Shown: piece after piece, positions 1 through 34,173 of the stretch
Layout of the letters: each line of letters opens with the position of its first letter
How positions within the stretch are numbered: position 1 is the first letter of the stretch
Assembly: GCA_017937405.1 (NCBI GenBank)
Contig: JAGBDS010000048.1
Location: 1 to 34,173, forward strand
DNA: 34,173 nt
Direction: 5' to 3'
From: Oscillibacter sp.
Lineage (GTDB): Bacteria > Bacillota > Clostridia > Oscillospirales > Oscillospiraceae
Translations under genes and position numbers: made by a program
Notes under the pieces: generated by a model
Database searches by the model: none
Told to the model about the DNA's origin: nothing
The model's input: the letters and a program-made list of their open reading frames with translations, nothing else

Positions 1-1174
<1,174 letters not shown>

Positions 1175-1231
1175 TCTCAAGGAAGAGCAGGCTCCCCTCG
1201 AACTCCCCCTTTTCCTTTCGTTTATTTCGAA

Positions 1232-1272
1232 AAAGTACCCACCCCAATTGAATGGGGTGGGTACTTTCTTTT
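1232..1272. terminator. Bidirectional intrinsic terminator between asnS and the HxlR gene
   Basis: A perfect 15-bp stem (1232-1246 with 1253-1267, loop ATTGAA) is followed on the plus strand by CTTTTT. On the minus strand the stem also ends in a T run, so it can end both asnS and the convergent regulator gene. Confidence 0.9.
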
Positions 1273-1304
1273 TATATGTCATATTGCCTGCATTGTTCAA
1301 TCCT

Positions 1305-1631
1305 TCAGGGTAAATGCTCATCGCCCCACATTTTCATATAGTCAAGAACAGATAAAAAGCTAGCCCCCAGTTCGGTCAGCGTATATTCTACTCTCGGAGG
1401 CACCTCACAAAAGTCATGCCGTATAATAAAGCCATCAGCTTCCAATTCCCGAAGCTGCTTTGTTAAAGAGCTTTCCGTAATTTCGCCGATTTGACGTCGG
1501 AGTTGTCCAAAACGCTTGATATCACATTTCCCGATGTACCAGAGAAGTTCGATCTTATACTTCCCGCCTAACAGTTTCTGTACTGTTGAAATTGTCTTAC
1601 AGCGGCTGACAGCTGCTTCCGATTTTCTCAT
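1305..1631 (-). CDS. HxlR-family winged-helix transcriptional regulator
   Basis: Predicted 108-residue DNA-binding regulator. The order is an N-terminal cysteine (Cys11), then LLGGKYKIELLWYIG, then the recognition-helix region ITESSLTKQLRELEADGFIIR and the wing segment VPPRVEYTLTELG. This is the normal layout of HxlR/DUF24 proteins. The cysteine sits where HxlR members such as YodB and HypR carry their redox-sensing thiol (family knowledge). The start at 1631 is chosen because AAGGGG lies 9 nt upstream; the in-frame ATG at 1655 has no ribosome binding site. The gene is divergent from the radical SAM gene and a palindrome lies between them, suggesting that it controls both. Base composition is noticeably A+T-richer than in neighbouring genes, as in the radical SAM gene, a sign of possible transfer as a pair. 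Confidence 0.85.
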   Translation of the reverse strand: MRKSEAAVSRCKTISTVQKLLGGKYKIELLWYIGKCDIKRFGQLRRQIGEITESSLTKQLRELEADGFIIRHDFCEVPPRVEYTLTELGASFLSVLDYMKMWGDEHLP

Positions 1632-1653
1632 TCGCACCATCCCCTTCAAAGCC

Positions 1654-1682
1654 ATTATAACAGCTTAGCCTTGTTTTTGCAG
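1654..1682 (-). promoter_or_regulatory. Candidate promoter of the HxlR gene
   Basis: On the minus strand a perfect -10 TATAAT (1654-1659) lies 17 bp from a weak -35 CTGCAA (1677-1682). The weak -35 abuts the palindrome at 1682-1706, which fits autoregulation. Confidence 0.5.
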
Positions 1683-1706
1683 GTACTGCAAAAAAGTACC
1701 GTACTT
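1682..1706. promoter_or_regulatory. Candidate HxlR operator (TACT-N7-AGTA palindrome)
   Basis: GGTACT (1682-1687), seven bases, then AGTACC (1695-1700) form a perfect interrupted palindrome. A second overlapping palindrome, AGTAC-C-GTACT, spans 1695-1705. The core TACT-N7-AGTA matches the operator form described for YodB/HxlR-type regulators. It lies between the two divergent genes, next to the HxlR -35 and upstream of an extended -10 (TGCTACTAT, 1724-1732) for the radical SAM gene. Confidence 0.6.
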
Positions 1707-1805
1707 TTCTTTTCGGCGTGTCATGCTACTATTGTGATAACGAGACGATCATACGCAGGTTTCCCTCGTTGCCTGCGTGAAAATCATGGATATGAGGTGT
1801 CTATC

Positions 1806-2741
1806 ATGCATTACACAGGAACGATCTGGAGACCGCCCTATGAAGCGGATTCATTGCTACTGGAGGTAACTGCAGGCTGCACACATCACAAATGTAAATT
1901 CTGCACGCTTTACAATGATTTACCGTTCAAATTCAGAATGTCACCTTTGCAAGATATCGAACACGACTTGCTGGAGGCGCAGCTCTTATACTCAGACCCC
2001 ATTTCGATGATGACAGCTCGCCTTCAAGGATTGCCAATTTCAACGCCTATCCAGCGAGTCTTTTTGACCGGGGCCAATCCATTTGTTCTGAAAACAGAAA
2101 AATTGCTTGAAATTGCGGATTTGATTTACAAATATCTTCCGGCTATCGAAACGATTGGCTGCTTTGCCCGCATAACTGATCCTGTAAAAAAGTCGGACAA
2201 TGATTTGATGCGCCTTCGTCAGGCGGGATATAACGGGCTGACCATCGGCGTGGAAACGGGGGATGACACCGCTCTTTCCTTTATGCGCAAGGGTTACACT
2301 TCACAGGATATCCTGACACAGTGTAAAAGGCTGGAACAGGCTGGCATTGAATACGGCTTCTTCTATCTGACAGGCATTTCAGGCAAGGGCAATGGTGAGA
2401 TCAGCGCAAAAGCATCGGTAGAAATCTTTAATCAGCTACATCCCTTTCTGGTCGGCCCAAATATGCTGACCATTTATCCGGATTCCGACTTGTACCGGGA
2501 TATGCAAAACGGGACCTGGCAAGAAGAGGGTGAGCTGGAAAAGTATCTTGAACTGCGAACTCTGGTGCAGAACTTGCGCATTCCAACCTACTTCGCCGCA
2601 ATGGGCGCCTCCAATGCGTTCCAGCTCAGAGGACACCTACCGGATGATAAGGAAAAGCTGCTGGCTACGCTGGACAAAATCATTACTGAAGTGAATGAAG
2701 ACGATCTGCGGCGCTACCGCAGGAATCTTCCACACCTGTAA
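1806..2741 (+). CDS. Radical SAM protein, substrate unknown
   Basis: Predicted 311-residue iron-sulphur enzyme that would cleave S-adenosylmethionine. The cluster motif near residue 23 reads CTHHKCKFC, with four residues between the first two cysteines where the textbook motif has three. This spacing also occurs in a Clostridia radical SAM group (recalled, not searched). GVETGDD further on matches the conserved SAM-binding stretch of Elp3/MiaB/NifB-type cores. No methyltransferase, B12 or SPASM domain is visible, so the reaction cannot be named. The start at 1806 is preferred over in-frame codons further upstream because GAGGTG lies about 7 nt before it. It is divergent from the HxlR gene and probably its target. 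Codon use is A+T-richer than in the surrounding genes. Confidence 0.8.
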   Translation: MHYTGTIWRPPYEADSLLLEVTAGCTHHKCKFCTLYNDLPFKFRMSPLQDIEHDLLEAQLLYSDPISMMTARLQGLPISTPIQRVFLTGANPFVLKTEKLLEIADLIYKYLPAIETIGCFARITDPVKKSDNDLMRLRQAGYNGLTIGVETGDDTALSFMRKGYTSQDILTQCKRLEQAGIEYGFFYLTGISGKGNGEISAKASVEIFNQLHPFLVGPNMLTIYPDSDLYRDMQNGTWQEEGELEKYLELRTLVQNLRIPTYFAAMGASNAFQLRGHLPDDKEKLLATLDKIITEVNEDDLRRYRRNLPHL

Positions 2742-2934
2742 AGTGGAGACAACATCGCATCTCAGCCTCCGTTTCTTTGCTCTGACGGCATGGCATTAGC
2801 AATACTTATGGATGCCTTGCAAAAATATATGCTCACTTCTTTCGAAAAGGCTCTTCCATTTCTCGAAATTTCGTGGTATATTTTTCAGGCACGCAAAAGT
2901 AATACCTATTTTTGATATATACGGAGGCCGCTGC

Positions 2935-4608
2935 ATGAAAATCATGTCCGACATTGAGATCGCCCAGTCCTGCACCATGAAGCCCATCACCGAGATCGCT
3001 GAGACTGCCGGTGTGGACCGTGAGTATCTGGAACTCTACGGCAACTACAAGGCCAAGGTGGATTACCGCCTGCTGCGGGAGAGCAAGCGTCCCGACGGCA
3101 AGCTGATCCTGGTCACCGCCATCAACCCCACCCCCGCCGGCGAGGGCAAGACCACCACCACCGTGGGTTTGGCCGACGCCATGCGGCGCTTAGGTAAAAA
3201 CACCCTGGTAGCCCTGCGGGAGCCCTCCCTGGGCCCTGTGTTCGGCGTGAAGGGCGGCGCCGCCGGCGGCGGCTACGCCCAGGTGGTGCCCATGGAGGAC
3301 ATCAACCTCCACTTCACCGGCGACTTCCACGCCATCGGTGCCGCCAACAACCTGTGCGCCGCCATGCTGGACAACCACATCCAGCAGGGCAACGCCCTGG
3401 GCATCGACGTGAAGAAGATCACCTGGAAGCGCTGCGTGGACATGAATGACCGCCAGCTCCGCAACATCGTGGACGGACTGGGCGGCCGGATGCAGGGCGT
3501 TCCCCGTGAGGACGGCTTCGACATCACCGTGGCCTCCGAGATCATGGCCGTCCTCTGCCTGTCCGCCGACATTCCTGACCTGAAAGCCCGGCTGGGCCGC
3601 ATGGTGGTGGCCTACACCTACGACGGCAAGCCCGTCACCGCCCACGACCTGAAGGCGGAGGGCGCCATGGCCGCCCTTCTGAAGGACGCTCTGAAGCCCA
3701 ACCTGGTCCAGACCCTGGAGGGCACCCCCGCCTTCATCCACGGCGGACCCTTTGCCAACATCGCCCATGGCTGCAACTCCGTCATGGCCACTAAGATGGC
3801 CATGCGGCTGGCGGACTACGCCGTCACCGAGGCCGGCTTCGGCGCGGACCTGGGCGCCGAGAAATTCCTGGACATCAAGTGCCGTCTGGCGGGACTGAAG
3901 CCCTCTGCCGTGGTGGTGGTCGCTACCGTCCGGGCGCTGAAGAACCACGGCGGCGTCCCCAAGGCAGAACTGAACGAGGAAAACCTGCCCGCCCTGGAAA
4001 AGGGCCTGCCCAACCTGCTGCAGCACGTGGAAAACATCACCAAGGTCTTCGGCCTGCCCTGCGTGGTGGCCATCAACGCCTTCCCCACCGACACCGCCGC
4101 TGAGCTGAAGCTGGTGGAAGACAGATGTAAGGAGCTGGGCGTCAATGTGGCCCTTTCCGAGGTCTGGGCCAAGGGCGGCAAGGGCGGCATCGCCCTGGCC
4201 GAGGAGGTCGTCCGCTTGTGCGAACAGCCCAATGACTTCCGTTTTGCCTACGACACCGAGGACAGCATTGAAAAGAAGTTGAACGACATTGCCCGGAAGG
4301 TCTACCACGCCGACGGTGTGGAACTGACCGCCGGCGCCCGGAAGCAGATGAAGGAGCTGGAGGCCCTGGGCTTCGACAAGCTGCCCATCTGCATGGCAAA
4401 GACCCAATATTCCTTCTCCGACGACGCCTCCAAGCTGGGCGCGCCCAGGGACTTCACCATCACGGTGCGGAACCTGAAGGTCTCCGCCGGTGCCGGGTTC
4501 CTGGTGGCTCTGACCGGCGACATCATGACGATGCCCGGTTTACCCAAGGTGCCCGCGGCAGAGAAGATCGACGTGGACGAGAACGGGAAGATCACCGGAT
4601 TGTTCTGA
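2935..4608 (+). CDS. fhs: Formate-tetrahydrofolate ligase
   Basis: Cytoplasmic enzyme making 10-formyl-tetrahydrofolate from formate, THF and ATP, the entry of formate into the one-carbon pool and the methyl branch of acetogenic metabolism. The 557-residue length equals the family norm. The ATP-binding P-loop PTPAGEGKT is at residues 65-73, followed by the family signature stretches [19 protein letters not shown] and [26 protein letters not shown] and [14 protein letters not shown] are further conserved blocks. The start at 2935 is fixed by GGAGG seven bases upstream (2923-2927); a second ATG three codons later is less well placed. The upstream 193 bp is A+T-rich and shows no folate riboswitch I could recognise. 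A strong terminator follows, so the gene appears monocistronic. Confidence 0.97.
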
Positions 4609-4618
4609 TACGAAAACG

Positions 4619-4658
4619 GCCCGCTTCGCAGGGACTCTGCGAGGCGGGCTGTTTTTTT
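4619..4658 (+). terminator. Intrinsic terminator of fhs
   Basis: A 13-bp stem with one G-T wobble (4619-4631 with 4637-4649, loop GGACT) is followed by seven T residues. It begins 10 bases after the fhs stop codon. Confidence 0.92.
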
Positions 4659-4731
4659 GTTCTCCGGTATGTGGACGGCGGGGGCGTCGGCCCACGGGGC
4701 CGGGACGGGGGACGGCCCGGCTTCGCCGGGC

Positions 4732-4775
4732 GGGGATGCGGCCCCCACTTTTCTTTGACAGCGTCAAAGAAAAGT
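4732..4775 (+). repeat. Palindromic intergenic repeat, left copy
   Basis: GGGGATGCG plus a C-rich run leads into a perfect palindrome of 13-bp arms (ACTTTTCTTTGAC at 4747-4759, its complement at 4763-4775) around AGC. The same plan occurs inverted at 5339-5380. Confidence 0.65.
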
Positions 4776-5268
4776 CGCCGCCGCAGCGGTGGAAAAGAAA
4801 CCGCTTTGTGTCCAAATCCCGCCCATTCGGGCGGGTTTGGACAAGTACGGGAGTCGAGCGAGACAGTGCCCCCGTAAGCTGAAAGTCTTCTGCCGGGTGC
4901 GCTATACATGGCAGCATGGTAGGAGTACATACCCGCATTTAAGACTACGTGCGTGAATCGGGGTGGTCATCGTATGGCCTCTGCTCCTCTTTCCGCGCTC
5001 ATCTCCGGCCTAAGAGCCGCCGCTTTGCGACGGTTGGCCTCCGAAATGCGCCTGCGGGCGCAGCCGCTCCGCTCAGCGCTGGCCGATTCGAAGTCGGCAG
5101 AGCGACAGCGGCGGGCAGAAGCAGGTCAAATCGGTTTTGCACCCCGACGCATGGAATCAGCTCGTCGCGGGCTGCGTGCCTGCAAGTTTCAGCAAAACTA
5201 TGCCCGCGCCCAACGCTGACGCTTGCCTCAACTGCCTGTGTTTCTTGTTGGGGCCCCACGTTTTAAGC

Positions 5269-5301
5269 AAAATGGCGCAGGGCCAAGCCCTGCGCCATTT
5301 T
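5269..5301 (-). terminator. Probable terminator of pyk
   Basis: A 15-bp stem (5269-5283 with 5287-5301, loop of three bases) lies about 78 bases downstream of the pyk stop. On the minus strand the stem ends in TTTT followed by GCTT, a moderate U tract. Confidence 0.65.
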
Positions 5302-5338
5302 TGCGCCAAAGCACCTTTCTTTTGACCGGGCGCGGCCG

Positions 5339-5380
5339 TTTTCTTTCGGCAAGACCGAAAGAAAATGGGGGCGCATCCTC
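5339..5380 (-). repeat. Palindromic intergenic repeat, right copy (inverted)
   Basis: Read on the minus strand this is GAGGATGCG, a C-rich run, CATTTTCTTTCGG, a 5-base loop and the complementary arm. It matches the left copy at 4732-4775 outside the stem tips, which differ but stay self-complementary. It ends within the pyk stop codon. Confidence 0.65.
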
Positions 5381-7118
5381 ACTGCGGCATGGTCTGCACC
5401 ACGCCCCGGGCGCAGTCCACAGACACCACGGTACCGTCGCTCAGGCGGCGGGTGGCGTTGGGGGCCGCCACGATGACGGGCTTATCCAGCGTCAGGCCCA
5501 CGGTGGCAGAGTGACTCTCCGTGCTGGCCTCCTCGCTGATGACAGCGGCGGCCTGACGGATATAGGGCAGCAGGGCGTTGGTGGTGTAGGGCACCACCAG
5601 GACATCGCCGGGGCGGAACTTCTCCGCCACCTCGTCCAGCGTACGGCAGACGCACAGGGGGCCGGAGGCCTTCTGCGTGCCCACGCCCACGCCGCTGAGC
5701 AGCGCGCCGCCCACCTGGCAGACCCGGATCATGTTGGTCGTGCCTGCGATACCCACCGGCACGCCGGCGGTGACCACCACCAGGTCTCCCTGCTTGACGA
5801 TGCCGCCGTCCTCCGCCGCTTTCACGGCGAAGTCCACCAGCTCGTCCGTGCTGCTGGCGTAGGGCATAGTCAGGGGCACCACCCCCCAGTACAGTGCCAT
5901 CTGGCGGCGCACCTGCTCGTCCAGCAGCAGGGCCACCACTGTGGTCTGAGGCCGGAAGCGGCTGACCATCTGGGCGGTAACACCCCGCTGGCTCACCGTC
6001 AGGATGGCGTCCGCGCCGATGTCCATGGCAGTGGTGCAGGCGGCATGGGCTGTGGCGGCGGTGATGGACAAGCGGCTCTTTCCGATGTTCTTCACCCGCT
6101 TGGAGCAGTCGATGTTGGCCTCGGTCTTGAGGGCAATGGCGTCCATAGTACGGACAGCATCCACAGGATATTTGCCTGCGGCAGTCTCACCGGAGAGCAT
6201 GATGGCGCTGGTGCCATCATAGATGGCGTTGGCAACGTCGGTGATCTCCGCACGGGTGGGGCGGGGATTCTCCATCATGGAGTCCAACATCTGAGTAGCG
6301 GTGATGACCGGCTTGCCGCAGGCCACGCACTGGGCGATCATATTCTTCTGAATGAGAGGGATCTCCGTGAAGTCGATCTCCACGCCCATGTCGCCCCGGG
6401 CCACCATGACGCCGTCGGCCACCGACAGGATGTCCGGCAGGTTGCTGACGCCCTCCTGGTTCTCGATCTTGGCGATGATGCGGATGTTGGAGTGGTGCTG
6501 GTCCAGCAGGTTCCGCAGCTCCCGCACGTCGGCAGCCGTACGGACGAAGCTGGCGGCAATATAGTCAAAGCCCTGCTCCACACCAAAGAGGATGTCGTCC
6601 CGGTCCCGCTGGCTCATGTACGGCATGGACAGCCGGACGTTGGGCACATTGACGCCCTTCTTGCTCTTCATGGTGCCGTCGTTCTCCACCCGGCAACGGA
6701 TGGAGCCGTTACCGCTCTCCAGCACCGTCAGACGGACCAGGCCGTCGTCCAGCAGGATGGTGTCTCCCGCCTTTACGTCGTCGGGCAGTTCGGCATAAGT
6801 GATGGCACAGCGGGTCTCGTCGCCCACGATGTCCTCTGTGGTCAGAGTAAACTCCTGTCCGGTCTTCAGCCGTACGGAATCGTTTTGGAAATTCTTCAGG
6901 CGGATCTCCGGGCCCTTTGTATCCAGCATGGCGGCAACCGGCAGGTTCAGCTCCTCCCGCAGGGCCTTGAGCTGGTCCAGCCGGACCTTGTGCTCTTCAT
7001 GGCTGCCGTGGGAGAAGTTGAACCGGGCCACGTTCATGCCCGCCAGCAGCATCTCCCGCAGGACGCCCTCCTTGTCCGTGGCAGGGCCAAGGGTGCAGAC
7101 AATTTTGGTTTTTCTCAT
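5379..7118 (-). CDS. pyk: Pyruvate kinase with C-terminal PEP-utiliser-type extension
   Basis: Last glycolytic step: phosphoenolpyruvate plus ADP to pyruvate plus ATP, in the cytoplasm. The TIM barrel has MLDTKGPEIR (residues 64-73), the signature IIAKIEN with catalytic Lys217 and metal ligand Glu219, and ARGDMG with Asp243. Residues 30-38 (NVARFNFSH) carry the substrate and K+ site elements. The protein has 579 residues, about 100 longer than the short form. The extra part, from about residue 480, is the mobile domain shared with PEP synthase and PPDK; His536 in STESHSAT occupies the swivelling-His region. Bacilli and Clostridia commonly have this long form. The start at 7118 is supported by AGGTGG upstream. 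Terminators on both sides suggest its own transcript, though only weak -10 candidates (TATGAT at 7170-7175 or TAAAAT at 7165-7170) are visible. Confidence 0.97.
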   Translation of the reverse strand: MRKTKIVCTLGPATDKEGVLREMLLAGMNVARFNFSHGSHEEHKVRLDQLKALREELNLPVAAMLDTKGPEIRLKNFQNDSVRLKTGQEFTLTTEDIVGDETRCAITYAELPDDVKAGDTILLDDGLVRLTVLESGNGSIRCRVENDGTMKSKKGVNVPNVRLSMPYMSQRDRDDILFGVEQGFDYIAASFVRTAADVRELRNLLDQHHSNIRIIAKIENQEGVSNLPDILSVADGVMVARGDMGVEIDFTEIPLIQKNMIAQCVACGKPVITATQMLDSMMENPRPTRAEITDVANAIYDGTSAIMLSGETAAGKYPVDAVRTMDAIALKTEANIDCSKRVKNIGKSRLSITAATAHAACTTAMDIGADAILTVSQRGVTAQMVSRFRPQTTVVALLLDEQVRRQMALYWGVVPLTMPYASSTDELVDFAVKAAEDGGIVKQGDLVVVTAGVPVGIAGTTNMIRVCQVGGALLSGVGVGTQKASGPLCVCRTLDEVAEKFRPGDVLVVPYTTNALLPYIRQAAAVISEEASTESHSATVGLTLDKPVIVAAPNATRRLSDGTVVSVDCARGVVQTMPQ

Positions 7119-7216
7119 TTATGTTTCCACCTTTCCTTTAGGTAATCGTTTTCCTTCCGGTGGTATTTTATCATATTCTTCCCACGCATGGAAGAGGAAA
7201 ACCGTAAAAAATAAGT

Positions 7217-7246
7217 AAAACGGAGAGGATTTTTCCTCTCCGTTTT
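7217..7246 (-). terminator. Terminator of the HIT gene
   Basis: A perfect 13-bp stem (7217-7229 with 7234-7246, loop of four) lies 15 bases beyond the HIT stop codon. It is followed on the minus strand by an A/T-rich tail containing a run of six T residues. Confidence 0.85.
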
Positions 7247-7260
7247 ATGCTTTGCATCCT

Positions 7261-7683
7261 TTACAGGCCCAGCTTGGCTTTCAGGGCGTCGATCATCTCC
7301 TGGTACTCCCCATCGCTCAGCAGGACGGGCTCGGGATTGGTGATCTGGAAGTTGCCGCCGAACTCAAAACCGCCCTCGTACTTGGGGACGATGTGGAAAT
7401 GCAGGTGGGGATTGGCGTCGCCGAAGGAGGCCAGATTCAGCTTGGTGCAGCCCCACAGCTCCTTGACGGCGCCGGAAGCGCGGGCCAGATCGTCGGCAAA
7501 GTCCACCAGCTCCTGGGGCTCGCACTCGCACAGCTCCTTCTTGTGGTTCTTCAGGGCCAGAACGCAGCGGCCCTTGTGAGCCTGGTCCTTGAACAGGTAC
7601 AGCACGCCGGCTTTCATCTCGCCGACCTTGAACATAATGGCCTCCCGGCCCTCGTGGTGTTCATCACAATAAAAGCAGCCCAT
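7261..7683 (-). CDS. HIT-family nucleotide hydrolase/transferase
   Basis: Predicted 140-residue soluble HIT protein, a family acting on nucleoside phosphoramidates, dinucleoside polyphosphates or similar alpha-phosphate substrates. The histidine triad is seen as HLHFHIVPK near residues 93-101, the last His-containing motif being the nucleophile site. The N terminus carries CFYC (residues 3-6), a Cys pair typical of HIT proteins with a small zinc site. AGGAGG nine bases upstream fixes the start at 7683. It lies upstream of pyk but is separated from it by a terminator, and no promoter of its own is obvious. Transcription may come from readthrough of the liv operon past the hairpin at 7726-7766. 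The exact substrate cannot be read from the sequence. Confidence 0.93.
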   Translation of the reverse strand: MGCFYCDEHHEGREAIMFKVGEMKAGVLYLFKDQAHKGRCVLALKNHKKELCECEPQELVDFADDLARASGAVKELWGCTKLNLASFGDANPHLHFHIVPKYEGGFEFGGNFQITNPEPVLLSDGEYQEMIDALKAKLGL

Positions 7684-7725
7684 TGGTAATTTCCTCCTGT
7701 TTCATATTGGTATCATTACGATAAA

Positions 7726-7766
7726 CCCGGCGGCGGATTTCGTCAACTGAAAATTCCGCCGCCGGG
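7726..7766 (-). terminator. Hairpin at the end of the liv operon
   Basis: A G+C-rich stem of at least 12 bp (7726-7737 with 7755-7766) starts just after the stop codon of the cytidylate-kinase-like gene. The minus-strand tail is only TTTAT, so termination may be partial and let polymerase into the HIT gene. Confidence 0.7.
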
Positions 7767-7772
7767 AGTCAT

Positions 7773-8396
7773 TTATTTGCAGAACAAGGGCAGCGCCTCT
7801 TTGATGAACGCCACGCAGCCATCCTCGCCCAAGGCATCGGAGTCCAGGCTCAAGTCGTAGCCGGAGGCGTCCCGCCACTCCTCGCCGGTGTAGTAGCGGT
7901 AGTAGGCGGAGCGGCGTTTGTCCTCCACCCGGATGTGCTTGGACACCTCCCGCTGGCTCCAGGCCAGGGAGTAGGACGCCACCCGCTCCTGCCGGGCCTC
8001 GATGGGGGCGTGGATAAACACCCGGAGGACATTGGGACGGCCCGCCAGCAAATAGTTGGCGCAACGGCCCAGAATGATGCAGCTCTCGTTGTCCGCCAGT
8101 TCCTTGATGATTTTGGCCTGGAAGCTGAACAGATTCCGGGTGGACACGTAGTCGTCGCTGTCTGGCGGCAGGATCTCGCCGGTGTAGACCTTCTCGGCGG
8201 CGGAGAGCATCTCTTTCAGGCCGATGCGCTCGTCGGCGGCGCCGAAGAGCCGCTCGTGGATGCCGCTGACCTCCGAGGCCTTCCGCAGCAGGTCCCGGTC
8301 ATAGTAGGGAATGCCCAGGGCGTCGGACAGCTTGCGGGTAATGTTGTGGCCGCCGCTGCCGGTCTCACGGGCCACAGTGATGACGAATTTTTCCAT
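7773..8396 (-). CDS. Cytidylate kinase-like protein
   Basis: Predicted 207-residue P-loop protein of the cytidylate-kinase-like group (Cytidylate_kin2 type). The N terminus FVITVARETGSGGHNITRKL resembles a Walker A region but has GSGGHN in place of GxGK(S/T). The lost lysine is characteristic of this family rather than a local mutation (family knowledge). IPYYDRDLL and CIILGRCANYLL are further family blocks, the latter corresponding to the Walker B/strand 3 area. It starts 12 bases after livF with its own GAGGAGGGG ribosome binding site, so it is the last gene of the liv operon. Its substrate is unknown and true CMP kinase activity is doubtful. Confidence 0.85.
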   Translation of the reverse strand: MEKFVITVARETGSGGHNITRKLSDALGIPYYDRDLLRKASEVSGIHERLFGAADERIGLKEMLSAAEKVYTGEILPPDSDDYVSTRNLFSFQAKIIKELADNESCIILGRCANYLLAGRPNVLRVFIHAPIEARQERVASYSLAWSQREVSKHIRVEDKRRSAYYRYYTGEEWRDASGYDLSLDSDALGEDGCVAFIKEALPLFCK

Positions 8397-8408
8397 ACGA
8401 TCCCCTCC

Positions 8409-9113
8409 TCAGGCGCCCAGATAGGCCTTGCGGACCCGGTCGTCGGCGGCCAGGTCGGCGGCGCGGCCCTCCATGGAAATAGTGCCGGTCTCCAGCACGT
8501 AGGCCCGGTCGCTGACCGCCAGGGCCATTTTAGCGTTCTGCTCCACCAGCAAAATCGTAATGCCGCTCTTGTGCAGTTCTTCGATGATGGCGAAGATCTC
8601 CTTGACCAGCAGGGGGCTGAGGCCCATGGAGGGCTCATCCATCAGCACGATCTTCGGGTCCGTCATCAGAGCCCGGCCGGTAGCCAGCATCTGCTGCTCG
8701 CCGCCGGAGAGGGTGCCCGCCAGCTGCTTATGCCGCTCCTTCAGCCGGGGGAAGTGCCCATAGACCTTTTCCAGATTCTCGGAGACCTTCTTCTGGTCCT
8801 TTAGAATGTAAGCGCCCATGCGGAGGTTTTCCTCCACGGTCATGCGGGCAAACACATGGCGGCCCTCCGGCACATGGGCAAGGCCCAAATTGATGATGGT
8901 ATTGGCCGAAACCTTCTGCAGGTCCTTACCGTCCAGCGTGATGGAGCCGGAGGCGGCGTGCAGCAGGCCGGAGATGGTGTGCAGCGTGGTGGTCTTTCCC
9001 GCGCCATTGGCGCCGATCAGGGACACCAGCTCGCCGTCACCGACGGTCAGGGAGATGCCCTTCAAGGCATGGATGGCCCCGTAAAAGACGTTCAGGTCTT
9101 TGATTTCCAGCAT
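8409..9113 (-). CDS. livF: Branched-chain amino acid-type ABC transporter ATP-binding protein LivF
   Basis: One of two cytoplasmic ATPases of a HAAT-family (branched-chain amino acid or related) importer. In its 234 residues are Walker A GANGAGKTT, the Q-loop region, HVPEGRHVFARMTVEENL typical of LivF, the signature LSGGEQQML, Walker B IVLMDEPSMGLSP and the H-loop in the VEQNAK stretch. The length and the PEGRHVF motif separate it from LivG. It follows livG after 12 bases in the order seen in many bacteria. The substrate is set by LivK and may differ from leucine/isoleucine/valine (amides and urea use the same family). Confidence 0.95.
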   Translation of the reverse strand: MLEIKDLNVFYGAIHALKGISLTVGDGELVSLIGANGAGKTTTLHTISGLLHAASGSITLDGKDLQKVSANTIINLGLAHVPEGRHVFARMTVEENLRMGAYILKDQKKVSENLEKVYGHFPRLKERHKQLAGTLSGGEQQMLATGRALMTDPKIVLMDEPSMGLSPLLVKEIFAIIEELHKSGITILLVEQNAKMALAVSDRAYVLETGTISMEGRAADLAADDRVRKAYLGA

Positions 9114-9125
9114 GATGTTCCCCCC

Positions 9126-9902
9126 TTACTCGCCCAGATAGGCCGCGATGACCTTGGGATTATTGGCGATCTCCTCCGGCAGGCCGGATGCGATGGTCTG
9201 ACCGTAGTCGATGACCTGGATGCGCTCGCAGACGTTCATCACCAGGGACATATCATGCTCGATGAGCAGGATAGCCACGCCGAAGCGGTCCCGGATGGTG
9301 TTGATGCACTCCAGCAGCTCCGCTGTCTCCGTGGGGTTCATGCCGGCGGCAGGCTCATCCAGCAGCAGGACCTTCATGTCCGTCGCCAGGGCCCGGGCGA
9401 TCTCCAGTTTCCGCTGCTGGCCGTAGGGCAGGCTGGAGGCCAGAACGTCGGCCTTATCCTCCAGATGGCAGATGGACAGCAGGTCCATGGCCTTCTCCGT
9501 CATGGCCTTTTCCGTTTTCCAGAACTTCGGCGTGCGGAGGGTGGCGTCCAGCAGGTTATAGGAAATATCCTTGGTAAAGGCCGCCTTCACGTTGTCGATG
9601 ACGGACATCTGCTTGAACAGGCGGATGTTCTGGAAGGTCCGGGCCACGCCCGCGGCCACGAACTGGTGGGTCTTTTTGCCGTTCAGGGGCACGCCGTTTA
9701 AGAGAACGGTGCCCTCCGTGGGGACGTAAACGCCGGTGAGGAGGTTGAACACGGTGGTCTTGCCCGCGCCGTTGGGGCCGATGAGGCCCACCAGCTCCCC
9801 CTGGTAAATTTGGATGTTGAAATCCTGGACGGCTTTCAGGCCGCCGAAGGTAATGCCCAGCTTCTTCGTCTCCAGAACGGGATTCTTTACCGCTTCAGAC
9901 AT
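9126..9902 (-). CDS. livG: Branched-chain amino acid-type ABC transporter ATP-binding protein LivG
   Basis: Second cytoplasmic ATPase of the importer, 258 residues. It has Walker A GPNGAGKTT, the LivG-typical VARTFQNIRLF stretch after strand 3, signature LPYGQQRKLEIARAL, Walker B VLLLDEPAAGMNP and the H-loop LIEHDMSLVM. The C terminus carries the usual LivG extension with QVIDYGQTIASGLPEEI. The start codon overlaps the end of livM by eight bases, and GGAGG lies nine bases upstream, indicating translational coupling. Confidence 0.95.
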   Translation of the reverse strand: MSEAVKNPVLETKKLGITFGGLKAVQDFNIQIYQGELVGLIGPNGAGKTTVFNLLTGVYVPTEGTVLLNGVPLNGKKTHQFVAAGVARTFQNIRLFKQMSVIDNVKAAFTKDISYNLLDATLRTPKFWKTEKAMTEKAMDLLSICHLEDKADVLASSLPYGQQRKLEIARALATDMKVLLLDEPAAGMNPTETAELLECINTIRDRFGVAILLIEHDMSLVMNVCERIQVIDYGQTIASGLPEEIANNPKVIAAYLGE

Positions 9903-11046
9903 GTGCGCCGGCCTCCTTTCTCTCCGCCTTTTCGGCGGCCTTTCTGGCCCGGGACGCCTTTAGGTCGGCGGGCAGGTTCCACAGAGAGAACTCGTAGGCG
10001 CCGAAGATGCCCTTGGGCCGGAACACGATGATGATAATGAGCAGCACGGCGTAAACCAGCATGGGATACTGGAACACCCCCTGGACGGAGGCGGGCAGCA
10101 GCGCCACCCAGGCGCCGTTTTTGATCTGGTAGTTCACCAGGAACATGACCACCGCCGCCACCACGGAGCCGGTGAGGGAGCCCATGCCGCCCAGCACCAC
10201 CATGACCACGATGAACGTGGAGTTCAGGATGCCGCCGTTGGTAAAGGCGAAGGAGGAGGTGGACAGCGTGGCGTTGGCGCAGGCGTACAGCGCCCCGGCC
10301 ACACCCGCGAAAAACGCGGAATAGGCGAAAGTCATCACCTTATAAAAAGAAGTATTGATGCCGGAGGCGGAGGCAGCGATCTCGTCGTCCCGGATGGCCC
10401 GGATGCAGCGGCCATATTTGGAGCGGATGAACATGAACATCATGGTCATGCAGACGATGGTGGTCAGAAGCGCCACCCACAGAAACGTCACCTTGCTCTT
10501 GGAGCCGAAGCCCAGGCCGTTCTTGTAGAGGGACGCGGAGGCGGAGCCCAGGGCCAGACCGTCCTGGCCGCAGAAGGGCAGGTTGTTGATGATGTTCACG
10601 ATGATCATGCCGAAGCCCAGGGTGATGATGGCCAGATAGTCGCCCTTCAGCCGCAGGGCGGGGATACCCACCAGCAGGCCCACCAGGGCGGACAGGATGC
10701 CCGCCGCCAGGATGCAGGCGAAGATGATGACCAGATAAACGGGGTCCTTGGCGTCCTTGAACACCTCCGCCCGCTCACAAGCCAGGCTCAGCAGCGCCGC
10801 CGTATAGGCGCCGATAGCCATGAAGCCGCAGTGGCCCAGGGAGAGCTGGCCCAGAAAACCCAGCACCAGGTTCAGCGACGCCGCCAGAATGATGAGGTAG
10901 CAGCACTGCCACAGGCAGGGGGCGATCACCAGCTTAAAGGAGCCGCTGCCGCCGAAGGAGGCAGTCAGGACCTGGAAAGCGGCGAACAGCGCCACGATAA
11001 CGACAGTATTGAGCAGGTAGCCCTGCATGGTCTTGTTCTGTTTCAT
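9895..11046 (-). CDS. livM: Branched-chain amino acid-type ABC transporter permease LivM
   Basis: Integral membrane permease of 383 residues with about ten predicted hydrophobic segments. Conserved family blocks are ASLNLVLGFLGQLSLGHCGF, IPALRLKGDYLAIITLGFGM and the AIRDDEIAASASGIN loop that contacts the ATPases. The C-terminal tail is rich in Lys, Glu and Ala (KASRARKAAEKAERKEAG), slightly longer than usual and probably cytoplasmic. The start overlaps the livH stop in an ATGA arrangement, so the two permeases are translationally coupled. Confidence 0.95.
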   Translation of the reverse strand: MKQNKTMQGYLLNTVVIVALFAAFQVLTASFGGSGSFKLVIAPCLWQCCYLIILAASLNLVLGFLGQLSLGHCGFMAIGAYTAALLSLACERAEVFKDAKDPVYLVIIFACILAAGILSALVGLLVGIPALRLKGDYLAIITLGFGMIIVNIINNLPFCGQDGLALGSASASLYKNGLGFGSKSKVTFLWVALLTTIVCMTMMFMFIRSKYGRCIRAIRDDEIAASASGINTSFYKVMTFAYSAFFAGVAGALYACANATLSTSSFAFTNGGILNSTFIVVMVVLGGMGSLTGSVVAAVVMFLVNYQIKNGAWVALLPASVQGVFQYPMLVYAVLLIIIIVFRPKGIFGAYEFSLWNLPADLKASRARKAAEKAERKEAGAHV

Positions 11047-11939
11047 ACCTTCTCACCCACATTCTTGCCCAGGATGCCGGCGGGCTTGAGCACCAGCACC
11101 ACGATCAAAATCAGGAACACAAAGGCGTCCGCCATGCTGGAGGAGACATAGCTGGTGGTAAAGGACTCCACCAGACCAATGACAACGCCGCCCAGCACCG
11201 CGCCGGGGATGATGCCAATGCCGCCCAGCACGGCGGAGACGAAGGCCTTCAGGCCCAGCAGGGAACCCATGGTGGTGTAAATTTTGGGATACTGGGCCAT
11301 GTACATCAGCGCCGCCACAGCCGCCAGGCCGGAGCCAATGGCAAAGGTCGCCAGAATGGTGTGGTTGACATTGATACCCATGAGGGTAGCGGCCTCCTTA
11401 TCCTCGGAGACGCAGCGCATGGCCCGGCCCAGCTTGGTCCGCTGGGTGAACTGGAACAGCACCACCATGACGATGGCGCTGATGACGATGGTCAGCAGGG
11501 TAGTATACTCCAGCGTCACGCCCGCAAAGGAGATGCCGCCGGCGGCGAAGATCTGGCTGGCGACCTTGGGATTGGGGCCGATGGCCGGAATGGCCTGGGC
11601 CAGGTTCTCCAGCAGTAGGCTCATGGCGATGGCGGTGATGAGGGCGGTCATGTTGGTGCCCTTTTTCCGCACAGGGCGGTAGGCCACCAGCTCCGTGCCC
11701 ATGCCTACCAAGGCGCACACGGCGATGGCGGCGATGACGGCGGCCCAGGCGGGCAGGCCCAGGGCCAGGGCGGCGGGGACCGTAAAAATCATGGTATAGC
11801 CGCCCACCATGATGAAGTCGCCGTGGGCGAAGTTGATGAGGCGGATGATGCCGTAGACCATGGTGTAGCCCAGCGCCACCAAGGCGTAGATGCTGCCCAG
11901 CCGCAGGCCCACGAACAAGGTCTGGATGAAGGTACTCAT
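11043..11939 (-). CDS. livH: Branched-chain amino acid-type ABC transporter permease LivH
   Basis: Integral membrane permease of 298 residues that pairs with LivM. The N-terminal GLRLGSIYALVALGYTMVYG and IIRLINFAHGDFIMVGGY blocks are diagnostic, as is the cytoplasmic coupling loop AMRCVSEDKEAATLMGIN. ATG at 11939 has AAAGGGGAG seven bases upstream. It is separated from livK by 118 bases that contain a strong stem-loop, which probably lowers expression of livHMGF relative to livK. Confidence 0.95.
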   Translation of the reverse strand: MSTFIQTLFVGLRLGSIYALVALGYTMVYGIIRLINFAHGDFIMVGGYTMIFTVPAALALGLPAWAAVIAAIAVCALVGMGTELVAYRPVRKKGTNMTALITAIAMSLLLENLAQAIPAIGPNPKVASQIFAAGGISFAGVTLEYTTLLTIVISAIVMVVLFQFTQRTKLGRAMRCVSEDKEAATLMGINVNHTILATFAIGSGLAAVAALMYMAQYPKIYTTMGSLLGLKAFVSAVLGGIGIIPGAVLGGVVIGLVESFTTSYVSSSMADAFVFLILIVVLVLKPAGILGKNVGEKV

Positions 11940-11984
11940 GCGGGTTCTCCCCTTTCTTTTTGCGGAGGTCTTTCATAAATGGAA

Positions 11985-12023
11985 GCGGCAGGGGAGGCTC
12001 CCGCAGGAGTCCTCCCCTGCCGC
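11985..12023 (-). other. Intra-operon stem-loop between livK and livH
   Basis: A perfect 13-bp stem (11985-11997 with 12011-12023) has a 13-base apical region that can pair further (CTCC with GGAG). There is no T run after it on the minus strand. Such hairpins after a binding-protein gene usually protect its mRNA 3' end or partly attenuate transcription of the downstream permease genes. Confidence 0.75.
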
Positions 12024-12057
12024 ATTGCAGAGACTGTTCGGTTTCCGGGTTTTCTGA

Positions 12058-13293
12058 TTATGCCTCGGGCAGCTCGGTTACCACGTCCAGCAGCTTGGAC
12101 ACTACGGCGGGCTTGCCGTCAGCGCCGGTGCCAGCCTCAAAGGCGATGATGGAAGCGCCCTTGATGGGGGTACCGGTGTCATCCAGCGAGTAGGTGCCAG
12201 TGATGCAATCGTAGACCACGCCGTCGGCGGCCAGGGCGTCCCGGACCTCCACGGGGTCAGCGGAGCCGGCGGCCTCGATGGCGGCCTTGTACATCATCAC
12301 GCAGTCATAGGCCAGAGCGGCGAAAGCGCTGGGGGTGTTGCCGTACTTGGCCTCGTAGGCGGAGACGAAAGCCACGCTCTTCTCAGAAGTGTCGGCGGGG
12401 TCGTAGTGGTTGGTCCAGTAGACGTTGTTGAATGCGGTCAGGTCGGCGCCGTCCACCACGTAGTCGGGGGTGGTGTCGTAGCCGTCAGCGCCCATGATAA
12501 CGCCGGTATAGCCAGCGGCACGGGCCTGGGTGACCAGGTAGGGGCCGATAACGTCATAGTAGAAGGGTGCGTACACGAACTGCACGCCGGCGTTTACCAT
12601 GGCAGCGAACTGGTTGGTATAGTCCTGGACATCCATGGAAGCGGTGGACTCCACGGCGGCAACTTCCACACCGTAGGTCTTGCAGGCGGCGGAGAAGGAG
12701 TCATACAGGCCCTTGGAGTATGTATCGGCGGCGCAGTAGACCATGCCCACCTTGTCGTAACCGGCCTGCTTGGCATAGGCCGCGGCGATGGCGCCCTGGA
12801 AGCTGTCGGCGTAGCAGGAACGGAAGACGAAGTCATCCTCAGTGGTAATGGAGTCGGCGGTGGAGGTGGGGGTGATGAGGCAGACCTCCTCCTCGTTGGC
12901 GGCACCGGTGATAGCGCTGGTGCAGCCGGAGGTAACGGAGCCCACGATCAGGCCCACTCCCTGAGACACCAGGGAGTTGAAAGCGTTCAGACACTCGGTG
13001 GGGTCGTACTGGTCATCGGCGTTGATGATCTCCAGCTGACGGCCCAGCAGGCCGCCGGCATCGTTGATCTCCTCCACAGCCAGGGCCGCGCCGGTAGTGA
13101 CGGCGGTGCCGTAGGCGGCCAGGTTGCCGGTATTGGGGGAGATGGTGCCGATGAGGATCGGCTCGCCGCTGCTCTCAGCAGGGGCAGCCCCACCGGCGGC
13201 AGGTGCACTGCTTTCACCGCTGCCGCCGCAGGCGGTCAGGGATGCGGCCAGAGACAAGGCCAGCAGAATGCTCAGCAGACGGTTTCTTTTCAT
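12058..13293 (-). CDS. livK: Branched-chain amino acid-type ABC transporter substrate-binding lipoprotein
   Basis: Extracytoplasmic binding lipoprotein of 411 residues that delivers substrate to LivHMGF. The signal sequence runs to the lipobox LTAC, giving lipidated Cys22, followed by a Gly/Ser/Ala-rich linker. The mature part has the periplasmic binding protein type I fold of LivJ/LivK: ILIGTISPNTGNLAAYG, AVEEINDAGGLLG and GVGLIVGSVTSGCTSA line the first lobe and ligand cleft. ATG at 13293 is preceded by AAGGAGG. It is the first gene of the operon and is driven by the promoter at 13384-13412. The substrate is not defined by sequence; leucine/isoleucine/valine is the default inference. Confidence 0.93.
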   Translation of the reverse strand: MKRNRLLSILLALSLAASLTACGGSGESSAPAAGGAAPAESSGEPILIGTISPNTGNLAAYGTAVTTGAALAVEEINDAGGLLGRQLEIINADDQYDPTECLNAFNSLVSQGVGLIVGSVTSGCTSAITGAANEEEVCLITPTSTADSITTEDDFVFRSCYADSFQGAIAAAYAKQAGYDKVGMVYCAADTYSKGLYDSFSAACKTYGVEVAAVESTASMDVQDYTNQFAAMVNAGVQFVYAPFYYDVIGPYLVTQARAAGYTGVIMGADGYDTTPDYVVDGADLTAFNNVYWTNHYDPADTSEKSVAFVSAYEAKYGNTPSAFAALAYDCVMMYKAAIEAAGSADPVEVRDALAADGVVYDCITGTYSLDDTGTPIKGASIIAFEAGTGADGKPAVVSKLLDVVTELPEA

Positions 13294-13341
13294 AACGATT
13301 CCTCCTTAAAACACGCTGTTTTCTCCTGAAAAACGAAGAAA

Positions 13342-13368
13342 GCGCGTGGATGGAAACCATCCACGCGC
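13342..13368 (-). promoter_or_regulatory. Leader hairpin upstream of livK
   Basis: A perfect 12-bp stem (13342-13353 with 13357-13368, triloop) begins about ten bases after the predicted transcription start of livK. On the minus strand it is followed by TTTCTTCGTTTTT. It can act as a 5' stabilising hairpin or a transcription attenuator; no larger riboswitch fold is evident. Confidence 0.65.
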
Positions 13369-13383
13369 CTTTGCGTTGCAATC

Positions 13384-13412
13384 ATCATACGAGGGTTTTT
13401 GCCGTTTGTCAA
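13384..13412 (-). promoter_or_regulatory. Sigma-A promoter of the liv operon
   Basis: On the minus strand a perfect -35 TTGACA (13407-13412), exactly 17 bp, and a near-perfect -10 TATGAT (13384-13389). The start point would be near 13377, giving a leader of about 84 bases that contains the hairpin at 13342-13368. Confidence 0.85.
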
Positions 13413-13681
13413 TCACGATAAACACACAAAAAAACCGTTTTACTCTACCCAGATTTTGTCACATGAAACATATTTATGGCACTCATGCGGTCTTGTCAAT
13501 CCTTTTTTTCATTCCGGCGGTCCCCCTCCTTCTCCTTTCGCATATGCCGGAAAAGGAGGTGCTTTCTGGTTCCGATGTGTGAACCTTCCTCTCCAAGCGG
13601 CGCAGATTTTTCTTGCCCTGGGCCCTCTCCGCCTCTATAATAAACATATAGAACGAAGACCAGTCACAAGGAGGGGACACT
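13413..13681. other. Divergent intergenic region between livK and the DUF1576 gene
   Basis: With the livK leader this makes a 388-bp gene-free interval. It is A+T-richer than its flanks. I see the two divergent promoters and an imperfect hairpin (CTCCTTT and AAAAGGAG arms around GCATATGC, about 13531-13560), but no coding frame with a ribosome binding site apart from the genes on either side. Confidence 0.6.
13613..13641 (+). promoter_or_regulatory. Promoter of the DUF1576 gene
   Basis: -35 TTGCCC (13613-13618), 17 bp, perfect -10 TATAAT (13636-13641). The start point would be near 13648, about 34 bases before the start codon. Confidence 0.75.
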
Positions 13682-15106
13682 TTGCATAACCGCTACGAAA
13701 AGATATTCCAAGGCACCATCGTGACCTCCGTCCTGCTGATGCTCCTGGGCGTCATGCTGGACGATCCCGCCAACATCCTGCCGGGTCTTTACCGCATCGT
13801 CACCATGCAGGACCTGCTCATCACCGACTATGTGTACATTGCCGGAGTCGGCGCCACCCTTATCAACTCAGGCCTTGTGACCATCATCTCCATCCTCATC
13901 ATCAAGCTCTCCGGGGACCCCTTCAACGGCTTTACCATGGTGGAGATGGGCTTGATGGCGGGCTTCTCCCTGTTCGGCAAGAACGTGCTGAACATCTGGC
14001 CCATTATTCTGGGCACCTGGCTGTACGCCCGGTATCAGAAGGAGCCCTTCGCCAAGTACGCCTCCGTGGGATTGCTGGCCACGTCCCTCGCCCCGCTGGT
14101 GAGCTACATGGCGCTGGGCAGCATCCACGCCAGCATCCCCCTGGGCATCCTGACCGGTGTCATCATCGGCTTCGTGCTGCCCTCCCTGTCGGCCTACACC
14201 TATAAGATCCAGAACGGCATGAACCTCTACAACATGGGCTTCGCCTGTGGGCTGTTCGCCATGATGATTGTGCCCATCCTCACCGCCTTCGGCGACCACC
14301 CGGATTCCGCGCTGTACTGGGCGGAGGGCTACAACCGCACCTTTGCCATCGTGCTGGTGGTCCTGTGTTCCACCTCCATCCTCACGGGCCTATTCGCCAC
14401 GGGAGCTCCCCCCTGGGCGGTGTGGGCAGGCTACCGCCGCTTGCTGTCCACCACCGGCCGGGCCCCCAGCGACTACCTGCGTATGTTCGGCGCCGGTCCG
14501 GTGTTCATCAATATGGGCGTCAACGGCCTCATCGGGATGCTGTACATTTTCGCCGTGGGCGGCGACCTGAACGGGCCCACCCTAGGCGGCATCTTCACCA
14601 TCATGGGCTTCTCCGCATTCGGCAAACACGCCCTCAACATCCTGCCGGTGATGGTGGGCATCGCCCTGGGCGCCTACGGGATGCACTACACGCCGAACTA
14701 TCCCTCCCTCCAGCTGGCGGGGCTGTTCGGCACCACCCTGGCCCCCATCGCGGGCCATTTCGGCTGGCCCTACGGTATCCTGGCGGGCTTCATCCACTCC
14801 GCCCTGGTCCTCCAGACCGGCGGCCCGGTGGCGGGACTGAACCTCTACAACAACGGCTTTTCCGGCGGCCTCATCGCCATTGTCCTCTACCCCACCATCA
14901 CCGCCATCGCCCGTCACCGCCGGCCCAAGCTGCGGGACGAGGATTACTACGACCTGTTCGAGGAGAGCGAGCCTATCGACACCTCCCGCTGGCGCACCCA
15001 CAGCAAGGACCATACTCCCAGCGACAGTCCAGCCCCGGAGCATATTCATACCAGTATTTTCCCCGAAATGCCGGAGGACGAGGACGATTACTCCGAGACC
15101 CACTGA
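13682..15106 (+). CDS. DUF1576-family multi-pass membrane protein
   Basis: Predicted 474-residue integral membrane protein of unknown function with about ten to twelve hydrophobic segments and an acidic, proline-rich cytoplasmic-looking tail (about 415-474). Translation probably begins at TTG 13682: GGAGG (13670-13674) is seven bases upstream and no ATG fits better. Two parallel repeats are visible. Residues about 80-200 and 295-405 share FGKNVLNIWP / FGKHALNILP, LLATSLAPL / LFGTTLAPI, LGILTGVI / YGILAGFI and MNLYNMGFACGL / LNLYNNGFSGGL. Such duplication is common in channels and transporters, so a transport role is a reasonable inference; the substrate is unknown. It has its own promoter and terminator and is divergent from the liv operon, with no evidence of joint function. 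Confidence 0.82.
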   Translation: MHNRYEKIFQGTIVTSVLLMLLGVMLDDPANILPGLYRIVTMQDLLITDYVYIAGVGATLINSGLVTIISILIIKLSGDPFNGFTMVEMGLMAGFSLFGKNVLNIWPIILGTWLYARYQKEPFAKYASVGLLATSLAPLVSYMALGSIHASIPLGILTGVIIGFVLPSLSAYTYKIQNGMNLYNMGFACGLFAMMIVPILTAFGDHPDSALYWAEGYNRTFAIVLVVLCSTSILTGLFATGAPPWAVWAGYRRLLSTTGRAPSDYLRMFGAGPVFINMGVNGLIGMLYIFAVGGDLNGPTLGGIFTIMGFSAFGKHALNILPVMVGIALGAYGMHYTPNYPSLQLAGLFGTTLAPIAGHFGWPYGILAGFIHSALVLQTGGPVAGLNLYNNGFSGGLIAIVLYPTITAIARHRRPKLRDEDYYDLFEESEPIDTSRWRTHSKDHTPSDSPAPEHIHTSIFPEMPEDEDDYSETH

Positions 15107-15125
15107 AAAACAAAGCAAATCCGCC

Positions 15126-15156
15126 AAAAAACCGCCGCTTTTCACGGCGGTTTTTT
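15126..15156 (+). terminator. Terminator of the DUF1576 gene
   Basis: A stem of CCGCCG with CGGCGG extended by A-T pairs on both sides (15126-15137 with 15145-15156, seven-base loop) ends in six T residues. It starts 20 bases after the stop codon. Confidence 0.9.
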
Positions 15157-15180
15157 CTGACACACGGCTTCATTTGTCGG

Positions 15181-15226
15181 TTGTGCCCACATACCAACGG
15201 GCGTATGATAAATCGATACAAGTATC
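15181..15226 (+). promoter_or_regulatory. Candidate promoter and dyad before the MMPL transporter gene
   Basis: TATGAT (15204-15209) lies 17 bp from a weak TTGTGC (15181-15186). A small dyad GATAC-AA-GTATC (15215-15226) falls at the expected start point. The spacing is good but the -35 is poor, so the call is tentative. Confidence 0.35.
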
Positions 15227-15253
15227 TCCAAACAGAGAGGAGCTTTGAACCAT

Positions 15254-17728
15254 ATGGAACGGGACGGAGAGCGCAAGCAGAGTCCTATCGAACACCTTGC
15301 AGCCTTCATCGTGGATAAGCGGAAGGCGTTTTATCTGCTGTATATCGGACTGGCTATTTTCTGCGTGTTCTCCAGCGGCTGGGTACAGGTGAACGACGCA
15401 CTGACCGACTACCTGCCGGAGGAGACGGAGACCCGCCGGGGTCTCACCGTCATGGACGAGGAATTTACCACCTTCGGCACCAACCGCATCATGGTGGACA
15501 ACATCCCCTTCGCCCGGGCGGAGGAGCTGTCTGAAAAACTGGCGGACATTCCCGGCGTGAAATCCGTGGAGTTCGACGGTACCGATGACCACTACAAGGA
15601 CGGCGCGGCCCTGTTTTCCGTCACCTACGACGGCGAGGCCGCCGACCAGGTGAGCCTGGACGCGCTGGCCCAGGTCAGGGAGACGCTGTCCGGCTATGAC
15701 CTGTACATGACCGGCGACACTGGCTCCGACGACTCCGCCAGTCTGGATGCGGAGATGCAAGTGGTCATGGTCATCGCCGTGGTCATCATCCTGCTGGTGC
15801 TGCTATTCACCTCCCAGACCTATATGGAGATCCCGGTGCTGCTGGCAACTTTCGGCATGGCGGCTCTTTTGAACAAGGGTACTAACTTCCTCTTTGGGGA
15901 AATTTCGTTTGTCTCCAACTCCGTGGCGGTGGTGCTGCAGCTGGCTCTGGCCATTGACTATGCCATTATCCTCTGCCACCGTTACACTGAGGAGCGGGCC
16001 CACCTGGACGCCCGGGAGGCCACCATCACCGCCCTGAGCAAGGCCATCCCGGAGATCGCCGGCAGCTCCCTGACCACGCTGTCCGGCCTGGGGGCCATGT
16101 GCTTCATGCAGTTCCGTATCGGCTACGACCTGGGTCTGGTGCTGATGAAGGCCATCGTGCTGAGTCTGCTGTCCGTGTTCACCCTGATGCCGGGGCTACT
16201 GATGAGCTTCAGCTCTCTTATCGACCGCACCCACCACCGCAGCTTCGTGCCCAAGATCTCCGCCTGGGGCCGTCTTGCGGTGAAGACACGGTTCATCATG
16301 CCGCCCATCTTCGCGGTGCTGCTGGTAGCAGGCTTCTTCTTTTCCAACAGATGCCCCTATGTGTTCGGCATGAGCACCCTCTCCACCTTCACCCAGAACG
16401 AAACACAGATTGCCCAGCAGAAGGTGGACGACACCTTCGGGCCTGTAAATACCATCGCCATTCTGGTGCCCTCCGGGGACTATGAGAAGGAGGGCCGCCT
16501 GCTGCGGGACCTGGAGGCCATGCCGGATGTGGAATCCGCCCTGGGCCTTGCCAATGTGGACGCCATGGACGGCTACGTCCTCACCGACCGCCTGACCCCC
16601 CGGCAGTTCGCGGAGCTGACGGACCTGGACATCGAGGTGGCCCGGCTGCTGTATGCCTCCTACGCCGTGGACGAGGAGAGCTACGGCCGAGTGGTAGGCG
16701 GCGTGGACAGTTACAGCGTCCCCCTCATCGATATGTTCCTATTTGTCTACGACCTGATTGAGGGCGGCTACGTCACCCTGGACGACGACATGACCGAGAC
16801 GCTGGAGGACCTCCACACCCAGCTCACCGACGCCCAGCTCCAGCTCAAGGGCGAGCATTACAGCCGTCTGGTGCTCCAGCTGGCCCTGCCGGAGGAGAGC
16901 GAGGAGACTTTCGAGTTTTTAGGCACCCTCCACAGCGCGGCGGAGCGGTACTACGATGACTGCCTGGTGGTGGGCAACTCCACCAGCGACTACGACCTGT
17001 CCTCCTCCTTCAGCAACGACAACCTGCTCATCAGCATTCTGACCATCGTGTTCGTCATTCTGGTGCTGGTGTTCACCTTCAAGTCCTCCGGCCTGCCCGT
17101 CCTGCTGATTTTGGTCATTCAGGGCAGCGTGTGGATGAACTTCTCCTTCCCCTATCTGATGAAGGAAAACCTGTTCTTCCTCAGCTATCTGGTGGTCAGC
17201 TCCATCCAGATGGGCGCCAACATCGACTACGCCATCGTTATCGCCAACCGCTACATGGAGCTCAAGCAGGTCATGCCCCTGAAGGAGGCGGTGGTGGAAT
17301 CCCTGAACGAGGCCTTCCCCACCATCATCACCTCCGGCACCATCCTGGCCTCCGCCGGTGTACTGATCGGCTTTTTGTCCTCCAACCCGGCCATCGCCTC
17401 CATCGGCGTGTGCCTGGGCCGGGGCACTATCATCTCTATCTTCCTCGTTATGGGTATTCTGCCCCAGATCTTGCTGCTGGGCGACATCATCATCGAAAAG
17501 ACGGCCTTCACTCTCAAGAAGCGTCTGCCCATCCAGACCCACAGCGGCTCCATGCGCCTCAGCGGCCATGTCCGGGGCTACGTCTCCGGCATGGTGGACG
17601 CGGACTTCAGCGGCACCGTATACGGTACCATCAACGCCGCCGTAGAGGCCGGGTCCATCCACCAGGACGCGCCGCCGGAGCTTCCGGCTGATTTGAACGG
17701 AAAGGAGGAAGATGACGATGAAGCATAA
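15254..17728 (+). CDS. MMPL/RND-superfamily membrane transporter
   Basis: Predicted 824-residue, 12-segment transporter with the RND plan: one N-terminal membrane segment, a large outside domain (about 45-165), five segments, a second outside domain (about 370-590), then six segments. Both halves carry the Asp-Tyr pair of the MmpL proton relay: AIDYAIILCHRY (Asp235) and NIDYAIVIANRY (Asp658). It would therefore export a substrate, often a lipid or hydrophobic compound, using the proton gradient. ATG 15254 has GGAG 11 bases upstream; a TTG at 15245 is possible but its spacing to GAGAGG is too short. The downstream gene overlaps its 3' end, so the two products are made together. The substrate is unknown. 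Confidence 0.88.
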   Translation: MERDGERKQSPIEHLAAFIVDKRKAFYLLYIGLAIFCVFSSGWVQVNDALTDYLPEETETRRGLTVMDEEFTTFGTNRIMVDNIPFARAEELSEKLADIPGVKSVEFDGTDDHYKDGAALFSVTYDGEAADQVSLDALAQVRETLSGYDLYMTGDTGSDDSASLDAEMQVVMVIAVVIILLVLLFTSQTYMEIPVLLATFGMAALLNKGTNFLFGEISFVSNSVAVVLQLALAIDYAIILCHRYTEERAHLDAREATITALSKAIPEIAGSSLTTLSGLGAMCFMQFRIGYDLGLVLMKAIVLSLLSVFTLMPGLLMSFSSLIDRTHHRSFVPKISAWGRLAVKTRFIMPPIFAVLLVAGFFFSNRCPYVFGMSTLSTFTQNETQIAQQKVDDTFGPVNTIAILVPSGDYEKEGRLLRDLEAMPDVESALGLANVDAMDGYVLTDRLTPRQFAELTDLDIEVARLLYASYAVDEESYGRVVGGVDSYSVPLIDMFLFVYDLIEGGYVTLDDDMTETLEDLHTQLTDAQLQLKGEHYSRLVLQLALPEESEETFEFLGTLHSAAERYYDDCLVVGNSTSDYDLSSSFSNDNLLISILTIVFVILVLVFTFKSSGLPVLLILVIQGSVWMNFSFPYLMKENLFFLSYLVVSSIQMGANIDYAIVIANRYMELKQVMPLKEAVVESLNEAFPTIITSGTILASAGVLIGFLSSNPAIASIGVCLGRGTIISIFLVMGILPQILLLGDIIIEKTAFTLKKRLPIQTHSGSMRLSGHVRGYVSGMVDADFSGTVYGTINAAVEAGSIHQDAPPELPADLNGKEEDDDEA

Positions 17729-20700
17729 GCTGACCGCCCTGCTGCTGGCGGTATGGCTGCTGGTGGGCATTGCCCAGCCGACGGCCTGGGCCGACGGCAA
17801 TGAGATCACCATCTCCTCCGCCAAGGAGCTGGTGAACTTCTCCAAAAACTGCTCGCTGGACACCTGGTCCCAAGGCAAGACCGTCCGTCTGACGGCGGAC
17901 ATTGACCTGACCTCCGTGGACTTTGCCCCCATCCCCACCTTCGGCGGCACCTTCCTGGGTGACGGACACACCATCTCCGGCCTGCACATTGACAGCAGCG
18001 GCTCCAGGCTGGGCCTGTTCCGCTCTATCCAAAAGGGTGCGGTGGTGCAGGACCTCCATGTCTCCGGCACCGTGGCGCCCGACGGCAGCCGCACCTTTGT
18101 GGGCGGTATCGCCGGCGTCAACGCCGGTGCCATCCGAAACTGCTCCTTCCGGGGCATCGTCAAGGGCGACGAAGCCGTAGGCGGCATCGTAGGCCGGAAC
18201 GACGAAACGGGAGAAATTGCCGGCTGCACCGCTTCCGGCACTGTTCAGGGGCTGGACTGCACCGGCGGTATTGCAGGGCGGAACCTGGGCCTTCTGCTGA
18301 AATGCGAAAACACTGCCGGAGTGAACACCATGCAGCAGGACACCTCCCTGGACCTGGACGCCCTTAGCGGTGGATTGAACCAGCTCTCCGGCAATCAGCG
18401 GGAGGAGGCCGACGCCCTGCTGAACAGCCACACCGACACCGGCGGCGTGGCGGGCTATTCCGGCGGAGCCATCCAAAGCTGCGTCAACAACGGCGCTGTG
18501 GGCTATCCCCATGTGGGCTACAACGCGGGCGGCATCGCGGGCCGCCAGACCGGGTATCTGGCGGACTGCGTCAACAACGGCGCCATCCTGGGCCGGAAGG
18601 ATGTGGGTGGCATCGCCGGACAGGCGGAGCCTTACCTGGCCCTGGGCGCCGACAGCGACACCCTGACCCGGCTGCGGCGGGAGCTGGACACTCTGGACGA
18701 CCTGGTGCAGGCGGCTATTGACCACACCCAGAACAATGGAGATAACATCTCCGCCAAGCTGGAGCGCATCGGCCTCTCCACCGACGCCGCCCGGGACAGC
18801 TCCAAGCGCCTGCTGGACCACACCGCCGACTTTGTGGACGGCAACGTGGACGCGCTGAACTCCTTCAGCGCATCCGTCACCGCCGCGCTGGACGCGGTGG
18901 ACCCGGCGCTGGACGACCTGTCTGACGCCGCCGGATACTTGGACACCTTGGCGGATAAGCTGGAGGAGGCGCTGGATACTCTGTCCGACGCCGCCGCGCT
19001 GGGACAGTCCGCCATGAAGGACGCCAGACGCGCGGCAGCGGAGCTGGGCAAGGCGGCGGAGGACATGGAGGCCGCCATGGCAGCCCTGAAAAACGGTGTG
19101 AACACTCTGCGGAGCGCTGCCGTCTCCGGGGATGAAGCAGCAGCCCGGACCGCCCTCACGGACCTGTCCGGCGGCGCCAGCCGTCTGGGCGGCGCGCTGG
19201 AGCGGGCTGGGACGGCCCAAGCCGCCTTGCAAGCGGCGCTGAGGGACCTTGTTCCCGACGCCGGGGCGGATGACAGCCTAACAGAGGTGGGCGCCAGCCT
19301 GCGCGGCGCCGGAAGCGCGCTGGCGGAGGCCGCGTCCGCCCCCTCTCTGGAGTGGAACAGCGTGCGAAGCTCTCTCAGCGCTCTCAGCAGCGCGCTCCAG
19401 TCTTTAAAGAACGCCGCCGGACACCTGAAGTCCGCCGCCGACGCCTTCCAGCGGTCCATGGGCGAGCTGGAGGCCGGCACCGGCAAGCTGAGCGAAGCGC
19501 TGGAGCAACTGGCGGACGTGTCCGCCGTGGGCGGCTCCGTCAGCCGGAAGCTGGAGAGTGCCTTCTCCGCCATGAGCAAGGCCGTGGAGCGGCTGACAGA
19601 GGACGGTCCCCTGGGACTGTCCCCCCTTGGGCAGGAGGCCCGGGACGCCAGCGACGACCTGTATGCCTCCCTGTCGGACCTATCCAGCGGGATGAAGGAG
19701 CTGCGGACCACCGTGGACAGCGCCGGAGACACCCTGGCCGCCGACCTGCGGGCCGTCAGCCGTCAGATGAACAAGGTCCTGGACCTGGTGCTGGACGCCC
19801 TGACAGATATTCAGAACGGAACGGAGGCGGACCGGGAACTGATCGAGGACACCTCCGACGAGGATATTTCCGCCACCCGCCAGGGCAAGATCACCGGCTG
19901 CCGCAACACCGGCGCCGTGGGGGGCGACCGCAACGTGGGCGGCGCCGTGGGCGCCATGGCCATCGAATACGATCTGGACCCGGAGGACGACGTGGAGCGG
20001 TTCTCCCTGGGCACCACCTACGAGACGAAAGCAGTCCTGCAGGACTGCTTGAACCGGGGCACCGTCACCGCCAAAAAGGACTGCGCCGGAGGACTGGCGG
20101 GCCGCATGGACCTGGGCACCGCCCTGGAGTGCCAGAACTACGGCAGCGTCACCAGCACCAGCGGCGACTATGTGGGCGGCGTTGTGGGATATGCTGACGC
20201 CACCGTCCGGGACAGCTATGCCAAATGCGTCCTCTCCGGGGCCAGCTACATCGGCGGCATCGCCGGGTGGGCCGACCGCCTGCGGAACTGCGCCGCCATC
20301 GTCACCGTGGACGAGGGGACCGAGTGCGTGGGCGCCATCGCCGGAGACGCGGATCTTGAAAAGGGCGAGCTGACAGGCAACCGCTTTGTGGACACCGGCA
20401 CAGCCGGCATCGACGGCGTCAGCTATGCCGGCATCGCGGAGCCGGTGGATTTTGAGGCCCTGCGGGCAGTGGCGGGCATCCCCACGGAGTTCGTCTCCTT
20501 CACCCTGACCCTGATGGCGGAGGACGAGACCGTGGCGGCCATCCCCTTCTACTACGGCGAGGACCTGAGTCTTGTGAAGCTGCCGGAGGTCCCGGAACGG
20601 GAAGACGGTTACGGCGTCTGGCCGGAGTTCGACACCTCCGGGCTGAACTCCGACATCACTCTGGAGGCTGTCTACACCCCCTGGGTGACGCTGGTGGCCA

Positions 20701-21152
20701 GCAAGGCCGCCGAGGGCAATCTGGCCCTGGCGCTGGCGGAGGGCCGCTTCACGGAGGACGCCGGGCTGGAGGTGGCGAACAGCTCCCAGACGCCGCCCGG
20801 CAGCGGCAGCGCTGAGGACGCCACGGATGTATGGACCCTGACCCTTACCGGAACCGATGTGGCGGAGGGCGCCGAAGTCCCCATCCGCCTGCTGAACCGG
20901 GGCGGCGGCAAGGCTTCCGTCTGGCAGCTGGTGGACGGCCAGTGGCACCCCGTGGACGCCGCCGCCAACGGCCACTACCTGCTGCTGACCATGGCGGGCA
21001 CCACCGCCACCTTCTGCATCCGCTCCGCCCAGCGCGGCCCGTGGCTGCTGGCAGTACTGCTGGCGGCTGCGCTGTTGATGCTGCTGGCAGTGGTCCTGCT
21101 GGTGATCCGGCGCCAGAAAAAGAAAAAGGCCACCAAAAAGGCGGCAAAATAA
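17718..21152 (+). CDS. Large membrane-anchored surface protein with GLUG repeats and long helical segment
   Basis: Predicted 1144-residue exported protein. A signal peptide (cleavage likely after AWA, residue 25) is followed by GLUG-type beta repeats with GGIAGVNAGAI, VGGIVGRN and TGGIAGRN, up to about residue 305. Then comes a helical, Ala/Leu/Asp-rich segment of about 400 residues (308-718) with heptad-like spacing. A second GLUG block follows (about 720-905), then a module resembling InlB-type repeats (YYGEDLSLVKLP, about 925-985). A C-terminal membrane helix (about 1108-1130) and a Lys-rich tail end the protein. ATG 17718 is preferred over 17712 because AGGAGG is then nine bases away. It overlaps the MMPL gene by 11 bases, implying coupled translation and a shared job at the cell surface. 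The function is not known. Confidence 0.82.
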   Translation: MKHKLTALLLAVWLLVGIAQPTAWADGNEITISSAKELVNFSKNCSLDTWSQGKTVRLTADIDLTSVDFAPIPTFGGTFLGDGHTISGLHIDSSGSRLGLFRSIQKGAVVQDLHVSGTVAPDGSRTFVGGIAGVNAGAIRNCSFRGIVKGDEAVGGIVGRNDETGEIAGCTASGTVQGLDCTGGIAGRNLGLLLKCENTAGVNTMQQDTSLDLDALSGGLNQLSGNQREEADALLNSHTDTGGVAGYSGGAIQSCVNNGAVGYPHVGYNAGGIAGRQTGYLADCVNNGAILGRKDVGGIAGQAEPYLALGADSDTLTRLRRELDTLDDLVQAAIDHTQNNGDNISAKLERIGLSTDAARDSSKRLLDHTADFVDGNVDALNSFSASVTAALDAVDPALDDLSDAAGYLDTLADKLEEALDTLSDAAALGQSAMKDARRAAAELGKAAEDMEAAMAALKNGVNTLRSAAVSGDEAAARTALTDLSGGASRLGGALERAGTAQAALQAALRDLVPDAGADDSLTEVGASLRGAGSALAEAASAPSLEWNSVRSSLSALSSALQSLKNAAGHLKSAADAFQRSMGELEAGTGKLSEALEQLADVSAVGGSVSRKLESAFSAMSKAVERLTEDGPLGLSPLGQEARDASDDLYASLSDLSSGMKELRTTVDSAGDTLAADLRAVSRQMNKVLDLVLDALTDIQNGTEADRELIEDTSDEDISATRQGKITGCRNTGAVGGDRNVGGAVGAMAIEYDLDPEDDVERFSLGTTYETKAVLQDCLNRGTVTAKKDCAGGLAGRMDLGTALECQNYGSVTSTSGDYVGGVVGYADATVRDSYAKCVLSGASYIGGIAGWADRLRNCAAIVTVDEGTECVGAIAGDADLEKGELTGNRFVDTGTAGIDGVSYAGIAEPVDFEALRAVAGIPTEFVSFTLTLMAEDETVAAIPFYYGEDLSLVKLPEVPEREDGYGVWPEFDTSGLNSDITLEAVYTPWVTLVASKAAEGNLALALAEGRFTEDAGLEVANSSQTPPGSGSAEDATDVWTLTLTGTDVAEGAEVPIRLLNRGGGKASVWQLVDGQWHPVDAAANGHYLLLTMAGTTATFCIRSAQRGPWLLAVLLAAALLMLLAVVLLVIRRQKKKKATKKAAK

Positions 21153-21157
21153 AAGGG

Positions 21158-21183
21158 ACCCGCACAGTTTCGGCTGTGCGGGT
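21158..21183. terminator. Bidirectional terminator between the GLUG gene and the GT4 gene
   Basis: A perfect 10-bp stem ACCCGCACAG with its complement (loop TTTCGG) lies between convergent stop codons. The plus tail is TTCTCTT and the minus tail CCCTTTTATTTT, so it can serve both genes. Confidence 0.85.
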
Positions 21184-21188
21184 TTCTC

Positions 21189-22232
21189 TTATGCCTTTGC
21201 GCGGCGCCGGGGCATGGACGCCGGCAGCGGCGGCAGGATACGCTCCCTTCGGTAAATATCCTTTAACCGTTCCCCCACGGCCTCCAGGCTCCGCTCCTCC
21301 GCCGCCTGCCGTCCGGCGGCGGTGAGGTCTGGGAGGTCTCCGGCCAGCAAAGCCATTACGATTCGTTGAAATTCGTCTGTATTCGACGCTTTGTATACAG
21401 TTTTTCCGTGTTCCAGCCACCCGTCATACACCGGGATGTCCCGCAGGACCGTGGGGATGCCGCAGGCCAGGGCCTCCAGCACCACGATGCCCTCCGTCTC
21501 TTCATGGCTGAGAAAGGCGAATACATCCGCCCCCTGGTAGGCCTCCCGCAGCCGCTCCCGGTCCACAAAGCCGGGGAACAGCACGTTGGGCGGCGCGTTT
21601 CGGATGGCCCGGCTGATCTCCGCCGGAATGAGCCGGGGGTCCGTCCAGCCAAACCAGAGGAAACGGATATCCGGCATTTTTCGGGCCAGTTCCAAAAACT
21701 CCGGCAGGCCCTTCCGGGCGATGGTATGGCCCACGGAGATGACCGCTTGTTCCTCCGCTTTCAGGCCGTAACGGCGGCGGAAAGCGTCTTTCGCGGCAGG
21801 ATCGGGATGGAAAAAGTCCGTGTCCACGCCGTTGGACAGGCTGTACACCGGCTTGCGCAGGCCGTAGCCCGCCAGCAAGCGGCGGGAATAGGGCGTGGGC
21901 GTCAGCACCACGTCTCCCAGGCCATAGCAGAAGGTGAGCCAGCAGCGGAACAGGGGCGCCAGCAGGTCGCTGCCACGGAAGGAGCGGCGGAAGTCCTCCA
22001 TGGTGGAGTGGCCGTACCACACCACCTTTCGTCCCCGGAGGCGGGCCAGCAGGGCCGTCACCACGGAGTCCGGCAGGACGGTATTGATATGGACAGCGTT
22101 GGTGTCCGGCATAAAGCGGTCAGTGACAGTCAGCCCACACCGGGTAAGACATGCCTCCTGATGGTGGATGGCCTGTCCCACGCCGCTGCGGCCCACCAGC
22201 TTTTCGCCGCCGCGATAGAGGTAGATCGACAT
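21189..22232 (-). CDS. GT4-family glycosyltransferase
   Basis: Predicted 347-residue retaining glycosyltransferase with two Rossmann-like domains (GT-B fold). The C-terminal domain has ISVGHTIARKGLPEFLELA and the E-x7-E motif in EETEGIVVLEALACGIP, which binds the sugar nucleotide. The start at 22232 (MSIYLYRGGEKL) is chosen because AAGGAG lies just upstream; an in-frame codon at 22277 has no such site. It is the last gene of a three-gene unit with a TVP38/TMEM64 membrane protein and another GT4 enzyme, 22 bases after the former. Context suggests the second sugar addition of a glycolipid such as diglycosyl-diacylglycerol, the membrane anchor of lipoteichoic acids in many Firmicutes. That role is inferred; the acceptor is not proven. 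Confidence 0.85.
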   Translation of the reverse strand: MSIYLYRGGEKLVGRSGVGQAIHHQEACLTRCGLTVTDRFMPDTNAVHINTVLPDSVVTALLARLRGRKVVWYGHSTMEDFRRSFRGSDLLAPLFRCWLTFCYGLGDVVLTPTPYSRRLLAGYGLRKPVYSLSNGVDTDFFHPDPAAKDAFRRRYGLKAEEQAVISVGHTIARKGLPEFLELARKMPDIRFLWFGWTDPRLIPAEISRAIRNAPPNVLFPGFVDRERLREAYQGADVFAFLSHEETEGIVVLEALACGIPTVLRDIPVYDGWLEHGKTVYKASNTDEFQRIVMALLAGDLPDLTAAGRQAAEERSLEAVGERLKDIYRRERILPPLPASMPRRRAKA

Positions 22233-22254
22233 GGTATTCTCCTTTACGCGCCCG

Positions 22255-22839
22255 TCATACCAGGGCGTTCCAAACAAGGGTCAGTCCCAGACTGTACAGA
22301 GCGATGGCGAAGGGCTTGCACAGCAGGATGATGGCGGTGTACCGCCCCCAGCTAATCTCTGTGGTGCCCGCCAGATAACACAGGAAGTCGTCCGGCGCCA
22401 CCGGCAGGAAGATGGCCAGGGCAAACAGGCGGGCGAAACGGTCCTTTTCCTCCGTCCAGCGGCTGTACCGGGCGATGGTCTTTTCCGAAAACAGCAGGCT
22501 CAGCAGGGGCTTGCCGCAGTTCCGGGCCACGGCAAAGGCCAGCAGGGAGCCGACGCAGATGCCAATGTAGTTATACACGAAGCCCCAAACCGGGCCGAAC
22601 AGCAGCACTCCCGCAAGGCATCCCAGCCCGCCGGGGAGGATGGGCACCACCACTTGTACCGCCTGGAAGACGGTGAACAGCAGGGCGCCCGCCATACCGC
22701 AGCTCGCCACCAATGCCTGCAGCCGCTCCTGGGAGGTCAGCACCCCCGTCTGCCAGCCCCACAGGGCCACCAACAGGCACAGGGCAAAGCCTGTCAAGGA
22801 GACAGCCTGTAAAGCCGTTTTCTCCACGGGCCGGGTCAT
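22255..22839 (-). CDS. TVP38/TMEM64 (SNARE-associated/DedA-like) membrane protein
   Basis: Predicted 194-residue integral membrane protein. After an N-terminal helix comes the VVVPILPGGLGCLAGVLLFG block, then GFVYNYIGICVGSLLAFAVAR and the family stretch RLFALAIFLPVAPDDFLCYLAGTT. The re-entrant-loop prolines and the P-x-x-PDD core are features of the VTT/SNARE-associated domain shared with DedA proteins. Members help move or balance lipids between leaflets (family knowledge), which suits its place between two lipid-type glycosyltransferases. Its ATG overlaps the upstream stop codon in an ATGA arrangement, so translation is coupled. Confidence 0.9.
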   Translation of the reverse strand: MTRPVEKTALQAVSLTGFALCLLVALWGWQTGVLTSQERLQALVASCGMAGALLFTVFQAVQVVVPILPGGLGCLAGVLLFGPVWGFVYNYIGICVGSLLAFAVARNCGKPLLSLLFSEKTIARYSRWTEEKDRFARLFALAIFLPVAPDDFLCYLAGTTEISWGRYTAIILLCKPFAIALYSLGLTLVWNALV

Positions 22840-24014
22840 GCGCCGACCTCCTCTGTCCCGGTTCCCCGGCGGGCGATCTGGAGGCGGTAGATGGTCTCCG
22901 CCCGCTCCGCGAACCGCTGGAGGGAAAACTCCCCGGCACTCCGCCGGGCCAGCTCCCGCATCTTGTCATGGTGGTGGGGTTGGGACTGGAACAGGGCCAG
23001 CTTCCGCCGGAACTCGTCATCATCCCGGTAGGTCCAGCCGTTCTCCCCCTCCCGGATGACGCCCTCCAGGCAGGGGTCCGTCCGGCACAGGGCCGGGACG
23101 CCCGCCGCCAAAGCCTCCACATAGGTCAGGCCCTGGGTCTCGCTGGTGGAGGCGCTGACAAACAGATCGCCCATCTGATACCAGTCGGCCACCTGCTCCG
23201 CCGGGACCATGCCCGCGAACACCACCTGCGGGGCTTCCAGACCCAATCCGGCGGCAGCTCCTTCCAGCCGGATACGGTCGGGGCCGTCTCCTACCAGCAG
23301 CAGCGTCACAGGCACGTCTCCCATCTCCGCCCGGAGGCGCAGCAGCTCGTCGAGATTCTTCTCCTCTGCCAGACGGCCCACGGACACCAGCACCAGATTC
23401 TCCGCAGGGATGTTCAGGCTGGCCCGCAGCACCGCCATCCGCCAGGGGTCCGGCTCCCGCTGGAAGCGGCTCAGGTCGATGCCGGAGGGCACCACGAACA
23501 CGGGCTGCTCCACGCCGTAGTTCTGGAGCAGCAGACGCACCTTCCCCGTGGGGACGATGACGCAGTCCGTCTGGGCGGCCGCCCACCGGGAGAACACCGC
23601 CACCGCCTTTTTCCCGAAGCGGACGCTGGGGGAGAAATAGTGGGTGTAGTCCTCATACACCGTGTGATAGGTATGGACCAGGGGGATGTTCAGCTCCTCC
23701 GCGATGCGGCGGGCCAGGAAAAAGGTGGAGAACTCGCACTGGGAATGGACCACGTCGGGGTGCCATTCCACCAGCTCCCGGATGTACTTCCCGCCCAGGG
23801 CCGTCCGCAGCCGGGCGCCGGGGTAGATCAATCCCGCCGCCACGGAGCCAATATATGTCACGCCGTCCTGCTCCCAGGACCGGGTGGTCTGGGACAATGT
23901 CAGCACCCGCACCTCATGGCCCCGCTCCTCCAGGCCCCGGCGCAGATTTTTCACCGAGGTCACCACGCCGTTGACGGCGGGGCTGTACCAATCGGAGGTT
24001 ATCAGAATTTTCAT
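22836..24014 (-). CDS. GT4 glycosyltransferase, diacylglycerol 3-glucosyltransferase-like
   Basis: Predicted 392-residue GT-B enzyme that most likely adds glucose from UDP-glucose to diacylglycerol at the inner face of the membrane. The N terminus ITSDWYSPAVNGVVTSVKNL is the glycine-containing acceptor-side loop of this group. VVHSQCEFSTFFLARRIA and IPLVHTYHTVYEDYTHYF match the monoglucosyl-diacylglycerol synthase (alMGS/LafA-like) subgroup. The C-terminal domain has VSVGRLAEEKNLDELL and the E-x7-E motif in SETQGLTYVEALAAGVP. ATG 24014 is preceded by TGAGGTG. It is the first gene of the three-gene unit and has a good promoter at 24117-24145 overlapped by a dyad. Subgroup assignment rests on remembered motifs. 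Confidence 0.85.
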   Translation of the reverse strand: MKILITSDWYSPAVNGVVTSVKNLRRGLEERGHEVRVLTLSQTTRSWEQDGVTYIGSVAAGLIYPGARLRTALGGKYIRELVEWHPDVVHSQCEFSTFFLARRIAEELNIPLVHTYHTVYEDYTHYFSPSVRFGKKAVAVFSRWAAAQTDCVIVPTGKVRLLLQNYGVEQPVFVVPSGIDLSRFQREPDPWRMAVLRASLNIPAENLVLVSVGRLAEEKNLDELLRLRAEMGDVPVTLLLVGDGPDRIRLEGAAAGLGLEAPQVVFAGMVPAEQVADWYQMGDLFVSASTSETQGLTYVEALAAGVPALCRTDPCLEGVIREGENGWTYRDDDEFRRKLALFQSQPHHHDKMRELARRSAGEFSLQRFAERAETIYRLQIARRGTGTEEVGA

Positions 24015-24098
24015 GGTTGCACCTCATTTTCATCGCTGTATATCTTCTATACGATGCGGCGGCCGTTTTTTCTTCACCGCCGCCTGTTTTTGTGTCAT

Positions 24099-24127
24099 TG
24101 TACTAGCGTATTAGTAATAGTAGTACA
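24099..24127. promoter_or_regulatory. Nested dyad at the glycolipid operon promoter (operator candidate)
   Basis: TGTACTA (24099-24105) and TAGTACA (24121-24127) are perfect inverted arms around 15 bases. Inside lies a second perfect palindrome, TATTA-G-TAATA (24109-24119). The dyads cover the -10 (24117-24122) and the expected start point, where a repressor would block transcription. Confidence 0.6.
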
Positions 24128-24145
24128 GTGGGCACAATTTGTCAA
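24117..24145 (-). promoter_or_regulatory. Promoter of the GT4-TVP38-GT4 operon
   Basis: On the minus strand, perfect -35 TTGACA (24140-24145), 17 bp, and -10 TACTAT (24117-24122). It lies about 100 bases before the first glycosyltransferase start. Confidence 0.7.
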
Positions 24146-24157
24146 TAGGGGAAAATA

Positions 24158-24187
24158 AAGGAAGGAGCGCCTCGGCGCTCCTTCCTT
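24158..24187 (-). terminator. Terminator of the sigma/anti-sigma operon
   Basis: A perfect 13-bp stem (24158-24170 with 24175-24187, loop CTCG) begins eight bases after the anti-sigma stop and is followed on the minus strand by TATTTT. Confidence 0.88.
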
Positions 24188-24194
24188 GCTGGGC

Positions 24195-25037
24195 TCAGTT
24201 TTCACTTAAAACAGCGTCATCCTCCGTCTCCACCGCTTCTCCGCCGGAGATGAATTCCAGTCCAGTGGACTTTACGAAGGCCTCCGCCGCGGTGGGGTCG
24301 GCCTTGCCCGCATCCAGTGGCAGGGTGAACAGGGCACCGGTAACGTCCTCCGCCAGGGAGATGGCGCCGTCCTCCGCCGTGGGGAACTGGGCGGGAGAGG
24401 GAACGAACCCTTCATAGATGGCAAAGTACACCGTATGGTCGGCGAATATCTCCAGGTTCTGGGTGTCAAAGAGGTAGTAGGCCACGCCGTCCTCCACAAA
24501 GGACTGGCAGGTGGCGCCCAGGGTCCAGCCGTTCACCGCGCTGACGTGATACCCGGCCACCAGCGGGGAATAACTCAGCTCCGGCTGCTCCGCCAGAGGT
24601 GTGCCGTCGGTTCTGGCTACCGTAAACACGGCATAGGTGCGGTCGCGGACGGTCTCGCCATTGTATTCGGCAGGCAGGGCGGACAGGTCCTCCCCGGATA
24701 CCATACCCAGCAGGGTAAAGGTATAGTCTCCGCTGGCGGCGGTCTCATTCAGGACCACCACGTCATCACTTTGGAATGCGGCGGCCAGGGGCGCGTCCTC
24801 CAGCCGCTCCGCTACGTCGGCGGGGGTCAGAAACAGCACGGCGGACACGGACACCGCCAGCAGGGCCACGGCGGCGGCCGCCAAAACCGCCAGTTTTTTA
24901 GGTTTAGAAAAGTTCATGTTTTGCGTCTCCTTTTCAGTTTCCCGGAGGCGGGCCCACAGCAGCGCTTCGGTGCGCGCCTGGAGATCCGGGGAAAAGGGGA
25001 TCTGGTCAAAGGCAGCTTTGTATTTCTCTCGGTTCAT
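24195..25037 (-). CDS. Putative membrane-bound anti-sigma factor
   Basis: Predicted 280-residue single-pass protein. About 46 cytoplasmic residues (with helical ALLWARLRETEKET) precede one membrane segment (KLAVLAAAAVALLAVSVSAV, about 47-70). An outside domain of roughly 200 residues follows, rich in Ala, Glu and Thr, with a beta-type pattern and no zinc-binding HxxxCxxC motif. The gene starts inside the stop codon of the ECF sigma gene (ATGA overlap). This pairing and topology are the main evidence for an anti-sigma role, in which the outer domain would sense a signal and the inner part hold the sigma factor. The sensory domain resembles DUF4179-like partners of ECF factors but I cannot assign it firmly. 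Confidence 0.75.
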   Translation of the reverse strand: MNREKYKAAFDQIPFSPDLQARTEALLWARLRETEKETQNMNFSKPKKLAVLAAAAVALLAVSVSAVLFLTPADVAERLEDAPLAAAFQSDDVVVLNETAASGDYTFTLLGMVSGEDLSALPAEYNGETVRDRTYAVFTVARTDGTPLAEQPELSYSPLVAGYHVSAVNGWTLGATCQSFVEDGVAYYLFDTQNLEIFADHTVYFAIYEGFVPSPAQFPTAEDGAISLAEDVTGALFTLPLDAGKADPTAAEAFVKSTGLEFISGGEAVETEDDAVLSEN

Positions 25038-25513
25038 GCGTCATCCTCCTTCAGCAGCCGCCGCAGCCGCTCCCGGCCGTGGGCCAGGCGGGTGCCCACC
25101 GTGGGGGTGGGGACGCCCAGCAGCTTTGCGATCTCTTTGATGGAATAGCCCTCATAATAATAGAGGTGGATGACCGCGCTGTACGGCTCCGGCAGGGCAC
25201 GGACGACGGTGAGCAGCGCGCTCCCCTCCGACGGTACCGCGGCCTGAGCCGCTTCCTCCAACGGGACGTTCCTCCGTGCGGCGGAACGGCGGAGGTCGCT
25301 GGCGCGGTGAAGGGTGCTTCGGATCAGCCATGCCTTTTCGTGCTCACTATCCCGGAATGATGGCCGGGCGGTGAGCAGCTTCAAAAACACCTCCTGGACA
25401 ACGTCCTCCGCGTCGGCGGGGTCATCCAGACGGGTGCAGGCCAGCCGCAGCAGCATAGGGCTGTATGTCTCCACGATACGGCTGATGGTCTCATCGCTAG
25501 CAAATGAAGCCAT
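25034..25513 (-). CDS. ECF-type RNA polymerase sigma factor
   Basis: Predicted 159-residue group IV sigma factor. Region 2 is seen in LLRLACTRLDDPADAEDVVQEVFLKLL, containing the DAEDVVQEVF core used for core polymerase binding and -10 melting. Region 4 follows in LPEPYSAVIHLYYYEGYSIKEIAKLLG and TVGTRLAHGRERLR, the -35-binding helix-turn-helix. The start at 25513 (MASFASDE) has GGGAG about eight bases upstream; a GTG at 25540 lacks a site. The gap to the lspA-like stop upstream is only 70 bases and is mostly a terminator hairpin. There is little room for a normal promoter, so readthrough or a very compact self-recognised promoter is likely. Confidence 0.93.
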   Translation of the reverse strand: MASFASDETISRIVETYSPMLLRLACTRLDDPADAEDVVQEVFLKLLTARPSFRDSEHEKAWLIRSTLHRASDLRRSAARRNVPLEEAAQAAVPSEGSALLTVVRALPEPYSAVIHLYYYEGYSIKEIAKLLGVPTPTVGTRLAHGRERLRRLLKEDDA

Positions 25514-25541
25514 GTTCCTCACTCCCTTCACCCTAAACACG

Positions 25542-25578
25542 AACCAGCCGGGCGGTATTTTTCACCGCCCGGCTGGTT
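25542..25578 (-). terminator. Hairpin after the lspA-like gene
   Basis: A perfect 15-bp stem (25542-25556 with 25564-25578, loop ATTTTTC) lies just beyond the lspA-like stop codon. The minus-strand tail is CGTGTTT, so termination may be incomplete and allow expression of the sigma factor gene. Confidence 0.75.
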
Positions 25579-25583
25579 TTGCA

Positions 25584-26000
25584 TTATCTTTTCTTCTTCC
25601 GCAGAGACAGGCACAGCCCGCCCAGTAGAATGGCGAAATCCGCCAGGTTGAAGATGTACTGCTTGATTCGTCCCGGCGCCTTGGGGAACTGGACGTAATC
25701 GTAGACCTTTCCCTGCCGCAGCCGCTCCAGCAGGTTGCTGATGCCGCCGCCCAAAATCAGGCCCACGCCCACAGGCGAGCGCTTCCGCTGGGTCCACAGG
25801 GCGCCCAGCGCCGCGAAGGACGCGGCCACCACCATGTCGAAGCGGATGCCCAGTCCAAAGGCCGCGCCCTCGTTCCAGAGGGCGCGCAGCTTCACCCGGC
25901 CTCCGGCGTATTCGCTGTCCCGGCGGCTGGTCCTGTTCAGATACCAACGGGCGGCAGTGCATCCACCTAGGGTCGTCAGTGCGGTCAATACCGTCAGCAT
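25584..26000 (-). CDS. Signal peptidase II-like protein (LspA family)
   Basis: Predicted 138-residue membrane protein of the LspA family, aspartic proteases that cut prolipoprotein signal peptides in the membrane. Conserved elements are NEGAAFG (43-49), the GGGISNLLERLRQGKVYDY block (84-102) and FNLADFAIL (117-125). The two catalytic aspartates correspond to Asp101 and Asp121 and are both present. The usual N-L-x-D-R motif reads NLLER, a conservative Asp-to-Glu change. It is a little shorter than the usual 150-170 residues. The start overlaps the end of the GTPase-NYN fusion gene by seven bases, so the pair is translationally coupled, an unusual partnership. It could be the main LspA or a paralogue. 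Confidence 0.85.
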   Translation of the reverse strand: MLTVLTALTTLGGCTAARWYLNRTSRRDSEYAGGRVKLRALWNEGAAFGLGIRFDMVVAASFAALGALWTQRKRSPVGVGLILGGGISNLLERLRQGKVYDYVQFPKAPGRIKQYIFNLADFAILLGGLCLSLRKKKR

Positions 26001-28630
26001 GGCTTGTCCTCCTTGTTCCGGGCTTTCTCCATGGCGGAGCGCATCGCCCCGTTTTTGCCCTTCTGATTATTGCGAAACAGCACGTCCGCGATCTGGCTTC
26101 GGACGTGGGCCATCTCCTCGTGGAAATTGGAGGCCGAGAGCCGCAGGGCGCCGTGGCCCAGAATGATGAGCTGCTCCGGGCCGTCGGACGTGGCGACCTT
26201 GACCCGGTGCTTCCTGCCAATCTCATAGGTGGCCTTTTCGATGTAGGCATCCGCCGTCTCCGCCTCCTTGGTGTAGACCACATGGATGTTGTGGTACTTT
26301 TCCACGCTGCCCAGGCCGCCCTTCACCTTGTAGGCGTCGAACACAGCGATGACATGGCACTTCTTATAGCCCTGATAGTCGCACAGCAGGTCGCACAAGG
26401 TCTTACGGGCGGCGTCCAGGCTGTCCTTGGCGATGGCTTTCAGCTCATCCCAGGCGAAAATGATGTTGTAGCCGTCTACCAGCAGGTATTCCTCCCCCCG
26501 GAACTGCTCCCGGATGGCCCGCTTCTCCTCCTCGCTGTCCGAGGAAACGGGGCGCTTGGGCGCCCGGGGCTGGACGAAGGCCCGCTGCTTCACAGGGCCG
26601 TAGGTCCGCTCGAAGATGGCCTGCAGCTCCTTGTCCTGCTGGAGCGTCCCGGCATAGCTCCCGCTCCGCCGGGGCTGGGGTGCGGGCGCTTCTTCCGCCA
26701 CTTTGATACCCAGCCGTAGGCCGCTGTCCACATGGGCATGGGCGCTTACCTCGTCCCACTTCACCGTGTAGCCCGCGCCGTGGCCGCAGAACACGGAGTC
26801 CGGCGTGTTGTCCACGTCCCGCTCCGGGTCGTAGCCCACGGCCTCCACCACCGCCGTCTGGTCAGCGCAGGGGCGGTAGCCCGCCGGGGTGCACAGCAGC
26901 CGCCCACGGCCCCGGGTGTAGGCCGTGACCTCGGCGGCATAGCCTCGGAGGGCCGCCACCGGGGCGGAGCCGGTGAGGACGGTCTCCTCCCCAAAGGTCT
27001 CCGGCGGGGAGGTCTCGCCGTTCATCCGCTGGAGGTCGCTCATGGCCCGGCCCACCTGCTCGGCGGGCAGCTCCAGCCGGAAGTCGTACCACGGCTCCAG
27101 CAGCACGCTCTCGGCCTGCATCAAGCCCTGACGCACCGCCCGATAGGTGGCCTGGCGGAAGTCGCCGCCCTCAGTGTGCTTCACATGGGCCCGGCCCGCC
27201 ACCAGGGTGATTTTTATGTCCGTAATGGGTGACCCGGTCAGCACGCCCAAATGGGGCTTTTCCGCCAGATGGGTCAAAATCAACCGCTGCCAGTTCAAAT
27301 CCAGCTCGTCGGTGGGACAGTCGGCGGCCAAAATCAGGCCGCTGCCCCGGGGAGCGGGCTCCAAGAGGAGATGCACTTCAGCATAGTGGCGCAGGGGTTC
27401 GAAATGGCCGATGCCCTCCACGGCGTTTGCGATGGTTTCCCGGTAGCAGATGGCGCCCTCTCCGAAATCCACCTCCATATCGAACCGCTCCCTCAGGCGG
27501 CGGCGCAGGATCTCCATCTGCACCTCGCCCATGAGCTGGATATGAATCTCTTTTGCCTGCTCGTTCCACACCACATGGAGCTGGGGGTCTTCCTCCTCCA
27601 ACTGCCGCAGGCGGGAAAGGGCGGTCTGGGGGTCCGTGCCGTCAGTCAGCTCCACCCGGTAATTCAGCACCGGCTCCAAAAGGGGTCCGGTCCAGTTCTT
27701 TTCAAAGCCCAAGCCATCGCCGGGAGAGGTGTGGAAAAGCCCTGTGACCGCCGCCACCGTTCCGGCGGGAGCCTCCTCCACGGTCTTGAATTTGGCCCCG
27801 GAATAGATGCGGAGCTGGTCAGCCTTTTCCCCGTCCTCCGTGAGGACGGCTTTCACCCGCAGGGTGCCGCCGGTAACCTTCAGATACGTCAGGCGGGCAC
27901 CCTGCACGTCCCGGGCCACCTTGAACACCCGGGCGCCGAAGTCCGCCGGGTAGTCCGGCACCGGAGCGTACCGGGCCAGGGCATCCAGAAAGTCGTCCAC
28001 GCCTTCCACTTTCAGGGCGGAGCCGAAAAAGCAGGGAAACAGCTTCCGCTGGTGAATCATGGCGGTGATGTCTCCGTCCGTAACGGTTCCGGTGTCCAGA
28101 TACCTCTCCAGCACCCCTTCGTCGCAGACGGCGGCTTCCTCTGCCCATTCCTCCGGCGGAGCGGAGAAATCCACGCAGCCGCCGTCCAGCCGCCGCTTCA
28201 GTTCCTCCATCAGCCCGGATTTATCGGCGCCCGCCAGGTCCATTTTATTCACAAAGAGGAATGTGGGCACGCCGTACCGCTCCAGCAGCCGCCACAGTGT
28301 CCGGGTGTGGGCCTGGACGCCGTCGGTGCCGCTGATGACCAGCACGGCGCAGTCCAGCACCCGGAGGGTCCGCTCCGCCTCTGCGGAGAAGTCCACATGG
28401 CCGGGGGTGTCCAGCAGCGTCACTTCCGTGTCTCCTATGGACAGCAGCGCCTGCTTGGAGAAGATGGTGATGCCCCGCTCCCGCTCGATGGTATCCGTAT
28501 CCAGAAAGGCGTCCCGGTGGTCCACCCGGCCCAGCTTCCGCAGCGCACCGCTGCGGTAGAGCAGTGCCTCAGACAGCGTCGTTTTTCCGGCGTCCACATG
28601 GGCCAGGATGCCCAAGACCAGTTTCTTCAT
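25994..28630 (-). CDS. TetM-like translation GTPase fused to a Rae1/YacP-type NYN nuclease domain
   Basis: Predicted 878-residue protein. Residues 1 to about 640 follow EF-G/ribosomal-protection factors: G1 AHVDAGKTT (10-18), G2 ERGITIF (51-57), G3 DTPGH (74-78), G4 NKMD (128-131) and G5 near GSALKVEGVDDF, then domains II-V with a TetM-like end (RGRGRLLCTPAGY). After a charged linker, residues about 713-865 form an NYN domain like Bacillus Rae1/YacP: LLVDGYNII (Asp719), VFDAYKVKGG (Asp765), KEAETADAYIEKA (Glu791, Asp794) and VATSDGPEQ (Asp816). All acidic positions expected of a PIN/NYN nuclease are present. TetM-type factors bind the A site and Rae1 cuts mRNA there, so a ribosome-acting nuclease is inferred. 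Start: GGGAG seven bases upstream. Tetracycline resistance is not implied. Confidence 0.88.
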   Translation of the reverse strand: MKKLVLGILAHVDAGKTTLSEALLYRSGALRKLGRVDHRDAFLDTDTIERERGITIFSKQALLSIGDTEVTLLDTPGHVDFSAEAERTLRVLDCAVLVISGTDGVQAHTRTLWRLLERYGVPTFLFVNKMDLAGADKSGLMEELKRRLDGGCVDFSAPPEEWAEEAAVCDEGVLERYLDTGTVTDGDITAMIHQRKLFPCFFGSALKVEGVDDFLDALARYAPVPDYPADFGARVFKVARDVQGARLTYLKVTGGTLRVKAVLTEDGEKADQLRIYSGAKFKTVEEAPAGTVAAVTGLFHTSPGDGLGFEKNWTGPLLEPVLNYRVELTDGTDPQTALSRLRQLEEEDPQLHVVWNEQAKEIHIQLMGEVQMEILRRRLRERFDMEVDFGEGAICYRETIANAVEGIGHFEPLRHYAEVHLLLEPAPRGSGLILAADCPTDELDLNWQRLILTHLAEKPHLGVLTGSPITDIKITLVAGRAHVKHTEGGDFRQATYRAVRQGLMQAESVLLEPWYDFRLELPAEQVGRAMSDLQRMNGETSPPETFGEETVLTGSAPVAALRGYAAEVTAYTRGRGRLLCTPAGYRPCADQTAVVEAVGYDPERDVDNTPDSVFCGHGAGYTVKWDEVSAHAHVDSGLRLGIKVAEEAPAPQPRRSGSYAGTLQQDKELQAIFERTYGPVKQRAFVQPRAPKRPVSSDSEEEKRAIREQFRGEEYLLVDGYNIIFAWDELKAIAKDSLDAARKTLCDLLCDYQGYKKCHVIAVFDAYKVKGGLGSVEKYHNIHVVYTKEAETADAYIEKATYEIGRKHRVKVATSDGPEQLIILGHGALRLSASNFHEEMAHVRSQIADVLFRNNQKGKNGAMRSAMEKARNKEDKPC

Positions 28631-28660
28631 GGTTTCGCTCCCGTGCAGTAATATGGTGTC

Positions 28661-28689
28661 ATCATATCATTTTCCCGTCGGGTGCGCAA
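28661..28689 (-). promoter_or_regulatory. Candidate promoter of the GTPase-NYN gene
   Basis: On the minus strand -10 TATGAT (28661-28666) lies exactly 17 bp from TTGCGC (28684-28689). The -35 matches only in TTG. No terminator is visible between the ABC exporter gene and this site, so readthrough is also possible. Confidence 0.5.
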
Positions 28690-28712
28690 GGCAAAACGCC
28701 TGCCAAACTGTG

Positions 28713-30350
28713 TCAGATGGGGATTTGCCGTCCGCCTGTCCGGCGGTAGAGACGGTGGGAGATGGACACCACCGTCCGCCGCGCCGCCGCCCGCTCCAGC
28801 GCGGTGAGAACGGTCTGTTCCGTGTCGCCGTCCAGGTTGGCGGTGATCTCGTCCAGCAGCAAAATGGCCGGGTCCGCCGCCACCGCCCGGGCGATGGCTA
28901 AAAGCTGGAACTGTCCCTGAGAGAACAGCCCCTCCTTGCAGGGCGTGTCGTAGCCCTTCTCCAAGCTGCAAATCGTCTCGTGGAGCCCCACCAGCCGGGC
29001 GGCCTCCTCCGCCTTTTCGCGGGTGATACCGTCGTCCCAGAGGGTGATCTGGTCCAGCACCGTTCCCGGCACCAGATGGAATGCCTGTTCCACATAGCCG
29101 AACAGGTGCCGCCGGAGGTGGGGCGGGACCGATGCCGCGTCAGCGCCGTAAATGCGGACCGCGCCTGCCCGGGGACGGTACAGTCCCAGCAGCAGCTTGA
29201 ACACGGTGCTCTTGCCCGCCCCGGTGCGGCCCGTCAGGGTCACGCTCTCGCCCTCTTTTACGGTAAATGCACAGCTTTGCAAAACGTCACGCTCGCCGTC
29301 GTAGCTGAAGGTCACGTCCGCCACCTCCACGGCAGGCTTTCCGCTGCGGCGCAGGGCGTTCAGGGTCAGGGAATCGTCCGTCGGGTTCTCCTCCGGCTCG
29401 CTCAGAAATTCCCGGATGCGGCGGACGCCCGCCACGGCGGACTGGACGCTCTGGATCTCCATGCCAATGCTCTCCAGCGGGCCGAACACCTTGCCCACAT
29501 AGGCGATGACCGCCACGGCGGTGCCCACGGACATGCCGAACAGCTCCTGCATCCCGCCGCCTAAGGCGGCGCACACCATCATCACCGCCACCACCAGGGC
29601 GCTGATGACGAGGACAATGGGGGAGTAGATGGAATCGTAAAAGTTGGACTTCTCCATAGCCTGGTAGCTGTCCTGAATGGCGGCGTCGTAGCGGTCGGCC
29701 ATGTACCGCTCCTTTCGCAGGGTGTGGACCATGCGGATACAGTGGATGGTCTCCGGGACGTGGTGGCTCACCCGGCTCACCGCCGCCCGGTTCTGGAGCT
29801 GGGAGGCCAGCATCCGCTTCTGGAACGTCCGGGTCATCCACAGCAGCAGGGGCGTCACCAGCACCATCAGGATGCCAAGGCCCCGGCTCTTCACGGAGAT
29901 GACCGCCAGGATGCTCAGCACCTTGCACACATCCACCGCCATGCTGACAATGCCGGAGGAGAACAGGGACTCCACGGTGTCCACGTCTCCCACGAACCGG
30001 GAGGCCACCGCTCCCGGCTCCCGCCCGGCAAACCAGGCCGCGGGCAGGCGGGACAGCTTGGCGCACATGGCCCTTCGCAGGGCACGGGTCAGCTTCTGGC
30101 CCAGTACCGTCAGCAGAAACTCCTTGCCGGAGTCGAAAACGCCCGCCAGGGCCAGGGTACCGAAATACAGCAGTGCCAGGGAAAGAGGGATACCCGCGCC
30201 GCCGGTCAGGCCGTTCACCGCCTGCTCCAGCACCAAGGGCGGCGTCAGGCCCAGCAGCACCGCCCCGGCCACCGCCGCCAGCAGCGCCAGAGTCAGAGGC
30301 CAGGTCCGCCGCAGTTCCCGGAGAAAAATGCGGGAAATCTTATTCTCCAC
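28713..30350 (-). CDS. ABC exporter half-transporter, canonical Walker B subunit
   Basis: Predicted 545-residue half-transporter: six membrane segments (to about 320), then an ATPase domain. Walker A is GRTGAGKST and Walker B is ILLLDEITANLD with catalytic Glu501. The signature is degenerate, FSQGQ (476-480) instead of LSGGQ. The domain ends shortly after the H-loop (SISHRLYRRTGGRQIPI), shorter than most exporters; no frame that restores a longer end is obvious, so I regard it as natural. The GTG start at 30350 has GGAGGGG six bases upstream and overlaps the partner gene by 11 bases. With the upstream subunit it forms a heterodimer in which only one ATP site is complete. The substrate is unknown; the MarR gene suggests a drug or metabolite. 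Confidence 0.9.
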   Translation of the reverse strand: MENKISRIFLRELRRTWPLTLALLAAVAGAVLLGLTPPLVLEQAVNGLTGGAGIPLSLALLYFGTLALAGVFDSGKEFLLTVLGQKLTRALRRAMCAKLSRLPAAWFAGREPGAVASRFVGDVDTVESLFSSGIVSMAVDVCKVLSILAVISVKSRGLGILMVLVTPLLLWMTRTFQKRMLASQLQNRAAVSRVSHHVPETIHCIRMVHTLRKERYMADRYDAAIQDSYQAMEKSNFYDSIYSPIVLVISALVVAVMMVCAALGGGMQELFGMSVGTAVAVIAYVGKVFGPLESIGMEIQSVQSAVAGVRRIREFLSEPEENPTDDSLTLNALRRSGKPAVEVADVTFSYDGERDVLQSCAFTVKEGESVTLTGRTGAGKSTVFKLLLGLYRPRAGAVRIYGADAASVPPHLRRHLFGYVEQAFHLVPGTVLDQITLWDDGITREKAEEAARLVGLHETICSLEKGYDTPCKEGLFSQGQFQLLAIARAVAADPAILLLDEITANLDGDTEQTVLTALERAAARRTVVSISHRLYRRTGGRQIPI

Positions 30351-32073
30351 GTCCGTCCCCTCCCCTCTGGGCGTTGTACAAGCCGGCGTAGGCCAGGCAG
30401 GTCTCCATCAGCGACTGATGGCTGCCCGCCAGAACAGTGCCCTGCTCCACCCACAGCACGCCGTCCAGCTCCGCAAAGCGGTCCAGCCGGTGGGACAGCA
30501 GCAGAATGATGCCGTCCCCGGCTAAAGCCCGCAGGTGTTCCATGATCTCCCCCTCTGTGGTCATATCCACGGCGGAGAAGGGGTCGTCCAAAATCAGCAA
30601 CGGCCGCTTGTGCCGTAGCGTCCGGGCCAGAGCCAGCCGGGCCTGCTGCCCGCCGGAGAGCCGGACGCCGCCGCTGCCCACCGGGGTATCCTCCCCCTGG
30701 GGCATGGCCGCCACTTCCTCCGTCAGGCAGGACGCCGCCAGCCAGGGCGCTGCCGGGCCGTCGGACCCCAGCAGGACGTTTTCCCGCACGCTGGCGCTGA
30801 GCAGCTCCGGCTGGTGGCCGAGATAGCCCACCACGGTAGACCGCTCCGCCTCCGTCATGTCCCGCAGCTCCCGTCCACCGAAGCGGATGCTGCCGGTATA
30901 GGGCAGCTCGCAGAGGAACGCCTTGCCCAGAGTGGATTTGCCGCAGGCCGCCGGACCGGTGACGCCGATAATCTGCCCCGGTTTCGCTGTAAAGCTGATG
31001 TGCTTCAGCACCTCTCCGCCGCCGGGGTATGCAAAGCCCAGATTGGATACCTCCAGCGCCGCCGCCGGGGCCGGAGGCAGCTCCGGCTCCTCCTCCACGT
31101 CCTTCAGCAGCGGCTTCACCCTCCGCCAGGAGACCTGGGCCTTCTGGACAGAGTTGAACAGCTTTGCCGCCTTGGAGGTCTTGACGGACAGTTTGGTGAA
31201 GCAGGTCAGAAACGCCGTGAAGGCGGCGATGTCCCAGTTGGCCCAGCCTGTCCCCGCCACGTTTTTGCCGCCCAGCCACAGGATGAGCACCGCGCCCAGC
31301 ATGGATACCACCTGGTACAGCGGCGGCAGGGTGTTCTCCCACAGGTTGGCCGCCGCAGCCTTTTTCTCATAGTCCGCCAGACAGTCGCCGTAGGCCCGGT
31401 CCCGGTTTTCCTCCAGTCCGAACACCCGGTAGGTCACGGCGCCGGAGATACGTTCCAGCGTGGCGCCGTTCAGCCGCCCCGCGCTCTCCTTATACACCGC
31501 CGCGCACTGGGAGACGGGCTTTTTCATCCGCTCCGCCAGAAAGAACGCAACAGGTGGGAACAGTCCCGTCAGCAGCGCCAGCCGCCAGTCGTAGACCAGC
31601 AGCAGCACAAAGTACGATGCCAGCGCCACGCCGGTATCAAAGACCTCTGTGGTGAATTTCCGCATACCCTCCACGCAGGCGTCCACGTCGGAGATGGCCC
31701 GGGTCATCAGATTGCCCGTGCCCGTCCGCTCCAGCTCCTCCCGGGAGGTATGGAGCAGGTTATCGTACAGCACCCTCTTCATGCTGCGGTTCACGTTGTT
31801 GGCAAAACGGCGGACGTAAAAGCGCTTTAAGTACCGGGCGGCCTGAACGAATACCGTCACACCCACATACAGCGCCGCCAGATACACCATGGCGGGCCAC
31901 TGGACCGTGCCGCCCATGATGTCCAGCAGACACTGGGCCAACTTTCCCTCCAGTACCGGGCCGAAGGCCAGGCCGATGTTGTACACCAGTCCCGTCACCG
32001 TCACCACGGCCAGGGGCCACGTCTCCGCCTTGAAATACGTCAGCAGTCGGTCCGGCTGCCCCTGCTTGCTCAT
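30340..32073 (-). CDS. ABC exporter half-transporter, degenerate Walker B subunit
   Basis: Predicted 577-residue half-transporter: six membrane segments (to about 310) with the coupling region around ERTGTGNLMTRAISDVDACVEG, then an ATPase domain. Walker A is GPAACGKST and the signature is canonical LSGGQ (472-476). Walker B is LLILDDPFSAVD, with Asp497 in place of the catalytic Glu. This is the pattern of the degenerate partner in heterodimeric exporters such as BmrCD and TM287/288. The start at 32073 (MSKQG) is preceded by GGAGGGAG, and its ATG overlaps the MarR stop (ATGA). The longer in-frame extension upstream belongs to the MarR region in another frame and is not used. Confidence 0.9.
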   Translation of the reverse strand: MSKQGQPDRLLTYFKAETWPLAVVTVTGLVYNIGLAFGPVLEGKLAQCLLDIMGGTVQWPAMVYLAALYVGVTVFVQAARYLKRFYVRRFANNVNRSMKRVLYDNLLHTSREELERTGTGNLMTRAISDVDACVEGMRKFTTEVFDTGVALASYFVLLLVYDWRLALLTGLFPPVAFFLAERMKKPVSQCAAVYKESAGRLNGATLERISGAVTYRVFGLEENRDRAYGDCLADYEKKAAAANLWENTLPPLYQVVSMLGAVLILWLGGKNVAGTGWANWDIAAFTAFLTCFTKLSVKTSKAAKLFNSVQKAQVSWRRVKPLLKDVEEEPELPPAPAAALEVSNLGFAYPGGGEVLKHISFTAKPGQIIGVTGPAACGKSTLGKAFLCELPYTGSIRFGGRELRDMTEAERSTVVGYLGHQPELLSASVRENVLLGSDGPAAPWLAASCLTEEVAAMPQGEDTPVGSGGVRLSGGQQARLALARTLRHKRPLLILDDPFSAVDMTTEGEIMEHLRALAGDGIILLLSHRLDRFAELDGVLWVEQGTVLAGSHQSLMETCLAYAGLYNAQRGGDGRGE

Positions 32074-32543
32074 GCGTCTCCCTCCGTTTCCTTCAGCCGC
32101 GCGATAACGTGAGGAAAGCCCACCCGCCGCTCCTGCTTGGACCGGGCATACAGCCGGTGCAGCAGCAGGTTGAAGGTCTGCCGCTCCTCCTCCGTCAGCT
32201 CTTCCAGAAGCCATTCGTAAAATACCGTCTCGATTTGTGTTTTGGAGCGTTTCAGCTCCTCCGCCGCCTCCGTGGCATAGAGCATCTGCCCCCGGCCGTC
32301 CTCCGGGTTTTTGCGGCGGGTCAGGTAGCCCTTGGCCTCCAGGCTGGCTACCCGCCGGGCCACGGCGCCCTTGTCCATGTTGAGCTGCTGGCATATTTCG
32401 CTCTGGGAAATACCCGGCGAGTGGCGCACGGCGTGGATGAGGTCGAATTCCCCGCTGCCGATGCCCGTCTCCTTCATCATCCGAACGGTGAGCTTTCCCG
32501 CCTCCCGGGCGATCTTCGTGATCTGCCGCCTGGTCTGGTCCAT
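32070..32543 (-). CDS. MarR-family transcriptional regulator
   Basis: Predicted 157-residue winged-helix dimer. The core reads GISQSEICQQLNMDKGAVARRVASLEAKGYLTRR, containing the recognition helix, followed by the wing PEDGRGQMLYATEAAEEL. Flanking helices form the dimer interface. The start at 32543 is set by GGAGG eight bases upstream. It is the first gene of a three-gene unit with the two ABC half-transporters, each joined by overlap. A perfect dyad lies at 32558-32579 next to the predicted start point, so it very likely represses its own operon and releases it when a ligand, perhaps an exported drug, binds. Confidence 0.92.
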   Translation of the reverse strand: MDQTRRQITKIAREAGKLTVRMMKETGIGSGEFDLIHAVRHSPGISQSEICQQLNMDKGAVARRVASLEAKGYLTRRKNPEDGRGQMLYATEAAEELKRSKTQIETVFYEWLLEELTEEERQTFNLLLHRLYARSKQERRVGFPHVIARLKETEGDA

Positions 32544-32557
32544 AGTGCTTTCCTCCA

Positions 32558-32579
32558 ATTAGTTGTACTATCAACTAAT
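32558..32579. promoter_or_regulatory. MarR operator candidate
   Basis: Perfect 8-bp inverted arms ATTAGTTG and CAACTAAT separated by TACTAT. The dyad covers the expected transcription start and reaches the ribosome binding site of the MarR gene, a classic autorepression position. Confidence 0.75.
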
Positions 32580-32583
32580 GGAA

Positions 32584-32613
32584 AGCATATGCCCCGAAAG
32601 GGCTGTTAGTCAA
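32584..32613 (-). promoter_or_regulatory. Promoter of the MarR-ABC exporter operon
   Basis: On the minus strand -35 TTGACT (32608-32613), 18 bp, -10 TATGCT (32584-32589). The -35 directly abuts the T run of the upstream terminator. Confidence 0.65.
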
Positions 32614-32642
32614 GAAAAACCGGAGGGCTTTCACCCTCCGGT
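32614..32642 (-). terminator. Terminator of the HGSNAT-like gene
   Basis: A perfect 9-bp stem (32619-32627 with 32634-32642, loop CTTTCA) followed on the minus strand by five T residues, starting a few bases after the stop codon. Confidence 0.88.
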
Positions 32643-32646
32643 ACAG

Positions 32647-33381
32647 TTAAATGGAGAAAAGGAGCCACAGCAGGCCGTAGATCACCGGCTGGTGCAGCAG
32701 ATACGCCACCAGAGAGTGCCGCCCCAGGGCGGTCACAACAGGAAGCCGCAGGCCGGACGGCTCCCTCTCTGGACGCAGGCGGTAGAGGAAATACCCCGTC
32801 AGGAATAGGAAGAACCACGGCAGCAGGGGAAAATAATCCGTGGAGAAGAAATCCGCCGGAGGAAAGCCCAGGATGGCGGTCAAGTGGTTTCGGTACAGTC
32901 CCTCCGGCAGGCGGCACAGCCATACGCCCTCGAAGCCTAAGGCCCCCCGGTCCACGTCCCGCAGGAGCAGGAACAGGAGAAAACTGCCCGACAGACCCGC
33001 CCGGGCGGGGATACGCCGCAACAGCGGCTCCAGGGGGATGGTCAGCAGCACAGCGGCGCCCAGCAGGGACAGCACGCCCCAGAACACCAGGTCCTCCGGC
33101 ATGGCGAGGAACGTCACAGCGGACACCAGCGCCCCGCCGCCGAAGGCCAGAAGGCCACGGCGCAAGCGGTGGCGGCCCATCTGGACGCAGTAGCCGGAGA
33201 GGAGGATGAAGGTCCAGCAGATGCTCTGCTGCCAGAGGTAGGCGCCGAAGGAGCCGTACCAGTCCCAGTCCATACCGAAGATGTACACCAGGTCCCAGCA
33301 GGCGTGATAGGCCATCATGCTGACCAGGGTAACGCCCCGCAGGGTGTCCAGGCCGTGATAACGGCGGCGTACGGTATGCAT
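32647..33381 (-). CDS. HGSNAT/DUF1624-like membrane acyltransferase
   Basis: Predicted 244-residue membrane protein with about seven hydrophobic segments. The N terminus RYHGLDTLRGVTLVSMMAYH and WDLVYIFG match the conserved LD-x-LRG and H-x2-WD blocks of the heparan-alpha-glucosaminide acetyltransferase-like (DUF1624) family. FILLSGYCVQMGR and FPLLPWFFLFLTGYFL are further family segments. The C-terminal GRHSLVAYLLHQPVIYG is shared with other membrane acyltransferases. Such proteins move acetyl groups across the membrane to sugars or surface polymers; the acceptor here is unknown. The start at 33381 is set by GGAGG seven bases upstream. It has a terminator but no clear promoter; the upstream gene ends 62 bases before it and may be co-transcribed. 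Confidence 0.82.
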   Translation of the reverse strand: MHTVRRRYHGLDTLRGVTLVSMMAYHACWDLVYIFGMDWDWYGSFGAYLWQQSICWTFILLSGYCVQMGRHRLRRGLLAFGGGALVSAVTFLAMPEDLVFWGVLSLLGAAVLLTIPLEPLLRRIPARAGLSGSFLLFLLLRDVDRGALGFEGVWLCRLPEGLYRNHLTAILGFPPADFFSTDYFPLLPWFFLFLTGYFLYRLRPEREPSGLRLPVVTALGRHSLVAYLLHQPVIYGLLWLLFSI

Positions 33382-33443
33382 GGTGTTCCCTCCTTCCGCC
33401 AAACAGCGGTTTTGGTTTATTTTAGCACCATCCAGCGGGGCTT

Positions 33444-33728
33444 TCAAGGCTCATCCCCCAGCACCCGCAGGCTCCCCAGCTCCAACCCCATTTGCAGTCC
33501 CGCCTGAAAATGGAACAGGCTGTGACCATCCTCCAGCTCGTCATGGAGATCCATCAGCCGCAGGACCTGCCGCCGCAAACGGCGGTTGTGACGGTGTTCC
33601 TCCTTGAAGGCTTCCAGCAATTCCTGATACTCCTTCCACAACATCCGCCGCTCCACATCGTTTTGGTCCTGCTCCCGCTGGCGCTTCTGGAGCATATCCG
33701 CCAGCAATTCCAGGGTATCGTTTTTCAT
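33444..33728 (-). CDS. Small helical protein of unknown function (DUF6809-like)
   Basis: Predicted 94-residue protein with high charge and heptad-like leucines (LELLADMLQKRQREQ and ELLEAFKEEHRHNRRLRRQVLRLMDLHDEL), probably a helical hairpin. It ends in FQAGLQMGLELG, similar in shape to the F-x2-G-x3-G close of DUF6809 proteins common in Clostridia and their mobile elements; this similarity is from memory and tentative. The start at 33728 has GGAGG seven bases upstream. It is divergent from the ribbon-helix-helix gene, and the two promoters share overlapping -35 sequences. No enzymatic motif is visible. Confidence 0.65.
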   Translation of the reverse strand: MKNDTLELLADMLQKRQREQDQNDVERRMLWKEYQELLEAFKEEHRHNRRLRRQVLRLMDLHDELEDGHSLFHFQAGLQMGLELGSLRVLGDEP

Positions 33729-33752
33729 AATATCGCCTCCATATGTACCATA

Positions 33753-33780
33753 TATATACCATTTATGCACCACTTGTCAA
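33753..33780 (-). promoter_or_regulatory. Promoter of the small helical protein gene
   Basis: On the minus strand perfect -35 TTGACA (33775-33780), 16 bp, -10 TATATA (33753-33758); an 18-bp spaced TATATA at 33751-33756 is an alternative. The -35 overlaps that of the divergent promoter by five bases. ATGGTA repeats lie downstream. Confidence 0.7.
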
Positions 33781-33802
33781 GAAAAAATGGGCATGATATA
33801 GT
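33774..33802 (+). promoter_or_regulatory. Promoter of the ribbon-helix-helix gene
   Basis: -35 TTGTCA (33774-33779), 17 bp, -10 TATAGT (33797-33802). The direct repeats CATGATATAGT (33792-33802) and CATATATAGT (33804-33813), 12 bases apart, cover the -10 and start point and are a candidate operator for the encoded regulator. Confidence 0.7.
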
Positions 33803-33830
33803 GCATATATAGTATCAATGGAGGCAGGTT

Positions 33831-33998
33831 ATGGGCGAAGCGGTTTTGGTAAATCGAAAAAAATTCGTGTCTTCTCTGGCAAATGAACTGGTAGAGCCAT
33901 TTAATGAGCTTTCGAAAAAGACCCGCATCAATAAAAGCCGACTTCTGGACGAAGCTATCGAGGACCTGCTGAAAAAGTATGAAGAAAAGGGCGGTTGA
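33831..33998 (+). CDS. Ribbon-helix-helix (CopG-like) small regulator
   Basis: Predicted 55-residue protein. The N-terminal part (about 5-16, VLVNRKKFVSSL) would form the DNA-contacting ribbon. The helices ELVEPFNELSKKTRI and KSRLLDEAIEDLLKKYEE follow the RHH pattern, with the turn N-K-S-R-L typical of CopG/Arc-like proteins. GGAGG (33820-33824) six bases before ATG 33831 supports the start. It has its own promoter and a small terminator that overlaps its stop codon. The A+T-rich composition differs from most of the window. Such proteins act as dimers on tandem repeats, like those over its own promoter. It could be an antitoxin-type or plasmid/element regulator, but no toxin gene is adjacent inside the window. 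Confidence 0.82.
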   Translation: MGEAVLVNRKKFVSSLANELVEPFNELSKKTRINKSRLLDEAIEDLLKKYEEKGG

Positions 33999-34006
33999 CG
34001 CCCTTT
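33986..34006 (+). terminator. Terminator of the RHH gene
   Basis: An 8-bp stem (AAAGGGCG with CGCCCTTT, loop GTTGA) overlaps the stop codon of the RHH gene and is followed after six bases by ATTTTTT. Confidence 0.65.
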
Positions 34007-34038
34007 CTACATTTTTTGCAGAAAAGTGAAATTAGGGC

Positions 34039-34066
34039 TTGACTTTACCGCTTTGTCTGCTATAAT
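34039..34066 (+). promoter_or_regulatory. Promoter of the tRNA-Ser gene
   Basis: -35 TTGACT (34039-34044), 16 bp, perfect -10 TATAAT (34061-34066). The start point would be near 34073, about 54 bases before the mature tRNA. Confidence 0.8.
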
Positions 34067-34126
34067 GATAACGCTGTCTCTGAACAGCAGTTACAAATGA
34101 ATCCACCTTGAATGCTTGACAGCTAT

Positions 34127-34173
34127 GGAGAAGTCGCCTAGTTGGTCGAGGGCGCATGATTGGAAATCATGTA
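34127..34173 (+). tRNA. tRNA-Ser (anticodon GGA), 3' part outside window
   Basis: The 5' part of a tRNA: acceptor strand GGAGAAG, a D arm beginning GCCTAGTTGG, and an anticodon arm with stem CATGA/TCATG around the loop TTGGAAA, giving anticodon GGA (reads UCC/UCU serine codons). The GGAG start and D arm suit a class II serine tRNA. The window ends at the start of the long variable arm, so the rest cannot be checked. Confidence 0.92.

Follow-up and report, generated by a model that had tools for sequence, protein, structure and literature searches.

The window analysed here, a stretch of 34,173 nucleotides from an Oscillibacter genome, carries on its minus strand one 878-codon open reading frame in which a translational GTPase of the EF-G/Tet superfamily is joined to a nuclease domain of the Rae1 (YacP) type, and in sampled Clostridia this fusion stands in for free Rae1. 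On balance we consider it probable that the product is a GTP-dependent translation factor by which a Rae1-type mRNA endonuclease, part of the same chain, is carried to ribosomes. The fusion is mentioned in one passage covering ten clostridial species (Atkinson 2015, BMC Genomics 16:78, PMC4342817), which describes the same architecture, a Tet-like translational GTPase plus a YacP-like NYN domain in Clostridiales, and suggests for it a resistance role using RNase activity; the same source cites a proposal that YacP-like NYN domains mature rRNA and tRNA. That passage describes neither the substitution for Rae1, nor the altered tip of domain IV, nor the degenerate C-terminus of the Rae1 part, and no functional study of the fusion was found in the open-licence literature. 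New here are the separate, non-Tet clade of the GTPase, the point at which unfused members of that clade end, the finding that the fusion takes the place of free Rae1, and the degeneration of the Rae1 C-terminal motif in fused proteins.

Domain architecture and the Rae1-type nuclease

The N-terminal part of the protein (Table 1) has the domain set of a translational GTPase of the EF-G/Tet superfamily, namely domains G, II (at a marginal score), III, IV and V, with intact G motifs. The G1 and G3 residues are invariant in a 72-row alignment of fused sequences, which took 71 of 80 loci and omitted nine without the AHVD motif near the start, and the His of DTPGH is present in all 92 members of a larger set formed from these 72 rows plus 20 from further genomes (no two as much as 95% alike; clustering at 90% gives 87 groups). 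When the GTPase part was compared by Foldseek, all 50 matches listed were EF-G-type factors, as judged by their titles. Beyond domain V lies a clade-specific tail that AF2 models as helix, hairpin, helix, and unfused members of the clade stop shortly past this tail, right at the start of the linker. In the AF2 model the linker has pLDDT below 50 at residues 640-660 and 682-709; a loose pattern for the short helix within it matched 80 of the 92 fused sequences, among which the spacing from W625 to D719 varies from 79 to 124 residues (median 90.5).

Table 1. Features of the fusion gene and its adjoining genes (nucleotide positions in the window; residue numbers in the fusion protein)
Feature	Position	Strand	Basis
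GTPase-NYN fusion, 878 residues	25994..28630	-	ORF, translation, Pfam
GTP-binding domain, residues 5-223; AHVDAGKTT, RGITI, DTPGH, NKMD	27962..28618	-	PF00009 (GTP_EFTU) E 1.3e-50
Domain II (EF-G_D2), residues 231-306	27713..27940	-	PF22042 E 5e-6, marginal: 26.9 bits vs cut-off 27
Domain III (EFG_III), residues 319-390	27461..27676	-	PF14492 above curated cut-off
Domain IV (EFG_IV), residues 393-506	27113..27454	-	PF03764 above curated cut-off
Tip loop of domain IV (HxKHTxGGDFR), residues 479-492	27155..27196	-	Motif counts and alignment to TetM/EF-G
Domain V (EFG_C), residues 509-591	26858..27106	-	PF00679 above curated cut-off
Clade-specific tail, residues 592-633 (S.FC.HG.G..V.W type)	26732..26857	-	Sequence comparison, AF2 model
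Linker, residues 634-713 (~80 residues), mostly predicted disordered	26492..26731	-	AF2
Short predicted helix inside linker, residues 663-677	26600..26644	-	AF2
NYN_YacP/Rae1 nuclease domain, residues 716-869	26024..26485	-	PF05991 E 1.3e-48; E 8e-50 in genome search
MEKAR, residues 867-871, degenerate version of free Rae1 C-terminal LExxR[RK]	26018..26032	-	Alignment
lspA (signal peptidase II), downstream, overlaps fusion end by 7 nt	25584..26000	-	PF01252
ABC transporter gene, upstream, ends 82 nt before fusion ATG	28713..30350	-	PF00664, PF00005

The C-terminal part scores 165.6 bits against the Pfam NYN_YacP model, for which the cut-off is 24.6. Rae1 (5mq8/5mq9) is its only PDB sequence match at E <= 1 (E 2e-25) and the top Foldseek match of the predicted NYN structure (E 2e-11, 37-40% identity), and D719, D765, D794 and D816 align to Rae1 D7, D53, D81 and D104, the first three being present in all 92 fused sequences and D816 in 91. 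The first-pass annotation, which named no strand, had read the 878-residue frame as a TetM/EF-G-like GTPase fused to a Rae1-like NYN domain, and had proposed a domain search; Pfam assigns the same two parts, every sequence motif that it quoted occurs in the translation, and the likeness to Rae1 is borne out by the PDB match, the predicted fold and the four aspartates, among them the pair that it had named (D719 and D816).

While the NYN fold and all four aspartates are held in common with Bacillus subtilis Rae1/YacP (PDB 5mq8, 5mq9), Rae1 is a free protein, whereas the domain studied here is tethered to a GTPase, lies in another gene context and has a degenerate C-terminal motif. LExxR[RK] stands at the C-terminus of 25 of 28 free Rae1 proteins versus 1 of 92 fused ones, and 32 of the 92 fused sequences, versus none of the 28 free, end before its position; these counts come from a pattern widened after the first result (24 of 32 free and 1 of 92 fused with the first pattern), from 28 free proteins that are the 32 minus identical ones (12 of the 32 being the top-scoring matches of one search), and from fused sequences that belong to one clade and are hence not independent events. 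To speak of total loss would be too strong, since 12 of the 92 fused sequences keep a loose LExxR-type match, as does the window's MEKARN, which matches only loosely. B. subtilis Rae1 ends in EKWRR, with R166 aligned within the motif (W164-R166 region), and R166P was classed among loss-of-function alleles by its authors.

Relation of the GTPase to Tet proteins and EF-G

The description of the GTPase as 'ribosomal-protection-type' in the first-pass annotation needs amending, for its clade lies beside, and not inside, six Tet-type proteins and has Lys in place of the drug-site proline. All fused rows fall in one GTPase clade, both in a quick tree (21 rows, support 100) and in a careful tree (10 rows, 100/99) built from 10 of the 21 fused and 11 of the 19 GTPase-only rows, with one empty EF-G2 row dropped. 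In the careful tree the six Tet-type rows form their own clade (100/100) to which the fusion clade is sister (94/85), and the EF-G/EF-G2 rows fall in a separate clade (100/99). From this topology the GTPase clade is probably sister to TetM/TetO. A partial GTPase-only row (L173) was kept out of the trees, and two other rows (L163/L164) that the quick tree placed as sister of the fusion (80) were not recovered there in the careful tree.

The best NCBIfam model for the fusion is tet_protect (NF012153), whose 421 bits fall short of the Tet cut-off of 775, and the EF-G model TIGR00484 gives 300 bits against a cut-off of 659. With TetM, TetO, TetW, TetS and Tet36 the fusion shares the five-domain GTPase (about 30-32% identity to TetM, TetO and Tet36); in contrast to them, it is without the SPVST loop and Pro509, and has the clade-specific tail and the NYN domain in addition. 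With EF-G it shares the fold and a His at the corresponding place on the tip of domain IV, yet it is 32% identical to one EF-G and falls far under the EF-G cut-off. At the tip, H482 aligns with that EF-G His and K484 with TetM Pro509, a residue reported to lie in the drug site. The column of Pro509 is Lys in 91 of 92 fused and all 20 unfused clade members, the motif HxKHTxGGDFR is found in 90 of 92 fused, 20 of 20 unfused and none of five Tet/EF-G references, and the SPVST loop, present in the four Tet-type references compared, is missing from all 112 clade sequences (0/92 fused, 0/20 unfused). Judged by sequence, the fusion protein does not belong among the typical proteins of tetracycline protection.

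Distribution, replacement of free Rae1 and genomic context

The expectation in the first-pass annotation that the architecture may recur in Clostridia held, and the separate yacP that it had proposed looking for did not turn up in the window's genome. The same one-frame architecture is found in all of the best 80 of 596 confirmed stretches from a GTDB scan, a set biased towards the fusion, and the genome of the window (89% complete) has one NYN_YacP match, the fusion itself. Among 293 genomes of the class, 103 have the fusion and just one of these also has free yacP, while free yacP occurs in 86 of the 190 genomes without the fusion (Fisher p 9e-19, without control for kinship and with genome G000 added to the fused count afterwards). 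Across six families chosen for holding both forms, one genome has both where 5.4 would be expected (P 1.2e-4). Seven of the 103 fusion genomes were counted on short frames (313-789 residues) that hold both profiles; G403, with the NYN in a 342-residue frame, was counted apart, and sub-cut-off NYN matches in G238, G292, G326 and G379 were left uncounted. About 95 of the 293 genomes have neither form, and the activity is therefore dispensable.

At free yacP loci a sigma-factor gene follows yacP in 19 of 20 cases and rlmB precedes it in 16 of 20; mrnC is another neighbour, the gene names having been assigned by eye. Within a hand-picked set of 30 genomes, 11 fusion genomes keep rlmB and the sigma gene adjacent, and in 10 of these the place that yacP would occupy between them is empty; in the window the fusion is not located between them. 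GTPase-only members occur without free yacP in eight genomes (G353 and G321 among them), and the GTPase therefore probably also serves a function by itself. A prediction of the Rosetta-stone kind, that GTPase-only genes accompany free yacP, was not upheld at significance: among genomes without the fusion, 13 of 21 with a GTPase-only gene have free yacP versus 73 of 170 others (p 0.11; the 170 include the fusion genome G000), and the two parts are thus not obligate partners. The NYN tree gave no clade made up of fused domains only, with two free NYNs grouping among them, and the AU test did not reject such a clade (p 0.233); genomes G343 and G327 have separate GTPase and NYN genes, and their NYN groups with fused NYNs. 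As to frames, one of the eight GTPase-only genomes has a frame of 293 residues, and one has an NYN on the same contig in a different frame.

An operon reading of the window, in which lspA, MarR and two ABC genes surround the fusion, proved not to recur. The lspA gene adjoins the fusion in 4 of 101 loci, window included; the commonest neighbour cluster within five genes occurs at 7 of the 101 loci with a fusion, a set in which short contigs are frequent and gene calls follow a simple longest-ORF rule, and no conserved neighbourhood pointing to ribosome rescue was found among the 101. Single-contig assemblies such as G078 and G238 carry the fusion on a 4 Mb contig, and two plasmid records cover at least 80% of the fusion, one of them carrying secA. 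Phage cargo was rejected, as none of 15 pattern matches on viral contigs was confirmed as a relative.

A proposed mechanism and its alternatives

Rae1, the nearest studied homologue, has been described as an endonuclease of the ribosomal A site, with mRNA as its target and translation-dependent cleavage; its reported targets include S1025, bmrCD and yrzI. For the fusion we infer ribosome binding, GTP hydrolysis and RNA cleavage, together with the sequence of steps, the type of stall and the role of the C-terminal motif. The EF-G/Tet-like GTPase would bind the factor site of a paused ribosome with an empty A site, which domain IV would probe. Domain IV would then withdraw, with GTP hydrolysis as the probable trigger, and the Rae1 domain, tethered by a long and flexible linker, could move into that A site and cleave the mRNA, leaving the cut complex to be cleared by trans-translation and exonucleases. 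A sequential model is needed because domain IV and the NYN would compete for one A site, and the two probably act in turn. The ribosome-docking role, presumably filled in part by the LExxRR tail in free Rae1, may have passed to the GTPase. Decay of this motif in fusions and its retention in free forms suggest that the GTPase took over something, and delivery gains further from the replacement of free Rae1. Collectively these features suggest a GTP-driven route that brings an mRNA-cutting enzyme to ribosomes in many gut Clostridia.

A bolder version, advanced tentatively and with some doubt, is that of a single-polypeptide, GTP-gated bacterial no-go decay factor, whose GTPase would sample paused ribosomes and whose departing domain IV would hand the A site to the tethered Rae1, free Rae1 having been displaced across much of Clostridia and its docking tail made redundant. 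In eukaryotes, Hbs1-Dom34 no-go decay employs an EF-Tu-type GTPase and a separate tRNA-like partner; a translational GTPase that brings the stall response to the A site is the idea in common, whereas here the GTPase is of the EF-G type and the nuclease is covalently attached. Were GTP-gated no-go decay to prove true, tetracycline protection proteins would have, in the unfused members of the clade, native relatives with no resistance role.

Other readings fit parts of the evidence. An EF-G-like helper and a freely acting Rae1 domain might have been joined by chance, as two independent activities with no delivery, and both GTPase-only and NYN-only genes exist, the long disordered stretches predicted in the linker would leave the domains free, and G343 and G327 have the parts as separate genes with a fusion-like NYN. 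This is nevertheless unlikely, given a single fusion clade retained across many families, the absence of free Rae1 where the fusion is present, and a C-terminal motif decayed in fusions yet kept in free forms. Distinctly unlikely is a maturation or quality-control nuclease, with the GTPase binding to ribosomes that are immature or damaged and the NYN cutting rRNA or tRNA; the adjacency of free yacP to what are presumably rlmB and mrnC favours it. So does the maturation role proposed for YacP-like NYN domains (Atkinson 2015, PMC4342817), but in the closest homologue with functional work the substrate is mRNA and the action depends on translation, and many genomes do with neither part.

Resistance to tetracycline or another A-site drug, the GTPase removing the drug and the nuclease adding a second action, is the suggestion in print (Atkinson 2015, PMC4342817), and the Tet protection proteins are the closest described relatives by profile score and by tree. 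Against it stand the sub-threshold Tet score, the missing SPVST loop with Lys in the Pro509 column, one NYN_YacP per genome, substituting for free Rae1, in the 103 fusion genomes, and the location on 4 Mb contigs, with no relative confirmed among the 15 viral-contig matches and a plasmid record bearing secA; the absent Tet loop, the position outside the Tet clade and the pattern of occurrence led to its rejection as the main reading, and we rate any such role very improbable. Nucleases that target translation do occur in defence, which might favour an effector of antiphage defence or abortive infection acting by a shutdown of translation. That reading was rejected and has hardly any likelihood, as PADLOC gave only LeoA (E 0.03), no neighbour recurs in more than 7 of 101 loci, and the gene is widely present, one per genome.

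Delivery of the nuclease by its own GTPase would bear on two questions that this natural fusion joins, namely how Rae1 chooses its ribosomes and what role is played by TetM relatives that lack the drug-site residue; were the nuclease guided by its GTPase, loss or freezing of the latter should shift mRNA cut sites. Since the fusion is common in sampled Clostridia, mRNA quality control in these bacteria may routinely include it. Resistance annotation calls for caution, in that fusion-type genes score well on Tet models yet are without the drug-site proline. Among database records, a relative is annotated 'translation factor GTPase family protein', and two 'phage' records, one of them marked UNVERIFIED, hold the fusion unannotated.

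Architecture of the fusion protein

The first-pass annotation had read a single frame as a GTPase joined to a Rae1-like nuclease, and the fusion itself is borne out by the 878-residue open reading frame, by its Pfam domains and by Rae1 as the nearest structure. In the window protein, five EF-G-type domains extend up to residue 591, with domain II a marginal match, and NYN_YacP covers residues 716-869; the G motifs and the His of DTPGH are retained in the fused GTPase. An AlphaFold2 model of the full protein, built on 72 relatives (pTM 0.57, mean pLDDT 81), falls below a pLDDT of 50 at linker residues 640-660 and 682-709 and closes the NYN domain with a long helix, and the NYN part modelled separately reached a pTM of 0.78 and a pLDDT of 86. 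The 50 Foldseek matches listed for the full model are, judging by their titles, EF-G-type factors, with modest TM-scores of 0.33-0.53 by query length. For the NYN model, Bacillus subtilis Rae1 (5mq8, 5mq9) is the sole PDB neighbour at E < 1e-3, in agreement with the sequence match of this part. Residues D719, D765, D794 and D816 align with Rae1 D7, D53, D81 and D104, respectively; the first three are kept in all 92 fused sequences and D816 in 91.

Two smaller elements lie between GTPase and nuclease. The conserved tail is present in fused and unfused members of the clade and missing from the compared TetM, TetO, Tet36 and EF-G sequences. The linker helix, for which a loose pattern (ELxxIFxxTY type) is found in 80 of the 92 fused proteins, may be a binding element.

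Features of the fusion gene and its surroundings in the window
Feature	Position	Strand	Remarks
GTPase-NYN fusion gene	25994-28630	minus	ORF, 878 residues
Clade-specific tail (S.FC.HG.G..V.W type)	26732-26857, residues 592-633	minus	alignment
Linker helix	26600-26644, residues 663-677	minus	AlphaFold2; between low-pLDDT stretches, linker otherwise largely disordered
ABC transporter gene	ends 82 nt before fusion start		upstream
Two ABC genes (the above included) and MarR-type regulator			upstream of fusion
lspA	overlaps fusion end by 7 nt		downstream
ECF-type sigma factor, then 280-residue protein without Pfam match	24195-25540	minus	downstream of lspA

The architecture has already been reported, since passages of Atkinson 2015 (PMC4342817) describe Tet proteins of ten clostridiales that acquired a YacP-like NYN domain and suggest for them an RNase-based resistance mechanism. 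No functional study of the fusion was found in searches of an open-licence library. Although the architecture is known, its substitution for free Rae1 and the degenerate C-terminus of its Rae1 part turn the fusion into a concrete, testable case.

The fusion in place of free Rae1

Among 293 evenly spread genomes of the class, the window's own included, NYN_YacP scored above the cut-off in 191. The fusion is present in 103 (seven in short frames holding both profiles) and free yacP without the fusion in 86, of which 13 also have an unfused GTPase; eight have the GTPase but no free yacP, and about 95 have neither part. The eight include G353, whose NYN lies on the GTPase contig but in a different frame, and G321, with a 293-residue frame; G403, with NYN in a 342-residue frame, was tallied apart. 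In a sample of the family, 73 of 120 genomes matched, with one match each, 69 in frames of at least 814 residues and four in shorter ones (602, 266, 160 and 125). Because shared ancestry inflates such presence/absence tables, the comparison was made within families: across six, selected because they hold both forms, one genome carries both against 5.4 expected (P 1.2e-4).

In 20 free yacP loci, rlmB (by eye) precedes the gene in 16 and a sigma-factor gene (SigH by eye) follows it in 19. Each of 30 hand-picked fusion genomes has an RlmB match, and the slot was read in the 11 with the sigma gene within the retrieved 1.5 kb, the window's genome being among the other 19. In 10 of these 11 the interval from rlmB to the sigma gene is free of yacP matches; the apparent gaps measure 29-589 bp, and the longest holds no yacP frame. 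The exception, with free yacP in the slot, is G401 (loci L041, L069 and L191), the only one of the 103 fusion genomes, and the lone sampled class genome, with both genes; it offers a natural test case for a division of labour between them.

Free Rae1 proteins usually end in LExxR[RK]; that of B. subtilis ends in FEKWRR, which contains W164-R166, and R166P is reported among efp-mutant suppressors that the authors, in the relevant passage, class as loss of function (PMC6613710). An initial pattern matched 24 of 32 free sequences, some identical, vs one of 92 fused; widened after exceptions were seen, and with identical free sequences dropped (32 to 28), it matched 25 of 28 vs one of 92. A looser form is found in 26 of 28 free and 12 of 92 fused proteins, the window protein (MEKARN) included, and the chain is cut short before the motif in 32 of 92 fused and none of 28 free proteins. 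Since the 92 fused proteins are one clade, these counts resemble one event followed by decay of the tail rather than 91 independent losses. We infer that the GTPase may have taken over a putative docking role of the Rae1 tail.

The GTPase part and its unfused relatives

The label "ribosomal-protection-type" given at first pass was not supported. Sequence identity of the window GTPase is 30% with TetM and 32% with one EF-G, and the protein scores 421 bits with the Tet model, below its cut-off of 775. According to a review (PMC8161019), TetM Pro509 sits in the tetracycline site and touches C1054. Its column holds Lys, and that of Tyr507, two residues before, an EF-G-like His, in 91 of 92 fused and all 20 unfused clade members; the loop HxKHTxGGDFR is found in 90 and 20, respectively, and the Tet motif SPVST in none of either set. 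No two of the 92 reach 95% identity, and they fall into 87 clusters at 90%, so they are not near-copies. In a careful tree of 10 fused and 11 unfused rows rooted on RF3, fused and unfused members form one clade (100/100), within which the fused rows group together (100/99); its sister group, moderately supported (94/85), consists of six Tet-type proteins, themselves a clade (100/100), and EF-G and EF-G2 are separate (100/99). Kinship with the Tet proteins is real, yet the drug-site residue is absent; the GTPase is no typical tetracycline protection protein, and to label it as a resistance factor is probably incorrect.

A profile built on domain V and the clade-specific tail (residues 500-638) detects the fusions and also proteins whose frames span 624-729 residues. 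In the alignment the latter stop just past the tail, around residue 633 of the window protein, which is where the NYN linker starts in the fusion; across 20 unfused loci retrieved from 19 genomes, no neighbour recurs in more than two. Of 299 sampled genomes of the wider phylum, 21 match the profile at E <= 1e-25, 18 with fusion-length frames (at least 857) and three with frames of 651-657. Some findings speak against the delivery idea. Unfused GTPase genes occur in genomes without free yacP, and in the class sample their association with it is not significant (p 0.11). Two genomes, G327 (L058 and L182) and G343 (L064 and L168), have separate NYN and GTPase genes; their NYNs group with the fused NYNs (94/91) and still carry the C-terminal LExxR-type motif. 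This grouping makes either fission or an older, pre-fusion state possible. On contig C121 of G353, NYN and GTPase matches lie close together in frames of different length, suggestive of a split or broken fusion.

Proposed mechanism and genomic surroundings

In passages of the papers cited here, Rae1 is described as an A-site endonuclease (PMC6613710), is listed among enzymes that can cleave mRNA in the A site in cases where tmRNA requires that site to be free (PMC12320835) and is said to depend on translation (PMC10100781); Tet proteins are stated to bind in the A site, at a position that overlaps that of EF-G (PMC8161019). Domain IV and the Rae1 domain should not fit one A site together, and a hand-over is therefore favoured: the GTPase part would land on the ribosome, domain IV would probe the A site and, as it leaves, the NYN domain would enter and cut, the linker presumably serving as its long tether (79-124 residues from W625 to D719 across the fused family). 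Delivery of the nuclease by the GTPase, as proposed at first pass, has gained support and is plausible, though unproven.

The gene arrangement of the window does not recur: lspA adjoins the fusion in four of 101 loci, the window included. The protein encoded after the ECF-type sigma factor is perhaps its anti-sigma partner. The best EF-G match of the window's genome (C107:74390-76432, a 692-residue frame) is below the EF-G cut-off and lies 2.3 kb from the rlmB match; because a second EF-G-like match (C18:2882-3154) has merely a 115-residue frame, fusA may be interrupted by assembly. The fusion is also carried by two unannotated faecal "bacteriophage" records, L078 (MT835563.1) and H32 (MT835514.1), one of them marked UNVERIFIED and perhaps a bacterial scaffold.
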